Shown: positions 1 to 64,000 of the stretch, in pieces
How the letters are laid out: each line of letters starts with the position of its first letter
Numbering within the stretch: position 1 is the stretch's first letter
DNA from: Kribbella steppae
GTDB taxonomy: Bacteria > Actinomycetota > Actinomycetes > Propionibacteriales > Kribbellaceae
Length of the DNA: 64,000 nt
NCBI RefSeq assembly: GCF_004342025.1
Contig: NZ_SLWN01000012.1
Span: 1-64,000 of the forward strand
Reading direction: 5' to 3'
Notes under the pieces: generated by a model
The model's input: the letters and a program-made list of their open reading frames with translations, nothing else
What the model was told of the DNA's origin: nothing
Database searches by the model: none
Position numbers and translations under genes: made by a program

Positions 1-2
1 TG

Positions 3-86
3 GTACGACCGGACTTCACGGTGCTGTGGGCCGGCCGCGACGTCACAGCGCTCTGCGAAGCAGCACCGAGGTTCCTGGTTGCCTGA
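3..86 (+). CDS. C-terminal end of a gene cut by the window edge
   Basis: An open frame enters from the left edge and stops with TGA at 84-86. Its 27 visible codons encode a plausible protein end (VRPDFTVLWAGRDVTALCEA, then APRFLVA), and the codons have the GC-rich third positions typical here. I do not recognise the family. It could also be a remnant, because the following 270 bases hold other degenerate material. Only the stop codon and frame are seen; that it is a gene is inferred. Confidence 0.3.
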   Translation, partial: VRPDFTVLWAGRDVTALCEAAPRFLVA

Positions 87-159
87 GGCACGCGTGCGCC
101 CACGAGACGACGGCCCGTGCGCGGGTGCGGGTGCGGGGACCAGCACACACGGCCCGCCG

Positions 160-256
160 GATCAGGGTGGCTCCACTCCACTCCCACATCGGGATACCCG
201 ATCAGTCTCATGATGGCGAGCGCAGGGGGCTCCCGACATCCCGCGACCGCGTAGCC
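160..256 (-). pseudogene. Duplicated dps promoter and leader, gene lost
   Basis: Read on the minus strand from 256 to 160, this closely matches the promoter and leader of the intact dps gene at 27675-27760. Both have TACGCGGTCGCGGGATG, then CGGGAG, a GCTCGC block, a CCCGA block and GGGAGTG/AGGAGTG just before TGGAGC, where dps starts. After the start position the similarity fades and no ferritin-like frame follows. The seen facts are the matching leader and the absence of a gene; that a dps copy once stood here is inferred. Confidence 0.5.
237..256 (-). promoter_or_regulatory. Site A copy (orphan, dps-type)
   Basis: On the minus strand: GGCTACGCG-gtcgc-GGGATG, one mismatch from the site A consensus GACTACGCG-N5-GGGATG. 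It points left, to no surviving gene. It is back to back with the site at 280-299. Confidence 0.6.
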
Positions 257-279
257 GGGCGCGGTCCCACGATGACGAA

Positions 280-299
280 GGCGAGACGGACACGGGATG
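280..299 (+). promoter_or_regulatory. Site A copy upstream of the lipoprotein gene
   Basis: GGCGAGACG-gacac-GGGATG, followed by TG. The right half is exact; the left half keeps the CG exactly five bases before GGG but is otherwise weak. It ends 57 bases before the ATG at 357. Confidence 0.5.
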
Positions 300-356
300 T
301 GTCATCTCCTTCGCATGGCGATGATCAATCGTCAATCCGTTTGCAGGAGTGGCGAT

Positions 357-977
357 ATGGCTGACGTTGCAGTCGAACACGCGTTGGTATCCAGCACGCA
401 CGGACCAGCAGCTGCCTGTGCCCGCCTTAATGCGCAGCCAGGGCCGCGAGTGCGCCCGCCGTTGCGCAGATGCGCCGTGGCGGCGGTCAAGGTCGCGTTT
501 AGCATGCTGCTCTTGGCTGGCTGCGCTGCCCTCAACCCGCCGGACGTCAGCCGGGAACACAACTACGGCGATGTCACCATCGGCGATCTCCACGTGCGGG
601 CGGTCAGGCCGGTCAAGGCCAGCGACGACCGGGCCGTCGGTGTTGTTGCCACCATTGTCAACTATGGGCCGCCTGACGTGCTGAGGGAGGTGACGGTCAC
701 GGCCGGAAACGCGAACGGTCTAGCAGGCACAGTCACGCCCTTGAGGGCCGAGCCCAACCTCAGCATCGCGGCTGGCGCCGTCATCCGCCTGGGCGGCCCC
801 GGCAATCCCCGAATCCTCCTGCCAGACCCGCAAAGGCACCTTCGGGCCGGTCGCGTCGCCACCGTCACCCTCTCGTTCCGCGTTGCAGGGGCGGCTGCGG
901 TCGAGGCGATCGTCGAAGAGCCCGCAGCGTATCTCGCCCCGTTCGCTCCACCCCGGACAAACGGCCGAGCACCCTGA
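357..977 (+). CDS. Putative lipoprotein with PCu(A)C-like fold
   Basis: A 206-residue exported protein. A hydrophobic stretch ends in a lipobox, LLLAGC, so the mature protein would be anchored by lipid at that cysteine. The rest has the pattern of actinobacterial copper-chaperone-like (PCu(A)C) lipoproteins: GDVTIGDLHVRAV early, SIAAGAVIRLGG in the middle, LRAGRVATVTLSFR near the end. I see no clear His/Met copper motif, so copper binding is doubtful. ATG 357 has a good ribosome site (GCAGGAG). It leaves about 60 residues before the lipobox, so GTG 450, which gives a normal signal peptide, is a serious alternative. A site A copy lies upstream. Confidence 0.6.
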   Translation: MADVAVEHALVSSTHGPAAACARLNAQPGPRVRPPLRRCAVAAVKVAFSMLLLAGCAALNPPDVSREHNYGDVTIGDLHVRAVRPVKASDDRAVGVVATIVNYGPPDVLREVTVTAGNANGLAGTVTPLRAEPNLSIAAGAVIRLGGPGNPRILLPDPQRHLRAGRVATVTLSFRVAGAAAVEAIVEEPAAYLAPFAPPRTNGRAP

Positions 978-983
978 GGCGCG

Positions 984-1520
984 CCCGAAGCCGCACCGTT
1001 CTCCGACCAGAACGTGCTGATGCTGGCCGACATCCTGCCCACCGGCTATGAGGTAGGCGTTCTCAACGGCCGTGTCCAGCCGGGTGACGTGGTCGCGGTG
1101 GTCGGCGCGGGACCCATCGGGCTCGCCGGCATCGTGGGTGCGCAACTGTTCGCGCCGGCAGCCATCGTGGCCATCGACCTGGTCGACAGCCGCTTGGAGG
1201 CGGCGAAGCAGTTCGGCGCCACTGTCGTCGTGAACAACGGCAGGGAAGATCCACTCGATGCTGTCAAGAGCCTCAGCGAGGATCTGGGGGCCGATGTTGC
1301 GATCGAGGCCGTGGGGGTGCCTGCCACGTTTGAGCTGTGTACGAGTCTCATCCGCCCCGGCGGCAGGGTCGCCAACGTCGGGTCCACGGGAAGCCGGTCA
1401 CGCTGCATCTCGAGCAGCTGTGGATCCGCAGCATCGCCATCACGACGACTGGGCTGGTCGACACCTATTCGACCCCCACGCTGCTGCGGCGGTCAGTGCA
1501 CGGCGGCGTGCTCGCGTGGT
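984..1520 (+). pseudogene. Remnant of zinc-dependent alcohol dehydrogenase
   Basis: This matches the middle and NAD-binding part of the intact dehydrogenase at 54905-55975 (LADILPTGYEVG, GDVVAVVGAGPIGLAG, GADVAIEAVG, PATFELCTSLIRPGG). The N-terminal half with the catalytic zinc ligands is missing. Near 1381 one base is lost: GTCGGG-TCCACGGG should read GTC GGG GTC CAC GGG. The sequence then continues as GKPVTLHLEQLWIRSIAITT in the next frame. Similarity ends near 1520, where the 3' end of the ndh gene begins on the other strand. It is broken at both ends and frameshifted, so it cannot make an active enzyme. Confidence 0.85.
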
Positions 1521-2818
1521 CCGACGTCCGTCCCCTCTGAGGAGTCGCTCGTTTCGCGTTCTCCACCCAGCGAGACCAGGTCGCGACGGAATAGTGCCGC
1601 CAGCGCCCAGTCCGACCCGATGCGAACCTTGCGGTTGATGGTCGGTATCTGCGTCAGGTGATAGGTACGGTGCAACACCCACGCTGGTAGGCCGTGCAGT
1701 TGTATGCCGTACAGCTCGGCCACTCCCTTGTGGAGGCCAAGGCTCGCGATGGAGCCGGCGTACCGGTGGGCATAGGGCCGTACGGACTCTCCGCGGAGCA
1801 CTGCGACGAGGTTGTCAGCGAGGTGCCGGGCCTGGCGAATTGCGTGCTGGGCCGTGGGCGGGGTCGTCAGTCCCCGGTTCGTGAGATCAGGAACGGCGGC
1901 ACAGTCGCCCGCGCTCCACGCATCGTCCGTACCGACTACGCGGAGGTCCGTTCCGACCCGGACACGCCCCTTCTCATCGAGGGGCAGGTCGGTACTGCGG
2001 AGCATCGGGTGCGGGTGCACACCTGCAGTCCACACGAGCGTGCCGGCGTTGAGCTCGGTGCCGTCAGAGAGCCGGATCCGCCGGTCGACGGCGGACTCCA
2101 CCCGGGTGTTCAGGCGCAGGTCGATGCCTCGTCGGCTGAGTTCTGCGGCGGCGCGGCGGCCAACATCCTCTCCGACCTCGTGAAGGATTCGTCCGGTGAG
2201 CTCTACGAGCATCCAGCGGAGGTCGGCGGGCCTCACATGGCGGTAGTAGCGGCAAGCGGAGCGGGTCATGTCCTCGAGTTCGCCGAGCGCCTCGATCCCG
2301 GCGAAGCCTCCTCCTACGACGACGAACGTCAGGGCACATCGGCGTACCTCCGCGTCGCGCGTCGTTTCCGCGAGGTCAAGCCTGCTGAGGACGTGGTTGC
2401 GCAAGGCGATGGCCTCCTCCACCCTCTTGAAGCCGATGCCGCACTCCTCAAGGCCGGGAACGGGCGGCAGACGTGTGACTGCGCCCACTGCGAGCACCAG
2501 GTGGTCGTACGAGATGTCGTAGGAAGGGCCTTCCGACGGCTGGACCGTCACGCGATGGTCCCGGTGAGCCACTCGAGTGGCCCGAGCGCTGAGCACCTCT
2601 ACCCGGGGCAGCACTCGGCGCAAGGGAACGACAACGTGGCGCGGCTCAATAGCCCCGGTCGCTGCTTCGGCAAGGAACGGCTGGTATGTCATGAAGTTGC
2701 GTGGGGTCACGAAAAGCAGCTCGGCCTCGTGGCGGATCCGGCGTTGGAGCTGGCGAGCGCTGAACAGCCCGGTGAACCCGCCGCCGACGATGACGATGCG
2801 TGGGGAGGTTGATGTCAT
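1493..2818 (-). CDS. ndh: Type II NADH dehydrogenase (NDH-2)
   Basis: A 441-residue flavoprotein that oxidises NADH and reduces quinone at the membrane without pumping protons. The first FAD-binding Rossmann motif (IVIVGGGFTG) is at about residues 8-17. A second dinucleotide motif, FVVVGGGFAGIEALGELED, is near 165, and the C-terminal FAD motif SAGDC is near 305. The start at 2818 is chosen because the FAD motif follows at once; upstream in-frame codons add an unrelated leader. A site A copy lies 34 bases upstream. The last ten or so codons overlap the end of the alcohol dehydrogenase remnant on the other strand, so the tail may be a product of that junction. Confidence 0.88.
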   Translation of the reverse strand: MTSTSPRIVIVGGGFTGLFSARQLQRRIRHEAELLFVTPRNFMTYQPFLAEAATGAIEPRHVVVPLRRVLPRVEVLSARATRVAHRDHRVTVQPSEGPSYDISYDHLVLAVGAVTRLPPVPGLEECGIGFKRVEEAIALRNHVLSRLDLAETTRDAEVRRCALTFVVVGGGFAGIEALGELEDMTRSACRYYRHVRPADLRWMLVELTGRILHEVGEDVGRRAAAELSRRGIDLRLNTRVESAVDRRIRLSDGTELNAGTLVWTAGVHPHPMLRSTDLPLDEKGRVRVGTDLRVVGTDDAWSAGDCAAVPDLTNRGLTTPPTAQHAIRQARHLADNLVAVLRGESVRPYAHRYAGSIASLGLHKGVAELYGIQLHGLPAWVLHRTYHLTQIPTINRKVRIGSDWALAALFRRDLVSLGGERETSDSSEGTDVGPREHAAVH

Positions 2819-2851
2819 GGCGGCGAGACTGGCAAGACAATGATCGTGACG

Positions 2852-2871
2852 CATCCCCACTTCACGTAGTC
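2852..2871 (-). promoter_or_regulatory. Site A copy upstream of ndh
   Basis: Minus strand GACTACGTG-aagtg-GGGATG, one mismatch from consensus in the left half, exact in the right half, followed by CGTC. It ends 34 bases before the ndh start, the shortest spacing seen. Confidence 0.65.
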
Positions 2872-3037
2872 CTGTACACCGATTCGCGTCGACGAGGTGC
2901 AGTCCCACCGTTGTAGCCGCCCAGTACGCCGAGGGTTGGGTCGCCGGGCACCGGGTTATCTCGACGAACCCGGCGTTATCGGGGGCGACTACCATGAGTA
3001 CGCGCCCGCCGGATCCAGGCGGACGGGGGACCGACGG

Positions 3038-3466
3038 ATGACTGAGCTGCGCGCGTTGCTGAGCAAGGGGCTGCGGCCCGGCGTGTACCGCTGGCGTTCA
3101 GACCTGAGCACCGAGCAGGTACGCCGCGGCGTGACGGCCGCCGGCTGGAACTTCGTCCTGCTCGACACGACCGGCGTACACGACAAGGCCGGCTTCCTCG
3201 ACGTCTGTGCGACGGCCTTCGACCTGCCGCGCTGGTTCGGACGGAACTGGGATGCCCTGGCCGACTCCCTCAGCGACAGGTCGACCGGCGAGCCCGAGCT
3301 GGTCCTGTGGGAAGGCTGGCGGGAGCTGCTCGACCAGGACCACGACGCGGTCGACCTGGCGCTGCAGATCTTCGCAGAGGTTGCCAACGAGTCGGGCCAG
3401 CTTCGCGTGTTCCTCCGCGAGGCGAAGGACGTACCAGACCTCGTCAGCGAAGTACCGGTCGTCTAG
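3038..3466 (+). CDS. Barstar-family ribonuclease inhibitor
   Basis: A 142-residue acidic protein. The barstar pattern is clear from residue 40 on: LLDTTGVHDKAGFLDVCATA, then FDLPRWFGRNWDALADSLSD, then the hydrophobic ELVLWEGW strand. Members bind and block barnase-type ribonucleases in the cytoplasm. No barnase-like gene is beside it, so the partner is unknown and it may be an orphan immunity protein. ATG 3038 is preceded by a GGGGGA ribosome site. It runs divergently from ndh. Confidence 0.8.
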   Translation: MTELRALLSKGLRPGVYRWRSDLSTEQVRRGVTAAGWNFVLLDTTGVHDKAGFLDVCATAFDLPRWFGRNWDALADSLSDRSTGEPELVLWEGWRELLDQDHDAVDLALQIFAEVANESGQLRVFLREAKDVPDLVSEVPVV

Positions 3467-3620
3467 GCCGGGCAGCCGAAGTCGGCAGACCGAACTGTGC
3501 CGGTACTCCGGCGCTCCATGTGCGGGGGGTAAACCATCGTGGCCACGAACCTCGAGGGTGGTGCCGTCGCGGACCAGGCCTCCGTTCACGTGGATGTGAT
3601 CTCCGACCTACGCATGAATA
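3467..3620 (-). pseudogene. Degenerate copy of the DUF1918 gene
   Basis: On the minus strand the peptide VGDHIHVNG, then LVRDGTTLEVRG, matches the intact DUF1918 protein at 28199-28414 (VGDHIHVNGRR, VRDGTIIEVRG). Just upstream an in-frame TAG interrupts the N-terminus (GCG TAG GTC). After the DGLPP equivalent a frameshift moves the remaining similarity (PPHMERRSTGTVRS) into another frame. The gene therefore has a stop and a frameshift. It lies directly downstream of the intact Hsp20 gene, the mirror of the pair at 28.2-28.7 kb. Confidence 0.75.
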
Positions 3621-3643
3621 GCTTCTGCCGATTCATCGCAGCT

Positions 3644-3687
3644 GAGCCGAATCGGCTCGGGCCGCGGGCCACTCGGCCCGCGGCCCG
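3644..3687. terminator. Double hairpin downstream of Hsp20
   Basis: Two adjacent perfect inverted repeats. The first is GAGCCGA / TCGGCTC around a single A (3644-3658). The second has 13-base arms around ACTC (3658-3670 and 3675-3687). The stem is very GC-rich with no T-run, as is common in actinobacteria. It lies about 50 bases past the Hsp20 stop. Confidence 0.6.
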
Positions 3688-3735
3688 CATCTCCGTCCGG
3701 TGGCGAGACAGGCGTCGAGCCCGGTGCGGCTGCGC

Positions 3736-4191
3736 CTACTTCACCTCCACGTGGCGGCGTTGACCGGCGGAGCTCTTCGGCACCCGCACCTGAAGGACCC
3801 CGTCTTGGAGCGTGGCTTCTACGCCATCCTCATCCGCTGCATCCGGCAGGACGACCTCGTAGCGGAAGCGCCCCCACGAGCGGTTCTGGCGGCGCAACCA
3901 ACCGGTCCGCTTCTGTTCCGGGCGCTCACCACTGATCACGATCCGTCGGTCTTCGACGTCGATGTTGATGTCCTTCTTCTTGACGCCTGGCAGCTCGACC
4001 TCCAGCAGATAGGCGTCGTCGGTCTCCTCCAAGTCGGCCAGAGGGGTGAAGCCGGCCGAACCGAGCAACGACGGCAATTCTGGCCACTGCTCTTGGAACA
4101 GCCGAGACAACTGCTGAGTGAGCCGGTCGAACTCGCTCGCCGTGTCCCAGCGGGCGACATCGGTTCTGGTGCGTAGTGCAGGCAGCGCCAT
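3736..4191 (-). CDS. Hsp20 / alpha-crystallin small heat-shock protein
   Basis: A 151-residue ATP-independent holdase chaperone. The alpha-crystallin domain runs from about residue 45 to the end: YLLEVELPGVKKKDINIDV, RIVISGERP, RYEVVLPD, DGVEATLQDGVLQVRVPK. The N-terminus carries the usual short helical segment (FDRLTQQLSRLFQEQW). ATG 4191 follows a strong ribosome site (GGAAGGGAG). A site A copy lies 81 bases upstream and a hairpin lies downstream, so it is probably a single-gene unit. A copy with an internal deletion stands at 28487-28645. Confidence 0.92.
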   Translation of the reverse strand: MALPALRTRTDVARWDTASEFDRLTQQLSRLFQEQWPELPSLLGSAGFTPLADLEETDDAYLLEVELPGVKKKDINIDVEDRRIVISGERPEQKRTGWLRRQNRSWGRFRYEVVLPDAADEDGVEATLQDGVLQVRVPKSSAGQRRHVEVK

Positions 4192-4271
4192 CCTCTGCTC
4201 CCTTCCTTCGTGCGGGCCGGCAGGATTGCCAGGCCGCACGTTTAAGGCTGCGACGATGAGGCAGATCACCA

Positions 4272-4291
4272 CATCCCGGGTCCGCGCAGTC
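4272..4291 (-). promoter_or_regulatory. Site A copy upstream of Hsp20
   Basis: Minus strand GACTGCGCG-gaccc-GGGATG followed by TG. The left half differs from consensus by one base, the right half is exact. The broken Hsp20 copy keeps the same site at 28724-28743. Confidence 0.65.
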
Positions 4292-4528
4292 GTCTGATCC
4301 GGGGACCATGAACGGCGGCGGACCGCGTGGTGACTGGGTTCGCACAGCTTCACCAGCCAGGCCCCGGCGGCGATTGTCTGCACGTCGCGCCACGCCGCCT
4401 CGCGGTCCTGGAGGAGAACGGCCGGATGTTCGGGTCGTAGCTCAAGAACAGGTCGCCGTCGGCTGCTGCACCAGGTCGACCACGTTGCCTCGTGCGCGCC
4501 GGCAGAAACCTGGGTACGCCGGGTAGGA

Positions 4529-4548
4529 AACCACCTGATCTTGTGATC
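4529..4548 (+). promoter_or_regulatory. Possible degenerate site A before hemerythrin
   Basis: AACCACCTG-atctt-GTGATC. The left half is like the AACCACCCG variant before the gene at 28883, but the right half matches GGGATG in only four of six positions. It lies about 120 bases before the start codon. The 476 bases between Hsp20 and the hemerythrin gene otherwise hold only leaders and no gene I can support. Confidence 0.25.
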
Positions 4549-4667
4549 CGCGCGCGGCTGCTCGGCTCCTACAGTCGGGATCGATGACCTCACCGCCGAG
4601 GTACGGCCGAGTTTTCCATCCTGTGGCAGGCGAGGTGGGCGGACAAGCGCAGCAGGGAGGAACGGGC

Positions 4668-5222
4668 ATGACCAAAGACCTGATCGATCTCGTCAAGCAG
4701 GACCATCGGGAGATCGCGCGGCTGTTCGACCAGCTTGACCGGTACCGGCACCGCCGGCCCATGCTGCGCCCAGTGTTGTCCACCCTGCTGGTCGCGCACG
4801 ACCGCGCCGAGGAGGACGTGGTCTACCCGCGGGCACGCGACGCCGGTGATGCGGAGGGAATCGGCTCGAGACAGCGCGAACACCTCCGCACCGAAGACCT
4901 GCTGGTCAGGCTGGGACACGTCGATCCCGACGACGCGGTCTTCGACACCATCCTGACCGACATCGCCGACGGGACCGACCACCACTTCCGGCACGAGGAG
5001 ACCGAGATCCTGCCCGCCCTGCGCGACCGGCTCGCCGAGGATCAGCTGGTTGAGCTCGCGGAGCCGTTCATCCGCAGCCGGGAGCACCACTTCGGCGAAC
5101 GCCCCGGTGAGCGCCGGCTGACCGATCTGCGCCGGCAAGCCGCCAACATCGGCCTGGCCGACTTCGCAGACCTGGCGGAGAACGACCTGGCAGACCTCCT
5201 CCGCAAACTCGCCGACGAGTGA
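4668..5222 (+). CDS. Hemerythrin HHE domain protein
   Basis: A 184-residue helical protein of the HHE cation-binding family, whose members bind a di-iron centre and sense or carry oxygen or help repair nitrosative damage. Metal-ligand patterns are visible: KQDHREIARLFDQLDR (first H..E), LLVAHDRAEEDVVYP (H..EE), REHLRTEDLL and HHFRHEETEILP. The exact role is unknown. ATG 4668 has a good ribosome site (AGGGAGGAACG). It stands alone between Hsp20 (divergent) and a DUF2905 gene, which fits the stress-gene context. Confidence 0.85.
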   Translation: MTKDLIDLVKQDHREIARLFDQLDRYRHRRPMLRPVLSTLLVAHDRAEEDVVYPRARDAGDAEGIGSRQREHLRTEDLLVRLGHVDPDDAVFDTILTDIADGTDHHFRHEETEILPALRDRLAEDQLVELAEPFIRSREHHFGERPGERRLTDLRRQAANIGLADFADLAENDLADLLRKLADE

Positions 5223-5591
5223 GTCAGCCCGCGCCTGATGTTCCAGAACCGGCGACGAGCAACTGTGGTCCGCCGCAGGTTCAGCAGTAGGAGATCTCGC
5301 TCACAAGGTTCCGAGCGCTGCCAGCGCAACGCGGATGTTGTCGACTGAGTTGGGAAGGCGTAGACGGCTGTGGGGCGGTTGCCGAACGGGCAGGTCTGGT
5401 CGGTCGGCTAGTCGGTCCAGATGCGCCACTTGCTTGCGGGATGTCAGCGCGCGACTGTTCGAGTACACCAGAAGGAGGCTGTCGAGGAATTCGACCGTCG
5501 GACGGACCACCACGAGAAGTCCGTCGAGCGTGAACCCACCGTGGGACTCGCCCGCCAGTTACCGTGAGAGTCAGGTTCAGGAGGCGTTTTC
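5223..5591. other. Gene-poor stretch with one doubtful ORF
   Basis: No gene is firmly supported here. A minus-strand frame at 5301-5513 (70 codons, GTG start) reads VVRPTVEFLDSLLLVYSNSR and then becomes rich in Arg and Pro. It begins right after a stop codon and has no recognisable domain. It may be a remnant or chance. A ribosome site for the next gene (CAGGAGGCG) closes the stretch. Confidence 0.3.
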
Positions 5592-5801
5592 GTGCGCGAC
5601 GTTGGCCCAGTGCTGGTCATGCTCGGCCTCGCGCTCGTGTTGCTCGGCATCCTCGCCTGGTCCGGCGCGCTGTCATGGTTCGGGCGGTTGCCTGGAGATA
5701 TTCGGATCACCGGGGAGCGCACGCAGGTGTACATCCCGATCACCTCGATGCTGATCGTGTCAGTGGTGATCACAGTTCTGCTCTCGCTATTCCGCCGATG
5801 A
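5592..5801 (+). CDS. DUF2905 small membrane protein
   Basis: A 69-residue protein with two membrane segments (VLVMLGLALVLLGILAW and SMLIVSVVITVLLSLF) joined by the conserved loop LSWFGRLPGDIRI, which defines DUF2905. The function of the family is unknown. The GTG start at 5592 follows a strong CAGGAGGCG ribosome site. Confidence 0.85.
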   Translation: MRDVGPVLVMLGLALVLLGILAWSGALSWFGRLPGDIRITGERTQVYIPITSMLIVSVVITVLLSLFRR

Positions 5802-6006
5802 CTCCAGCGCTGGTCTCTCGGCCAGCCCTCACTGACGCGCCTGAGATGCTCATGCCCGAAGCTCATCGCCATGGCGCCCTCACCGACAGCGGGGGCCACC
5901 CGCCTGATCGATCCGCTTTCACCTCTCTCGCGGCGAGAGACTCACGGCCCGCTGCAGACGCAGGCGCAGGCGCAGGTCTGTCTGATTGGCAGGCGAGCGC
6001 GTCGAG

Positions 6007-6026
6007 GACCACGCGATCCCCTGATG
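6007..6026 (+). promoter_or_regulatory. Possible degenerate site A before transketolase
   Basis: GACCACGCG-atccc-CTGATG followed by CG. The left half is one base off consensus; the right half matches four of six. It lies about 115 bases before the transketolase start, inside a 340-base gap with no other gene. Confidence 0.3.
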
Positions 6027-6141
6027 CGGTCGTCGTCGCGCAACGCGCAATCTGACTGGGCGACTCTGACCTGGCGGTTTGCGTTCGGTCGCAGGCATCC
6101 CAGCGCTCGCCGGGGACAGCGACGATGTCCGAGGAGGCGAG

Positions 6142-8190
6142 ATGGCGGTCGAAGAGCAGGAGCTGCGGCCTGACGTGGTCGTCCACAGTCACGGTGACAA
6201 CGTTCCTCAGGAGCACGGCGCCCAGGACCTCGCCGAGCTGAGCATCAACACGATCCGGACACTTGCCATCGACGCCGTCGAGACTGCCGGGTCCGGGCAT
6301 CCAGGGACACCCATGGCTCTGGCTCCTCTCGGTCACCTCCTATTCACCCGGTTCATGAGGCACGATCCGACTGATCCAACCTGGCCAGACCGGGATCGCT
6401 TCGTGCTCTCAGCCGGCCACGCCTCAATGCTCCTCTATGCGCTCCTGCACCTCTGCGGTTACGACCTCCCGCTGACGGAGCTCAAACGATTCCGCCGGCT
6501 GGGATCCCGCTGTCCCGGTCATCCCGAACGGGGTGTCACCGCGGGCGTGGAGGTGACCACCGGCCCACTCGGGCAAGGCTTCGCGAACGCCGTCGGCCTG
6601 GCTATTGCAGAGCGACTGCTGGCGGCGCGCTTCAACCGTGCTGGGCACGACATCGTCGACCACTACACCTACGTGATCTGCTCGGACGGCGACCTCATGG
6701 AGGGAGTGTCGGCAGAGGCGGCGTCCCTTGCAGGCAACCTGCCGTTGGGAAAGCTCATCGCGTTCTACGACGACAACCACATCACCATCGAGGGATCCAC
6801 CGACTTGGCCTTCTGCGAGCAGGTCGAGAAGCGCTTCGAGGCGTACGGTTGGCACGTCGTCTCCGCACCCGAGGTGAACGACCTCGACGGTCTGGCGGGG
6901 GCGATCGTCGCGGCGCGGTCAGAAACCAGCCGCCCGTCGCTGGTCATGGCGCGGTCGGTGATCGGCTACGGCGCCCCGACAAAGTCCGGGACGGCGGCGG
7001 CGCACGGAGCCCCGCTCGGTGCGGACGAAGCCCGAGCGGTGAAGGCGAATCTGGACTGGCCCTACGCGGAGCCTTTCACGGTGCCCGACATGGTGCGGAG
7101 GATGTTTCACGACGCGGTCCTAACGCCCGGACGGGCCCTGCATGCCGCGTGGCAGGAACGCTTCGCGGCGTACAGGGAGGAGTATCCCGAGCTGGCCGCC
7201 GAGTTTCAGCGGACCTGTCGGGGCGAGCTGCCCGGCGACTGGGAACGCAACCTCCCGTCCTTCACCGCCGATGGGGACATGGCCACTCGAGCCGCGTCGG
7301 GGCGTGCGCTCAACGCGCTGGCCGGCGCCATCCCGGAGATGGTCGGCGGCTCGGCAGACCTGGCGCCTTCTACGGACACCTACCTCGAGGGTTTCGGCGA
7401 CGTCTCCTGCCGTGACTTCGGTGGACGCAACTTCCACTTCGGTGTGCGGGAGCACGCCATGGGGGCGGTCCTCAACGGCCTTGCCGCGCATGGCGGGCTC
7501 CGGCCGTTCGGTGCGACGTTCCTCGTGTTCTCCGACTACATGCGGCCACCCATCAGGCTCGCCGCCCTGATGGGACTGCCGGTGGTCTTCGTGTTCACTC
7601 ATGACTCCATCGGCGTCGGCGAGGACGGACCGACTCACCAGCCCGTGGAACACCTGGTCGCCCTGCGAGCAGTCCCGGACCTCGTGGTCTTGCGCCCAGC
7701 AGATGCCAACGAGACGGCAGCGGCCTGGCAGGTGGCGATCGATCGCCGGCACGGCCCCACGGCCCTGGCCCTGACGAGACAGAAGGTGCCCATTCTGCCG
7801 CCACCACCGCCCGGTGCAGTGGCGCAGGGGGCATACGTTCGCGTCGACGGCGACGACATCGTGCTCGTGGCGAGCGGATCTGAGGTCCATGTCGCGCTCG
7901 CCGCACGAGCCCAGCTCGCCTCCTCGGGGATCTCGGCGCGGGTGGTTTCGATGCCGTCATGGGAACTGTTCGAGGCACAACCGGTCGCCTATCAGCAGGA
8001 GGTACTACCGCCCGATCGACTCACCCTCGGCGTTGAGGCGGGCCGCTCTCTGGGCTGGTGCGCCTGGGTGGACGCCATGGCGTCTGTGGACCGCTTCGGC
8101 GCGTCGGCCCCCGCCGGCAAGCTCTTCGAAGCCTTCGGGATCACACCGGACCAGATAGCTGCTCACGTCCACGCGGCGCTGGCCCGATGA
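6142..8190 (+). CDS. tkt: Transketolase
   Basis: A 682-residue thiamine-diphosphate enzyme that moves two-carbon units between sugar phosphates in the pentose phosphate pathway. Seen: [16 protein letters not shown] near the N-terminus, [15 protein letters not shown], the cofactor-binding [14 protein letters not shown], and in the second half [15 protein letters not shown] and [15 protein letters not shown]. The length is normal. ATG 6142 follows GAGGAGGCG. Its last bases overlap the next gene by ATGA, so the two are translated together. A separate phosphoketolase lies at 45 kb. Confidence 0.95.
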
Positions 8191-10829
8191 ACCCGCTGCA
8201 GCGCCTGCATGAGGCCGGGCAGAGCATCTGGGTCGACTTCCTCCGCCGTACCTTCTTGACCAGCGGGGAGCTGTCCCGCCTGACGCGAGAAGACGCCGTG
8301 AGCGGGATTACCTCGAACCCGACCATCTTTCGTCGCGCCGTCGCAGAGTCCGTTGACTATGAGCAGCCGATTCAACAACTCGTGGAGCACGGAAGCCGCG
8401 ACCCTCGTGAGATCTTCTACCAGATGGCCCTGGCCGACATCCGGGCAGCCGCGGAGGTGCTGCGCCCCGTGTACGTCCAAACCAAAGGGCATGACGGGTT
8501 CGTGTCGTTCGAGCTGGAACCGCGCCTCGCGCATGACACGCCCGGATCCGTCTCCGTGGCTCGGCATCTTGCGGAACACATCGACAAGCCGAACGTCATG
8601 ATCAAGGTTCCGGGGACCTCGGAGGGCATCCTCGCCGTCGAGGAGCTCACCGCCGCAGGGGTGAATGTGAACATCACCCTGCTGTTCTCGGTGGCGACCT
8701 ACGAGGACGTGGCCGAGGCCTATCTCGCCGGTCTCGAGCACCGCCTGGCCGCTGGACAGGAGCTCGAGCGGGTGGCCTCCGTCGCGTCGTTCTTCGTCTC
8801 GCGGGTTGACAGCGCCATCGACGGACTGCTTCCCGAAGGCTCGCCGCTGCGGGGCCAGGTTGCCATCGCGAACGCCAAGCAGGCCTACCAACGATTCCTG
8901 ACCGTGTTCTCCGGCGCACGATGGGACCGTCTGGCACGCGCCGGTGCACGGGTCCAGCGGCCCCTGTGGGCATCGACGGGGACGAAGAACCCAGCGTACT
9001 CGGACGTTCGCTACGTCGAGGAGCTGATCGGCCCGTCGACAGTGAACACGATGCCCCTGTCCACCCTCGACGCGTTCCGGGACCACGGATGTGTCCGTCC
9101 GCTCACGGTCCTTGCGGATCTCGACGAGGCAGAGGCAGTCTTCCTGCTGCTCCGTGAGCACGGCATCGACCTGGAGGATGTCGCCGCGGGGCTGCTCGCG
9201 GACGGGCTCGCCGGCTTCGCCGCCGACATGGAGGAACTGCTGGCCGCCATCGCAGCGAAGGTGAAGCCGGCCAGGCTGCGCGGCCAGAACACCCCCACAA
9301 ACCTCGGTGTTCTTGCGCCGACTGTGGCCAAGCGCCTGGACGACGCGGCCCGCAACGAGACGGCATCGCGGATCTGGAGCCGCGACCACACTGTCTGGAA
9401 GCCGGACGCCACCGAGATCTCCGATCGGCTCGGCTGGCTGGGCCTTCCCGAGACGATGCCGGAACGGACCGGCGAGCTCCAGGCGTTCGTGAGGCAGGTG
9501 AGAGCCGACGGGTTCACGCAAGCCCTGCTGCTCGGCATGGGAGGATCGAGCCTCGCTCCGGAGGTGTATCGCCGGGTGCTCGGCGTTGCGCCGGGCGGAG
9601 TCGACCTCACAATCCTCGACAGCACGCATCCGCGCGCGATCGCCGCCGTCGAGCGCTCTCGCGATCTCGAGCACACGCTCGTGGTCGTCAGCTCCAAGTC
9701 CGGGGGCACGGTGGAGACACTCTGCCACTGCGACTACTTCTTTGCGAAGACCGGTCGCGGAGAGCAGTTCGTGGCGATCACCGACCCCGGCAGCCCTCTT
9801 GAGGCGCTGGCGCGGCGGCGGGGGTTCCGGGCGGTCTTCCTGAACCCTCCTGACGTCGGCGGCCGCTATTCGGCGCTGTCCGTCTTCGGGCTTCTGCCCG
9901 CAGCCTTGATCGGCGCCGACGTCGCAGCGATCCTCGAGGCCGGTGCCGAGATGGCCTGTGCCTGCGACCGATACGTGGCCGGCTCGGAGAACCCTGGGCT
10001 CTGGCTGGGGGCGCTGATGGGGGAGGCTGCCCGGGCCGGACGAGACAAGCTCACGCTGATACTCGCCGCTGATCTGGCGCCCTTCGGCGCCTGGGCGGAG
10101 CAACTCGTAGCGGAGTCCACGGGCAAGGAAGGTACCGGGATCGTTCCGGTGGTCGACGAGGAGCTCGGGGGGGTCGGCAGCTACGGTCCTGATCGCCTGT
10201 TCGTGGCACTCGGCGACGTGGACGGGCTGTCCGATCTCGCCGCGGCGGGACACCCCGTCGCCCGGCTGCGGGTCTCGGGTCCGGAGCGCCTAGGGGCTGA
10301 GTTCTTCCGCTGGGAGTTCGCCACCGCCGTGGCCGGCCACGTGCTCGGCGTCAACCCCTTCGACCAGCCGAACGTGGCGGAGGCCAAGAAGGCCGCACTA
10401 CACATCCTGAAGGAACGCCGCCTCGACGACGACCCCGGGCTCGACGATCTCAACGGCCCACTGGGCAGCCTCGGTCGAGGCGACTACGTCGCCCTGCTGG
10501 CCTACATCGACCCCACCCCGGCGAACACGGATCGGCTCCAGCGCATCCGACTGGCGATCCGGGACCGGAAGCACGTGGCCACAACCCTCGGCTTCGGCCC
10601 CCGCTACCTCCACTCCACCGGCCAGCTGCACAAGGGAGGCCCGGACAGCGGGCTGTTCATCCAGGTGGTCGACGAAACGTGCGAGCTCGATCTGCCCATT
10701 CCCGGCCGCCCCTTCAGCTTCGGAGAGCTGCTCGCTGCCCAGGTGCTCGGAGACCAGTTGGCCCTGCGCCGGCTGGGTCGCCGGGTGGCCCGGACGACCC
10801 TTCGCGCGCTGGAGGAGGCCACTCTGTGA
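8187..10829 (+). CDS. Bifunctional transaldolase / glucose-6-phosphate isomerase
   Basis: An 880-residue fusion. Residues 1 to about 365 are transaldolase ([20 protein letters not shown] near the N-terminus, the Schiff-base lysine region in [31 protein letters not shown]). About 400-880 are a phosphoglucose isomerase ([54 protein letters not shown]). It would join the non-oxidative pentose phosphate pathway to fructose-6-phosphate/glucose-6-phosphate exchange. Such fusions are known in several bacteria. It overlaps tkt by ATGA and so belongs to the same operon. Confidence 0.93.
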
Positions 10830-10908
10830 CCTCTGCCCGACGACCGCAGCTCGCCGACGCCCCAATACTTTCACCAAGGCAAGAGCACGTCCCCAGGGCA
10901 ACGGTGCG

Positions 10909-10928
10909 GACTACGCATTCGGGGGATG
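10909..10928 (+). promoter_or_regulatory. Site A copy before the BON-domain gene
   Basis: GACTACGCA-ttcgg-GGGATG, one mismatch in the left half and exact in the right. It ends 185 bases before the gene, the longest distance seen, so either the leader is long or the site acts from afar. Confidence 0.55.
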
Positions 10929-11112
10929 CTTGCCCGCCGTACAGGTGGAACCGTTCGCGAAGAGGCCGCTGATCCCGGCAAGCCCTCACCGTCGAGGTTG
11001 CCAAGGCGTGAGCCGCCGGTAGCGGGAACGAATAGGAGCGAAGGTCGAAACCGGATCGGTTGGCATGCGTCTGCACAGCATCAGAACGAGATCAGCCAGG
11101 AGGAAGTAACCA

Positions 11113-11793
11113 ATGGGGACAGCAACGGCAACGGTCAGCGATGAGGAGATCCAGCGGGAGGTCCTGGACGAACTCAAGTGGGAAGCCCGCGTTCAGCCCA
11201 ACGAGATCGGCGTCGCGGTGAAGGATGGCGTCGTGGTCCTGACGGGATGGGTGGATTCCTACACGAAGAAGTGGGCGGCAGAGCGGGCAGCGCACAGTCT
11301 GCGTGGGGTGGCAGCAGTCGCCAACGAAATCGAGGTTCGGCTTCCGAGTTCTGCCGAGCGTACCGACGCAGACATCGCAGCAGCCGCGACCCGCGCGCTG
11401 GAATGGGACGCGTTGGTGCCGATCGAGAAGATTGACGTCACGGTATCCAAAGGTTGGGTCACTCTTCGTGGTGAAGTCGAGTGGCAGTTCCAGAAGCACG
11501 ACGCGGAGCGGGCTGTTCGCCGCCTGTCGGGCGTGCGTGGGGTGAGCAACCTCATCAAGGTCACACCACGGGTCAAGCCATCACCGGACGAGCTGAAGAG
11601 GAGGATCGAGGACGCCCTCGTGCGCAGCGCCGAGACAGACGCCGAACGGATCACGACTGAGGTGCATGGGGACAGGGTCATCCTGAAGGGAACCGTCCGC
11701 TCATGGGCTGAGAGGAGGGAGGCGGAGCGAGTGGCCTGGTCCGCGCCCGGAGTGGCCTCGGTCGACAACCAGATCACTGTGCGCGCGTACTAG
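11113..11793 (+). CDS. Triple BON-domain stress protein
   Basis: A 226-residue protein of three BON repeats, each with the pattern of a start helix, a GxVxLxGxV strand pair and a closing V..V turn: VKDGVVVLTGWVDSYTKKW, VSKGWVTLRGEVEWQFQKHD, VHGDRVILKGTVRSWAERRE. There is no signal peptide, unlike the periplasmic OsmY. BON domains are thought to bind membranes or small ligands; the family is osmotic- and stress-linked. ATG 11113 follows CCAGGAGGAAGT. It stands alone. Confidence 0.85.
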   Translation: MGTATATVSDEEIQREVLDELKWEARVQPNEIGVAVKDGVVVLTGWVDSYTKKWAAERAAHSLRGVAAVANEIEVRLPSSAERTDADIAAAATRALEWDALVPIEKIDVTVSKGWVTLRGEVEWQFQKHDAERAVRRLSGVRGVSNLIKVTPRVKPSPDELKRRIEDALVRSAETDAERITTEVHGDRVILKGTVRSWAERREAERVAWSAPGVASVDNQITVRAY

Positions 11794-12031
11794 CCGAACC
11801 GCCCTGCACCACCGCTCGGTTTCGTGTGCCACAGCTCACGACAACTGCTCATCCGCTTGACGATCAGCCGGGTCGACGCCAGTCGCGTGTTGGCGCCGAA
11901 CTCGCGGGAGACCTCGCGAAGGTGGACAACATGGTGTGCGGACTGGAAGCACCGCCACGAAGGCCAGCTCACGCCTCCGAATACGTGAGCATTGCTCTGG
12001 ACGGCACGCCGCCCCGAGACCGGCGCGGAAG

Positions 12032-12051
12032 AACGACCTGGGTACGGGATG
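12032..12051 (+). promoter_or_regulatory. Site A-like sequence, no near gene
   Basis: AACGACCTG-ggtac-GGGATG followed by TT. It resembles the AACCAC-type left halves before 28883 and dnaK. The next start codon on this strand is 300 bases away. Confidence 0.35.
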
Positions 12052-12261
12052 TTGGGCGGGCGGAGCCTCCAAGAGGCTGCTCTGAACAGGTCCTTCCAGT
12101 TCCCGGCCAGCGCCGGGTTGCCGTCGGACAGCGTCGACGTCTCGGGAGGGCTCAGCCGTCGTTGACACGTGGGTTCTGCATCCATCGGAGACCCTGCTAT
12201 GCCACCTCAATCCGGTGTGACGGGGCTGGTGTTCCACCTTCCGCTACGGCCTGCGCCCGGA

Positions 12262-12282
12262 TACCACTCGTTCCCGGGGATG
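12262..12282 (+). promoter_or_regulatory. Site A variant (six-base spacer) before the thioredoxin-like gene
   Basis: TACCACTCG-N6-GGGATG followed by C. The left half matches AACCACCCG at seven of nine positions. It ends 68 bases before ATG 12351, within the usual distance range, but has one extra spacer base. Confidence 0.4.
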
Positions 12283-12350
12283 CAGCCCGCAGCCACTCGC
12301 GACGGTGGACCCGAGCAGGCGGTCGTGTGCTAGGTCGGGACGGAGCTGAG

Positions 12351-12797
12351 ATGACAGCCGCGCCGAAGCTCGTCACATGTCCGAGGTGCCAGCGCCGCAA
12401 CCGTGTCCCGGCGGCGGCGAAGGGCGCACCGCGCTGCGGCAACTGCCGGCTGCCGCTGCCGTGGGTCGTGGACGCCGGCGACGGCGACTTCGGTCACATC
12501 GCCGACACCGCCACCGTGCCGGTGCTGGTGGACCTCTGGGTGCCCTGGTGCTCACCCTGGCGGTTCGTCAGCTCGGTGCTCGAGAAGCTCGCGACCGAGA
12601 AGGCCGGTGAGCTGAAGCTGGTGAAAGTCAACGCCGGCGACGCGCCCGCAGTATCGCAACGGTTCGAGACCCAGGCGAACTCCACTTTGATTCTGTTGAG
12701 CGGCGGGCAGGTGGTCGCGCGCCAGGCCGGCGCCGCGCCGGCCGCCGTACTGCGGCAGTGGCTGGAGGATGCGGTGACCGGCCAGGTGGCGTCGTGA
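12351..12797 (+). CDS. Thioredoxin-like protein lacking the active-site motif
   Basis: A 148-residue paralogue of the thioredoxin at 35753. The N-terminal zinc ribbon is intact (CPRC, then CGNC). In the thioredoxin domain the active site WCGPC reads WCSPW, so the second cysteine is gone. The cis-proline loop SIPT of the paralogue reads ANST, so the cis-proline is gone too. The flanking sequence is well kept (TEKAGELKLVKVNAGDAP), so the frame is under some constraint. It cannot carry out normal dithiol exchange; it may bind partners or be decaying. It overlaps the UBP zinc-finger gene by GTGA. Confidence 0.85.
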   Translation: MTAAPKLVTCPRCQRRNRVPAAAKGAPRCGNCRLPLPWVVDAGDGDFGHIADTATVPVLVDLWVPWCSPWRFVSSVLEKLATEKAGELKLVKVNAGDAPAVSQRFETQANSTLILLSGGQVVARQAGAAPAAVLRQWLEDAVTGQVAS

Positions 12798-13057
12798 ACA
12801 GGGGCGTGGACCCGCACCTGGCACTGATCCGTCCGGTTGCGCCACGCACCCCGGAGGGTTGCGAGGAGTGCCTGCGGCTGCACACCGCCTGGGTGCATCT
12901 GCGGCTCTGCCTGACCTGCGGTCACGTGGGGTGCTGCGACTCCTCGCCGATGCGGCACGCCCGCGCGCACGCGGTGTTCCAAGGGCACCCGATCGTCCAG
13001 TCGTTTCAGCCGGGCGAGGACTGGCGCTGGTGCTACGTCCATGAGGCCTACGCGTGA
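12794..13057 (+). CDS. UBP-type zinc-finger protein
   Basis: An 87-residue protein made almost wholly of one UBP zinc finger. The ligands are seen in order: GCEECLRLHTAWVHLRLCLT, CGHVGCCDSS, HARAHAVFQGHPIVQSF. In eukaryotes this finger binds the ubiquitin tail; bacterial stand-alone versions are common beside thioredoxin/TrxR-like genes but their ligand is unknown. The GTG start overlaps the stop of the thioredoxin-like gene, and its own TGA overlaps the next start, so three genes are coupled. The right-hand trx-TrxR locus lacks this gene. Confidence 0.85.
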   Translation: MNRGVDPHLALIRPVAPRTPEGCEECLRLHTAWVHLRLCLTCGHVGCCDSSPMRHARAHAVFQGHPIVQSFQPGEDWRWCYVHEAYA

Positions 13058-13338
13058 CCGACGCGGCCGAACCGGCCGAGACCCCTGACCCGTACGGCGT
13101 CCACCCGCGGCGCGACGAAGCCCACCTCACCGAGCTACACAGGTACCGCACCCGTCGTAGGACGCGGGACGGCGAGGTCGGCAGGCTCGCCGTGGCCACC
13201 CTCCGGGCCGTCCGTCGGGGGAGGGGTGGTGCGCCCTCGCAGCAAACCACCATGCGCGCTGATCCTCGAGGGCACGCCCAGCTCCCGACTGCGCGATTCG
13301 GGGATGTGTTGTTCTCGCCCCAGTCCGAGGCTCTTTGA
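13054..13338 (+). pseudogene. 5' remnant of the cyclic-nucleotide-binding TrxR-like gene
   Basis: The first 30-35 codons (ETPDPYGVHPRRDEAHLTEL) match the N-terminus of the intact protein at 36201 (ETPDLYGAYPRLDEYQLAEL). Past about 13160 similarity stops and the frame becomes Arg/Gly-rich to a stop at 13338. The whole nucleotide-binding and oxidoreductase part is absent. The GTG start, coupled to the zinc-finger gene, is still in place. This is the broken counterpart of the trx-TrxR pair at 35.7-37.8 kb. Confidence 0.7.
13287..13306 (+). promoter_or_regulatory. Site A copy before the DUF2267 gene
   Basis: GACTGCGCG-attcg-GGGATG followed by TG. The left half is identical to the Hsp20 site although the spacer differs. 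It ends 59 bases before ATG 13366. Confidence 0.65.
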
Positions 13339-13365
13339 AGGGCCAGTACGAGAGGGGATCACGGG

Positions 13366-13782
13366 ATGAGCGACACGTTCAGCACCACGGTGGAGAAGAC
13401 GAACAGGATCCTGAAGGACATCGAGAAGGCCTATGACTGGCCCAAGGAGCGCCGCAACCAGTCGTATGCTGCGCTGAGGGCGGTCCTGCACTCGCTGCGC
13501 GACCGGCTGACGGTGGACGAGTCAGCTCAGCTCGCGGCCCAGCTTCCGCTGCTGGTCCGCGGAATGTACTTCGACGGGTGGGACCCTAGCAACGTGCCTG
13601 TGAAGATGAACAAGGAGCAGTTCCTGGAACGGGTGCGGCAGGAGTTCCGCTACGAGGTCGAGGGCGGCGTTGAGCCGCTGGTTCACACCGTCCTGCAGGC
13701 TCTGAGACGCCACGTGACCGATGGAGAATGGGACGACATCATGTCCAGCATGCCGAGGGATCTGGCGGCCGCTCTGGCGTAG
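13366..13782 (+). CDS. DUF2267 protein
   Basis: A 138-residue helical protein. DUF2267 features are seen: a start segment with KDIEKAYDWPKERRNQSYAA, ALRAVLHSLRDRLTVDESAQ, AQLPLLVRGMYFDGWDPSN, and FLERVRQEF. The function is unknown; members are often found near stress and chaperone genes. It has its own site A promoter region and converges on the DUF1931 gene 20 bases away. Confidence 0.85.
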   Translation: MSDTFSTTVEKTNRILKDIEKAYDWPKERRNQSYAALRAVLHSLRDRLTVDESAQLAAQLPLLVRGMYFDGWDPSNVPVKMNKEQFLERVRQEFRYEVEGGVEPLVHTVLQALRRHVTDGEWDDIMSSMPRDLAAALA

Positions 13783-13802
13783 CGGATCGTCTGCCAGTGC
13801 AG

Positions 13803-14252
13803 CTAGAGCAGCAGGCCGAAGATGCGGAAGGCGACTTCCCAGTGTGCTGTCTGCGGATTCTTTACATCGGGGTCGATGACCTTGATGGTGCGAGCGAGTG
13901 CGACGCTCAGCCCTCCCACCACTTCGGGCAACCGGGATTCGGTGTCCACGCTGACAGTCACGTCGAGCGGCGGCCATGTCGCGAGCTGCGCCAAGATCGG
14001 CTGTAGCTCGATCTCCTCGTCGAACTCCCGGAACACGTGAATGCTCTGCTGCAAGCCCATGGTGATCGGCAGGTCGCGCGGTTGGAGAATGTCCCGGCCG
14101 TTCGCCTTCGCCGTGCCCTGGCCGATCACGAGGAGATCGCGGAGTTTGTCGCTGACGAAGTCGTTGTAACGCTTGAGGTCATCCTTGTCGACGTCCAGAC
14201 CCGCTGCGGCGCGGAAGAAGCGCTCGAACCTGTGCACAGCCATGACCGTCAT
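13803..14252 (-). CDS. DUF1931 histone-fold-like protein
   Basis: A 149-residue protein of the DUF1931 family, whose known structures show a double histone-like fold. Seen: FERFFRAAAGLDVDKDDLKR, the GRDILQPRDLPIT helix border, and the second half ATWPPLDVTVSVDT. It may bind DNA, but this is inferred from the fold only. ATG 14252 follows GAGGAGACGGC. Upstream I see no site A. It converges on DUF2267. Confidence 0.8.
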   Translation of the reverse strand: MTVMAVHRFERFFRAAAGLDVDKDDLKRYNDFVSDKLRDLLVIGQGTAKANGRDILQPRDLPITMGLQQSIHVFREFDEEIELQPILAQLATWPPLDVTVSVDTESRLPEVVGGLSVALARTIKVIDPDVKNPQTAHWEVAFRIFGLLL

Positions 14253-14377
14253 GCCGTCTCCTCTTGGTGCGGGCGCTCTCCGACCGAGCGGTTCGACGCA
14301 ACCACTCCACCTTCGTCATGCTGCCGCGACGAGCTGTCCGCGTCACCACGCAAACGTGTAGAACCGTCGCCTGAAAC

Positions 14378-15646
14378 CTAGCCTTCGCGGTCCTCTCGTT
14401 CAGCCGGCGGGTCGGCCGCGCCGCCCCTCCTCGCTCGCTGAGATCTGACAGCCCTGCGGCGGTGAGTGGTGAGCTGCAGCTCGGCCATCCGCACCGCCAG
14501 CGGTCCTGCGACGGCCAGGATGAGGACGTAGGCCGCGGCCAGTGCTCCGAACCGGGCATCCAGGCTGGTCGTCGCAGCGAGCCCTGCGATGACGATGGAG
14601 AACTCGCCGCGAGGGATCAGCGCGATCCCGACCCGCAGTCGCCCGCGCGGGGTGAGCGCGGATCGCCGACCCGCGCACCAGCCACTGGCGATCTTCGTGA
14701 CCGCCGTGACGACGGCGAGCAAGCCGGCGAGAGGGGCGACCTCGGGGATGGTGGCGGGGTCGATGCGGAGTCCGAAGAAGAGAAAGAAGACGGCCGCGAA
14801 CAGGTCGCGCAGCGGCCGGAGCAGGGTATACGCACCTTCGGCGATCTCTCCGGACAGGCTCAGCCCGACCAGGAACGCCGCGACGGCAGCCGAGGCGTTC
14901 AACTGCTGGGCGAAGCCGGCCGCGAGCAGTGCCAGTCCCAGTACTCGGAGCAGCAGCACCTCGTCGTTGGGCGAGAACATCATCCGCGCGACCGCCTGCG
15001 GGAATCGCAGCGCGACGAAGAAGGACGCGACGACGGCTCCCAGTGCGACGAACATGCTGGTGGCGGCACTCACCCAGCCGAGACCGAGAAGCAGGGCGGT
15101 GAGGATCGGCAGGTAGACGGCCATCGTGAGGTCTTCGAACACCAACAGGCTCAGCACCACCGGTGTCTCCCGGTTTCCGAGGTGCCCGACGTCTGCGATG
15201 AGCTTGGCGATGATGCCCGACGAGGACACGTACGTCACGCCGGCGAGGGCTACGGCAGCGACCGGTCCCCAACCGAGCAGGAGGGCGAGTGCTGCGCCCG
15301 GAGTGGCGTTGAGAACGAGGTCGACGAGTCCGGAGGGCAGTTGCTGACGTACACCGGCGACCAGTTCGGTAGCGGAGTACTCGAGTCCGAGGCTCAGCAG
15401 CAGCAAGACACCACCGACCTCCGCGCCGACGTCGATGAACCTCTCGCCGGCGGCGAGAGGGAGCGGGCCGTGGTCGCCGAACGCCAGCCCCGCGACGAGA
15501 TACAGGGGGACGGGCGACAGACCGAACCGGTGGGCGACCATGCCCAGCAGCCCAAGCCCGAAGAACACAGCCCCGAGTTCGAGCAGGTCCTGGCCGACTG
15601 CATCGGCCGCCCCGGCTGCCAGCCACACGCCTGGGTCTGCGTTCAC
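14378..15646 (-). CDS. Cation:proton antiporter, CPA2 family (KhtU-like)
   Basis: A 422-residue membrane protein with about 12 hydrophobic segments, the length of a CPA2 transport core without the TrkA-N domain. Typical features: GLGLLGMVAHRFGLSPVPLY, LLLLSLGLEYSATEL, VTYVSSSGIIAKLI, LSLLVFEDLTMAVYLPIL and IPRGEFSIVIAGLA. It would exchange K+ or Na+ for protons. It follows a KhtT-like regulatory subunit gene by 20 bases, the classic KhtT-KhtU order. The start at 15646 is GTG. The C-terminus is basic. Confidence 0.88.
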   Translation of the reverse strand: MNADPGVWLAAGAADAVGQDLLELGAVFFGLGLLGMVAHRFGLSPVPLYLVAGLAFGDHGPLPLAAGERFIDVGAEVGGVLLLLSLGLEYSATELVAGVRQQLPSGLVDLVLNATPGAALALLLGWGPVAAVALAGVTYVSSSGIIAKLIADVGHLGNRETPVVLSLLVFEDLTMAVYLPILTALLLGLGWVSAATSMFVALGAVVASFFVALRFPQAVARMMFSPNDEVLLLRVLGLALLAAGFAQQLNASAAVAAFLVGLSLSGEIAEGAYTLLRPLRDLFAAVFFLFFGLRIDPATIPEVAPLAGLLAVVTAVTKIASGWCAGRRSALTPRGRLRVGIALIPRGEFSIVIAGLAATTSLDARFGALAAAYVLILAVAGPLAVRMAELQLTTHRRRAVRSQRARRGGAADPPAEREDREG

Positions 15647-15666
15647 GGGGCGCCTCGGTCAAGGAC

Positions 15667-15918
15667 CTAGATCGGGCGGTGGATACGCCCCAGGGGTTCT
15701 GACGGCCCGGGCGGCGCCGTCAGCAGTTCGACAAGCGTCGCCCGCTCATCCGGTTGCAGCATCACCGACTCCGCGACGTACTCCGGATCGTCCTCGGCAT
15801 AGACGACCAGTTCGGTCGTCCCGTCCCGGCGAGCCACCACACCGACCTGCCGGCCGGCGGCGGTTCGAAATTCGTAGCAGATGCCGACGCCGGGAAGCAG
15901 AGTCTCCTTAACGCGCAC
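15667..15918 (-). CDS. Short KhtT-like antiporter regulatory subunit
   Basis: An 83-residue cytoplasmic protein. It starts VRVKETLLPGVGICYEFRTA, the N-terminal signature of KhtT-type subunits, and goes on GRQVGVVARRDGTTELVVYA. The usual C-terminal TrkA-C ligand domain is missing, so it is about half the usual length in actinobacteria. It may gate the antiporter without ligand sensing, or be a shortened form. The GTG start overlaps the end of the upstream gene by 11 bases, and khtU follows 20 bases on. Confidence 0.75.
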   Translation of the reverse strand: MRVKETLLPGVGICYEFRTAAGRQVGVVARRDGTTELVVYAEDDPEYVAESVMLQPDERATLVELLTAPPGPSEPLGRIHRPI

Positions 15919-16258
15919 TGTCGAGCATCCCGTGCAGGTGTGCGAACGCGACCTCGATGTCGAAGTACTTGTACTGCCCGGCGCGTGATTCGGCCGAAAG
16001 CACTGCGCATCGGTGAACATTCGTGAAGTCGCCGTACGGAAACTTGTACCGACCCTTCGTGTCTTCATCCTGTTCGTCGTCGACTCCGAGGTACCACTTC
16101 TGGTAGTCCGCCATTCCGTGTTCCTGGATGAACTTGTTCTCGATCTCGGTTGTCGGTCGGTGCTCACTCCAGTCGTCCCGGTCGTCCAGGACAAACCCGC
16201 CGTCGGTGATGAGCCTGCGCGCGTGCGCGTAGGCGCGGTCGTTCAGCTTGACGCCCAT
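15908..16258 (-). CDS. Conserved hypothetical protein beside KhtT
   Basis: A 116-residue soluble protein rich in charged and aromatic residues. Key stretches are LNDRAYAHARRLI, VLDDRDDWSEHRPT, GRYKFPYGDFTNVHRCAVLS and HLHGMLD. I recall similar small proteins in other bacteria but no assigned function. It sits four bases after the MscS stop codon and overlaps the KhtT start, so it is within the operon. An osmotic or ionic role is only suggested by the neighbours. Confidence 0.65.
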   Translation of the reverse strand: MGVKLNDRAYAHARRLITDGGFVLDDRDDWSEHRPTTEIENKFIQEHGMADYQKWYLGVDDEQDEDTKGRYKFPYGDFTNVHRCAVLSAESRAGQYKYFDIEVAFAHLHGMLDSAR

Positions 16259-16262
16259 CAGA

Positions 16263-17384
16263 TCACTGTCCCAATTCCTGCTCCGCTGTCGATCGATCGT
16301 CCCGGCCGAAGCCGCGCGCCCTGTCCGTGCTCGGGAAGTGGAGCGGTCTGGCGGATTCGACAACGTCGGCGCGCACCTTCGGCAGCGCGTCCGGGTAACG
16401 CGCTTGCACGAACATCAGGAGGTTCTCGCGTACCTCGCAGCACAGATCCCAGTTGCTGGGCGCGTCAGCGGAGCTCACCAGCCCGCGGACGACCATCGTG
16501 GACGGGGTCGTGTCCACGACCTGCAGCACCCAGTCCTGGCCATCCCACAGTGGTGACTCCCGGACGAAGCGGTACATCTCGGCCCGGAGTTCCTCGACGG
16601 GCACGCTGAAGTCGACGTGCAGCACGATGCTGCCGATCACTCTTGCCTCGTGCCGCGTCCAATTCTGGAACACGTTGGTCGTGAACCACGAGATCGGCAG
16701 GATAAGCCGCCGGTTGTCCCAGGTGCGGACTACGACATAGGTCAGGGTGATCTCGTCGATACGACCCCATTCGCCGTTCACGACGACGACGTCGTCGATG
16801 CGGATCGGGTCGGTGAGGAGGATCTGCAATCCGGCCAGCAGGTTGCCGAGCGTCGTCTGCGCAGCGAGACCTACGACAACACTGAGCACACCGGCCGAGA
16901 CGAGGAAGCTCGCGCCGACAGAACGTGCCGACGGGATGGTTATGAACGCAGTGGCGACGGCCACGACGACGAGGGTCGCGATCGTTATCCTGCGGAGCAG
17001 GACGACCTGCGTTCGAATCTTGCGAGCCCGCCGATTGTCGCTGATGCCGATGTCGAACCGCGCGACGGTGATGTCTTCGAAGACGCCGCTCAATTGAATG
17101 AGCAGCCACAGGACGGCGGCGATCAGAGCGAGGACGAGGACGTGCCGCCCGACCAGTACGAGAGTCCCGCCTTGTCCCGCGTACGGCAGCGCTATGAGAA
17201 TCGCAACGATGATCAGAGTGATCCGGAACGGACGCCGACAACGCTTCTCGAGCGACGACCACACGGTGGCCGCTGACCGGAGTTTCTTGCGGCGTACCAA
17301 TCGCTCGGCAGCAAAATCCGCCAGCCAAGCTACAGCCACCGCTATGATCAGGGTGAGCGTCGGCTGTACAAACCCTCGGTCCAT
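16263..17384 (-). CDS. MscS-type mechanosensitive channel
   Basis: A 373-residue membrane protein. Four to five hydrophobic segments come first; then the pore-lining MscS helix SAGVLSVVVGLAAQTTLGNL with NLLAGLQILLTDPIRIDD, and the beta domain with VVVNGEWGRIDEITLTYVVV and LILPISWFTTN. It releases solutes on osmotic downshock. ATG 17384 lies two bases after the MFS stop, so translation is coupled. The C-terminal tail is charged and probably disordered. Confidence 0.9.
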   Translation of the reverse strand: MDRGFVQPTLTLIIAVAVAWLADFAAERLVRRKKLRSAATVWSSLEKRCRRPFRITLIIVAILIALPYAGQGGTLVLVGRHVLVLALIAAVLWLLIQLSGVFEDITVARFDIGISDNRRARKIRTQVVLLRRITIATLVVVAVATAFITIPSARSVGASFLVSAGVLSVVVGLAAQTTLGNLLAGLQILLTDPIRIDDVVVVNGEWGRIDEITLTYVVVRTWDNRRLILPISWFTTNVFQNWTRHEARVIGSIVLHVDFSVPVEELRAEMYRFVRESPLWDGQDWVLQVVDTTPSTMVVRGLVSSADAPSNWDLCCEVRENLLMFVQARYPDALPKVRADVVESARPLHFPSTDRARGFGRDDRSTAEQELGQ

Positions 17385-17386
17385 GC

Positions 17387-18910
17387 TCAAGGCCCGCGGC
17401 GAACGTGTGCCGTGAGTCCACCCGTGAGGCCGCTCTCAGCAGCGGCGGTCGCCGCGCGGGCGGACAGCGGTGTAGCGACGGCCTCCAGCGACCGCCGCTC
17501 GGCATTGACGCCCCAGACGAACTCGACGAGACCACCGATGATCATCAGGATCGACGCGAAGGTATAGCCGAGGAACACGCCTCCCCGGTCCTCGCCGTCA
17601 CCGATCAGCGTTGCGAACAGCCATGGTGCGACGACTCCGCCGACGAGCACTGCCAGAGCGAAGAAGAAGGAGATCGCCTGCGCTCGCAACTCGATCGGGA
17701 AGATCTCGCTCACGGTCAGGTACGCCGACGACGCGGCCGCCGAGGCGAAGAAGAAGATGACGCACCACAGGATCGTCTGCGTGATCGCGGTGAGCGCGCC
17801 GTCGTTGAAGAGCCAGCCGGTGACGAACAGCAGCAGTCCGGACAGTGCGTAGGTGCCGCCGACCATCACCCGTCGGCCGATCGTGTCGAAGTAACGGCCG
17901 AGGAGGATCGGTCCGAGCAGGTTGCCGAGAGCGAACGGGAAGATGAAGTACGCCACCGCGCCGCCCTGGATGCCATAGAAGTCGGCGAGGATCAACGCAT
18001 AGGTGAAGAAGATCGCGTTGTAGAGGAAGGCCTGCGTCACCATGAGTGTCAAGCCGACCAGCGAACGTCGGCGGTAGTCGCGGAGGACCACGCGCGCGAG
18101 CTCGCGGTAGTTGACCGTTCCCCGCGGCCTGATCACGATGACGCTGTCCTCGCCGACGGGTGGCAGTTCGATGCCCTTCGCTTCGGCGTCCCGCTCGATC
18201 TCGCCGACGATGCGCTCTGCCTCGTCGGCCCGCCCGTGTGTGAGCAGCCACCGCGGACTCTCCGGGAGGTGGCGCCGCAATGGCCAGATCATCACGCCGA
18301 TCAGGGGTCCGATGAGAAGAGCGATCCGCCAGCCGAGGTTGACCCCGAAGAGGTCCTCGTTGAGGAAGGCGAGGTTCGCCGCGGCGCCGATCATCGCGCC
18401 CAGCCAGTAGGTGCCGTTGACCGCGAGGTCCGTTCGGCCGCGGTACTTCGCGGGGATCAGTTCGTCGATGGCGGAGTTGATCGCGGCGTACTCACCGCCG
18501 ATGCCGGCTCCAGCGATGAACCGGGTGGCGGCGAAGAACCAGAAGTTCATCGAGAACGCGGTGAGGGTGTTCCCGAGCAGGTACACGCCGAGGGTCGCGA
18601 TGAAGAGCTTGCGGCGGCCGAGCTTGTCGGTCAGCCGGCCGAACACCAGCGCACCGAACACCTCGCCGAGCAGATAGAGACTCGCCGCCAGGCCCACCTG
18701 CGAGGAGGAGAACGCCAGACTGTCCTGGTCGCGGAGACGATCGGCGATCGTGCCCGCGATGGTGATCTCCACGCCGTCCAGCACCCAGGTGATCCCGAGC
18801 GCGATGACCACTCGCCAGTGGAATCTCGTCCAGGGGAGCCGGTCGAGGCGGGCCGGCACACTGCTCCGGATCGGACCTGGCGCAGGCTGCACGTTTCCGG
18901 AAGTCGTCAT
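17387..18910 (-). CDS. MFS transporter, sugar-porter-like
   Basis: A 507-residue 12-helix transporter. The MFS signature between helices 2 and 3 is clear (FGRLTDKLGRRKLFIATLGV), and GAGIGGEYAAINSAIDELIP with PAKYRGRTDL and LPESPRWLL are typical of the sugar/organic acid porter branch. The substrate cannot be told. The central loop is about 60 residues. Its start overlaps the PrsW stop by ATGA and its stop is two bases from the MscS start, so the three form one coupled unit. Confidence 0.88.
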   Translation of the reverse strand: MTTSGNVQPAPGPIRSSVPARLDRLPWTRFHWRVVIALGITWVLDGVEITIAGTIADRLRDQDSLAFSSSQVGLAASLYLLGEVFGALVFGRLTDKLGRRKLFIATLGVYLLGNTLTAFSMNFWFFAATRFIAGAGIGGEYAAINSAIDELIPAKYRGRTDLAVNGTYWLGAMIGAAANLAFLNEDLFGVNLGWRIALLIGPLIGVMIWPLRRHLPESPRWLLTHGRADEAERIVGEIERDAEAKGIELPPVGEDSVIVIRPRGTVNYRELARVVLRDYRRRSLVGLTLMVTQAFLYNAIFFTYALILADFYGIQGGAVAYFIFPFALGNLLGPILLGRYFDTIGRRVMVGGTYALSGLLLFVTGWLFNDGALTAITQTILWCVIFFFASAAASSAYLTVSEIFPIELRAQAISFFFALAVLVGGVVAPWLFATLIGDGEDRGGVFLGYTFASILMIIGGLVEFVWGVNAERRSLEAVATPLSARAATAAAESGLTGGLTAHVRRGP

Positions 18911-19821
18911 GGCAGGACCGCCTCATGCGCCTTCTCGGGTCGCGTCCTTCGCCAAGTAGCCCAGAGAGTGGCGATGCCCAGCAGCGACACCAGAGCGAGG
19001 AAGCCGATGGAGAGCACCGTGAACACGTGCACCTGCTCAGAGGTGGGCCTGGGCAAATAGCCCCTGGAGAGCAGCTCGTACTGCCACGACGTGCCGGTGA
19101 GCACGAACGTGAGCGCTAGCGCGATGCTGTGTGTGTAGTCCCACAATGCGTGCAGCACCGCGACCCACAGATACATGAGCAGAACCACACGATTGAAGCG
19201 GAACCGACCCGCACGCGCTTCCCGGAACAGCACTCCACCGAGGATCGCCGTCCACAGCCCGTGTCCGAACGGCGCCAGCACGCCACGCACCAGTTCGGTC
19301 TCGACAAGAGCCGTCAACGACAGGCCCTTGACGGTCAGCAAGGCGTTGAACGCGTACCCGGCCGACTCGAACGCCGCAAACCCGAAGCCGACCGCGGCAC
19401 CAAGCACGAATCCGTCCCGGCCATGGCGCTGCGCGAGGTGGCGGGTGACGAAGATGAGAGCGCCGAGCTTGGCAGCCTCCTCGATCAGGCCGACGCCGAG
19501 GAACAACAACGGGGAGGGCTCCAGCAGGTAGGTCTCCAGCACGGCTGCGGCCAGCACACCCAGCAGTCCGCCCACCAGGAAGGCTTTGACGATGAGCTCG
19601 GCGGTGAGGTGCGCGTCCCGCCACCTTTCGAACGACCAGGCGACGAACGTGACGGGGATCAGAAAACTGCCGAGCAGGATCAGCGTGGGTACCAGGTTGG
19701 CGTTGGCAGTCAGCAGCGTGACGACGAGGCTGGTGAGCCACAGCGTGAAGCCAGCTACAAGGATCTGTACCCACTGACCGCGGCCGCGTCGATGTGCCGA
19801 TCTACCGGTTGTGACAGTCAT
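18907..19821 (-). CDS. PrsW-family intramembrane metalloprotease
   Basis: A 304-residue protein with about eight membrane segments. The PrsW motifs are present: LIEEAAKLGAL (EExxK), FGFAAFESAGYAFN (FExxxY), HGLWTAILGG and HALWDY, the latter two giving the metal-binding histidines. PrsW of Bacillus cleaves an anti-sigma factor; many actinobacterial relatives have unknown targets. It is first in a coupled unit with the MFS and MscS genes. No anti-sigma factor is adjacent. Confidence 0.88.
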   Translation of the reverse strand: MTVTTGRSAHRRGRGQWVQILVAGFTLWLTSLVVTLLTANANLVPTLILLGSFLIPVTFVAWSFERWRDAHLTAELIVKAFLVGGLLGVLAAAVLETYLLEPSPLLFLGVGLIEEAAKLGALIFVTRHLAQRHGRDGFVLGAAVGFGFAAFESAGYAFNALLTVKGLSLTALVETELVRGVLAPFGHGLWTAILGGVLFREARAGRFRFNRVVLLMYLWVAVLHALWDYTHSIALALTFVLTGTSWQYELLSRGYLPRPTSEQVHVFTVLSIGFLALVSLLGIATLWATWRRTRPEKAHEAVLP

Positions 19822-19922
19822 CAGTCTCCCCGCTCACCGCACGCTGACGTGCTCGCGGATGCGTCGCGACGCGGACGTCATGTGCGCCGGGCCGGCAATC
19901 GGATCATGAGCGGACACCCGGT

Positions 19923-20360
19923 TCACGTCTTGCCGCGCACCCGGTCGCGGACATCGTCCACGACGAACGCCAGCCCGATGGCAAGGAGCCAGACATCCTT
20001 CGCGATCGGGATGCCCTGATCGGTCGGACGGAGGCTGCCCTCCTGGCGCAGACCTGGGGTACGCAGATACAGGCCGAGGAGGGCGCCGGCGAACGCGGTC
20101 AGGCCTGCGCCGACGAGAGCGGGCGGCACCACGGGGACCAGAAGCGCCGTGCCGAGTGCGATCTCTCCCGCCGACAGGGCTCCCACGAACAATCGGGGAT
20201 CGAGCCTGCGGAGGGCGGGATACGCACCGGCGGCGAATCCGTGGGTCTGCTTGGCCGCCGCGGCGTCGTTGGCGCTGAGCTTGGCCAAGCCGGAATTCAG
20301 GATGAAGGCACCCGCGCTGACCCGCAACGGCACCTCCCAGGCCTTCAACTGCAGCTCCAC
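19923..20360 (-). CDS. DoxX-like membrane protein
   Basis: A 145-residue protein with about four hydrophobic segments. Features of the DoxX family: RVSAGAFILNSGLAKL at the start, then LFVGALSAGEIALGTALLVP and PIAKDVWLLAIGLAFV. Relatives are linked to thiosulphate oxidation or oxidative stress complexes, but the role here is unknown. The GTG start lies 30 bases after the Hsp20 stop, so it is probably co-transcribed with Hsp20. Confidence 0.75.
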   Translation of the reverse strand: MELQLKAWEVPLRVSAGAFILNSGLAKLSANDAAAAKQTHGFAAGAYPALRRLDPRLFVGALSAGEIALGTALLVPVVPPALVGAGLTAFAGALLGLYLRTPGLRQEGSLRPTDQGIPIAKDVWLLAIGLAFVVDDVRDRVRGKT

Positions 20361-20390
20361 GGTTCGCCTCCTGTCTCGCCGCGGCTCAGC

Positions 20391-20861
20391 TCACGGGGTT
20401 GCGCTGATGGCGGGCTGACGGTCCGCGCTCTCCTGAGCGTCACCACTCTCGGTGATCTGGAGCCTGCGCGGCTTTGCCTGCTCGGCGACCGGCACGGCGA
20501 GCGTCAGCACTCCCTGGTCGTAGGTCGCGGTGATCCGGTCGACGTCGAGGCTGTCGCCGAGGAACAGCTGGCGGGTGAAAACTCCCTGCGGGCGCTCGGC
20601 GGCGACCACATCCTGCCCCTCCCCGGGCTTCCACGTGCGCTCCGCGCGCACGGTGAGAACGTTCTTTTCCGCCGTCAGCTCGATGGAGTCGCGATCCACG
20701 CCGGGCAGATCGAAGCGGATGATGAATCGGTCGCCGTCGCGGAAGGCGTCGATCGGCATCGTTCGTTGTTGAAGGGCGCCACCCTGCTCGCCGAACATCT
20801 GGGACATCCGGTCGAGCTCGCGGAACGCGAGTTCACGGAAGGGATCGAATCGCATCAGCAT
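20391..20861 (-). CDS. Second Hsp20 small heat-shock protein
   Basis: A 156-residue alpha-crystallin protein of a different subgroup from the one at 3736. It starts MLMRFDPFRELAFRELDRMS, typical of Hsp18-like proteins. The domain carries RFIIRFDLPGVDRDSIELTA, VLTVRAERTW and the C-terminal VLTLAVPVAEQAKPRRLQI with the usual IxI-type tail. It acts as a holdase. The ATG at 20861 follows a CAGGAGG ribosome site. A site A copy lies 140 bases upstream. Confidence 0.93.
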   Translation of the reverse strand: MLMRFDPFRELAFRELDRMSQMFGEQGGALQQRTMPIDAFRDGDRFIIRFDLPGVDRDSIELTAEKNVLTVRAERTWKPGEGQDVVAAERPQGVFTRQLFLGDSLDVDRITATYDQGVLTLAVPVAEQAKPRRLQITESGDAQESADRQPAISATP

Positions 20862-21000
20862 GACTGCCTCCTGTGTGCTCCGGCAGGGGAGCGACTGATC
20901 AGATGGTCTGGTAGGTGCGACCGGCTGTAGCCGACCCGTTGCCGGTTCAGCCCGACGTCGGTGGCACGGCTCTGAGTCTCGTCGAAGGGCCTGGCATCGT

Positions 21001-21020
21001 CATCCCGGAGTCTTGTAGTC
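21001..21020 (-). promoter_or_regulatory. Site A copy upstream of the second Hsp20
   Basis: Minus strand GACTACAAG-actcc-GGGATG, two mismatches in the left half and exact in the right. It lies in the 348-base divergent region between Hsp20 and the MerR-receiver gene, which holds no gene. It points toward Hsp20. Confidence 0.55.
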
Positions 21021-21209
21021 CGCCGCCCTCCCTTCCTCGTGGACGGCGGACTGAGCTCCGGGGAGATTGGGGTAATCTGCCGATCAGGTAGTAGGCGTCC
21101 GTGCCTAGTGATTAGTGCTCCAGACAGGGATGCAGCCACGAGGAGCCTGCCCGGCGGTTGTTCGCCGGTAGAACGCGTGTCGTACAACCGGGGAGAATGC
21201 GTTCGTCCT

Positions 21210-21875
21210 ATGGCTGATCAGCCCGTCTACAGCATCGGGGCCCTCGTGCGGATGCTCGGCATCCCGGCGGCGACGCTGCGGACGTGGGAGGACCGGTACG
21301 GGGTCGTGGTGCCCGAGCGGAGCCCGGGCGGTCACCGCCTGTACTCGCGACTGCAAGTGGAGCAACTGCGCTTCGTCGGTGACCGATTGTCGGACGGGAT
21401 GTCGGTCGGCGACGCATACCGGCTGCTGCAGCGCCGCTTGGCCAGCGGCGTACCACTGGAGACTGCAAGAATCCCGGACGGCGACGGCCTGCTTGTCCTG
21501 GTGGCCGAGCAGGACCCGTTCGCCGCCGACTTCTCCGACTACTTCCTGCGGACGGAAGGGTACGGCGTCACGGTCATCTCCACGGCCGAGCAGGCGGTGG
21601 CTGAAGTCGTACGGAAGACTCCGGATCTCGTACTGATCGATCTGCTGATCTCCGGCGCACAGGGACTCCGGCTCTGCGCCCAGTTGCGCCGGCAATTCGA
21701 TGTTCCGGTGCTGGCGATCTCCACGCTCGATCTCCGGGATGAGGCGCTGGAGGCCGGCGCAGCCGCTTTTCTGAAGAAACCACTCGAGCCGCTGCGACTG
21801 GTGTCTGTCGTCCGGGACCTGCTGGGACAGAGCGCCTACCTGCGCTCGGGCTCCGCTGCGGAATCCAGCCCATGA
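21210..21875 (+). CDS. MerR-type HTH fused to a receiver domain
   Basis: A 221-residue regulator. Residues 5-75 form a MerR helix-turn-helix (YSIGALVRMLGIPAATLRTW, RYGVVVPERSPGGHRLYS). About 90-210 form a response-regulator receiver (LLVLVAEQDPF, phospho-acceptor Asp in DLVLIDLL, KKP lysine motif in AAAFLKKPLEP). No histidine kinase is nearby. The ATG at 21210 is the first good start. Its stop overlaps the KaiC-like start by ATGA, so the two proteins are made together and may work together. Confidence 0.85.
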   Translation: MADQPVYSIGALVRMLGIPAATLRTWEDRYGVVVPERSPGGHRLYSRLQVEQLRFVGDRLSDGMSVGDAYRLLQRRLASGVPLETARIPDGDGLLVLVAEQDPFAADFSDYFLRTEGYGVTVISTAEQAVAEVVRKTPDLVLIDLLISGAQGLRLCAQLRRQFDVPVLAISTLDLRDEALEAGAAAFLKKPLEPLRLVSVVRDLLGQSAYLRSGSAAESSP

Positions 21876-23254
21876 ACGACCGAATGACCTCTGGGTCGGA
21901 TCCGCTCGATGTCGTCCTTGGTGGCGGACTGCCCCGCAACGCGATCGTCCTGGTGATGGGCGCCCCCGGTGCCGGTAAGACGATAGTCGCGCAGCAGTGG
22001 GTGTTCGCCAACGCCACCCCTGAACTGCCGGCCCTGTACCTGTCGACGGTCTCCGAGCCGCTGGAGAAGCTCCTGAGGTACGGTCAGACGCTGTCGTTCT
22101 TCGACCCGACCGCAGTCGGGCGAAGCATCTGGTACGAGGACCTCGGGACAATCCTCCGTGACCAAGGCCTGCAGGGAGTTCTCGACCGCGTGCGCGAGCT
22201 CATCCGAGTCAGGCAGCCTGCGATGATCGTGATCGACAGCTTCAAGGCGATGCATCCCTACGCCGGCCGGAGTGGTGGCTTTCGCCCGTTCCTTCACGAT
22301 CTCGCCGGCATGCTGAGCGCCTTCCCCGCGACCTCGATGTGGGTCGGCGAGTACCAGGAGGACGAGATCCAGCGCTCTCCCGAGTTCGCTGTGGCCGATG
22401 CGATCATCGCGCTGAAAAGCGTTCGTTCCGCCGAACGCACGTCCCGGGTTCTCCAGGTACACAAGCTCCGCGGCGGTGGCTTCCTGTCCGGGACGCACTC
22501 CTACCGCCTTTCGGACGAGGGCATCACGGTCTATCCCCGACTCGCCGACCCTGCAGATTCGAGGGACTACGAACTGCGCGGTGAGCGGGTTCCGTCCGGT
22601 ATCCAGGCGCTCGACGACATGCTCGAGGACGGCTACTGGTCGGGGGCGTCGACCCTGGTGGCGGGACCCACCGGAATAGGGAAGACACTGATGGGATTGC
22701 ATTTCGTCTTCCATGCCGTCAACCAGGGCGAACGCGCGATCATCGCGACGATGCAGGAGCATCCGTCGCAGCTGGAGCGAACGGCGGCGCAGTTCGGCTG
22801 GTCTGTGAAGGCCGACAATCTGATACTCATGTACCGCAGCCCCGTCGATCTCAACGTGGACCAGTGGGTGTACGAGCTCCTGGACATGATCGAGACCACC
22901 GGGGCCAGCAGGGTCCTCCTGGACAGCCTCGCAGACCTGCAGGTCGCGGCGCCTGATCAGGTGCGCTTCAGGGAGTACCTCTACTCCCTGCTACACAGGT
23001 CGTCGCGTTACGGCACGAGCCTGATGATGACCTATGAGCTCCCTGAGCTGTTCGGGGTGTCCAGACTCTCGGACGTGGCGGTGTCGCACCTGGCCGACAA
23101 CGTCGTACTGCTGCAATACAGACGTGTAGCCGGGGTGATGTCGCGCACGCTCACGGTGCTGAAGACACGGGCCACCGACCACGAGTCCGGAGTCAAGGAC
23201 TTCGAGATCACCGCCGATGGGATCATGCTCGTTCCCGAGCCCGCCACTGAGTGA
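21872..23254 (+). CDS. KaiC-like double RecA-fold ATPase
   Basis: A 460-residue protein with two KaiC/Rad55 domains. P-loops are MGAPGAGKTIVAQQWVF (about residue 30) and GPTGIGKTLMGLHFVF (about 270). Walker B-like strands are PAMIVIDSFKAM and SRVLLDSLADL. Such double-domain KaiC relatives outside cyanobacteria act in signal transduction, often as ATP-dependent switches for regulators. It is translationally coupled to the MerR-receiver protein and followed by two LuxR-type ATPase regulators. Confidence 0.88.
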   Translation: MNDRMTSGSDPLDVVLGGGLPRNAIVLVMGAPGAGKTIVAQQWVFANATPELPALYLSTVSEPLEKLLRYGQTLSFFDPTAVGRSIWYEDLGTILRDQGLQGVLDRVRELIRVRQPAMIVIDSFKAMHPYAGRSGGFRPFLHDLAGMLSAFPATSMWVGEYQEDEIQRSPEFAVADAIIALKSVRSAERTSRVLQVHKLRGGGFLSGTHSYRLSDEGITVYPRLADPADSRDYELRGERVPSGIQALDDMLEDGYWSGASTLVAGPTGIGKTLMGLHFVFHAVNQGERAIIATMQEHPSQLERTAAQFGWSVKADNLILMYRSPVDLNVDQWVYELLDMIETTGASRVLLDSLADLQVAAPDQVRFREYLYSLLHRSSRYGTSLMMTYELPELFGVSRLSDVAVSHLADNVVLLQYRRVAGVMSRTLTVLKTRATDHESGVKDFEITADGIMLVPEPATE

Positions 23255-23390
23255 CTTTGGGGCTGGCCAGGGTGCTAGGCAGATGTAGTTGCCTTCGGCA
23301 CTTCCTCGACAACCCTGGCGGAACACCGGTCAGCCGAGAGAGTCTCAGATGTACCGCGCCGCGGACGATGAGTGAGAGGGAAGAGCTCCC

Positions 23391-24797
23391 ATGTACACGC
23401 AACGGCCTTCGACGGATCGTCTTCGGGGCCGGGTGGGAGAACTGAAGTCGGTAGCCAACCTTCTCGACTCCGCGGCGACCGGACATGGCGCGATCCTGCT
23501 GGTGGACGGTGCGCCGGGCATCGGGAAGACCCGACTTCTCGCCGCGGCCGAGGACCAGGCGACGCACCATGGTTTCAGCCTCGCGAGGGCTCATGCTGAC
23601 GAGATGCCGCGGCCTCTGCCGCTGGCGCCGCTGTTCGCCGGGCTGGACCTGGCGCCACCGGGCGTCACGCAGGTCCGTGAATCGGCCAGCCAAGAGCGGA
23701 TGCTCGCGTGCCTTGAAGAACTGGCGGTACACACCGGGAAGCTGGCCGCACGAGGCCCGGTCTGCATCACGTTGGATGACGCTCAGTGGGCCGACTCGAC
23801 GACCATCACGGCGTTGAGAGCGTTACCATCATGGTTGGCGGAGTACCCCATCGGATGGGTGCTCGTACGTCGGATGGCCGTGCGAGACCCCCCGATCGAC
23901 TGGCTGTTCGGTGAGTGGGAGCACCTGGGAGCGTGTCGGATCGAACTAGGACCCTTGGCGGACGATGCCGTTACCGATGTCATCGCCGACGTGCTCAGAG
24001 CGCGACCGGACACCGACCTGCTGGCCATGGCGCACGGTGCGGCGGGGAATCCGCTACTTGTCAGAGCACTCCTGGACGGACTGCGAGACGAGGGCGGCGT
24101 GGCCATCGCCGGTGGCCGGGCACAGTTGCTGGCCGGGCAGCCGCCGGCGCACGTGCGGGAAGTCGTCCACGACTGGATCATGCGGCTCAGCCCCACGGCG
24201 CGCCATCTCCTCGATGTCGCCGCGTCCTTGGATCGGTCATTCGCTGTGGACGACCTGGCCGACGTGCTCGGGTGGCCGAACGAGCAAGTACGGCGGCCTC
24301 TTCACGAGATCGTCGCGGCCGACCTGCTCATCACCGTCGAGAAGGATGTGCTGGCGTTCCACCACGACCTCGTCCGGCAGTCGGTGGCTGATCGCGTTCC
24401 CGCGGCTGTGCGTCTCGCGCTGCGCAGTCAGGTAGCTGGGGCGCCTCGGTTCTCCAAAGCCGTGGCTGCAACCCCGATGATCGACCGGCACAGCGAGAGC
24501 TCAGCCGTACGGAGCCGCGTGAAGATGCGCCGGCCGTTGCGATGGGCTGATGAATGTGCCGGTCGGCCGCAGCGTGCCGCCGAGGGGTGGGACGCTCTGA
24601 CCGGTACCGAGCGGACGGTAGCCGAACTGGTGGCTCAGGGGCTGACCAACCGCGAGGTGGCGGCGCGGATCTTCCTCTCGCCGCACACCGTCTCATTCCA
24701 TCTGCGAAAGGTGTATCGAAAGCTCGGTATCCGGTGCCGCGTGGACCTGACGCGCGCGTCTGTCAACCGCGAACGGGATCGGCGATCCCGCCGATGA
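23391..24797 (+). CDS. LuxR-type AAA regulator without the middle region
   Basis: A 468-residue protein. Residues 10-350 are an ATPase domain (P-loop VDGAPGIGKTRLL, Walker B VCITLDDAQWADS). Residues 395-460 are a LuxR helix-turn-helix (LTGTERTVAELVAQGLTNRE, SPHTVSFHLRKVYRKLG). Proteins of this class (LAL type) usually have about 900 residues, with a long tetratricopeptide-like middle. Here the ATPase joins the DNA-binding domain through only about 45 residues, so the sensor part is missing. It could be a short form made by deletion or a distinct type. It lies 75 bases before its full-length paralogue. Confidence 0.85.
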   Translation: MYTQRPSTDRLRGRVGELKSVANLLDSAATGHGAILLVDGAPGIGKTRLLAAAEDQATHHGFSLARAHADEMPRPLPLAPLFAGLDLAPPGVTQVRESASQERMLACLEELAVHTGKLAARGPVCITLDDAQWADSTTITALRALPSWLAEYPIGWVLVRRMAVRDPPIDWLFGEWEHLGACRIELGPLADDAVTDVIADVLRARPDTDLLAMAHGAAGNPLLVRALLDGLRDEGGVAIAGGRAQLLAGQPPAHVREVVHDWIMRLSPTARHLLDVAASLDRSFAVDDLADVLGWPNEQVRRPLHEIVAADLLITVEKDVLAFHHDLVRQSVADRVPAAVRLALRSQVAGAPRFSKAVAATPMIDRHSESSAVRSRVKMRRPLRWADECAGRPQRAAEGWDALTGTERTVAELVAQGLTNREVAARIFLSPHTVSFHLRKVYRKLGIRCRVDLTRASVNRERDRRSRR

Positions 24798-24872
24798 CCC
24801 CACCGCCGATGCGCTGATGTGACGGGTCCGGCCCGACGCTGTTCGATGCTCGTCAGGACGGCGAGGTGCAGC

Positions 24873-27659
24873 ATGCCCCACAGATCTTTGCACGGCAGGG
24901 AGACCGAGGTCCGCCGTCTCAGCGAATCCGTCATGGCGGTCGCGGCGGGTCATGGCTGCGTCAGCCTGGTGGAGGGCACGGCAGGCCTCGGTAAGAGCGG
25001 GCTGGTGCTGGAGACGGTGACCTCGGCCCGGTCTCTCGGGATCGCCGTCGCATCCGGTGTCGCCGACGAGCTGCATCGGGTGTCGCCACTGGCACCGTTG
25101 CTGGCGGCAATGCGTGGCTGCAGTCCGCCAATTCTCGGCGACGCGAAGTTCGATCCCGTGCATGTACTGGACTATGACGCCATCTGGCTGATCGACCAGC
25201 TCGAAGGGGCGCTCAGGAGGACGACCGTTCGCCAGCCTGTCCTGATCACGCTGGACGACATGCAGTGGGCGGACTCCCTCACAGTGATCGCAGTCAGAGC
25301 CCTGAGCGAACGCCTGGCAACCAGCCCGATCATGTGGCTGCTGAGTCGGCGTCCCTGGCCGTCCACGCCGACGGTGGACGCGCTGTTCACCGACCTGGTC
25401 GCAGGCGGGGCGATCTCGCTCCGGCTGGCGCCGCTGGAGTCCGCGGCTGTGGCCGGTGTGGCCGGTGATCTGCTGGGTGCCGCACCGGACGATGCGCTGC
25501 TGGGACTGCTGGAGAAGTGCGCCGGCAACCCGTCCGTCGTGGTGGACTTGCTCACGACGCTCGCCGAACAGGACGAGCTGATCATCGACGCGGCATCTGC
25601 CCGACTTCTGCCCGGCTCTCTGGATCAGCGACTCCGCGGATGGCTTACCCAGGTTGCTCCACTGACCCGGCAACTGCTGGACGTGGCATCGATCTTCGGC
25701 CGGACCTTCGACGTGCCATCTGTCGCAAGAATTCTGCACCGCAAGGTTGCCGAGTTGCTGCCGTCGGTCCAGGAGGCGCTCGGGGCAGGTCTTCTGGTGG
25801 AGGAAGGCACACACCTTGGCTTCCAGCACGGGCTGATCCGCGATGCGGTCTATGGCGCACTCCCGCCTGACGCGCGGAGGATCCTGCACCGGGAGGCGGC
25901 TGACGCGTTGCTCGCCACTGGCGGATCGATCTCCGAGGCGGCGGCCCATGCGATCAATGGTGCCGAGCCTGGCGACGCCCAAGCGGTCGCGCTGCTGATC
26001 CGTGCTTCCGACGACGTCGCGGCCGCTGCTCCTGGCACGGCGGGCGACCTGCGACTGAGAGCCGTCGACCTGATGCCGTACAACGACGCCGGTCGGCCAC
26101 GGCGTGTCATGGAGGCAGTGGGGTTGCTCCTTCGGGCGAGGCGGACCGCGGAGGCCCATGCGCTCGCCGACGTCGCCCTGCGGACCGACCTACCAGCCGA
26201 AGTCGAGGCGAGACTTCGCTTCGAACTGGCCGACTCGCTCGGGATCGCCGGTTACTCGGCCTCTGCGTTGCACCACGCTAGGACCGCCCTCGGCCTCCAG
26301 GGTATCGACGACTCGACGAGGGCGCTGCTGTTCGCCGCAGAGTCGAACGCGTATCTGGTGGCCGGTGACCCGGGTGCGGCGCTGTGGGCAGGCGAACAGG
26401 CGATCACCACCGGGAGGAGGCCGGTTCGCGCTGGGCGGGCTCTCCTGACGATGGGGACGGCCGAGCGGGTGCGCGGCCGCCTCACAAGATCGCTCGAACT
26501 GGTCGAGGAAGCCATCGAGGTGCTGGGCTCCGATGCGGCGGAAACACGGCGCGTTGAATTCCACTGGACTCGAGGGCGCACGCTGATGGCGCTCGATCGC
26601 TTCGACGAGGCGGAGGCTGCCTTCGATGCCGCGAGCCGATGGGTGGGAGAGCCCGGCATGGAGTGGACCGACGTGTTCGGGTGCACCTGCCGCGCGATGC
26701 TTCTGCTGCATCAAGGCGAGCTGGACGATGCCGTCGCCGAAGGCAACGCAGGACTGATCCGTGCCGAGGAGCTGGAGTCGTGGACGTACGTGCCGGAGTT
26801 GTGCGCCGTACTCGCGGAGGCGAACGCATACCGGGGGGAGTTCGGCCCGGCCCGCCGCCAGTTGCGACGCGGCATCAGCATGGTGTGCGAGCCGAGGAGC
26901 GTCGGGGCGCACCGGCTGGCATGGGCGACGGCGGTGGTCGACGAGGCAGCCGGCGAGGACCCCTCGCGCGTGCTCGCACACCTTGCCTCCCTCTATGAGA
27001 AACTGCCGGACGGTCTGCAGGTGCTCGCGTTCGATCCGATGGTTGGGCCGTGCCTGGTGGGGCTGGCCAGGCGAGCGAACGATGCCAAGCGCGCTGGTAT
27101 GGCCGCCGAGGCGACAGAGTCCCTCGGTCGCCTCAACCGTGGCGTGATCTCGTTTGACGCCGCGGGCATACAGGCCGGCGGTCTGCTCGACGACGATGTC
27201 GACCGCCTGGTGGCGGCTGTGCGCGCATTCGAAGCGAGTCCCCGCCCTCTGGCGCGCGCCCGTGCCGCCGAGGATGCCGCAGGCGGTCTGTTTGAGCAGA
27301 GTCGGCCCGCAGAGGCCGTGAAGCAGCTCGAGCTGGCACTTGCCGAGTACGACCGCGCCGGCGCGGTCGTACTCGGCCGGCGCGTCCGAGAGCGACTCTC
27401 GGAGGTCACCGGGCCGGGAAGGGAACGATCAACAGTCAGGCGGCCCGCCTTCGGCTGGTCGAGCCTGACGGCGGCCGAGCTCCGGGTTGCACGACTTGCG
27501 GCGACCGGACTCACCAACCGCGCCATCGCCGACGAGCTCGATCTGTCCCCGCACACAGTGGAGTCTCACCTGCGGCACGCCTTTCACAAACTCGACGTCC
27601 GGTCCCGGGTCGAGCTCACCCGCGTCGTCCTGACCCGCGAACCGACAATCGATGGATGA
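24873..27659 (+). CDS. Large LuxR-type AAA regulator (LAL family)
   Basis: A 928-residue regulator. Order: AAA/NTPase (P-loop EGTAGLGKSGLVLE, Walker B LITLDDMQWADS) in residues 10-350, a helical repeat region of TPR type about 370-840, and a C-terminal LuxR domain (LTAAELRVARLAATGLTNRA, SPHTVESHLRHAFHKL). These proteins sense an unknown ligand through the repeats and activate transcription when ATP-bound. ATG 24873 is chosen for its GCGAGGTGC ribosome site; earlier in-frame starts exist at 24819 and 24846. A 36-base perfect palindrome lies inside the gene. Confidence 0.9.
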   Translation: MPHRSLHGRETEVRRLSESVMAVAAGHGCVSLVEGTAGLGKSGLVLETVTSARSLGIAVASGVADELHRVSPLAPLLAAMRGCSPPILGDAKFDPVHVLDYDAIWLIDQLEGALRRTTVRQPVLITLDDMQWADSLTVIAVRALSERLATSPIMWLLSRRPWPSTPTVDALFTDLVAGGAISLRLAPLESAAVAGVAGDLLGAAPDDALLGLLEKCAGNPSVVVDLLTTLAEQDELIIDAASARLLPGSLDQRLRGWLTQVAPLTRQLLDVASIFGRTFDVPSVARILHRKVAELLPSVQEALGAGLLVEEGTHLGFQHGLIRDAVYGALPPDARRILHREAADALLATGGSISEAAAHAINGAEPGDAQAVALLIRASDDVAAAAPGTAGDLRLRAVDLMPYNDAGRPRRVMEAVGLLLRARRTAEAHALADVALRTDLPAEVEARLRFELADSLGIAGYSASALHHARTALGLQGIDDSTRALLFAAESNAYLVAGDPGAALWAGEQAITTGRRPVRAGRALLTMGTAERVRGRLTRSLELVEEAIEVLGSDAAETRRVEFHWTRGRTLMALDRFDEAEAAFDAASRWVGEPGMEWTDVFGCTCRAMLLLHQGELDDAVAEGNAGLIRAEELESWTYVPELCAVLAEANAYRGEFGPARRQLRRGISMVCEPRSVGAHRLAWATAVVDEAAGEDPSRVLAHLASLYEKLPDGLQVLAFDPMVGPCLVGLARRANDAKRAGMAAEATESLGRLNRGVISFDAAGIQAGGLLDDDVDRLVAAVRAFEASPRPLARARAAEDAAGGLFEQSRPAEAVKQLELALAEYDRAGAVVLGRRVRERLSEVTGPGRERSTVRRPAFGWSSLTAAELRVARLAATGLTNRAIADELDLSPHTVESHLRHAFHKLDVRSRVELTRVVLTREPTIDG
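27342..27377. repeat. Perfect 36-base palindrome inside the LuxR-type gene
   Basis: The left arm 27342-27359 and the right arm 27360-27377 are exact reverse complements with no loop. The left arm starts GCCGAGTACGACC. It encodes the protein stretch AEYDRAGAVVLG. Such a long perfect palindrome in coding DNA is unlikely by chance and could form a cruciform or mRNA hairpin. Confidence 0.85.
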
Positions 27660-27674
27660 CCATCGGGTGATCGC

Positions 27675-27694
27675 GCCTACGCGGTCGCGGGATG
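27675..27694 (+). promoter_or_regulatory. Site A copy before dps
   Basis: GCCTACGCG-gtcgc-GGGATG, one mismatch in the left half, exact right half. It ends 55 bases before ATG 27750. The site and leader are duplicated at the left end of the window (160-256). Confidence 0.65.
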
Positions 27695-27749
27695 CCGGGA
27701 GTCGATGTGCTCGCGAAGATGAGGTGATCCCCGAGGCAGGAGTGAAGCT

Positions 27750-28202
27750 ATGGAGCGGCAGGCTGTCGGACAAGAACTAGGGCCTCTGCTGATCGAGTTG
27801 GTCGATCTCGCACTCACCGCGAAGCAGGCTCATTGGAATGTCAGTGGCATGTGGTTCAGGCAACTCCACGCGCAGCTCGACGAGCTCGCCGATGACGTCC
27901 GACTCTGGTCCGACGACGTCGCCGAGCGCCTGACGACGGTCGGCGTCGCCGCCGATGCGCGCGTGGAGACCGTTGCGGCGAGGACACCTTTCGCCAGTTT
28001 TCCCAGTGGCTCCGTCGACAGTACCAAGGTGGCGCCACTCATCGTCGAGAGGCTGAGCAAGGTCGTCGAGAACAACCAGACCAGGATCGAGAAGCTCGGC
28101 GCGGTCGACCTGGTCAGCCAGGACCTGGTCCTCGGTATCACCGGTGGGCTACAGAAGCATGAATGGATGTTCGCCGCCGAGCAGCCCGGTCAGCAGCCCT
28201 AG
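27750..28202 (+). CDS. dps: Dps-type ferritin-like DNA-protection protein
   Basis: A 150-residue ferritin-fold protein. The Dps ferroxidase pattern is seen: AKQAHWNVSGMWFRQLHAQL, then DELADDVRLWSDDVAERL with the metal-binding D/E residues. Dps forms 12-subunit shells that oxidise and store iron and shield DNA under oxidative or starvation stress. The N-terminus is short. ATG 27750 follows CAGGAGTGAAG. The stop overlaps the convergent DUF1918 stop by four bases. Confidence 0.9.
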   Translation: MERQAVGQELGPLLIELVDLALTAKQAHWNVSGMWFRQLHAQLDELADDVRLWSDDVAERLTTVGVAADARVETVAARTPFASFPSGSVDSTKVAPLIVERLSKVVENNQTRIEKLGAVDLVSQDLVLGITGGLQKHEWMFAAEQPGQQP

Positions 28203-28414
28203 AACCGCTCGGGCCTGGTGCCGCCGGCGGGGAAATGCCCGACGTGGGCGTCCGGTCCTGGGTAGACAAGAGCCAGAATGTGGGTGCCGGCCCAGTGGAC
28301 CATGTATGGGGGCGCGCCGTTGCTGCCCCGAACCTCGATGATGGTGCCGTCGCGGACCGGGCCTCCGACTCTTCTCCCGTTCACGTGAATGTGGTCGCCG
28401 ACATGTGCGTACAT
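28199..28414 (-). CDS. DUF1918 protein
   Basis: A 71-residue small basic protein. DUF1918 features: VGDHIHVNGRRVGGPVRDGT, IIEVRGSNGAPPYMVHW, and ILALVYPGPDAHV. The fold is SH3-like; the function is unknown, though members are common in actinobacterial stress and hypoxia regulons. ATG 28414 follows GAGGAGGCAG; the upstream ATG 28441 lacks a ribosome site. A broken copy stands at 3467-3620, next to the intact Hsp20. Confidence 0.88.
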   Translation of the reverse strand: MYAHVGDHIHVNGRRVGGPVRDGTIIEVRGSNGAPPYMVHWAGTHILALVYPGPDAHVGHFPAGGTRPERF

Positions 28415-28486
28415 GTCTGCCTCCTCAAGCCAATAGTTCATTGATTCAGCCCTTCTCGCCCGGCAGGGAGCTGGCGAGGTCTTACT

Positions 28487-28645
28487 TCACTTCAATGTGC
28501 CGGCCGTACCGGTCGAGCTCTTGGGAACCCGCATCCGGAGAACCCCTTCCCGGAGCGTGGCCTCTACACCGTCCTGATCGAGTTCGGCGCCGAGAACGAC
28601 CTCGTACCGGAGCGCCCCCAGGAACGGGTCTGGCGTCGCAAGCAC
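28487..28645 (-). pseudogene. Hsp20 copy with large internal deletion
   Basis: The 52-codon frame starts with GTG 28645 after GGAAGGGAG, the same ribosome site as Hsp20 at 4191. After about 12 codons it jumps straight to the last third of the alpha-crystallin domain: RYEVVLGAEL, then DGVEATLREGVLRMRVPKSS. Compare RYEVVLPDAA and DGVEATLQDGVLQVRVPKSS in the intact copy. About 100 codons are missing. The promoter site is still present at 28724-28743. It cannot form a working chaperone domain. Confidence 0.85.
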
Positions 28646-28723
28646 CCGCCTCCCTTCCTGGCGCGGGACTGACGGCGTGTCAGGTCCCGCTGTTCTCAGC
28701 CTTTGACGCGGGACGATGCAGCG

Positions 28724-28743
28724 CATCCCGGTTCCGCGCAGTC
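28724..28743 (-). promoter_or_regulatory. Site A copy upstream of the deleted Hsp20
   Basis: Minus strand GACTGCGCG-gaacc-GGGATG followed by CG. The left half is identical to the intact Hsp20 site at 4272-4291, two spacer bases differ. The site has outlived its gene. Confidence 0.6.
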
Positions 28744-28806
28744 CTCGGCGCTGGGGCGCGACCGAGCTGCTCACGCCTACGCCTTGCTGAGCGCGGGGAG
28801 CTGGGA

Positions 28807-28826
28807 AACCACCCGAACCAGGGATG
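28807..28826 (+). promoter_or_regulatory. Site A copy before the general stress protein
   Basis: AACCACCCG-aacca-GGGATG followed by TG. The right half is exact; the left half belongs to the AACCAC variant shared with dnaK. It ends 56 bases before ATG 28883. Confidence 0.6.
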
Positions 28827-28882
28827 TGTTTTCGCCGGTCCAGCGAGAACGTGGTGGTGACGATCCGTCAGAAGGGATTCTC

Positions 28883-29389
28883 ATGACCACGCCCCAGGAG
28901 ACACCTGCCCTCATCCGCGGTCAGACCATCGCTTCCTTCACCAGCTACGCCGAAGCCCAGCGCGCGGTGGACTACCTGTCGGACAACGGTTTCCCGGTAG
29001 AGAACATCACCATCGTCGGCTCCGACCTGAAACAGGTCGAGCGTGTCCTCGGCCGGCTGACAAAGTGGAAGGCAGCACTGGCCGGTGCCGGCTCCGGAGC
29101 CTGGTTCGGCGCACTGGTCGGTCTGTTGCTTTCATTGTTCGCCGAAACCGGCACCGACGTCCTGGTGATCCTGCTCTGGGGCTTGCTCTACGGGGCGATC
29201 TTCGGAGCGGTCTTCGGATTCATCGCGCATCTGTTCACCTTTGGTGAGCGCGACTTCTCCACCTTCGGGCTCACCGTGGCGACCCGGTACGAGGTGTACT
29301 GCGTGCCCGAGCACGCAGCCCGGGCCAGCGAGATGCTGGCCAAGATGCCCACCCGTGGCACGGGCGGATCGGCTGCGACGACCGCCTGA
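28883..29389 (+). CDS. General stress protein with membrane segments
   Basis: A 168-residue protein. The N-terminal 60 residues have the general-stress 17M-like pattern (TIASFTSYAEAQRAVDYLSD, NGFPVENITIVGSDL). Then a glycine-rich hydrophobic stretch of two helices (ALAGAGSGAWFGALVGLLLS, GLLYGAIFGAVFGFIAHLF) and a short closing domain (YEVYCVPEHAARASEML). Relatives of Bacillus YflT are sigma-B controlled, with unknown biochemistry. Site A lies upstream and dnaK follows 107 bases downstream. Confidence 0.8.
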   Translation: MTTPQETPALIRGQTIASFTSYAEAQRAVDYLSDNGFPVENITIVGSDLKQVERVLGRLTKWKAALAGAGSGAWFGALVGLLLSLFAETGTDVLVILLWGLLYGAIFGAVFGFIAHLFTFGERDFSTFGLTVATRYEVYCVPEHAARASEMLAKMPTRGTGGSAATTA

Positions 29390-29396
29390 CACCCGG

Positions 29397-29416
29397 AACC
29401 ACACGTTCTGGGGATG
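29397..29416 (+). promoter_or_regulatory. Site A copy before dnaK
   Basis: AACCACACG-ttctg-GGGATG followed by TG. It ends 80 bases before the dnaK start. It begins just past the stop of the general stress gene, so dnaK probably has its own promoter. Confidence 0.6.
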
Positions 29417-29435
29417 TGCTCCCCGTCTGAGGGGA
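29410..29435. promoter_or_regulatory. Alternating GGGGA/TCCCC repeat before dnaK
   Basis: GGGGA-N5-TCCCC-N6-GGGGA: the central TCCCC can pair with either flanking GGGGA, giving two exclusive small hairpins. It overlaps the right half of site A. I see no CIRCE or HAIR repressor sequence near this dnaK. Confidence 0.4.
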
Positions 29436-29496
29436 CCAGGTTGGGGTGTACCCGTGACAAGTCGCACGCAGGCCCGGAGTACACAGGAGGCAGACC

Positions 29497-31377
<1,881 letters not shown>

Positions 31378-31382
31378 TCGGG

Positions 31383-31880
31383 ATGGGCGATCAGGAGACC
31401 AACACTGGTACGGCGCCGCCGCCGGTCGAGGAGGCTCTGGAGGAAGCGCGCGAGCAGGCCGCCGAGATGGAGGACAGGTGGCGGCGCACGGCAGCGGAGC
31501 TGGACAACTTCCGGAAGCGGGTCGCGCGGGAGTCCGACCAGCAGCGGGAGACCGAGCGTGCCCTGGTCGCCGCCAGTTGGCTGCCGGTCGTCGACAACCT
31601 GGAGCTGGCGCTGGAGCACGCCGACGCCGAGTACGACGCGATCGTCGAAGGTATCCAGGCTGTGCGGGACCAGGCGCTCGGAGTACTGGCCGGACTCGGC
31701 TACCCGCGGTTCGACGACAGCGGGAAACCCTTCGACCCGGCGCTGCACGAAGCGGTCGGCACGACGCCCACCCCTGACGTACCGGCCGGCACGATCGTCC
31801 ACGTCGTCCGGCCCCGGTACGGCGACGGGACGCGGGTGCTTCGTCCGGCTGCCGTGGTAGTCGCCGCGCAGGAGAGCTGA
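31383..31880 (+). CDS. grpE: Nucleotide exchange factor GrpE
   Basis: A 165-residue cochaperone that releases ADP from DnaK. A coiled coil ([20 protein letters not shown]) precedes the conserved [28 protein letters not shown] and the C-terminal beta domain [16 protein letters not shown]. It starts five bases after the dnaK stop and its TGA overlaps the dnaJ ATG (TGATG). Confidence 0.94.
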
Positions 31881-32830
31881 TGCCTGCCAAGGATTTCTAC
31901 GACATCCTTGGGGTCTCCCGCGGCGCGAGCGCCGACGAGATCCAGAGCGCTTACCGTCGGCTGGCTCGCCAGTACCACCCGGACGTGAACAAGGACCCTG
32001 ACGCCGAGGAACGGTTCAAGCAGGTCTCCGAGGCCTACGACGTACTGTCCGATCCACAGCAGCGCAAGCGGTACGACGCGTTCGGCGAGGACTTCCGCCG
32101 GGTGCCTCCGGACGTCGACCCCGACACGTACGCCCGTTCCCGCGCCGGTACCGGCCGGGCTGGGAGCGACGGCTGGGCCTGGGAGAGTACCTGGGATGCC
32201 GGAGGGACACAGTTCGATACCGAGGGCATCGATCTGGAGGACCTGCTCGGCGGGATGTTCGGCGGGCGAACCCGGCGCGGCTGGGGCCGGATCCCGGGCT
32301 CGGACCAGGAGGTCGAGCTGGAGCTGACCGTCGAGGAGGCCTACCGGGGTGGCAACCGGAAGCTGACCGTGCACGGTCCGACCGGTGCGGACCGGACCAT
32401 CGACGTCAAGATCCCGGCAGGCGTGGTGAACGGTCAGCGGATCCGGCTGGGCGCGCAAGGCGGCCAGGGCACCGGTGGCGCGCCCGCCGGTGACCTGTAT
32501 CTGGTGGTCCGAATCGCAGATCATCCGCGGTACAGAGTGTCTGGCCGTGACCTCACGGTCGATCTGCCGCTCGCCGCGTGGGAAGGCGCACTGGGGGCGT
32601 CGGTGCCGGTCGAGACCCCAGGTGGTGAGGCGACGGTGAAGGTGCCGAAGGGCAGCTCGACCGGACGCAGGCTGCGGCTCAAGGGCCGCGGTCTGCCGAA
32701 CCCCCGCGGGACGCCGGGCGACCTGTACGCCGAGGTCAGGCTGATGGTGCCCGAGAGGCTGACCCGCGAGGAGGAGCGCCTGTTCGAGGAGCTGGCCGGT
32801 ACGTCGAAGTTCGACCCGAGGAGGCGGTGA
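31880..32830 (+). CDS. DnaJ-type cochaperone, CbpA-like (no zinc finger)
   Basis: A 316-residue Hsp40. The J-domain is at residues 3-70 ([23 protein letters not shown] in [15 protein letters not shown]). A Gly/Trp-rich linker follows, then two C-terminal beta domains ([39 protein letters not shown]). The cysteine-rich zinc finger of classical DnaJ is absent, so it is a class II, CbpA-like form. This fits with the CbpM-like gene that overlaps its stop. Confidence 0.92.
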
Positions 32831-33138
32831 TGACGTATCCGTTGACCAGGCCCACCCGCCTCGCGCTGGAGGACTTCGCCCGGCTGACCGGCGCACATCC
32901 CGAACTGCTGAAGCGGTTCGTCGCCCTCGGTTTGCTCGAGGCAACGACCGACAGCACCGGTGAGTTGTGGTTCAGGCCGCAGCAGCTGGCCCTGGTGGCC
33001 CGGATCCAGCGGTTGCGAGCCGGTTTTGCCCTGAACTATGCGGCGCTGGGGCTTGTGATGGACCTGCTGGACCGGATCGCCGTACTGGAGGCGGAGCGCA
33101 GGCGTTTCGCCAGAGGAGGAGCCAGGACATGGATATGA
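32830..33138 (+). CDS. CbpM-like chaperone modulator
   Basis: A 102-residue MerR-like helical protein: [37 protein letters not shown], then a long C-terminal helix. CbpM proteins bind the J-domain of CbpA and tune its activity; HspR, found in the usual actinobacterial dnaK operon, is a related MerR repressor. Position and the CbpA-type partner favour CbpM. The C-terminal regulatory tail of HspR is not seen. ATG 32830 overlaps the dnaJ stop, with AGGAGG upstream. Confidence 0.78.
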
Positions 33139-35756
33139 ACCGGCTGACGCAGAAGTCGCAGGAGGCTCTGCACGACGCTCAGACGAAAGCCCTGCGGTTC
33201 GGGCACAGTCAGATCGACGGCGAGCATTTGCTGCTGGCGCTGCTGGAGCAACCAGACGGTCTGGCCCCGAGGCTGCTGGCCCAGGCCGGTGCGGATCCGG
33301 ACGGGCTGCGGGACAACCTGGAAACGGAGCTGTCCCGGCGTCCCAAGGTCAGCGGTCCGGGCGCGGAGCCTGGCCAGGTGTTGATCACCCAGCGGTTGTC
33401 CCGGCTTCTTGACGCCGCGGACCGGGAGGCCAAGCGCCTCAAGGACGAGTACGTCTCGATCGAGCATCTGGTGATCGCGTTGCTGGATGAGGGCCGGCAG
33501 AGCACCTCCGGGCGGCTGCTCGCCGAGCAGGGGTTGACCCGCGACGGCTTCCTCTCGGCGCTGACCGCCGTCCGGGGGAACCAGCGGGTCACCTCGGCGA
33601 TGCCGGAAGCGTCGTACGAGGCGTTGGAGAAATACGGCCGGGACCTGGTCAAGGATGCGTCGGAGGGCCGGCTGGATCCGGTCATCGGCCGGGACAACGA
33701 GATCCGCCGCGTTGTGCAGATTCTGTCCCGCAAGACCAAGAACAACCCGGTGCTGATCGGCGACCCGGGCGTCGGCAAGACCGCGATCGTCGAGGGTCTC
33801 GCGCAACGGATCGCCAACGGCGACGTACCGGAGGGGTTGCGGGACCGGACCGTGTTCGCGCTGGACATGGCTTCGCTGGTTGCCGGGGCCAAGTACCGCG
33901 GCGAGTTCGAGGAACGGTTCAAGGCCGTGCTCAACGAGGTGAAGGCGGCCGAGGGCCGGATCCTGTTGTTCGTCGACGAGTTGCACACTGTGGTGGGTGC
34001 GGGTGCGACCGAAGGCGCGATGGACGCGGGCAACATGCTGAAGCCGATGCTGGCCCGCGGTGAGCTGCACATGATCGGCGCCACCACGCTGGACGAGTAT
34101 CGGATGCACGTCGAGAAGGACGCGGCTCTGGAACGGCGGTTCCAGCCGGTGGTCGTGGACGAGCCGACGGTCGAGGATGCGATCTCGATCCTGCGCGGAT
34201 TGCGTGAGCGGCTCGAAGTCTTCCACGGCGTGAAGATCCAGGACGCGGCGATGGTCGCGGCCGTGGTGCTCAGCCACCGGTACATCTCCGACCGGTTCCT
34301 GCCGGACAAAGCGATAGATCTCGTGGATGAGGCATGCGCGATGCTGCGGACCGAGATCGACTCGATGCCGGCCGAGTTGGACGAGCTGACCCGGCGGGTG
34401 CGCCGGCTGGAGATCGAAGAGGCCGCGCTGGCCAAGGAGGAGGACGCCGCCAGCCGGCAGCGGCTGGACGAACTGCGCAAGGAACTGGCCGATCTACGGG
34501 CCGAGGCTGACGCGATGCACGCGCAGTGGGAGGCGGAACGGCAGGCGTTGCGCAAGGTCCAGACGCTGCGGCAGGAGATGGAGCAGGTCCGGCAGGAGGC
34601 AGAGCAGGCCGAGCGCGACTACGACCTGAACCGGGCAGCCGAACTGCGGCACGGCCGGCTACCGGAGCTCGAACGTCAGCTCGCGGCCGAGGAGGAACGA
34701 CTGGCCAGCAAGCAGCACGATCACCGGCTGTTACGCGAGGTCGTGACCGAGGAAGAGATCGCCTCGATCGTGTCGCGGTGGACCGGCATCCCGGTCAGCC
34801 GTCTGCAGGAGGGCGAACGGGAGAAGCTGCTGCGGCTGGACGAGGTGCTGCACGAGCGGCTGGTCGGGCAGGACGAGGCGGTCCAGCTGGTGGCGGATGC
34901 GATCATCCGGGCCCGTTCGGGGATCAAGGACCCGCGCCGGCCGATCGGCTCGTTCATCTTCCTGGGCCCGACCGGGGTGGGGAAGACCGAGCTGGCCAAG
35001 ACGCTCGCGGCGGCGCTGTTCGACACAGAGGAGAACATCGTCCGGATCGACATGAGTGAGTACCAGGAGCGGCACACGGTGAGCCGGCTGGTGGGGGCGC
35101 CACCCGGGTACGTCGGCTACGAGGAGGGCGGCCAGTTGACGGAGGCCGTCCGGCGCAAGCCGTACTCCGTAGTCCTGTTCGACGAGATCGAGAAGGCGCA
35201 CCCGGACGTCTTCAACACGTTGCTGCAGATCCTCGACGACGGTCGGCTGACCGACGCCCAGGGTCGGACTGTGGACATGCGCAACACCGTGATCATCATG
35301 ACGTCGAACATCGGGTCGGCGTACCTGCTGGACGGAGTGACCGCGGACGGGCAGGTCAAGGAGGACGCGCGGGACGCCGTGATGGACGAGCTGCGACGGC
35401 AGTTCCGGCCTGAGTTCCTCAACCGGGTGGACGAGATCGTGCTGTTCAAGCCGCTCACCATGGCCGAGATCGAGCGCATCGTGGACCTGATGTTCGACGA
35501 CCTGCGGACCCGGCTGGCGGATCGCCGGATGACGCTCGAGGTCGCACCGGACGCGGCCCGGCACATCGCCGCGCAGGGCTTCGACCCGGTGTATGGCGCC
35601 CGCCCGCTGCGGCGGTTCATCGCGCGCGAGGTGGAGACCAGGATCGGTCGCGCCTTGCTGGGCGGCAATGTGCTGGACGGGGCGGTGATCCGGGTGACCG
35701 TCCAGGACGGCGACATCGCCGTCACGCACGAGAACCCCGTGGAGGTGGCGGCATGA
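33129..35756 (+). CDS. clpB: ClpB disaggregase
   Basis: An 875-residue AAA+ disaggregase that rescues aggregated proteins with DnaK. N-domain residues 1-145 ([20 protein letters not shown]), first AAA with [18 protein letters not shown], a coiled-coil middle domain about 400-540, and second AAA with [20 protein letters not shown]. The pore loop [14 protein letters not shown] is present. ATG 33129 is favoured by AGAGGAGGA nine bases before it, and overlaps the CbpM-like end by ten bases. It ends ATGA into the thioredoxin gene. Confidence 0.95.
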
Positions 35757-36187
35757 AGGTCGTGACCTGTCCGAATTGTCAGCGCCGCAACCGGGTGCCC
35801 GCTGCGGCGGAAGGCACCCCCCGGTGCGGCAATTGCCAGAAGCCGCTGCCTTGGATCGTCGATGCCGGCGACAGCGATTTCGCCGAGGTCGTGGAGCAGG
35901 CAAGCGTGCCGGTGCTGGTCGACGTCTGGGCCCCATGGTGCGGACCGTGCCGGATGGTCAGTCCCGTGCTCGAACAACTCGCCACCGAGAAGGCTGGACA
36001 GATGAAACTGGTCAAGGTCAACGCCGACGAGGCGCCGGAGCTGTCCCAGCGCTTCGAGGTGAGGTCGATTCCGACCCTGCTGGTGCTGCGCCACGGGCAG
36101 GTTGTCGCGACGCAGATCGGTGCGGCGCAGGCAACGGTCCTGCGGCCCTGGCTCGAAGGAGCGCTGGCCAAGGAGGCAGCGTCGTGA
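35753..36187 (+). CDS. Thioredoxin with N-terminal zinc ribbon (TrxC type)
   Basis: A 144-residue protein. Two CxxC pairs (CPNC near the start, then CGNC) form a zinc ribbon as in thioredoxin 2. The thioredoxin domain has the full active site [19 protein letters not shown] and the cis-proline loop [13 protein letters not shown]. It reduces protein disulphides. It is coupled to clpB by ATGA, and the TrxR-like gene follows. The left-hand paralogue at 12351 has lost both active-site elements. Confidence 0.93.
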
Positions 36188-36200
36188 CCGGCATACCCGG

Positions 36201-37826
36201 ATGCTCCGGATGAAGGAGACGCCAGACCTGTACGGGGCCTATCCCCGGCTGGACGAATACCAGCTGGCCGAGCTGACGCCTCTGGGTGAGCGCCGCACGA
36301 CCAGTGCCGGTGAGGTGCTGCAGCAGGCGGGGGAGCCACCAGACGAGTTCATTGTCGTGCTCGACGGCACGGTTGCCATTGTGCAGGATCTGGGCCAGCC
36401 GGAACGTGTCATCGCCGTCCACGGTCCACGCCGCTTCCTCGGCGAGATCGGCATGCTGACCGGGCAGCCGATGTTCCTCACCGCGGTGGCGCAGGAGCCG
36501 GGCGAGGTGCTGGCCGTGCCACTCGACCGGCTGAGAGACCTGGTACCGCAGGATCCCCGGCTGGCCGACCTGATTCTGCGAGCGTTCCTGATCCGCCGGT
36601 CACTCCAGCTCACACTCGGCGCGGGCTTCGCGATCATCGGGTCACGGTTCTCCGCCGACACCCGCCGGTTGCGCGAGTTCGCGGCGCGCAACCGGCTGCC
36701 ACATCAGTGGGTCGACCTGGAGACCGACGCGGAGGCCGAGCGCCTGCTTCGCGAACTCGGCATCAAACGGGACGAAACCCCAGTGGTGATCTGGCGGGGT
36801 GAGGTGCTGCGGAACCCGGACAACGAACGCTTGGCCGCCGCGGTGGGGCTCCGCCGTACGACGCCGGTGCAGTCGGTGTGCGACCTGATCGTTGTCGGCG
36901 CGGGTCCAGCCGGTCTCGCGGCAGCGGTGTACGGCGCGTCAGAAGGTCTCGCGACCGTGGTCCTGGATGCTGTGGCCACCGGAGGCCAGGCGGGCACTGC
37001 GTCGAGGATCGAGAACTACCTTGGCTTCCCGGCGGGCATCAGCGGCGCCGAACTGGCCGACCGCGCTGAGATCCAGGCCAGACGCTTCGGCGCCGAAATC
37101 ACCGTGCCCGCCACCGCCATCGCCCTGGAGGAGCGGGATGGGCACCACGTAGTACTGCTGGAGAACGAAGCACGCATGAGCAGCCGGGCCGTACTGATCG
37201 CCTCCGGTGTTCGCTACCGAAAACTTGACCTGCCCGGACTGGACGCCGTCACTTCGACCAGCGTGTACTACGCGGCGACCGAGCTGGAGGCGAACCTGTG
37301 CCGGAACGACCCGGTGGTGATCGTCGGTGGCGGCAACTCCGCCGGACAAGCCGCCGTTTTCCTCGCCCAGCACGCGGCCGACGTGGTGCTTGTGGTCCGG
37401 AGCAACGAACTCGGGCAGGACATGTCCCGCTATCTGGCCGACCGGATTGAGCAGACCGAGGGGGTCGATGTGCTGGTACACAGTGAACTGCGCGAGGCCC
37501 GCGGTGAACGGGCGCTGCAGGAGGTCGTGGTGGAGGACTTGAAGACGGGGGAGCGTCACGTCGAACCCGCGAAGGCCTTGTTCGTCTTCATCGGCGGCCT
37601 CCCGCACGTCCGCTGGCTGAGCGACCAGATCGACTTGGACGATCGGGGCTTCGTCCTCACGGGCAGCCAGCTGCCAGGCGAGCGGCAGCTGCTCGAGACC
37701 AGCAGGACGGGAGTCTTCGCCGCCGGCGACGTCCGCAGCGGGTCGGTGAAACGAGTGGCCGCCGCTGTGGGCGACGGCGCCCTCGCCATCCGCATGGTTC
37801 ACGAGCACCTCGGCCGTTCTCGGTGA
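36201..37826 (+). CDS. TrxR-like flavoprotein fused to a cyclic-nucleotide-binding domain
   Basis: A 541-residue three-part protein. Residues about 20-140 are a cyclic-nucleotide-binding domain (EVLQQAGEPPDEFIVVLDGT, RRFLGEIGMLTGQPMF). About 155-230 are a thioredoxin-fold segment (ETPVVIWRGEVLRNP). About 230-540 are thioredoxin-reductase-like (LIVVGAGPAGLAAAVYGASE, VIVGGGNSAGQAAVFLAQ, FAAGDVRSGSVKRVA). The CxxC redox pair between the FAD and NAD parts is absent (VYYAATELEANLC), so it cannot reduce thioredoxin in the usual way. The start is uncertain between ATG 36201 and 36210. The truncated paralogue is at 13054. Confidence 0.87.
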   Translation: MLRMKETPDLYGAYPRLDEYQLAELTPLGERRTTSAGEVLQQAGEPPDEFIVVLDGTVAIVQDLGQPERVIAVHGPRRFLGEIGMLTGQPMFLTAVAQEPGEVLAVPLDRLRDLVPQDPRLADLILRAFLIRRSLQLTLGAGFAIIGSRFSADTRRLREFAARNRLPHQWVDLETDAEAERLLRELGIKRDETPVVIWRGEVLRNPDNERLAAAVGLRRTTPVQSVCDLIVVGAGPAGLAAAVYGASEGLATVVLDAVATGGQAGTASRIENYLGFPAGISGAELADRAEIQARRFGAEITVPATAIALEERDGHHVVLLENEARMSSRAVLIASGVRYRKLDLPGLDAVTSTSVYYAATELEANLCRNDPVVIVGGGNSAGQAAVFLAQHAADVVLVVRSNELGQDMSRYLADRIEQTEGVDVLVHSELREARGERALQEVVVEDLKTGERHVEPAKALFVFIGGLPHVRWLSDQIDLDDRGFVLTGSQLPGERQLLETSRTGVFAAGDVRSGSVKRVAAAVGDGALAIRMVHEHLGRSR

Positions 37827-37882
37827 GGACTGCGATTCGTAACTGGTGGTAACAGCTCCTTGCGGCGTTCGCGCACGATGGT

Positions 37883-38998
37883 TCAGGCCACGAGCAGGCG
37901 GAGGCCGAGCTCTGCGGCGTCGAGGGCGACGAGTTCACCGTTGAGCTCGGCCCACCGGCCTGAGGAAAGGTCGTCGCGGAGGCTGTCTACTGCCCGCTGC
38001 TCGGCATCCGGCCCGACTCTGGTCCATACCGATACCGCACGACGTACATGTTCGTCCAGGTATGCCTCGGGCCGGCGCCAGTAGGCCTCGAAGAAGCCGT
38101 CAGCGCAGTCCCAGGGGATGAGCACCGGCTCCATGCGGGCGCCGATCGCGTGGGTCAGCTGGTCCACCGAGGGTCGGCCGGCGACGAGGCCGGCGACCTC
38201 AGGCAGGTAGTCGCGGGTGAGCCAGAAGCGGTGACGCCAGCCGGGGTCACTGGCGTCGTGCGTGAACACCACCACGCGACGCGCCACGCGCCGCATCTCG
38301 CGCAGCCCGGCGATCGGGTCGTACCAGTGATGAACGGTGCTGACGGCCATCGCGGCGTCGAAGGACTGGTCCTCGAACGGCAGGCTCTCCGCACTGGCGT
38401 CCACGCAACGCGCCGCGCCCGCGGGACGCTGTGCCCGCATGACTGCCGACGGTTCCACCGCAGTCACGTCGCGGTCGGGGGGCTCGTAGGAGCCGGCGCC
38501 TGCCCCGACATTCAGTACCGTCTGCGCGTCCCCGAGCGCCTCCCAGATCCTCGCGGCGATCCGCGGCTCGGTGCGCCGTGTCGCTGGGTAAGCGGACCCG
38601 ATGACTTCGTACAACTGGGCACCGACCATTTTCAGTTGTGCCTCTGGCGTCGTCCTGATCCCCAAGGCCCGCTCCCTGAGTTCTGTCTCTATGGCCGTCA
38701 CCATGGCAGCAGCGCTGTCGCGCTGTTCCAGCAGCAGCCCGTGCTGCCGGTGCAGGTGCGCGACGGCGTCGGTGCCCGGGTCGTCAACCAGATCCGCTAC
38801 CTCGCGCAATCCGAACCCCAGCCGGCGGTAAACGAGCACCTCCCGCAGTCGCTCCACGTCGCCTGCCGAGTAGGCGCGGTAGCCGGCCGTGGTCCGCGCG
38901 GACGGCTGCACGAGGCCGATCTCGTCATAGTGATGCAGCGTGCGGACGCTCACGCCGGCCAACTCGGCCACACGTCCCACGGTCAGGTGCTCCTCCAT
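37883..38998 (-). CDS. MerR regulator fused to SAM-dependent methyltransferase
   Basis: A 371-residue fusion. Residues 1-120 are a MerR regulator (LTVGRVAELAGVSVRTLHHY, GLREVADLVDDP) including the long dimer helix (EQRDSAAAMVTAIETELRER). About 140-360 are a class I methyltransferase (SAM motif TVLNVGAGAGSYEP, CVDASAESLPFEDQSFDAAM, WYDPIAGLREMRRVARRVVV). The linker LGIRTTPEAQLKMVGAQLY is in frame with no sign of error. A regulator carrying its own enzyme could sense the methylation substrate or SAM. ATG 38998 is chosen just before the HTH. Confidence 0.85.
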   Translation of the reverse strand: MEEHLTVGRVAELAGVSVRTLHHYDEIGLVQPSARTTAGYRAYSAGDVERLREVLVYRRLGFGLREVADLVDDPGTDAVAHLHRQHGLLLEQRDSAAAMVTAIETELRERALGIRTTPEAQLKMVGAQLYEVIGSAYPATRRTEPRIAARIWEALGDAQTVLNVGAGAGSYEPPDRDVTAVEPSAVMRAQRPAGAARCVDASAESLPFEDQSFDAAMAVSTVHHWYDPIAGLREMRRVARRVVVFTHDASDPGWRHRFWLTRDYLPEVAGLVAGRPSVDQLTHAIGARMEPVLIPWDCADGFFEAYWRRPEAYLDEHVRRAVSVWTRVGPDAEQRAVDSLRDDLSSGRWAELNGELVALDAAELGLRLLVA

Positions 38999-39302
38999 GC
39001 CACGGACTATGCGGCATGACGCCACGTGAGGGTCAAGCGCTTTGTGCTAGATGCAACGGTGTCTGATGCCGGAACGGGTCGTAGCTGCTGTGGTTGCTCG
39101 CACAGCGGCGCGACAGGCCCGGCGGTTTGCGCTTCAGGCTGGCTTCGGCGTACGACGTCGGCCGTAGCCGGAGCCTTGGCGGATGTGTGCGGCCGGATGC
39201 GCAACCTGGGGCCGACTGAACCTCCATCGGGTTGAGCCGAACGGCTGTGCATCGATGCCGGCGGCTCGTCGGTGCGTCGGCAGGAGCCTGGTGTGCCGAC
39301 GG

Positions 39303-40094
39303 TCAGCGGTGCCGGTCGAGGAATGTGGTGAGTTCCGCGAGGTACTGCGGGCGGTTGTCGCGGCGGACCGAATGGCCGGCATTGGCGATGTGTACCGCCC
39401 GGAACTCGCCGCCCGCCGCTCGGGCGCAGCGCTCCGCGTACTCGGTGGAGATCAGCGAGCCGCGCTCAGTGTCCCCGTGGATCAGCAGTACCGGGCACGC
39501 TACCGCGGCCAGCGAGTCGGTCAGCGGGGCCGCTTCCTGAAATGGCAGATCGAACAGACGCGGGTTGAGTTGCGCCTTCGACTCGGCCCAGGGCTCGAGC
39601 TCGTCATCGGGCCAGTCGGGATCCTCGGATCGGCCCCGCGCGATCCGTGACGGCAGATCGAGTGCTCGGAGGTCCGCGAGCCAACTCGGCTCGGACCACG
39701 ATTCATCCTGTTGGCCGGCAGGCGGCCGTCCAGTCGGCGGGTCCTCCAGCACAACCGCACGGACCAGGTCCGGCCTCGACGCGGCCAGGTAGGCGGCCGA
39801 CATCGCGCCCATCGAGTGGCCGACCACGACCACTCCGCCGTCACGGGACTGGCTCGACAGGACGAGGGCGGCATCGTCGCGGTGTGCGGCATAGCCGAAA
39901 GATTCCTCTGGAAGCCCGGACTCGCCGTGCCCGCGCGCATCGATCGCGAGCGCCCGAATCCCAGACGTCGCGCGGAGCAGTGGCTCCCAGCACTGCGCAG
40001 AGTCGGAGAAACCGTGCAAGAAGGCGACCTCGGCCGCCGCCTCATCGGTCCGGTACCACGCCAGATGGGCCGTCCTGCCTCGCACGCCGAACAT
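39303..40094 (-). CDS. Alpha/beta hydrolase
   Basis: A 263-residue hydrolase of the alpha/beta fold. Oxyanion-hole strand AFLHGFSDSAQCWEPLL, nucleophile elbow VVVGHSMGAMSAAYLA (Ser in GHSMG), acid in PVLLIHGDTERG, and catalytic His in IANAGHSVRRDN. The substrate is unknown; the lid region is Pro/Glu-rich. ATG 40094 is taken, though GTG 40118 is in frame. It lies 116 bases upstream of the oppositely ended oxidoreductase gene in the same direction. Confidence 0.85.
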   Translation of the reverse strand: MFGVRGRTAHLAWYRTDEAAAEVAFLHGFSDSAQCWEPLLRATSGIRALAIDARGHGESGLPEESFGYAAHRDDAALVLSSQSRDGGVVVVGHSMGAMSAAYLAASRPDLVRAVVLEDPPTGRPPAGQQDESWSEPSWLADLRALDLPSRIARGRSEDPDWPDDELEPWAESKAQLNPRLFDLPFQEAAPLTDSLAAVACPVLLIHGDTERGSLISTEYAERCARAAGGEFRAVHIANAGHSVRRDNRPQYLAELTTFLDRHR

Positions 40095-40209
40095 GGTTGT
40101 GGACAATAGCGCAGACACGAAACCCAGCGCCTGGTGATCGCCTGAGCCATCTCCGGCATGCGCATCAGGAGGTGTCTTCTGCAGGTCTTGGGATTGTGGC
40201 TTGCGAGTG

Positions 40210-41166
40210 TCAGGAGAGGCTGACGACTACCTTGCCGAGGGCCCGGCCCTCGCCGACGTGGGCGAGCGCGGCGGGTACCTCGTCGAGGTTGAAGGTGCGG
40301 TCGATGTGGATTCTGACATCCCCGGTCGCGCAGAGGCCGGCAAGCGGCTCGAAGTGAGTCGGCCCCTCCTTGACGGCCAGGATCCCGATGGTGCGTCCGG
40401 TGAAGCGGCCGACCATCCAACCGGCTGTGAGCACGCGCAGCAGTGTCGGCACCGACCCACCCACACACCGGTACCTCCCACCGGGCGCCAACGCACGCCG
40501 GTAGGCGAACACCGACCGGTGTGCGACCAGGTCCAGGATCAGGTCGTACGGACGGGAGGTCTTGGTGAAGTCGTCTCGGCGGTAGTCGATCACGTCGTTT
40601 GCGCCGACCGTCTGCATGAAGTCGAGTTTGGCGCTGTTGTCGACACCGGTGACATGAGCGCCAAGCCGTTTGGCGAGCTGGATCGCGAAGCACCCCGACC
40701 CTCCGCCGGCACCATTGATCAGGATTCGGCGCTCCGCCGCGGCCCACTTCGTGCCCTGGACCGCGATCGCTCCCGCCTGCGGGATGGTCGACGCCTCCGC
40801 GAAGCTGAGCTGAGCCGGCTTGTGAGCGAGCGTGGATTCCGGAGCGATCGCGTATTCCGCGAATCCACCCTTCAGCAAGAGGTTGTCGCCGTACACCTCG
40901 TCGCCCGGTCGGAATCTGGTCACTCCCTCGCCCACCTCGTCGACCAGGCCGGCGATATCCGATCCGAGCGTGCGGCGCGACGGGGAACGCAGGCCACCGG
41001 TCCGCGCGTATGCGGGCGATCCGCGCAGGCACTCCCAGTCGCTGAGGTTGACCGAGGTCGCGACGATCCTGACTCGCACCTGACCCGCGGCGGGGGAGGG
41101 CATCGGGACGTTCTCGACCCGCAGCAGGTCGGGGCCGCCGTACCGGTCGTAGACGACCGCCTTCAC
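40210..41166 (-). CDS. Zinc-independent alcohol dehydrogenase / quinone oxidoreductase-like
   Basis: A 318-residue medium-chain reductase. The N-terminus KAVVYDRYGGPDLLRVENVP and the SVNLSDWECLRGSP segment lack the zinc ligands of alcohol dehydrogenases. The NADPH site is RILINGAGGGSGCFAIQLAK. Probably it reduces enones or quinones; the substrate is unknown. The start is GTG 41166, preceded by GAGGCAGG; the upstream extension to 41328 looks non-coding. Confidence 0.85.
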   Translation of the reverse strand: MKAVVYDRYGGPDLLRVENVPMPSPAAGQVRVRIVATSVNLSDWECLRGSPAYARTGGLRSPSRRTLGSDIAGLVDEVGEGVTRFRPGDEVYGDNLLLKGGFAEYAIAPESTLAHKPAQLSFAEASTIPQAGAIAVQGTKWAAAERRILINGAGGGSGCFAIQLAKRLGAHVTGVDNSAKLDFMQTVGANDVIDYRRDDFTKTSRPYDLILDLVAHRSVFAYRRALAPGGRYRCVGGSVPTLLRVLTAGWMVGRFTGRTIGILAVKEGPTHFEPLAGLCATGDVRIHIDRTFNLDEVPAALAHVGEGRALGKVVVSLS

Positions 41167-41453
41167 ACCTGCCTCGCGGCCAACATGGTCACGACCGCAA
41201 CGTAGCAACTCGGAACGGTCGACCACCAGAGAGCTGCACAGCGGAACCGGAACTACACCGCGCACTATCGAGGCGGCGGTTGCGAAGGAGGAAGTTTCGC
41301 AGCGGCTGGAGGTTCCCGAAGTCGTCATGGCTGAAATGGCGGGCTGTGGGGGTGTGAGGTGGCGTGAAGTAGTGCGACGTGGTCACCCTTGACCCTTGCT
41401 GGGCGGCGGAGGAGGCTGGCGATGGACGTGGAGACGGCGAAGGAGATGGCGTG

Positions 41454-42014
41454 ATGGCGAAGGTGCTGATTGTCACTGGTGACGCCGCGGAGGATCTGGA
41501 GGTGTTCTACCCCTATCAGCGGCTGCTCGAGGAAGGGTACGACGTACACGTGGCCGCCCCGACGGTGAAGAAGCTGCAATTCGTGGTGCACGACTTCGTG
41601 GACGGGTTCGACACGTACACCGAGAAGCCAGGGCACACCTGGCAGGCCGACGTCGCGTTCGCCGACGTGGATCCGTCCGATTACGTGGCCCTGGTGATTC
41701 CTGGTGGGCGGGCGCCGGAGTACATCCGCAACGATGCCGACTGCCAACGCATCGTTCAGCACTTCTACGGCGAAGCGAAACCCGTGGCCCAGCTCTGTCA
41801 CGGCCCGCTCATCGCTGCGGCGGCCGGTGTCCTGAACGGGCGCAAGACCTCGGCCTACCCGGCCCTGGCGCCTGACATCCGGGCCGGGGGAGCGGAGTGG
41901 GTCGACGGCGAGGCGGTCGTCGACGGGAACGTGGTGTCCGGGCGGGCCTGGCCGGACCACCCAGCCTGGATGCGCGCCTTCATGACAATCCTCAAGGAGC
42001 AGGCACCGGCCTAG
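41454..42014 (+). CDS. DJ-1/PfpI-family protein
   Basis: A 186-residue glutamine-amidotransferase-fold protein. It has the nucleophile elbow AQLCHGPLIAAAAGVLNGR with the reactive Cys, the conserved LVIPGGRAPEYIRN loop and the strand KVLIVTGDAAEDLEV. Relatives are chaperone-like, deglycases or proteases; PfpI-type with the C-H pair is likely. ATG 41454 follows GAAGGAGATG. It is divergent from the oxidoreductase at 40210. Confidence 0.88.
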   Translation: MAKVLIVTGDAAEDLEVFYPYQRLLEEGYDVHVAAPTVKKLQFVVHDFVDGFDTYTEKPGHTWQADVAFADVDPSDYVALVIPGGRAPEYIRNDADCQRIVQHFYGEAKPVAQLCHGPLIAAAAGVLNGRKTSAYPALAPDIRAGGAEWVDGEAVVDGNVVSGRAWPDHPAWMRAFMTILKEQAPA

Positions 42015-42118
42015 CTCCGCGCCTCGCTGCAACGCTGCCGCGCCGGACTACTGCTCGCGGCCGAGGTCGTGCGCAGCGAGATCACCAGCATTGAGCTGCA
42101 TGGGGTCGCGGGGGCAGG

Positions 42119-42667
42119 TTACGAGCGGCGCTCGATGAGCTTTGCGTGCAGGAGGGTTCCGACGAGTTCGATGCGGAGACGGGGATCGGCAGGGGAGTTC
42201 TTGGAGCGGAGCTTGACCTTGGAGTAGGTGAGGTGGAGTCCGTCGGTGTCGATCACGATGCCCGGCGAGCTGACGAAGAACAGCTTGCCGTGCACCATGT
42301 CCGTCTCGATCCGGAGGACGTCCGAGGTGATCACGGCGTCGGTGAAGTCGAACGTGACTCGGCACAACTGCGTGCGAAGCTCGATGCGCGCAGGTACCGA
42401 CCAGCGCCCTTCCCGTACGTACTTGCCGCCGTGTTGCTCAACCACGAGTACGTCTTTGGTTTTGGCTGCGAGCGCGTTCGGCAGGTCGGCGGTGAGTTCG
42501 GCCAACTCGCCGAGCGTCCGGGCTGAAAGCGCGCTCTCCAGGCGCAGGTCGAGTTCCTCGGCAGTGAGTCTGCCGTCACCGCCGGCGACCCGCAGCGCAT
42601 CCACGACGCGGTCGCGATCCTCGTGTGATGCCCGCAGGTCGGGCAGGTCATTCGACACAGCAGCCAC
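42119..42667 (-). CDS. DUF1707 domain protein
   Basis: A 182-residue protein. Residues 10-60 are DUF1707 (DLRASHEDRDRVVDALRVAG, GRLTAEELDLRLESALSART), a SHOCT-like helical module that often sits beside membrane domains. The rest is a beta-rich domain (ARIELRTQLCRVTFDFTDAV, LRIETDMVHGKLFFVSSPGI) as in cell-wall-active antibiotic response proteins. No membrane segment is seen. The start is GTG 42667. Function unknown. Confidence 0.8.
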   Translation of the reverse strand: MAAVSNDLPDLRASHEDRDRVVDALRVAGGDGRLTAEELDLRLESALSARTLGELAELTADLPNALAAKTKDVLVVEQHGGKYVREGRWSVPARIELRTQLCRVTFDFTDAVITSDVLRIETDMVHGKLFFVSSPGIVIDTDGLHLTYSKVKLRSKNSPADPRLRIELVGTLLHAKLIERRS

Positions 42668-42828
42668 GCTAGCAGGACCGAGGCGCCTGCCTGCGGGGGA
42701 GATCGCACCGCGTGCTGTTGCCCGACAACCGTTCAGCGAGCGCCCGGGGCGGCACCGGCGTGCCGTGTCAGGGGTGGTGTCAGGGCGGTGGCTGCTCGGC
42801 GTCAGGACGGTTGGCGATCGTCGTCCCC

Positions 42829-44103
42829 ATGAACAACTCTCGAAATGGCGTTACAGCAGGGACGAATACAACGAGCGGTGCAGCCGTGCACGGACACGTT
42901 GAGGACGGCTGGGGCAAGGTCGCGGATGCGTTCCGCGCGAACTTCGAGGGAAACCCCGGCGAGGCGGGCGCGTCGTGTTGCGTCTACGTCGGGGGTCGCC
43001 CGGTCGTCGACCTGTGGGGCGGCTTCGCGGACAGCGAGGCCAAGCGGCCGTGGAACAAGGACACCATCGCCCAGGTCGCCTCCACGACGAAGGGTGCCAC
43101 CGCGATCTGCGCGCACATGCTGGCGCAGCGCGGTGAGCTGGACCTGGACGCCCCGGTGGCCAAGTACTGGCCGGAGTTCGGTGCAGGAGGCAAGGACCAG
43201 ATCCCGGTGCGCTGGCTGCTGTCGCACCAGGTCGGTCTGCCGGTCATCGATGGACCGTTGACGCTCGAGGAGGCGTACGCCTGGGACCCGGTGATCCGGG
43301 CGCTTGAGGCGCAGAAGCCGTTGTGGCAGCCGGGCACGGAGCACGTCTACCACGCCATGACCTTCGGCTACTTGGTCGGTGAGGTCGTGCGCCGGATCTC
43401 GGGGAAGTCGCTCGGCACGTTCTTCGCCGACGAGGTGGCAGGTCCGCTCGGTCTGCAGGCCTGGATCGGGTTGCCCGAGGAGCAGGAGGAGAAGGTGGCC
43501 CGGATCGAGTACGCCGCTCCGTTCACCCTGGAGGAGATGACCGAAGGGATCCTCGAGACCACCGGGCTGGACGCGGACACGGTCAACGCGTGGATGACCT
43601 CGGTGTGGGGCGAGGGCTCTGTCCAGGCGAGCGCCGGCGTGCTCGGCGGCGCCTTCGACCCGACCTCGGACTACTTCACCAAGCGTGCCTGGCGCGCGGC
43701 CGAGGTGCCGGCCGCGAACATGGTCGCCGACGCGCGTTCGGTGGCCCGGATGTACGCCGCCACGGTGAGCGACGTCGACGGCGTCCGGCTGCTGGATCCG
43801 GCCACGGTCGAGCGGGCGATCGAGGTCCAGACCGACAAGACGCGGATGCACGGGCTGCCGCCGGGTCTGGACCTCCCGGCTGACCGCTCCTTCTACATGT
43901 CGCTCGGGTTCTGGCGGTCCTGCCCGCCCCAGCCGATGCTCGGGCCGAAGTCGTTCGGCCACCCGGGCTCCGGTGGATCGATCGGCTTCGCGGACCCCGA
44001 CGCCGGTGTCGGCTTCGGCTACGTGATGAACCTCTGGTCGTTCCGGGTCGGCGAACCGCGGGCGTCGAGCCTGGCCGACGCGGTCAGGGCCTGCCTCGGC
44101 TGA
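42829..44103 (+). CDS. Serine hydrolase, class C beta-lactamase / EstB-like
   Basis: A 424-residue enzyme without signal peptide. Motifs: SxxK in VASTTKGATAICAH, the YxN-equivalent tyrosine in EHVYHAMTFGYLVGEVVRRI, and the glycine-rich end FGHPGSGGSIGFADPDAGVG. It is probably an esterase rather than a beta-lactamase because it is cytoplasmic. ATG 42829 starts the conserved part; the upstream frame is poor. A strong hairpin follows at 44113. Confidence 0.85.
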   Translation: MNNSRNGVTAGTNTTSGAAVHGHVEDGWGKVADAFRANFEGNPGEAGASCCVYVGGRPVVDLWGGFADSEAKRPWNKDTIAQVASTTKGATAICAHMLAQRGELDLDAPVAKYWPEFGAGGKDQIPVRWLLSHQVGLPVIDGPLTLEEAYAWDPVIRALEAQKPLWQPGTEHVYHAMTFGYLVGEVVRRISGKSLGTFFADEVAGPLGLQAWIGLPEEQEEKVARIEYAAPFTLEEMTEGILETTGLDADTVNAWMTSVWGEGSVQASAGVLGGAFDPTSDYFTKRAWRAAEVPAANMVADARSVARMYAATVSDVDGVRLLDPATVERAIEVQTDKTRMHGLPPGLDLPADRSFYMSLGFWRSCPPQPMLGPKSFGHPGSGGSIGFADPDAGVGFGYVMNLWSFRVGEPRASSLADAVRACLG

Positions 44104-44112
44104 GGGAGCGAC

Positions 44113-44141
44113 CGTGGGAGGTGCGCAACGCACCTCCCACG
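44113..44141. terminator. Hairpin terminator between converging genes
   Basis: A perfect 13-base stem (44113-44125 with 44129-44141), loop CAA, sequence CGTGGGAGGTGCG on the left arm. It lies between the serine hydrolase (ends 44103) and the universal stress protein (ends 44170), so it can serve both. Confidence 0.8.
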
Positions 44142-44169
44142 TTCACTGCAGGGGGCGCTCTTCGGACCG

Positions 44170-45036
44170 TCAGCGCACGACCGCTACCGGACAGGGCGCG
44201 TTGTGCACCAGCGACCGGCTCGTCGAGCCGAGCAGTAGTCCGCGGAACGCGCCTCGCCCGCGCGATCCGACGGCCAGAAGCTCGGCCGTCCGGCCGGCAT
44301 CGACGAGTACTTCGTCGGCGTGTCCGCGGACCAGTTCCTGCTTGACGAGCACGTCCGGGTACGTCTCGGAGTGACCCGCGATCGACTCCGCAAGGACAGC
44401 GGCGGCCTCTTGTTCCAGTGAATCGAGGTCGTAGACGAGTGGGAGCATGTCGCCTGGACCGGTGCGAACTGGATCGTGCCAGGCCAGTACGGCGGTGAGT
44501 GTGGTGTTCCGGGCCTGCGCCTGCGCGAAGGCGAAGTCGATCGCTGCCGACGACGTGGGGGAGCCGTCGACCCCGACGACGATTCCGTCCGCTCTCTCGG
44601 ACTTCCAGCGGGGCGGGATGACAACGACCGGGCAAGGCGCCTGGGTCGCCACATGGGCGGAAACCGAGCCGGCAGCCAGATCACGGAACTCACCCAGCCC
44701 ACGCGAACCGACCACCGTCAGCAGTGCATCGGTTGCCTCCTGCAACAAAGCTGGCGCGACGCCGCCGAACTCCAGCACCACTTCGATGTCCAGGCCGGGA
44801 TGGTCTGCACGGATCTGCGCACACGTCTGGTCGAGCAACCGTTCGGCCTGTAGGCGCAGCGATTCGGTTTGCTCGGATATGCCCATCGACCCGGACACCG
44901 GGATCGCGAGCACGTGGACGAGGCGGACCTTCGCGTGCCGGCGGCCGGCTTCTGTGGCTGCCCAGTGGGCGGCCGTCTCGCTGGCCGGCGAACCGTCGTA
45001 CCCGACGACGATGATCGGGGTTCCTGAGTTGGTCAT
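44170..45036 (-). CDS. Universal stress protein, two UspA domains
   Basis: A 288-residue protein of two UspA domains (residues 5-140 and 150-288). Each has the ATP-binding pattern: [20 protein letters not shown] with [20 protein letters not shown], and [20 protein letters not shown] with [18 protein letters not shown]. Both G-2x-G-9x-G(S/T) loops are complete, so ATP binding is likely. Such proteins are prominent in the mycobacterial DosR regulon. It overlaps the phosphoketolase stop by ATGA, so both belong to one operon. Confidence 0.92.
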
Positions 45037-47417
45037 GACGAGGTCTCCTGCAGCGGCCAGTGCCAGTCACGGACCTCCGGCAGGTCGTCGCCGTGCTCGA
45101 GGATGTAGGCGTGGTGGCGGGTTCGCTGGTCGACGAGCCACTGCCGGGCCTGCACCGCGCGCTGGCCCAGGCCAGGAACTCGATCGATCACATCGATCGC
45201 GAGGTGGAACCGGTCGAGATCGTTGCGGACGACCATGTCGAAGGGTGTGGTCGTCGTGCCCTCCTCCTTGTAACCGCGGACGTGCAGGTTGTCGTGGTTG
45301 TGTCGCCGGTAGGTCAGCCGGTGGATCAGCCACGGATAGCCGTGGTAGGCGAAGATGATCGGCTTGTCGGTGGTGAAGATGGCGTCGAACTCGGCGTCGG
45401 GCAGGCCGTGCGGGTGCTCCGAAGCCGGCTGCAGCCGCATCAGGTCGACCACGTTGACCACTCGGATCTTCAACCCGGGCACGTGCTCCCGCAGCAGACT
45501 GACCGCGGCAAGTGTCTCCAGCGTCGGTACGTCGCCAGCGCAGGCCATCACCACGTCGGGATCGCCCCCGTCGTTGCTCGCCCAGTCCCAGACCCCGAGT
45601 CCGCGGGCGCAGTGCAACTCGGCCGCCTCGAGATCCAGCCAGTCCTCCTGCGGGCTCTTTCCGGCCACGATCACGTTGATGTAGTCGTGGCTGGCCAGGC
45701 AGTGCGCCGCGGTGGAGAGCAAGGTGTTGGTGTCCGGCGGGAGATACACCCGGATCACCTCCGCCTTCTTGTTGACCACGTGGTCGATGAAGCCTGGGTC
45801 CTGATGCGAGAAGCCGTTGTGGTCCTGCCGCCAAACGTGCGATGTGAGCAGGTAGTTCAGGGAGGAGATCGGCCGACGCCAGGGCAGTTGACGGGTGACC
45901 TTCAGCCACTTGGCGTGCTGGTTGACCATCGAGTCGACCAGGTGCACGAAGGCTTCGTAACACGAGAACCATCCGTGCCGACCGGTCAGCAGGTATCCCT
46001 CGAGCCAGCCCTGGCAGGTGTGCTCGCTCAAGATCTCCATCACTCGGCCGTCCACCGCGAGGTGTTCGTCGGTCGGCAAAACCTCCGCGTTCCACGCCTT
46101 GTTCGTCACGTCGTACAGCGCGTCCAGCCGGTTGGAGGCGGTTTCGTCAGGTCCGAAGACCCGGAAGTTCCGCTCATGCTCGTTGGCCTGCATCACGTCG
46201 CGCAGGAAGGTTCCGAGCACCCTCGTCGGCTCGTGCTTGACGCTGCCGGGATGCGGTACATCGACGGCGTACTCCGAAAGGTCGGGGAGCTCCAGCCCGC
46301 GGGACAGAATCCCGCCGTTCGCATGCGGATTGGACCCCATCCGCCGGTGGCCGTCCGGAACCTGGTCCAGCAGTTGCCGAACCGGCCGCCCGGTCTCGTC
46401 GAACAGCTCCTCCGGTCGGTAGCTGCGCAGCCATTCCTCCAACAGCGCGAGGTGCTCCGGTGACGTTCGTACGCCGGACAGCGGGACCTGATGGGCTCGC
46501 CAGGTCCCCTCGATCAGGACGCCGTCGACCTCTCGCGGCCCGGTCCACCCCTTCGGCGTACGAAGGACGATCATCGGCCATGAACGACGCGGCGCGGACG
46601 GATCGGCCTTTGCCTCGGACTGGATGTCGGCGATCTCGTCGAGGACGTGGTCGATGGTGGCGGCGAGGCTCTGGTGGACGAGTTGGGGATCGTCGCCGTC
46701 CACCAGATAGGGCCGGTAGCCGTAGCCCTCCAGGAGACTAGTGAGCTCGTCGTCGCCGATCCGCGCCAGGATCGTCGGGTTGGCGATCTTGTAGCCATTC
46801 AGGTGCAGGATCGGCAGGACCGCGCCGTCGGTCCGTGGATCGATGAATTTGTTGGAGTGCCACGACGCCGCGAGCGGGCCGGTCTCGGCCTCGCCGTCGC
46901 CGACGACACAGGCGACCACCAGATCCGGGTTGTCCAGTACGGCGCCGTACGCGTGGCTGAGCGAGTAGCCGAGTTCACCGCCCTCGTGGATCGAGCCGGG
47001 CAGTTCAGGAGCCACGTGGCTCGGGATGCCACCGGGGAACGAGAACTGGCGGAACAGATGGTTCATGCCGTGCTCGTCTCGCGGTACGTCCGGGTAGGTG
47101 TCGCTGTAGCTGCCTTCCAGCCACGTGTTCGCGGCGATCGCTGGGCCGCCATGGCCGGGTCCGATCACGTACATCATGTTCAGGTCCCGCTGCTTGATCG
47201 CGCGGTTGAGGTGCACGTACAGCATGTTCAGCCCAGGCGTGGTGCCCCAGTGGCCCAGCAGCCTCGGCTTGACGTGCTCGGCCTGCAGCGGTTCGGTCAG
47301 TAGGGCGTTGCGCAGCAGATAGATCTGGCCGACCGACAAATAGTTGGCGGCCCGCCAGTAGGCATCCAGCGCCTGTACCTCGTCGTCCGTCAGTGGCTTG
47401 TCGCTGACCTGCCGCAT
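45033..47417 (-). CDS. xfp: Phosphoketolase (Xfp)
   Basis: A 794-residue thiamine-diphosphate enzyme that splits xylulose-5-phosphate or fructose-6-phosphate with phosphate to give acetyl phosphate. Typical sequence: [60 protein letters not shown], cofactor loop [14 protein letters not shown]. With an acetate kinase it would yield ATP without oxygen. ATG 47417 follows GAGGAGCG. It heads an operon with the universal stress protein, and a site B copy lies 62 bases upstream. Confidence 0.95.
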
Positions 47418-47478
47418 CTGCGCTCCTCGGGTCGTCACGTGTGCTTCAACACTGCGGCCCGCGACGCCGAAGCAACCA

Positions 47479-47491
47479 GGGCCGAAGGTCC
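47479..47491 (-). promoter_or_regulatory. Site B (DosR-like box) before phosphoketolase
   Basis: Plus strand GGGCCGAAGGTCC, an imperfect palindrome close to the DosR/DevR box. It ends 62 bases upstream of the xfp start. Confidence 0.6.
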
Positions 47492-47551
47492 GTTGAACCA
47501 GGGCCAGTAGGTAACCGGCGAGAGCGTGGAGTTGAGTGGAAGGGGTGTGTC

Positions 47552-47698
47552 ATGACACCTGTACGGATGTGGATCGGACTGGTTCTCGTCGCTCTCGGGC
47601 GAACGAGCCCGGCGAGGCCACCCGCCGGAAGGCTGCGGTGGCTTGAGGCGATCAGGATCGGCGGGTCGATGCGAGTAGCGCAAGGTCCTTTCCGATGA
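47552..47698 (+). pseudogene. Possible truncated small membrane protein
   Basis: ATG 47552 after AAGGGGTG opens a 48-codon frame. It starts MTPVRMWIGLVLVALG, like the first helix of LiaF/PspC-type small membrane proteins, then turns Arg/Pro-rich with no second helix. It overlaps the end of the glycerophosphodiesterase gene on the other strand. It is divergent from xfp and could share its site B. Likely a remnant. Confidence 0.3.
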
Positions 47699-48287
47699 CA
47701 CCGTCGACGTCGAGGTGGCGTGCGTGGTGGAGCGCTTCCTTGGTGTCCACGGGCCAGGTGAAGACGGCGTCGGCTCCTCTGCGGAGCTCGGTGACCAGCT
47801 CTGGGGTGAGCAACCGGCGGTGCACGCAGACGCCGTACGACGGCCGGTTGCGGAGACGTCTCCGCAACCGATGCAAGCCGCGCCGGCTGCCGGCTGACAG
47901 CACGAGGCGTACCTGTGGATGCTCGCGGAAGGTGTCGAGCATCCACCAATGTTGTGTGCATAAGGTGATTGGGGCGTCCGGCAGCGCCGCAGCGAGCCTC
48001 TTCGCCAATCGTGGATGCACGCCTTTCAGGTCGAGTAGCAGGCGGGAGTCACCGTCCAGTGCCGCGAGCAGGTCGGCCAGCTCGAGCAGTGGCGTGTCGC
48101 GCCGGCGGACGAACTCGCCGTGATCCCAGAGCCACCACGGTCCGAGCGACTTGAGATGCCGCACCTCCAGGCGCCCTCGGAAGGCGTGGATGTCGGCCTC
48201 GACCAGGTCCGCGCCCGTGTCCAACGCTGCGCGCAACGTGGCCAGGTCGTTTCCGGCACGATGCGCGACGACGAGCCGAGGGCTCAC
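47652..48287 (-). CDS. Glycerophosphodiester phosphodiesterase family protein
   Basis: A 211-residue TIM-barrel enzyme. The GDPD signatures are LVVAHRAGNDLATLRAALDT (His-Arg), ADLVEADIHAFRGRLEVRH (E.D.H metal set), and LLLDLKGVHPRLAKRL. The C-terminus has VFTWPVDTKEALHHARHLDV. It would hydrolyse phospholipid head-group diesters; with no signal peptide it acts in the cytoplasm. GTG 48287 overlaps the stop of the upstream flippase-like gene by GTGA. Confidence 0.85.
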   Translation of the reverse strand: MSPRLVVAHRAGNDLATLRAALDTGADLVEADIHAFRGRLEVRHLKSLGPWWLWDHGEFVRRRDTPLLELADLLAALDGDSRLLLDLKGVHPRLAKRLAAALPDAPITLCTQHWWMLDTFREHPQVRLVLSAGSRRGLHRLRRRLRNRPSYGVCVHRRLLTPELVTELRRGADAVFTWPVDTKEALHHARHLDVDGVIGKDLALLASTRRS

Positions 48288-49189
48288 GTCGTACCGGGAT
48301 GTGGCTCGGTGAACCAGCCGCGCCAGCGCAGGAGCATGCAGCCGCCGCCCAGCAGGAGTGCCGGGATCCAGTAGAGCAACGCCGTCAGCGCAACCGCGCC
48401 GAATGCGGCGGTCCACGAGACACCGATCGACGCCAGACCCGCGACGAGAGCGCCTTCACGCGGGCTCGCGCCGTGCACGCCGGGAAGGACGCCGGCGAGC
48501 TGACTGGCTCCGAACACGGCGACGAGCTGCATCGCCGACACTGAATCGCCGACAGCGTGGATCGCTCCGATCAGCAGTCCGAGGATCGTGATCTGGTAAC
48601 CGACCGACAGCATCACACCGAGCAGGAACACCTTCGGTGACGGCCACGGCCAGCGACGAGCCAGGCTGGGCCGCCGTCGGTTCACCACCAGGGCTGCCAC
48701 GAGCACGACGGCCGCCGCGCCGAGGGCGACCGCGAGCACGACCGGAGGCATCGTCACCCCGCAGACCGCGACCGCGGCAATCAGTCCGACCGCGCCGACG
48801 AAACGGTCGAGCGCGACCTCCGAGACCGCAGCCGTCCGTCGTGCGCCGATGCGCTCCAGCCGATGGATCCGCCACAGGTCCGCGCCGGCGTGCCACGGGG
48901 AGATGATGCCGAGGATCTCACTCTCCGCGTACGCCCGCAGATGCCAGCGCCGTGTGCGGCCGCTGCCGGACAGCGCGTGCCAGCGCAGTGGGCACAGCAC
49001 GTACTTTCCGATCGCGAACGGCAGCAGACCCACGAGGGCAGGCAGGACAGCCGTGTGTGGAACGCGGTCCACGTTCCACAGTGAGAGGCCGATGGCGGCC
49101 AGCAACGCGGTGATGCGGGTGACGCGGTGGGTGACAATCGCGTGGACGATCCGCCAGATCTGTGCGATGCGCACATGACCCAGTTGCAC
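48284..49189 (-). CDS. UPF0104 / lysylphosphatidylglycerol synthase TM-domain protein
   Basis: A 301-residue protein with about eight membrane segments. The family pattern is seen: VLPALVGLLPFAIGKYVLCP, LRAYAESEILGIISPWHAGA, SEVALDRFVGAVGLI, and GVLPGVHGASPREGALVAGL. Members are thought to flip or move lipids; the aminoacyl-transferase domain is absent. It is coupled to the glycerophosphodiesterase, so the pair may handle phospholipid turnover. The GTG start follows AAGGAGCC. Confidence 0.8.
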   Translation of the reverse strand: MQLGHVRIAQIWRIVHAIVTHRVTRITALLAAIGLSLWNVDRVPHTAVLPALVGLLPFAIGKYVLCPLRWHALSGSGRTRRWHLRAYAESEILGIISPWHAGADLWRIHRLERIGARRTAAVSEVALDRFVGAVGLIAAVAVCGVTMPPVVLAVALGAAAVVLVAALVVNRRRPSLARRWPWPSPKVFLLGVMLSVGYQITILGLLIGAIHAVGDSVSAMQLVAVFGASQLAGVLPGVHGASPREGALVAGLASIGVSWTAAFGAVALTALLYWIPALLLGGGCMLLRWRGWFTEPHPGTT

Positions 49190-49353
49190 GGAGGGCTCCT
49201 TCCGGCGCCCGGGACTGCGGAGAGTGAGGGGGTCGCTCCAGCCAGCCGGGTACCTGACGCGTCAGACAATAGCTACGGTTACCAACTCCCGCATCCTGAC
49301 GTGGACGCGTGGGCAGACCACAGCCAGAGCGAGGTGGATGTGGTGCTGCCTCG

Positions 49354-50139
49354 TCAGGTTGTACCAATTCGCCTGGTTGGTGCCGGGCGCGCCGAGGGCA
49401 CGGGCTGAGGACTTCGGGCCAGCTGACGCCGGGCATACCGATCGGCCAGGCGGGTTGCGGCCAGCAAGGCGAGCAGGGCGATGGTGCCGCCGGCCAAGGC
49501 GTCGAAGAGGTAGTGGTTCGCGGTGAGCACGATCGAGGCGAGCATCACCGGCGGCATCAGCCAGCCGAAGAGCCGGCCCAGCCAGTGGCCGGCCAAGCTC
49601 GCCCAGGCGATTCCCATCAGCAGGTTCCAGCCGAAGTGCAGGCTGGGTACGGCGGCGTACTGGTTGACGAACTGGGGCGGTTGCAGCACCCGGTACGCCG
49701 AGGTCTGCTCGGTGACCGTGTCGACGAAGCCGTACCCGGTCAGGAACCGTGGCGGCGCCACCGGGAACACCGCGAAGATGACCAGTCCGACCGCGCCGGA
49801 GATCAGCATCGCGTTGCGGAACCGCGAGTACTCGTCGCGGTGCCGCAGCAGGAGCCACAGCAGGGTGGCGGCGAGTACCGGCCAGTGACCGTAGATGTAC
49901 ACGTAGCTGACCGCTTCGAGGAGCCAGCCGTGGCCGGTGACGGCATCCTGCAGCTCGGGCTCGGCGAAGACGCCGGCGGAGCGCTCGAGGTCGACCACCC
50001 GCTCGGCGTTGCGGTACGCGAGGTCGATCCTTGTCCCGATCAGACCGCGGACGCCGAAATAGAGGCAGATCGCGGTGAGGATGAGCGCGACCTCCCACGC
50101 GACCCGCCGACGGTGTGCTCCGACCAACCTCGCTGACAT
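49354..50139 (-). CDS. PAP2-family phosphatase (Aur1/Ipt1-like)
   Basis: A 261-residue protein with six membrane segments. PAP2 motifs: FPVAPPRFLTGYGFVDTV, AAVPSLHFGWNLLMGIAW (PSxH) and SIVLTANHYLFDALAGG (H..D). The APPR and long first loop place it with inositolphosphotransferase-like PAP2 enzymes. It probably acts on lipid phosphates at the outer face. A weak site B lies 49 bases before the ATG. Confidence 0.88.
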   Translation of the reverse strand: MSARLVGAHRRRVAWEVALILTAICLYFGVRGLIGTRIDLAYRNAERVVDLERSAGVFAEPELQDAVTGHGWLLEAVSYVYIYGHWPVLAATLLWLLLRHRDEYSRFRNAMLISGAVGLVIFAVFPVAPPRFLTGYGFVDTVTEQTSAYRVLQPPQFVNQYAAVPSLHFGWNLLMGIAWASLAGHWLGRLFGWLMPPVMLASIVLTANHYLFDALAGGTIALLALLAATRLADRYARRQLARSPQPVPSARPAPTRRIGTT

Positions 50140-50187
50140 AGCTCACCCCTACCGACCAGGGTGCCCGATCACCACCAGCGGGCACAG

Positions 50188-50200
50188 GGACCTTCGGGTC
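50188..50200 (-). promoter_or_regulatory. Weak site B before PAP2
   Basis: Minus strand GACCCGAAGGTCC: the AAGGTCC half is exact, the other half has two mismatches to GGGNCN. It lies 49-61 bases before the PAP2 start, between that gene and the downstream end of the universal stress gene. Confidence 0.4.
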
Positions 50201-50246
50201 ACTCGCCCGGAGGCGTTGTGCCCGGTGCCGGCCGCGTCATCGTGGA

Positions 50247-51059
50247 TCAGCCTCCGATCGTGGCTGCGGGGATGACGGCCACCGGGCAGTCGGCGTGGTG
50301 GAGGACGGTCTGGCTGACCGATCCGAGCAACATGCCGCTGAAGCCGCCCCGCCCGCGCGCCCCGAGCACGATCAGGCGTGCGTCGGCGGACAAGCGGAGC
50401 AGGTGCTCGGCGGGATGACCGGTGATCTGGACGAGTTCGGCGCCCTGGCCGTGGTCGCGGTCGTGCACCGCGGCCTGTAGCTCCTCAGGTGTGATCCGGT
50501 GGAGGTCGGTGTGCGGTGGCTGGGCAGCGACCACCCGGACGTTGAGATCGTGCCGGTCGGCGTAGTCCAGGCCGAACTCGAGCGCAACCTGGCTTGCGGA
50601 CGAACCGTCGTACCCGATCACCACACGACTGCCGGACTCGCCACCGAGATCGGGGCGCACCACGACGATCGGGCACCGGGCGTTGGCCGCCAGCTCCAGT
50701 CCGGTCGAGCCGATCAGCGCGCCCAGCATCACACCGAGGCCGCGGCTGCCGATCACCACCAGGTCCGCGTCCGCCGACGCCTTGATCAGAGCGGCCGACG
50801 GAGAACCGTCCTCGAGCCGGCCGTCGACAGCCACGTCGGGATCGAGTTCGCGGGCGAGCGCGACGGCGGCGCCGACGATCTGGTCAGCGGCCGCGCGGTG
50901 CTCGGACGTCTTCTCGGTCTGCCCGGGGCGCAGCGGTGTGACTGCCTGGATCAGGTGCAGTTCGGCTCCGCGGGATGCAGCTTCAGCCGTCGCCCATCGG
51001 ACCGCGGCCTCGGCGGCCGGCGAGCCGTCGACACCGGCCACTACTGGTCTGGGTCTCAT
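50247..51059 (-). CDS. Universal stress protein, two UspA domains
   Basis: A 270-residue double UspA protein. First domain VVAGVDGSPAAEAAVRWATA with VIGSRGLGVMLGALIGSTGL; second VVIGYDGSSASQVALEFGLD with LGARGRGGFSGMLLGSVSQT. Both ATP loops look complete. ATG 51059 follows GGGAGGAGACGG. It has an excellent site B 61 bases upstream and shares a promoter region with the divergent membrane protein gene. Confidence 0.92.
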   Translation of the reverse strand: MRPRPVVAGVDGSPAAEAAVRWATAEAASRGAELHLIQAVTPLRPGQTEKTSEHRAAADQIVGAAVALARELDPDVAVDGRLEDGSPSAALIKASADADLVVIGSRGLGVMLGALIGSTGLELAANARCPIVVVRPDLGGESGSRVVIGYDGSSASQVALEFGLDYADRHDLNVRVVAAQPPHTDLHRITPEELQAAVHDRDHGQGAELVQITGHPAEHLLRLSADARLIVLGARGRGGFSGMLLGSVSQTVLHHADCPVAVIPAATIGG

Positions 51060-51119
51060 TGCCGTCTCCTCCCCGTAGCCCACACCTTCACGATGCACCG
51101 GTGCCCACCTACACGGGCA

Positions 51120-51132
51120 GGGGCAAAGGTCC
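51120..51132 (-). promoter_or_regulatory. Site B before the universal stress gene at 51059
   Basis: Plus strand GGGGCAAAGGTCC, a full match to GGGNCNAAGGTCC. It ends 61 bases upstream of the start at 51059, the same spacing as at xfp. Confidence 0.6.
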
Positions 51133-51161
51133 CGCGACCTGAGGACAGTCCCAGTGTCTGG

Positions 51162-51174
51162 AGACCTTGGACCC
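51162..51174 (+). promoter_or_regulatory. Site B before the membrane gene at 51231
   Basis: Plus strand AGACCTTGGACCC (reverse complement GGGTCCAAGGTCT), one mismatch. It lies 57-69 bases before ATG 51231. With 51120-51132 it makes a divergent pair. Confidence 0.55.
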
Positions 51175-51230
51175 TGGTCCGGTGGCACACGAGTGGCGAC
51201 CTTGGAGATGACAAGGGGAGACGAGGCGCC

Positions 51231-52160
51231 ATGACTACCGAACGCACGACCGCGAGCAATTCGACTCACGTGGGCGGCCCCCCGTCGGGTGTGCGCCGCA
51301 CTGCCGTGACGCTGTGGTCCACCGTCGCGCTTGCTCTGGGCATCGTGATGGCGTCGGCCTACGGTTTGCTGGCCGCCGAGCCGTACCGCGATCTTCCGGC
51401 CGCGACCGTCCTGGGCGCGCAGGCCCAGGACGTCTGCAGCATCCTGGTCGCCGGCGTCCTGGTCTTCCTGGTCCGTCGGCCCCAAGTCTCTCCGCGAGGC
51501 CATCTCGCCCGGCTCGGCCTCCTGGCGTACGTCGTGTACAGCTACGCGATCTACCTGACCGGCGTCCCGATGAACCGCGTCTTCCTTGTGTACGTGGTGA
51601 TCGAGTCGCTCGCCGGCGCGGCTCTGCTCAACGGGCTACTTCGTCTGCGTGGTTCGGCGTGGCAACGGCCCGGCTCGCGGCGCCTCGAGCGTGGGACCGG
51701 CTGGATGCTGCTCGTCGTAGCGGTCCTGTTCGCGCTGCTCTGGCTCTCGACGCTTGTTCCGTACGCCGCTGGCGGACCTGTCCCCGACCCGGAGGGAGTC
51801 GGCGGCACGCCGTACCCGGTGTTCGTGCTCGATCTGGTCGTCGTACTTCCGTGCATCGCTGCCGTGGGCGTGATGCTGCTGCGCGGCCGCCCCGTCGGCG
51901 GTCCATTGGCGGTGGTGGCGCTGATCAAGATTGTCACGTTGTTCACGGCGCTCTGGGCAGGAGTCGCGGCAGTTCTGGTCACCGGCGAGACGTTGCACCT
52001 CGGTCCCGACGCTGGTCCGTCGGCAGCGTTGCTCGTGGCAAGCGTTTGGCTGACGGTGCGATGGCTTCGCGCTCTACGTGCCGATGAGCACACCTTCCTC
52101 CGACCGAGCCTGTGGGACGACGCGTCCCCATCCGACCACCCGACGCGAGGTGTGCAATGA
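51231..52160 (+). CDS. Multi-pass membrane protein of unknown function
   Basis: A 309-residue protein with about eight hydrophobic segments, such as VALALGIVMASAYGLLAA, ILVAGVLVFLVRR, GWMLLVVAVLFALLWLSTLV and LVVVLPCIAAVGVMLL. I do not recognise a family. A conserved-looking loop PDPEGVGGTPYPVFVLDLVV lies between helices. ATG 51231 follows GGGGAGACGAGG and a site B copy, so it is likely part of the site B regulon. The frame is open far upstream but that part is antisense to the stress gene. Confidence 0.75.
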   Translation: MTTERTTASNSTHVGGPPSGVRRTAVTLWSTVALALGIVMASAYGLLAAEPYRDLPAATVLGAQAQDVCSILVAGVLVFLVRRPQVSPRGHLARLGLLAYVVYSYAIYLTGVPMNRVFLVYVVIESLAGAALLNGLLRLRGSAWQRPGSRRLERGTGWMLLVVAVLFALLWLSTLVPYAAGGPVPDPEGVGGTPYPVFVLDLVVVLPCIAAVGVMLLRGRPVGGPLAVVALIKIVTLFTALWAGVAAVLVTGETLHLGPDAGPSAALLVASVWLTVRWLRALRADEHTFLRPSLWDDASPSDHPTRGVQ

Positions 52161-52162
52161 CC

Positions 52163-52397
52163 GAGATCGCGACGCGAGACCGAATACCTGTGGGCCAGGA
52201 CCGGCAGTGTGCTGCTGTGCATCGTGCTTCATGCCAGCTTCACGCCCGCCCAGGACAATCTCATCCTGATGGCGCACGACCGGGCCTACACGTCCGCCTT
52301 GGACCGCCCCGACTGGGTCATCCTGGCTGTCTATGTGGTCGCGGCGGCGGTCCTCGTAGCGGTCACCAAAGGCCGCCTGGGCGTACGGCGGAGGTAA
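52163..52397 (+). pseudogene. C-terminal remnant of a CPBP-type membrane protease
   Basis: A frame from just after a TGA at 52160 reads YLWARTGSVLLCIVLHASFT and then two helices, ending in a basic tail GRLGVRRR. LxxxxGSvllcIvLHAsfN-like sequence is typical of the last conserved motif of CAAX (CPBP) proteases. The first motif (EExxxR) and the earlier helices are missing. It lies directly after the membrane gene without a proper start codon. Probably a truncated relic. Confidence 0.45.
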
Positions 52398-52410
52398 CGT
52401 CCAGGCGGCC
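52371..52410. terminator. Inverted repeat between converging genes
   Basis: GGCCGCCTGG (52371-52380) pairs with CCAGGCGGCC (52401-52410), loop 20 bases. It spans the end of the protease remnant and precedes the end of the DUF4389 gene on the other strand, so it may act in both directions. Confidence 0.5.
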
Positions 52411-52418
52411 GTCGGGAT

Positions 52419-53876
52419 TCAGGCAACGATCGGGGCGGGCGTGGCCCGGTGTTGGGTACGACTTACTGTGATGGCGATCAGTGATCCGCCGATCATGAGG
52501 AGGAGCAGGCCGACGCCGATCAGGGCGTAGGAGGCGTCGTCGAGCCAGGGGATGGTTGCTGCGACGGCGAGGTCGGTCTGTACTGGCCGGGTGCCGTCCG
52601 CGTTCATCACCACGACGGTCCAGGAGCCGGACCGCGGCTGCCAGTCAAGTGTCTGCTGACCAGCTCCGGCAGTCTTCGCCACCCAGAACGACTCGTCGCC
52701 CGGTGGGATCGATGGTGCCTGTCCGGCCCGCTGTTCGTTCGCCGTCACGTTCTGGTCCAGCCGATGGATCACGGTGTGCTCGATCGGCGCCAGGTACGTC
52801 GTTGCGCGGCCGGCCGGTGCGATTCCGATGAACACGGGCGCCGACGTGGCGCTGACCGCAGTGATCCGGACGTCGCCGAGCATGCGGTCCATCACCCAGT
52901 CCGGGCCCTCGAAGTGCATGGCGCCCGCCTCTGTGGTGATGGCATACCCCGGGCTGGAGAACCGGTTGAGGTCGGTGCCGATGTAACCATTGGAGTCGCG
53001 GGCGGTCTGGTCCGCCCACAGCCCGACGGCGCCGGTGGGCACCATGCCCATACCGGCCAAGACCAGCACAGATCCCGCGACAACGCTGATCGCGCGCCCG
53101 GGAGTCCAGCGGTGCGCCGGTTGGTCGGCGTACTGGGCATGAGTCGTCGGCTGACCGCCGCCAGACTGGGCAGGGACCGACTGGGTGACTGGATGAGTCT
53201 GCGGGCTGTCCTCGACGGCATGCGATGCGGTTCCGCTGCCTGCGTCGAGGCGGAACGGCGGGTATTCGTCCGTCATCAGCAGGACGTAGCCCGCGACCCG
53301 GTAGACCCAGCGGTTGAAGCCGATGATCAGGTCGAACAGATCGCGCGGATACCGGCCGGTGAAGAGCAGGACCACTGCCGAGATCAGTACCAGGATCCCG
53401 ATCAGGCCACCGCCTTCAGCCGAGATGGCGGTATCAGCGACCCGATAGGACAGGTACGGACCGCCGCCGAGCAGAATCGCAATGACCACCAGGTGCGGGA
53501 AGGCCAGCAGCCACTTCACCAGTACGAGTCCGTGGGACAGCCGTGGCGGGTAGTCGACCGAGAGCCGGGCCGGATAGTCAGGTACGTCGGCCAGCGTGAA
53601 CGGCGGGTAGCGATCGGTGCCGAGCGCGCTGTAGGCGTAGAAGCCGACTCGCCAGCTCCACCGCAGAACTCCGGTGGTGAAGTCGAAAATCGACCGTGGA
53701 TACCTGCCGGTGAACAGGATCGCGAAGAACGCGATCACGCTGAGCACCAGGCAGGCGAGCCAGAGGAAGGCCAGGACGACGTAGTGGGGAATGGCGAGCA
53801 GCCATTTCACCAGCCACAGACCGCGGCTGACGGACGGATCGAGGTTGCCCTCGAGCCGGATCGGATAGTGCTTCAT
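52419..53876 (-). CDS. DUF4389 membrane protein
   Basis: A 485-residue protein. Two DUF4389 units lie in residues 1-215: each has a YPPRLS/HGLVLVKWLLAFPH-like start, two helices and TGRYPRDLFDLIIGFNRW. Then a Gln/Pro-rich linker, a helix (ISVVAGSVLVLAGMGMVP), an extracytoplasmic beta domain about 300-450, and a last helix. The function is unknown. ATG 53876 starts right at the first repeat. It follows the DUF1579 gene by 22 bases, so they probably share an operon. Confidence 0.85.
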   Translation of the reverse strand: MKHYPIRLEGNLDPSVSRGLWLVKWLLAIPHYVVLAFLWLACLVLSVIAFFAILFTGRYPRSIFDFTTGVLRWSWRVGFYAYSALGTDRYPPFTLADVPDYPARLSVDYPPRLSHGLVLVKWLLAFPHLVVIAILLGGGPYLSYRVADTAISAEGGGLIGILVLISAVVLLFTGRYPRDLFDLIIGFNRWVYRVAGYVLLMTDEYPPFRLDAGSGTASHAVEDSPQTHPVTQSVPAQSGGGQPTTHAQYADQPAHRWTPGRAISVVAGSVLVLAGMGMVPTGAVGLWADQTARDSNGYIGTDLNRFSSPGYAITTEAGAMHFEGPDWVMDRMLGDVRITAVSATSAPVFIGIAPAGRATTYLAPIEHTVIHRLDQNVTANEQRAGQAPSIPPGDESFWVAKTAGAGQQTLDWQPRSGSWTVVVMNADGTRPVQTDLAVAATIPWLDDASYALIGVGLLLLMIGGSLIAITVSRTQHRATPAPIVA

Positions 53877-53898
53877 GATTCCTCCTTGGTGCGGTCCT

Positions 53899-54423
53899 TC
53901 AGTCCGCAGACGCAGGTGCCGTGGTGTGGCACACGTAGCGCTCGACCAGCTGGTACGGCCCGCCGCTGACGGAGGCCTCGTTGCGCCACGTCATCGTGGC
54001 GTCGTCGACGAGCTGCCAGCGCAGGCGGATCCGAATCGGCTTGCGGTCGATCGTCTGGAAGGTGAGCAGATCACCGTCGATCCAGCCACGCATGATCTCG
54101 GTGTGCCCGTAGTTGTCGGCGATGGTGGCGCGGTACTCCTTGGCCTGCGGGTCCCAACCGGCCACCCAGTGCAGCTGCCAGCGGAGCACGAAGGTGCCGT
54201 CGGCAAGGAACTGGTCCTGCCAATAGTCCCCGACGATCCACAGACCGTCCTGGATCACGCGGTGTGCGGCCCCGCCGGTCGCAGTCATCGGGGGACTGTC
54301 GGGGCCGAGCGCGCCAGCCTCGATCGTGCCGGTCCAGGTGACGTCGCGGTGGAAGCGGGCGAGGGCGCGCATCTCCGCGCCTGCCTGGAGTGGCATCGAG
54401 ATCGTGCCGGGCCGGATGGTCAT
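53899..54423 (-). CDS. DUF1579-like protein
   Basis: A 174-residue soluble beta-barrel-like protein. The DUF1579 pattern is seen: ARFHRDVTWTGTIEAGALGP, VIQDGLWIVGDYWQDQ, VAGWDPQAKEYRATIADNYG and ATMTWRNEASVSGG. The function of the family is unknown; members look like small-molecule binders. ATG 54423 follows GAGGAGTATG. It is second in a possible operon driven from site B at 54711. Confidence 0.75.
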   Translation of the reverse strand: MTIRPGTISMPLQAGAEMRALARFHRDVTWTGTIEAGALGPDSPPMTATGGAAHRVIQDGLWIVGDYWQDQFLADGTFVLRWQLHWVAGWDPQAKEYRATIADNYGHTEIMRGWIDGDLLTFQTIDRKPIRIRLRWQLVDDATMTWRNEASVSGGPYQLVERYVCHTTAPASAD

Positions 54424-54463
54424 CACATACTCCTCATTGGTGATGTGGTGCGGAGAAGCCGGC

Positions 54464-54676
54464 TCACCTGCCGTGGCTGGTGGCGATGTCGCGGCCGTCG
54501 AGGGCCGGCAGGGCGATGGCGACCAGGACGGCGGCGCCGCCGAGGAGCCAGAGGTAGGCAGCCGGCAGTCCGGCGCCGAGAGGTCCATCGGTGAAGGCCT
54601 GGTGGAACGGTGAGAGCGGCGCCCAGTCGGCGGGTCCGGATCGCGAGCTCCATCTGGTCGCCTCCTTCCACTCCAC
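54464..54676 (-). pseudogene. Small membrane protein, possibly frameshifted
   Basis: The frame from GTG 54676 gives 70 residues with one good helix (AAYLWLLGGAAVLVAIALPA) after SPFHQAFTDG. However, the only strong ribosome site (AAGGAGGCGACC) points to ATG 54653 in another frame, which reads Arg/Pro-rich to 54423. A one-base change after MELAI would join that start to the hydrophobic frame. So it is either a real small protein starting at GTG, or a frameshifted gene. It may be the last helix of a former transporter. Site B lies 35-58 bases upstream depending on the start. Confidence 0.4.
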
Positions 54677-54710
54677 TTCTGACGCTAGGAAGGGAAGGCG
54701 GATCTGGTCA

Positions 54711-54723
54711 GGGTCCAAGGTCC
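54711..54723 (-). promoter_or_regulatory. Site B before the 54.6-52.4 kb gene group
   Basis: Plus strand GGGTCCAAGGTCC, a full match. It ends 58 bases upstream of ATG 54653, the same spacing as the other site B copies, which supports 54653 as the original start there. Confidence 0.6.
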
Positions 54724-54803
54724 ACACCACCCGGTCCGTAGGCCCCTTCGTGGTCCCGGGAGGCTGCCAGAGTGCGCGACCGGGGCGGAAGACCCGGGAA
54801 CAG

Positions 54804-54816
54804 GCGACCAAGGTCC
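54804..54816 (+). promoter_or_regulatory. Site B-like box before alcohol dehydrogenase
   Basis: GCGACCAAGGTCC, one mismatch to consensus, followed by C. It ends 89 bases before the dehydrogenase start, further than usual. The 228-base divergent region holds several more GGTCC half-sites (54719, 54752). Confidence 0.45.
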
Positions 54817-54904
54817 CGCCCGAAGGTGTGTTTGGGCCCTGCCAACCGAGCGTCGGGTCGGCAATCGTCGAGCTGAGACGTTCGACCTTGGAGGACGATC
54901 GACC

Positions 54905-55975
54905 ATGAAGGCGCTTGTTTACAACGGTCCCGGGCAGCGCAGCTGGCGGGACATGCCGGATCCGGTGATCGAGGATCCCGAGGACGCGATCGTGCGGGTC
55001 GACGCAGTGACCATCTGCGGGACGGACCTGCACATCCTGAAGGGTGACGTACCGTCCGTGCAGGAAGGCAGGATCCTCGGCCACGAGGCGGTCGGCACGA
55101 TCACCGCCGCCGGCGCGGGTGTCAGGGGAGTGGCGGTCGGCGACCGTGTCCTGATCTCGTGTATCACGTCGTGTGGCCGGTGCGAGTACTGCCGGCAGGG
55201 CCGGTACGGACAGTGCCTCGGTGGAGGCGGCTGGATTCTCGGCCACCTCATCGACGGGACGCAGGCTGAGCAGGTCAGAGTGCCGTTCGCCGACCGGTCG
55301 GTGTACAAGCTGCCCGACAACGTCGGTGACGAGTCGGCGCTGCTGCTGGCCGACATCCTGCCGACGGCCTACGAGGTCGGTACGCTCAACGGCCGGGTGC
55401 GGCCGGGAGACACCGTCGTCATCGTCGGCGCCGGACCTATCGGCCTGGCCGCGATCACCACCAGCAAGCTGTTCAGCCCGTCCTACATCATCGTGGTGGA
55501 TATGGCGGAACCGCGTCGCAAGGCCGCGCTCGACCTCGGCGCCGACCTGGCCATCGGACCCGACGAGAACGTGGCCGCCGCCGTACGCGAGATGAGCAAC
55601 GGACTGGGCGCCGATGTGGCGATCGAAGCCGTCGGCATTCCCGCTACCTTCGAGCTCTGCACCGAGGTCATCCGTCCCGGCGGCACGGTGGCGAACGTCG
55701 GCGTGCACGGCGCACCTGCGACGCTGCACCTGGAAGACCTGTGGATCAAGGACGTGACAATCACGACCGGGCTGGTCGACACCGCGACGACGCCGCGGCT
55801 CCTGTCGATGCTGGCTGCGGGCCGGTTGGCGATGCCAGGACTGATCACCCACCGCTTCGGACTGGACGAGATGCAGGACGCGTACGACGTCTTCAGTCGG
55901 GCGGGCGAGACCGGTGCGCTGAAGATTGCCTTGTTCACCGAGCAGGGCATGGAGCCGGAGACGCACGCGACCTGA
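54905..55975 (+). CDS. Zinc-dependent alcohol dehydrogenase
   Basis: A 356-residue medium-chain dehydrogenase. Catalytic zinc ligands: Cys in ICGTDLHILKGD and His in GRILGHEAVGTI. Structural zinc: the four cysteines in ISCITSCGRCEYCRQGRYGQ and its next residue. NAD site VVIVGAGPIGLAA. It would interconvert an alcohol and an aldehyde with NAD. ATG 54905 is five bases after the GAGGACGATC stretch. A broken, frameshifted copy lies at 984-1520. A hairpin follows the gene. Confidence 0.93.
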   Translation: MKALVYNGPGQRSWRDMPDPVIEDPEDAIVRVDAVTICGTDLHILKGDVPSVQEGRILGHEAVGTITAAGAGVRGVAVGDRVLISCITSCGRCEYCRQGRYGQCLGGGGWILGHLIDGTQAEQVRVPFADRSVYKLPDNVGDESALLLADILPTAYEVGTLNGRVRPGDTVVIVGAGPIGLAAITTSKLFSPSYIIVVDMAEPRRKAALDLGADLAIGPDENVAAAVREMSNGLGADVAIEAVGIPATFELCTEVIRPGGTVANVGVHGAPATLHLEDLWIKDVTITTGLVDTATTPRLLSMLAAGRLAMPGLITHRFGLDEMQDAYDVFSRAGETGALKIALFTEQGMEPETHAT

Positions 55976-55984
55976 CAACGGCGG

Positions 55985-56006
55985 GCCTGGCCCGGCGGGG
56001 CCAGGC
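55985..56006. terminator. Hairpin between alcohol dehydrogenase and nitroreductase
   Basis: GCCTGGCCC (55985-55993) pairs with GGGCCAGGC (55998-56006), loop GGCG. It lies ten bases after the dehydrogenase stop and 12 before the converging nitroreductase stop. Confidence 0.7.
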
Positions 56007-56017
56007 TCAGCTGCTTG

Positions 56018-56992
56018 TCAGCGCCATGCGTCCAGTGTCTCGTTCCACGGGCGCCGCGGCGTAAGGCCGGATCCCTCGGTCGGGTACCCGAGGCGGATGA
56101 TCAACTGGGGCCACGCGTCGCGGCCGATCAGGGTCCGGACCTGGTCGCGCAGAGCCGGGTACTCGAGGGCCTGGTTGAGGAACGAGGCCGCCAGCTCGTA
56201 GGAAGTTGCCGTGAGCCACACTCGCTGCAGCGCCATGCCGGCTCGCACCCAGGCTCGCTCGTCGTCATCCGCGGTCGCGAGTACCGCGATGACCGGCGTC
56301 GGCTCGAAGGCTGCATGCTCGCGGTGGGGGATGTCGACACCCGCGGACAGGTCCCGGACGGCGCCGGCGCGGGCCGGCAACGGGCCGAGTACGGAGTCCG
56401 GAACGCCCTCGGCCGTGCGATCGCCGCCGATCCACCGCAGCCTCTCGTGCAGCCGGTCCTCCTCGTGAACGTCGCGGTCGTCGGCGGACCGGACGATCGG
56501 ACCAAGACCTGCACGCTGCTCGTCGTCCAGCCAGCGCAGCTCCGCGTGTTCCGATGTCGCTGCCTCGATCAGCAGCTGCATCAATCTGGGCGACATCGGT
56601 CGGTCGACCATCGGGCCGCGATAGGTGAAGCGCCGGCTCACTTCGCCGTACAGGGAAGCGAGGCCCGCGACCGGAACCCTGCGGTCGGCCAGGAAGATCC
56701 GGACCACCACATCCGGTACGGCGGGATCGGGGTCGATCGCCAGCGTCGTCTCGTGGCCGAGCATGGCCGCGGCGACGCGGAGGTTGAAGGCCGCGGCGCC
56801 GAGACCGACACGGACGAATCTGTTGGACAGATCGGCTGCGGGCAGGGCGCGGTCGGTGTCCAGCAGGACGTCGATCACCGAGCCGTTGATCTCGAACCGC
56901 CAGGGTTGAGTGTTGTGCATCGAGGGTGCCTGTCCGGCGGCGGCGAGCATGATGCCCACCTCATCCTCGGTCACGAAGCTGGTCGTGCTCAT
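56018..56992 (-). CDS. Acg-family nitroreductase-like protein
   Basis: A 324-residue FMN-binding-type protein of the Acg family, related to a DosR-controlled mycobacterial protein. Seen: AAGQAPSMHNTQPWRFEING near the N-terminus, AAFNLRVAAAMLGHE, SRRFTYRGPMVDRP and SYELAASFLNQALEYPALRD. In Acg the flavin is thought to be sequestered; the reaction is unclear. It shares the fold with the protein at 63008. It starts 26 bases after the stop of the gene at 57019. Confidence 0.88.
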   Translation of the reverse strand: MSTTSFVTEDEVGIMLAAAGQAPSMHNTQPWRFEINGSVIDVLLDTDRALPAADLSNRFVRVGLGAAAFNLRVAAAMLGHETTLAIDPDPAVPDVVVRIFLADRRVPVAGLASLYGEVSRRFTYRGPMVDRPMSPRLMQLLIEAATSEHAELRWLDDEQRAGLGPIVRSADDRDVHEEDRLHERLRWIGGDRTAEGVPDSVLGPLPARAGAVRDLSAGVDIPHREHAAFEPTPVIAVLATADDDERAWVRAGMALQRVWLTATSYELAASFLNQALEYPALRDQVRTLIGRDAWPQLIIRLGYPTEGSGLTPRRPWNETLDAWR

Positions 56993-57018
56993 GTCGATTC
57001 CTTCCGGGCCCCGCTGGA

Positions 57019-57396
57019 TCAGAACTGATGCGCATGGTCGAGTTGGTGAACGCGGCGGACGACCGTGCCGAGGACCCGGATCACCGCGAGCGTCTCGTTG
57101 ATGCGTAGCTCCAGGTGGGCGGTCTGGCCCGGCCTGACCAGCTCACGCTGGAGGTCGTCGAGCAGGTCGACCGCATGGGTGAGCTGGTCCGCCACCACAT
57201 GCCCGTACGTCGTGGCCGGCGCCTCTGCTCGCAGTTGAGGAAGAATCCGGTCGCGGTAGGTAGTGACTGTTCGCTGTGCGGTGATCATCAGCCGCTCGCG
57301 TTGGGCCCAGTCGCCCGCCGCGTACTCGTCCTCGAGACGGGCAAGGTCATCGTCCCAGCGGTCGAAGTCACGCAGCAGTGCATCGGTTGCGTTCAT
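57019..57396 (-). CDS. Hypothetical helical protein
   Basis: A 125-residue highly charged protein, probably all helical, with heptad-like patterns (DDLARLEDEYAAGDWAQRER, ELVRPGQTAHLELRINETL). I do not recognise a family. It precedes the Acg-type gene by 26 bases in the same direction, which suggests a two-gene operon. The ATG at 57396 follows GAGGAGGACTACC. Confidence 0.65.
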   Translation of the reverse strand: MNATDALLRDFDRWDDDLARLEDEYAAGDWAQRERLMITAQRTVTTYRDRILPQLRAEAPATTYGHVVADQLTHAVDLLDDLQRELVRPGQTAHLELRINETLAVIRVLGTVVRRVHQLDHAHQF

Positions 57397-57501
57397 TGTC
57401 GGTAGTCCTCCTCGACCTGACTCGGCGACGCATGAGTGGTTGCGTTCTCAGCCTGCTGCAGTACGCCGCCGGCGGGCAGCGGCATGGGTCCCGACTAGCC
57501 G

Positions 57502-57514
57502 GGTCCTTCGGCAG
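57502..57514 (+). promoter_or_regulatory. Weak site B before the universal stress gene at 57593
   Basis: GGTCCTTCGGCAG, reverse complement CTGCCGAAGGACC. The AAGG core is kept but both outer parts have mismatches. It lies 79-91 bases before ATG 57593, and also upstream of the divergent gene at 57396. Confidence 0.35.
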
Positions 57515-57592
57515 GTCCGGTGGTGACCGCGGTCTCTGCCGGTGTCGTGGAAGCGGCGGAAGGATCGAGGTGAAGGAGTCAGGGGAGAGGAC

Positions 57593-58468
57593 ATGACCAT
57601 GAACACCGGCAACTGGCCGATCATCGTCGGCGTGGACGCTTCCTGGCGTGAGACCGGCGCACTCGAGTGGGCGGTGCAAGAGGCAGAGCTTCGGCACGAG
57701 CCGCTGCGTGCGATCCACGTCATCGACGAGGCGGTCCGTGGTACGCCGTACTGGTCGCCGATCGTCATCGACGACACCGCGACGAATCTGGTCGGCGATG
57801 TCCACTGGCACCTCGACAGCTCACGCAGCAGGTTGGACTACGACGCCGACCTGCGGGTGGGGGCACCTGCCGTCAAACTCGCCGAGGCCGCCGAGGGCAG
57901 CGCCATGCTGGTCGTCGGGCGGCGGGGCATGGGTGCCTTCAAGAGGCTGCTGATCGGCTCGACCTCCGAGGCGGTGGTCCACCAGGCGACCGTGCCTGTG
58001 GTGGTCGTACCGGACGGATGGAAACCGAACGACCACGCCGGTCCGGTCCTCATCGCGATCGACGACTCCGGTCAGAACTACGCGGCGATCGAGTTCGCGG
58101 TCGCGGCTGCCGAGGAGCGGCGGGTACCGCTGCGCATCGTGCATGTCTGGGACCTGCCCAACATCTACAGCTGGGACGCGATGAACGTCGCAGGGGTCAG
58201 CACCGAGTGGGCCGAGAACGCCCAGCGGTACGTCGAGTCCGTCGCCGACAAACTGCGCGTGAAGCATCCGCAGCTGACCGTCGAGGTCGATGTCCGCTGT
58301 GGCCACGCGGTCGATGGTGTGATCACTGCCGCGCAGGTCGGCGACGCCCAGCTGCTGGTCGTCGGTGGCCGCCGCATCCGCAGGGTCACGTCGATGCTGC
58401 TCGGCTCGGTCAGTCGCGGCGTGCTTCAGCATGCGACCTGCCCGATCGCGGTCGTTCACACCGCCTGA
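57593..58468 (+). CDS. Universal stress protein, two UspA domains
   Basis: A 291-residue double UspA protein, more diverged than the other three. First domain IIVGVDASWRETGALEWAVQ with VVGRRGMGAFKRLLIGSTSE. The second, VLIAIDDSGQNYAAIEFAVA, has VVGGRRIRRVTSMLLGSVSR, where the usual GxxGxG loop is altered, so the second domain may not bind ATP. ATG 57593 follows GGGGAGAGGAC. A SHOCT-protein gene follows in 15 bases. Confidence 0.9.
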   Translation: MTMNTGNWPIIVGVDASWRETGALEWAVQEAELRHEPLRAIHVIDEAVRGTPYWSPIVIDDTATNLVGDVHWHLDSSRSRLDYDADLRVGAPAVKLAEAAEGSAMLVVGRRGMGAFKRLLIGSTSEAVVHQATVPVVVVPDGWKPNDHAGPVLIAIDDSGQNYAAIEFAVAAAEERRVPLRIVHVWDLPNIYSWDAMNVAGVSTEWAENAQRYVESVADKLRVKHPQLTVEVDVRCGHAVDGVITAAQVGDAQLLVVGGRRIRRVTSMLLGSVSRGVLQHATCPIAVVHTA

Positions 58469-58483
58469 CGAAGGGCACTGACG

Positions 58484-58735
58484 ATGATTGTGATCATGCA
58501 TGACGCCGGCGGACCGGAGTTGGTCTGGATCATGCTCGCCTTGACGGCTTGGCTGGCCGTGGTGGCTGGTGCCATAGCAATTGGCGTGCACCTGATCAGG
58601 CAGAGTCGGCCGGTGCCGCGGCGGCTTCCGTCGCCGCTCGACATCCTCGAGCGCCGGTACGCCGCTGGTGAGCTCGATCGCGATGAGTTCGACGAGGCCC
58701 GCGCTCGGCTGCGTGAGCACGACATCGATCTCTGA
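58484..58735 (+). CDS. SHOCT-domain small membrane protein
   Basis: An 83-residue protein with one membrane helix (ELVWIMLALTAWLAVVAGAI) and a C-terminal SHOCT domain (PLDILERRYAAGELDRDEFD, EARARLREHDI). SHOCT modules are short oligomer- or partner-binding units found at protein ends. The role is unknown. It follows the universal stress gene by 15 bases in the same operon. Confidence 0.85.
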   Translation: MIVIMHDAGGPELVWIMLALTAWLAVVAGAIAIGVHLIRQSRPVPRRLPSPLDILERRYAAGELDRDEFDEARARLREHDIDL

Positions 58736-58792
58736 ACCAGCCCGTGGGCGACGGGGCGCCCGTCGGGATCAAAGCGGCCCGTGAAGGAGGCC

Positions 58793-59182
58793 ATGATGTC
58801 CGCGCAAATGCCCAAATCGCCTGAGCAAGCTAACGATCCGGGGTTGAGGCACCACCAGAGTGTGAGAGGCCGCGTTGCGACGAGCTCGAAGGTCTGGTTC
58901 GTCTGGATGGTCGGCATGTGGGTGGCGTTCTTCGTCCTGCTCCGAACGGATCGCCTGGACGCGCTCGCGAACTCGATCCAGGGCCTGCCGTGGTTCGCCG
59001 AGATCGTCGTCTGGTTCCTGTTCTTCCCCTGGGTGCTGGGTACCGCGGTCTGGACCGGCGACTTGTCGGAGTCGGTCCGCGTCCTCCTGGTCGTGATCTT
59101 CGCCGCCGGCTGGACGATCATCTCGATCCCACGCCCGAAGAAGCCCACGACCCCACGAGCCCGGAAGCCTGCAGACCAGTAG
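58793..59182 (+). CDS. Two-helix membrane protein
   Basis: A 129-residue protein. After a polar N-terminus come two or three hydrophobic stretches: KVWFVWMVGMWVAFFVLL, PWFAEIVVWFLFFPWVLGTA and VRVLLVVIFAAGWTIISIP, then a basic, Pro-rich tail (RPKKPTTPRARKP). No family is recognised. ATG 58793 is preferred because AAGGAGG is close; ATG 58796 and GTG 58781 are in frame. It lies 57 bases after the SHOCT gene. Confidence 0.6.
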   Translation: MMSAQMPKSPEQANDPGLRHHQSVRGRVATSSKVWFVWMVGMWVAFFVLLRTDRLDALANSIQGLPWFAEIVVWFLFFPWVLGTAVWTGDLSESVRVLLVVIFAAGWTIISIPRPKKPTTPRARKPADQ

Positions 59183-59291
59183 CGCCAGCTCACCGATCCA
59201 GCCGTGCTGGTGGCACGAAGTCCTGGTGAGGGCGCACGTTCGGCCCTCGCGGGAACTGTCGTTCGGAGGGATCGAGGGAAGGGAACGGGCG

Positions 59292-59927
59292 ATGACCACC
59301 ATCATCGAGCAGGGCACGACCGACCTGGGGCTGGACGAGGCGATCGTGGTCAGCGGCCTGTCGATCCACGGCATACGGATCGCCGACTTGCGGGTCCGTC
59401 GTGGCGAGGTCGTCGCTCTGGTCGGCCCGAACGGTGCGGGTAAGAGCACGGTGAGCCGGGCCGTCGTCGGAGCACGGCCGGCGGCCGAGGGGTCGGTGCG
59501 AGTGCTGGGCCTGGACCCCTTCGACGATCGGGACGAATTGAAGCTGCGTGTCGGCTTCCTGGTGAAGGACCTGGAGACGATGGGCTCGCTGAACTCCCGG
59601 GACGTGCTGGACATCTGTGCCGCGGTGCGTGACTGCACCGCTTCGTTCGCCCTGGAGCTCGCTGAACGGCTGCGCCTGGACCTGGATCGTCCGATGGGCC
59701 AACTGTCTCGCGGGCAGCTGCGCAGGCTGGGCCTGGTACAGGCGTTGATGCACCGGCCGGATGTCATCGTGCTGGACGACCCGATGACCGACCTCGACGA
59801 CCACGGTCGCCGCGAGCTGGCCGTGGTGCTGCGCGACGTGGCGACAACCGGTACCGCGGTACTGATGACCGCCACCAGCGCCGACGACGTCGAGGGCTGC
59901 GCTACTCGGATCGTGCCGGCGAGCTGA
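59292..59927 (+). CDS. Stand-alone ABC-type ATPase domain
   Basis: A 211-residue ABC ATPase. Walker A VALVGPNGAGKSTVSRAVVG, Walker B PDVIVLDDPMTDLDDHGRRE, signature region MGQLSRGQLRRLGLVQALMH, where LSGGQ reads LSRGQ. The second residue after Walker B is Asp-Pro rather than the usual Glu-Pro, so hydrolysis may be slow. No permease gene is near, so it is an orphan or a partner of distant genes. The last 26 bases overlap the convergent flavodoxin gene. Confidence 0.85.
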   Translation: MTTIIEQGTTDLGLDEAIVVSGLSIHGIRIADLRVRRGEVVALVGPNGAGKSTVSRAVVGARPAAEGSVRVLGLDPFDDRDELKLRVGFLVKDLETMGSLNSRDVLDICAAVRDCTASFALELAERLRLDLDRPMGQLSRGQLRRLGLVQALMHRPDVIVLDDPMTDLDDHGRRELAVVLRDVATTGTAVLMTATSADDVEGCATRIVPAS

Positions 59928-60411
59928 TCGCGCCGGCGATGCCGGCGGCCCAGTGCTTGATCAGCTTCCAGTCGCGAGAGTCGCCGGCCAGATCACCTCG
60001 GGCGAGCCGACGGGCCAGGAAGCCCTTGGCTGTCTGGGGATCGAGTCGTCCGGCGAACGTCATCACCGGTGGCGTACCGATGAGCCGGGCCGGCCGCCGG
60101 ACGTTCATCGGCAGCTCCTGCTCCTGGTCCTTGTCCGGTCCGACGGGTCCGCTGTGGAAGAGCCAGACCTGCCGGTCGCCGAGCTCGTCGACATGCTTGC
60201 GGAGGAAACGCACCGCTTCCGGACGCCAACGGCGGATATAGATCGCGCTGCCGACGATCACCGCGTCGTACTCGGCGATCGACCCGACGTCAGCGACGTT
60301 CCGGACGTCGACCTGGTGACCGTGTTCGCGCAGCTCGTCACCGATCGCCTCGGCGATCTCGGCGGTCGCGCCCATCTTGGTGGCATAGGCCACGAGTACC
60401 TGTCCGGACAT
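59902..60411 (-). CDS. Flavodoxin-domain protein (HemG-like)
   Basis: A 169-residue FMN-binding fold. The phosphate loop VLVAYATKMGATAEIAEAIG is close to that of menaquinone-dependent protoporphyrinogen oxidase, and AVIVGSAIYIRRWRPEAVRF follows. It may be an oxidase or a flavodoxin; I cannot decide. ATG 60411 starts right before the loop. It lies 58 bases after the CBS-BON gene in the same direction, so it may be co-transcribed from site B at 61116. Confidence 0.82.
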   Translation of the reverse strand: MSGQVLVAYATKMGATAEIAEAIGDELREHGHQVDVRNVADVGSIAEYDAVIVGSAIYIRRWRPEAVRFLRKHVDELGDRQVWLFHSGPVGPDKDQEQELPMNVRRPARLIGTPPVMTFAGRLDPQTAKGFLARRLARGDLAGDSRDWKLIKHWAAGIAGAISSPARSE

Positions 60412-60469
60412 CGAAGCCCTCCAGTTCAAGTGCAGAGCCCGCCGCTCGTTCACGGCAGGTTCGGGACGG

Positions 60470-61054
60470 TCAGCTGACGTGTACGGCGATGACGCCGCGG
60501 ACGGTGCCGACGACGGCTTCGGCCTGGTGGCGGGCCTGATCGCTGACCGGCCCGGACACTTTCACGACGCCGTCGTCGACCTCGACCCGCCAGTCGGGGT
60601 TGCGGTCGTGCAGTCGCCTGGCGACGTCGGTGCGGATCTGGGTGTCCCGCTCGGCGAGGAAGTGGATCACGTCGCTACGGCTGATCACACCGATCACCCG
60701 GTTCTCCTGGAGAACCGGCAAGCTTTTCACCATCGTGGCGCGCAGCAGGTCGATTGCGTCGTCCAGGACGTCGTCGCTGTGCACGCTCACCACCAGGCGC
60801 GCCATCACCTCGGCCACCCGGCGCGGCCGGGCGCTGGCCGACATCCTGATCGGAACGGACAGAGCCCGGTCATCCAATTGCAGAGCGTCCTGCATGAGGT
60901 CCGCCTCGCTCACCACGCCGACCAGGTGACCGCGGCGGTCGACCACCGGCAGCGCACTGATCTTGTGCTCGTCGAGCAGGTGGAGCGCCTCACCGACCGG
61001 GGTCTCGCCCAGTACCGTGATCGCCGGTGTGCTCATCAGGTCTTGGATCAGCAT
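60470..61054 (-). CDS. CBS-pair protein with C-terminal BON domain
   Basis: A 194-residue protein. CBS1 (LMSTPAITVLGETPVGEALH, ISALPVVDRRGHLVGVVSEA), CBS2 (SVHSDDVLDDAIDLLRATMV, SLPVLQENRVIGVISRSDVI), then a BON domain (NPDWRVEVDDGVVKVSGPVS). CBS pairs bind adenosine nucleotides and are thought to sense energy state. It is related to hypoxia-response proteins of mycobacteria. Site B lies 62 bases upstream. Confidence 0.9.
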   Translation of the reverse strand: MLIQDLMSTPAITVLGETPVGEALHLLDEHKISALPVVDRRGHLVGVVSEADLMQDALQLDDRALSVPIRMSASARPRRVAEVMARLVVSVHSDDVLDDAIDLLRATMVKSLPVLQENRVIGVISRSDVIHFLAERDTQIRTDVARRLHDRNPDWRVEVDDGVVKVSGPVSDQARHQAEAVVGTVRGVIAVHVS

Positions 61055-61115
61055 CGCAATTCACCTCATTCGGTTCGCCTGCTGCCATTGCACGCCGTAT
61101 CCGGGGCTCGGAGCA

Positions 61116-61128
61116 GGGCCGAAGGTCA
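61116..61128 (-). promoter_or_regulatory. Site B before the CBS-BON gene
   Basis: Plus strand GGGCCGAAGGTCA, one mismatch at the last position. It ends 62 bases upstream of ATG 61054, the same spacing as at xfp. Confidence 0.6.
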
Positions 61129-61161
61129 CTGGCAGGCGGGTCACTCGGCGCCCCGACCGGG

Positions 61162-61974
61162 TCAGCGACCGACCAGACCTGCGGCGTGGTCGGGGACCTG
61201 TGTCTGCATGTCGCGCGGAGTGCGTTCATAGCCGCCGGATGGGGGCCGGGGTGGGAGCTCCAGCGGCGGGCGCTGCACCTCGTAGTACGGGACGGTGGAC
61301 AGCAGGTGGGCGATCATGTTGATCCGGGCCGAGCGCTTGTCCTCGCTCTCCACCACGTACCACGGCGCCTCCGGGATGTCTGTGTGGACGAACATCTCGT
61401 CCTTGGCGCGCGAGTACTCCTCCCAGCGGGTGATCGACTCCAGATCCATCGGAGAGAGCTTCCACTGGCGCATCGGGTCGTCGAGCCGGCTGCGGAAGCG
61501 CTTCTCCTGCTCGCTGTCGCTGACCGAGAACCAGTACTTGCGCAGCAGTACGCCGTCCTCGACGAGCAGTCGCTCGAAGATCGGGCTCTGGTGCAGGAAG
61601 CGGGCGTACTCCTGGCTGGTGCAGAACTTCATCACCCGCTCGACGCCGGCCCGGTTGTACCAGCTGCGGTCGAACAGCACGATCTCGCCGGCCGCCGGCA
61701 GGTGCTCGACGTACCGCTGGAAGTACCACTGCGTCTGTTGCCGCTCGGTCGGCGCGGGGAGTGCGACGATTCGTGCGACCCGGGGGTTGAGGAATTCCGT
61801 CACCCGCTTGATCGTGCTGCCCTTGCCGGCCGCGTCGCGTCCCTCGAAGACCACCACGAGGCGCGCGCCCTCGACCCGCACCCACTCCTGCAGCTTGACC
61901 AGCTCGGCCTGCAGCCGCAGCAACTCACTTCGGTAGACCTTCTTCGGCAGCCGCCGGTCCTTCTTTCGAGCCAT
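61162..61974 (-). CDS. ppk2: Polyphosphate kinase 2 (PPK2)
   Basis: A 270-residue kinase that moves phosphate between polyphosphate and nucleotides. Walker A VVFEGRDAAGKGSTIKRVTE, lid region ALPAPTERQQTQWYFQRYVE, Walker B EIVLFDRSWYNRAGVERVMK. The length and single domain fit class I PPK2. It can store or recover energy as polyphosphate. The ATG at 61974 is chosen; GTG 61977 is one codon earlier. It follows the universal stress gene by 69 bases in the same direction. Confidence 0.93.
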   Translation of the reverse strand: MARKKDRRLPKKVYRSELLRLQAELVKLQEWVRVEGARLVVVFEGRDAAGKGSTIKRVTEFLNPRVARIVALPAPTERQQTQWYFQRYVEHLPAAGEIVLFDRSWYNRAGVERVMKFCTSQEYARFLHQSPIFERLLVEDGVLLRKYWFSVSDSEQEKRFRSRLDDPMRQWKLSPMDLESITRWEEYSRAKDEMFVHTDIPEAPWYVVESEDKRSARINMIAHLLSTVPYYEVQRPPLELPPRPPSGGYERTPRDMQTQVPDHAAGLVGR

Positions 61975-62043
61975 CACTGTCCTCCCTTGATCCGATAAGC
62001 GACGGGTACGTCGGCGGCCGTCAGGAGCTGGTCTCCAGAGGCG

Positions 62044-62919
62044 TCAGCGGACGATCGCGACGGGGCAGTGGGCGTGGTGCAGGACGCTCTGGCTGACCGA
62101 GCCGAGAAGGAGCCCGGTGAAGCCGCCGCGGCCGCGGGACCCAACGACCACAAGGCTCGCGGACTCGGCGGCGAGCAGCAGGGTGCGCGCGGCACGACCG
62201 GTCATCAGTCGGGTCTCGCACTCGACGTCAGGGTGATCCGCCATCGCGCCGGCCACCGACTCGGCGACCAGCACGCGGCCGGACTCCTGCACCGCGACCT
62301 CGTCGAACTGGAGCATCGTCTGGCCTTCGTCGAAGGTGAGGAACGGGCTCGTCCAGGCGTGGACAGCGATCACCCGCGCACCGAGCGCCTCGGCCTGATC
62401 GAAGGCGAAGTCGATCGCCTTCGCGGAAACCTTCGAGCCGTCCACGCCGACGACCACGGTCGGCTTCTCGAGCGCCCGTGGATGCACGTCGGGCGGCACC
62501 ACGAGGACCGGGCACTGCGCGTGGGCACTGACCTGGACAGTCACGGAGCCGAGCAGGAGCCCGGTCGAGCCGCCGAGTCCGCGGGAGCCGAGGATGATCA
62601 TCCGGGCCTGGGCGCTCTCCTCGATCAGTGTCTCGGCCGGCGTGCCTTCGGTCAGGACAGTCTCCACCTCGAGGTCCGGCTGCTGCGCACGGAGTCCGTC
62701 CGCGAGGGCGGCGAGCCCACCTTCCCGAGCGGTACGCACCGCCTCGAGCGGTACGACGGTCCCGGGTGTGGGACGGACTGTGATCACGAGCTCGAACACC
62801 TCGACGACGCGCAACCGCGCATGCAGCCGGACCGCCTCGGAAGTGGCCCAGTGCAATGCTGTGAGACTGGCGGGTGAACCGTCGTACCCTACGACGATCG
62901 GTGCGGTCTGTGACGACAT
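62044..62919 (-). CDS. Universal stress protein, two UspA domains
   Basis: A 291-residue double UspA protein. First domain [20 protein letters not shown] with LGSRGLGGSTGLLLGSVTVQ; second VVVGVDGSKVSAKAIDFAFD with VGSRGRGGFTGLLLGSVSQS. Both ATP loops are complete. It is probably the first gene of an operon with PPK2 and has site B 60 bases upstream. Confidence 0.92.
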   Translation of the reverse strand: MSSQTAPIVVGYDGSPASLTALHWATSEAVRLHARLRVVEVFELVITVRPTPGTVVPLEAVRTAREGGLAALADGLRAQQPDLEVETVLTEGTPAETLIEESAQARMIILGSRGLGGSTGLLLGSVTVQVSAHAQCPVLVVPPDVHPRALEKPTVVVGVDGSKVSAKAIDFAFDQAEALGARVIAVHAWTSPFLTFDEGQTMLQFDEVAVQESGRVLVAESVAGAMADHPDVECETRLMTGRAARTLLLAAESASLVVVGSRGRGGFTGLLLGSVSQSVLHHAHCPVAIVR

Positions 62920-62978
62920 CGTGCCTCCTCGACCTGGCGTGATACCTCGACTGTCCCCGACCGCGGCCGCGCACAGTA

Positions 62979-62991
62979 GGGCTCAAGGCCC
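62979..62991 (-). promoter_or_regulatory. Site B before the universal stress gene at 62919
   Basis: Plus strand GGGCTCAAGGCCC, a better palindrome than most copies: GGGC / GCCC arms flank TCAAG. It ends 60 bases upstream of the start at 62919. Confidence 0.6.
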
Positions 62992-63007
62992 GTATTCCTT
63001 CAGCCGC

Positions 63008-63988
63008 CTACTCCGGCGGGGGAGTGGGCCGGACGAACTCCGAGACCGGTCGGCGTGGGGTGGAGGACGGCGGGCGGGCGTGGCCGAAGCGGATCACCAT
63101 GTCGGCGAAGCCGGCCTTGCCGGTTGTCCGCTGCACCTCCTGGCGCAGGTCGTCGTACTCGAGCGGCTGGTTCAGGAACGAGGCGGCGACACCGTGACGA
63201 GTCGCCGTCAGCAGGACGCGCTCCAGCGCCAGGCCGGCAGCGACCTGGTCTGCGGGCTCGTCGTGCTCGGTCGACAGCACGGCCAGGTTCGGGTGCTGCT
63301 CGAATGCCGCCTGGGCACGGGTCCGATCCGCTGGCCGGGTCCCCATGTCGCGGAACGCCGTCCGATAGCTGCCGGCTCGGGGCCCGAGTGCGGAGCTCGG
63401 GATGCCGTCGTCCGCACGGTCGCCGCCGACCCAGTGGGCCCGTTCGGCGCGGCGGTGCCAGTCACCGATCTCGCGCAGGTCGGTGTCGAGGAACATGTCG
63501 ACGACGGTCTCGATCTGCTCGGCCGACAGCCAGGTGAGCTCGGCCCCTTCGGCCAGCGCGGCCCTCACCAGGTCGATCCGGGTCTCCTGGGCCAGCGGCG
63601 CGGTCCGGATCGGATCGCGGCTGGTGTGGCGGCGCGGGATCTCTGCGGACAGGTCGAGCAGCTGCTGGTCCGGCGTGTTGCTCGGCTCCAGCACGATCCG
63701 GGCGAGCAGGTCGGGTTCGTCCGCCTCCGGGGCCAGACCGAGCCAGGAGCCGTATCCCAGCGCGGCGGCCGCGCAGCGCAGGTTGAAGGTCGCCGTCCCG
63801 GCCGCGATTCGCATCGCCCGGCCGGTCGGATCCTCCGCCGGCAGTGTGCGGGCTCCGTCCAGGTAGATGTCGATCACCTGGTCGTTCACCTCGAACCGCC
63901 ACGGCTGGGTGTTGTGCATGCTCGGCGCCGCCACCGCCGCGCGCAGCAGTACGTCGATCTGTTCTGCCGACAGCTGGATGTCCGACAT
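63008..63988 (-). CDS. Acg-family nitroreductase-like protein
   Basis: A 326-residue protein of the Acg family, paralogous to 56018-56992. Seen: AAVAAPSMHNTQPWRFEVND, ATFNLRCAAAALGYGSWLGL, PRRHTSRDPIRTAPLA and HGVAASFLNQPLEYDDLRQE. It probably binds FMN; the reaction is unknown. ATG 63988 is 12 bases from the window end, so its promoter is not visible. It ends 89 bases before the universal stress gene on the same strand. Confidence 0.88.
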   Translation of the reverse strand: MSDIQLSAEQIDVLLRAAVAAPSMHNTQPWRFEVNDQVIDIYLDGARTLPAEDPTGRAMRIAAGTATFNLRCAAAALGYGSWLGLAPEADEPDLLARIVLEPSNTPDQQLLDLSAEIPRRHTSRDPIRTAPLAQETRIDLVRAALAEGAELTWLSAEQIETVVDMFLDTDLREIGDWHRRAERAHWVGGDRADDGIPSSALGPRAGSYRTAFRDMGTRPADRTRAQAAFEQHPNLAVLSTEHDEPADQVAAGLALERVLLTATRHGVAASFLNQPLEYDDLRQEVQRTTGKAGFADMVIRFGHARPPSSTPRRPVSEFVRPTPPPE

Positions 63989-64000
63989 GGGGGCCCTCCT

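Follow-up and report, generated by a model that had tools for sequence, protein, structure and literature searches.

Incomplete active sites are common in the thioredoxin fold class, only 56.8% of which keeps both cysteines (PMC2757866). The CnoX protein of Escherichia coli has an SXXC thioredoxin domain without reductase activity, and its clients are bound by mixed disulfide and passed to DnaK/GroEL (PMC6282202). Several laboratory variants are comparable. In the WCGPA trap, a thioredoxin deprived of the resolving Cys remains joined to the client through a mixed disulfide (PMC6282202). The replacement of Pro76 by Ala in E. coli thioredoxin leaves the fold in place with the bond in trans, lowers the activity about 100-fold, and harms recognition by thioredoxin reductase, TrxR (PMC4485320). 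In DsbA P151T, the loop is perturbed and full turnover is blocked, while stable mixed disulfides were not seen in vitro with a peptide (PMC13269488); stable adducts of this mutant are attributed to Kadokura et al. in a citation in PMC6295897. Such laboratory mutants have been used for trapping client mixed disulfides (PMC6282202; PMC6295897). The protein described here, Trx*, is a natural variant among these redox-altered thioredoxin-fold proteins. A search of the open library for literature on Kribbella thioredoxins found none.

Trx* is encoded by ORF 12351–12797 (plus strand) in a 64,000-nucleotide stretch of the 9.1 Mb Kribbella steppae genome, hereafter the window. It is a TrxC-type thioredoxin paralogue of 148 aa that lacks the resolving Cys and the cis-Pro, and its translation contains VDLWVPWCSPWRF and RFETQANSTLILL. 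The ATG at 12351 was taken as the start codon because it is preceded by a ribosome-binding-like GGAG and by 19 conserved bases, the sequence farther upstream being different in the relatives; a 323-aa ORF (11826–12797) was thus rejected as the gene. As is typical of TrxC-type proteins, an N-terminal zinc ribbon (C10-x2-C13 ... C29-x2-C32; 12378–12446, plus strand) is followed by a thioredoxin domain, and all four ribbon cysteines are kept in the three species that carry Trx*. The protein passes the Pfam Thioredoxin model (PF00085; 55.5 bits, cut-off 23.5) and falls below the cut-off of the NCBIfam thioredoxin model (TIGR01068; 72.7 bits, cut-off 96.8), which the canonical paralogue encoded at 35753–36187 passes with 114.4 bits.

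For the analysis of the active site, Trx* was compared to 44 TrxC-type homologues from Kribbella, Streptomyces, Amycolatopsis, Microbispora and others, every one of which has both WCGPC and the cis-Pro. In Trx*, the motif reads WCSPW (W66–W70; 12546–12560, plus strand), with Gly68 changed to Ser and the resolving Cys70 to Trp. The cis-Pro before beta-4, which stands in an I/V-P-T context and aligns with position 111, is replaced by Ser111 (12681–12683, plus strand), giving N-S-T in all three species. The invariant proline of helix alpha-2 is likewise replaced by Ser75 (12573–12575, plus strand). The two main changes named in the original prediction are therefore real, but its wording that both catalytic hallmarks are gone was too strong, as the nucleophilic Cys67 is retained, together with Asp61 and Trp66. 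With WCSPW in three species, Trx* lacks the WCGPC dithiol site of a catalytic thioredoxin. The surrounding domain, zinc ribbon and frame are preserved, as had been proposed: among the 54 positions conserved in at least 95% of the homologues, 45 are unchanged in the Trx* of all three species. Six carry substitutions identical in all three (A64V, G68S, C70W, P75S, D96G and P111S), and the remaining three (R18, G30 and S74) vary within the Trx* group. Judging by known thioredoxin structures, D96 probably lies in the loop after beta-3 and faces the active site. Most of the six shared changes are found at or beside the active site, and the core and the zinc ligands are untouched.

Orthologues with the same six changes, none of them with a normal WCGPC, were found in K. 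soli (92%) and K. jiaozuonensis (84%), the two closest matches at the locus. Since the changes are identical in these two independently sequenced genomes, sequencing error is ruled out. The changes were not found outside Kribbella in a close-relative scan of 84,980 species genomes, and no orthologue, as judged by score, was detected outside the genus in 294 genomes of the order. A search of plasmids gave no orthologue either, all matches being below 60% identity. When 396 genomes of the phylum were searched for the pattern W..WC.PW, the output was dominated by chance hits in G+C-rich DNA; two matches that were read, a recurrent one (G060) and the one most similar to a thioredoxin (G290), are not thioredoxins. 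The frame is intact through residue 144 in all three species, and a search for frame-breaking changes in K. soli and K. jiaozuonensis found none inside the Trx* domain. At the tail, the last residues are frameshifted in K. soli, and the K. jiaozuonensis protein stops four residues early; what had appeared to be a TAG inside the latter gene is this natural stop and not a break in the domain.

Structure prediction supports a thioredoxin fold. The AlphaFold2 model of Trx*, built on an 18-row alignment, has a pLDDT of 83.9 and a pTM of 0.82, with the ribbon and the thioredoxin elements complete, compared to 91.7 and 0.87 for the canonical paralogue modelled on the same sequence set. The drop is mainly in residues 61–80, which form the strand, loop and helix of the altered active site (pLDDT of 68 and 74 versus 91 and 94 in the matching canonical blocks). 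The best Foldseek match of the model is Trx2 of D. radiodurans (7d6l; TM 0.84).

The canonical paralogue (35753–36187, plus strand), with WCGPC and the cis-Pro, shares 66% identity with Trx* and is part of a dnaK-grpE-dnaJ-clpB-trx-TrxR operon, in which its partner is an intact cNMP-binding/thioredoxin-reductase fusion (36210–37826, plus strand). A second canonical relative (69% identity) is found on contig C21 (98014–98930); WCGPC is present in it, while its ribbon is one Cys short (RGNC for CGNC), and downstream come a seemingly intact gene for a UBP zinc-finger protein and fragments of a broken TrxR gene. In the tree, all Trx* sequences fall into a single clade (support 100/100) with a long stem, and this clade groups moderately with the C21 copy (86/73). 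Downstream of Trx* in the window lie an intact zf-UBP gene (12794–13057, plus strand), overlapping the Trx* stop by four bases (GTGA, 12794–12797), and an ORF (13054–13338, plus strand) that holds an N-terminal remnant of the cNMP-binding/thioredoxin-reductase fusion (homology in codons 9–42, about 13078–13179). The order dnaK-grpE-dnaJ-clpB-trx-UBP-TrxR accompanies canonical thioredoxins in Streptomyces, Amycolatopsis and on a Rhodococcus plasmid, and, on the basis of this shared gene order, the Trx*-UBP-(TrxR remnant) array is read as a duplicate of the trx-UBP-TrxR end of such an operon, the reductase having since been lost. The operon in the window (29497–37826) provides the genome with a second set of chaperones, since contig C22 also encodes a full ClpB. 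Its distribution in Kribbella is patchy and a Rhodococcus plasmid carries it as well, all of which gives it the look of a mobile actinobacterial module for stress tolerance; relatives of its trx gene are also found on Streptomyces and Nocardia plasmids.

Trx* lies in a stress island that also encodes Hsp20, DnaK, GrpE, DnaJ, ClpB and a canonical thioredoxin. Inside the island, a transaldolase/phosphoglucose isomerase-like fusion (8190–10829) adjoins a transketolase gene (6160–8190) to form a small pentose-phosphate cluster. A KaiC-like ATPase (21872–23254) is encoded in the window with the Hsp20 gene on one side and two large AAA/regulator-like ORFs on the other. A strongly conserved leader (10908–11002, plus strand), nearly identical in the three Kribbella species, stands before a gene for a protein with three BON domains (11113–11793, plus strand) in the window and directly before Trx* in K. 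soli and K. jiaozuonensis, where the BON gene is missing from the matching place between leader and Trx*. No second copy of the leader was found in the genome, and it is possible that it is a regulatory element of the Trx* transcript. Elsewhere in the genome, a thioredoxin-domain protein without any active-site Cys (L007, WSPRSQAS; contig C11, 322901–323200) is perhaps CnoX-like.

The simplest alternative to a function is that Trx* is an early pseudogene, a duplicate in which TrxR and then UBP have decayed and whose own frame is merely unbroken so far. Both partners are indeed dead or truncated in place, the Trx* tail shows the small changes described above, and selection is relaxed relative to the canonical copies (2dlnL 10.1). 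Codon maximum likelihood, in an implementation of our own with 24 sequences, gave omega values of 0.083 for the canonical background, 0.116 for the Trx* stem, which is long and near saturation, and 0.231 for the Trx* crown. A crown omega of 1, as expected of a pseudogene along with frame breaks, was nevertheless rejected (2dlnL 21.7), and the rejection holds with a smaller tree, with other topologies and with each domain alone (8.7 when only the ribbon is used, 12–22 for the thioredoxin domain and across topologies). A permutation test with the substitution spectrum preserved gave 37.3 expected nonsynonymous changes, versus 29 observed (P = 0.008). By a counting method, the omega of Trx* (0.31–0.50) is like that of the neighboring hemerythrin gene over the same time (0.35–0.53). 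The open frame alone is weak evidence of retention, because only 1.1 stops are expected among the 52 substitutions and the chance of seeing none is 0.33. However, not a single indel was found in 432 bp of Trx* in K. soli or K. jiaozuonensis, while the next 84 bp, the UBP remnant, carry two events in each. The concentration of fixed changes at the active site also speaks against decay. Divergence is low in this region: in the segment from hemerythrin to Trx* (window 4683–12866), dS is 0.08–0.17 versus 0.22–0.32 in the flanking genes downstream, which suggests, from the sequences compared, a recent exchange of this segment among Kribbella species. Its transketolase, transaldolase/isomerase and BON genes are present inside the segment in the window only. 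As Trx* is restricted to three species and local dS is low (0.13–0.17), decay would so far have had little chance to become visible, a point that, like the relaxed selection, also weighs against a binding function. Taken together, the fixation in three species, the kept fold and zinc ligands, and an omega below 1 support the view that Trx* is not simply decaying and is probably kept for something besides catalysis; the pseudogene explanation is considered unlikely.

If Trx* is retained, binding to the adjacent UBP protein, as the original prediction proposed, is one candidate reason. The overlap of the two genes and the integrity of both zinc-binding proteins in the window agree with it, but the coupling is not conserved: beside Trx* in both K. 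soli and K. jiaozuonensis, an early frameshift truncates the UBP gene, homology ending after about 25 codons, and DUF2267 behind it is partly or wholly deleted, Trx* itself being retained. An obligate partner should be intact wherever Trx* occurs. Moreover, since UBP genes also adjoin canonical thioredoxins, the adjacency is best explained as inherited from the parent operon and not specific to Trx*. Other intact UBP genes are present elsewhere in both relatives, so that binding in trans is conceivable; nonetheless, with the neighbor broken in two species and the adjacency ordinary, scaffolding for the adjacent UBP is unlikely to be what maintains Trx*, and this part of the proposal now appears very improbable. 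Another explanation is that Trx* works as a monothiol redox protein: Cys67 would attack the target, and the resulting intermediate would be resolved by a small thiol or another Cys. Actinobacteria use mycothiol, which could be such a thiol. The retention of Cys67, Asp61 and Trp66 fits this role, and Cxxc sites make up 8.9% of the fold class (PMC2757866); however, the lost cis-Pro is needed for efficient turnover in related enzymes (PMC13269488; PMC4485320), Cys70 is replaced by Trp instead of the Ser or Thr usual in monothiol enzymes, and the adjacent TrxR is a remnant, which together make monothiol chemistry improbable. The least probable of the alternatives is metal or Fe-S binding, in which cis-Pro loss would let Cys67, perhaps in a dimer, ligate a metal. 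According to Su et al. 2007, as cited in PMC2757866, metal is kept away from the thiolates of the active site by the cis-Pro, but only a single active-site thiol remains in Trx* and Trp70 is bulky.

The reading preferred here, tentatively and at somewhat less than an even chance, is that Trx* is a client-binding, chaperedoxin-like protein with a single reactive Cys and a reduction cycle that is no longer completed. The analysis itself establishes the substitutions and their fixation in three species, signals of a preserved fold with its zinc ligands, purifying selection, and the loss of TrxR and, in two species, of UBP. From the published mechanisms cited above, the missing reductase and the location in a stress island, we infer client binding, the use of Cys67 and hand-over to DnaK/ClpB; the DnaK/ClpB neighborhood is by itself only suggestive of a holdase role. 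According to this proposal, a chaperone/redox operon of Kribbella would have been duplicated at its trx-UBP-TrxR end, and the copy would have lost its own reductase partner while its active site was remodelled by the changes of the resolving Cys to Trp, the cis-Pro to Ser and the alpha-2 Pro to Ser. The product, still predicted to fold as a zinc ribbon and a thioredoxin domain, would be unable to finish the dithiol reduction cycle or to be recycled well by thioredoxin reductase. Its groove and the lone active-site Cys67 may then bind clients that are oxidised or partly unfolded, by contact and possibly also through a mixed disulfide, and the clients might be freed by DnaK/ClpB and the active thioredoxin of the same island. 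A stricter form is regarded as improbable: Trx* would be a natural substrate-trapping thioredoxin, in which evolution has joined two freezing changes known from the laboratory, the removal of the resolving Cys and the replacement of the cis-Pro, to yield a covalent thiol holdase serving the DnaK/ClpB stress island. A difficulty for the preferred reading is that Trp70, together with a distorted cis-Pro loop, may leave Cys67 buried or out of position, and DsbA P151T formed no stable mixed disulfides in vitro (PMC13269488).

Among thioredoxins with incomplete active sites, the case of Trx* is very recent, and an intact parent gene is present in the same genome. It is useful in that the parent operon is known and selection is measurable, and it appears to capture a reductase turning into something else while the fold and the zinc ribbon stay. 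The pair of Trx* and its canonical paralogue offers a direct test of the residues that separate reduction from client holding, and, if the trapping form were true, Trx* would be nature's counterpart of a laboratory tool. The laboratory trapping mutants (WCGPA; cis-Pro mutants such as DsbA P151T) likewise lack the resolving Cys and/or the cis-Pro with the first Cys kept, but Trx* is natural, combines both changes and has Trp at the resolving position, and trapping by it is putative. The E. coli SXXC form of CnoX/YbbN is likely to be similar in the way it works, as its thioredoxin domain lost CXXC reductase chemistry in one lineage and is linked to DnaK (PMC6282202). In CnoX, however, it is the first Cys that has been lost, a different Cys is retained for client binding, and a C-terminal TPR domain serves to hold clients, whereas Trx* keeps the first Cys and consists of the ribbon and thioredoxin domain only; it is thus not a member of CnoX/YbbN. 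TFP2 of Leptospirillum is, like Trx*, a single-domain thioredoxin-fold protein and has chaperedoxin-like activity, but unlike Trx* it keeps both active-site cysteines and reductase activity (PMC11241051). By sequence and fold, Trx* is closest to thioredoxin 2/TrxC (PDB 1v98, 7d6l, 3p2a, 2ppt), with which it shares the zinc ribbon and thioredoxin fold and to which its direct paralogues in the same genome (66–69% identity) belong, and it differs from them in WCSPW for WCGPC, in Ser at the cis-Pro and alpha-2 Pro positions, and in its sub-threshold NCBIfam score.
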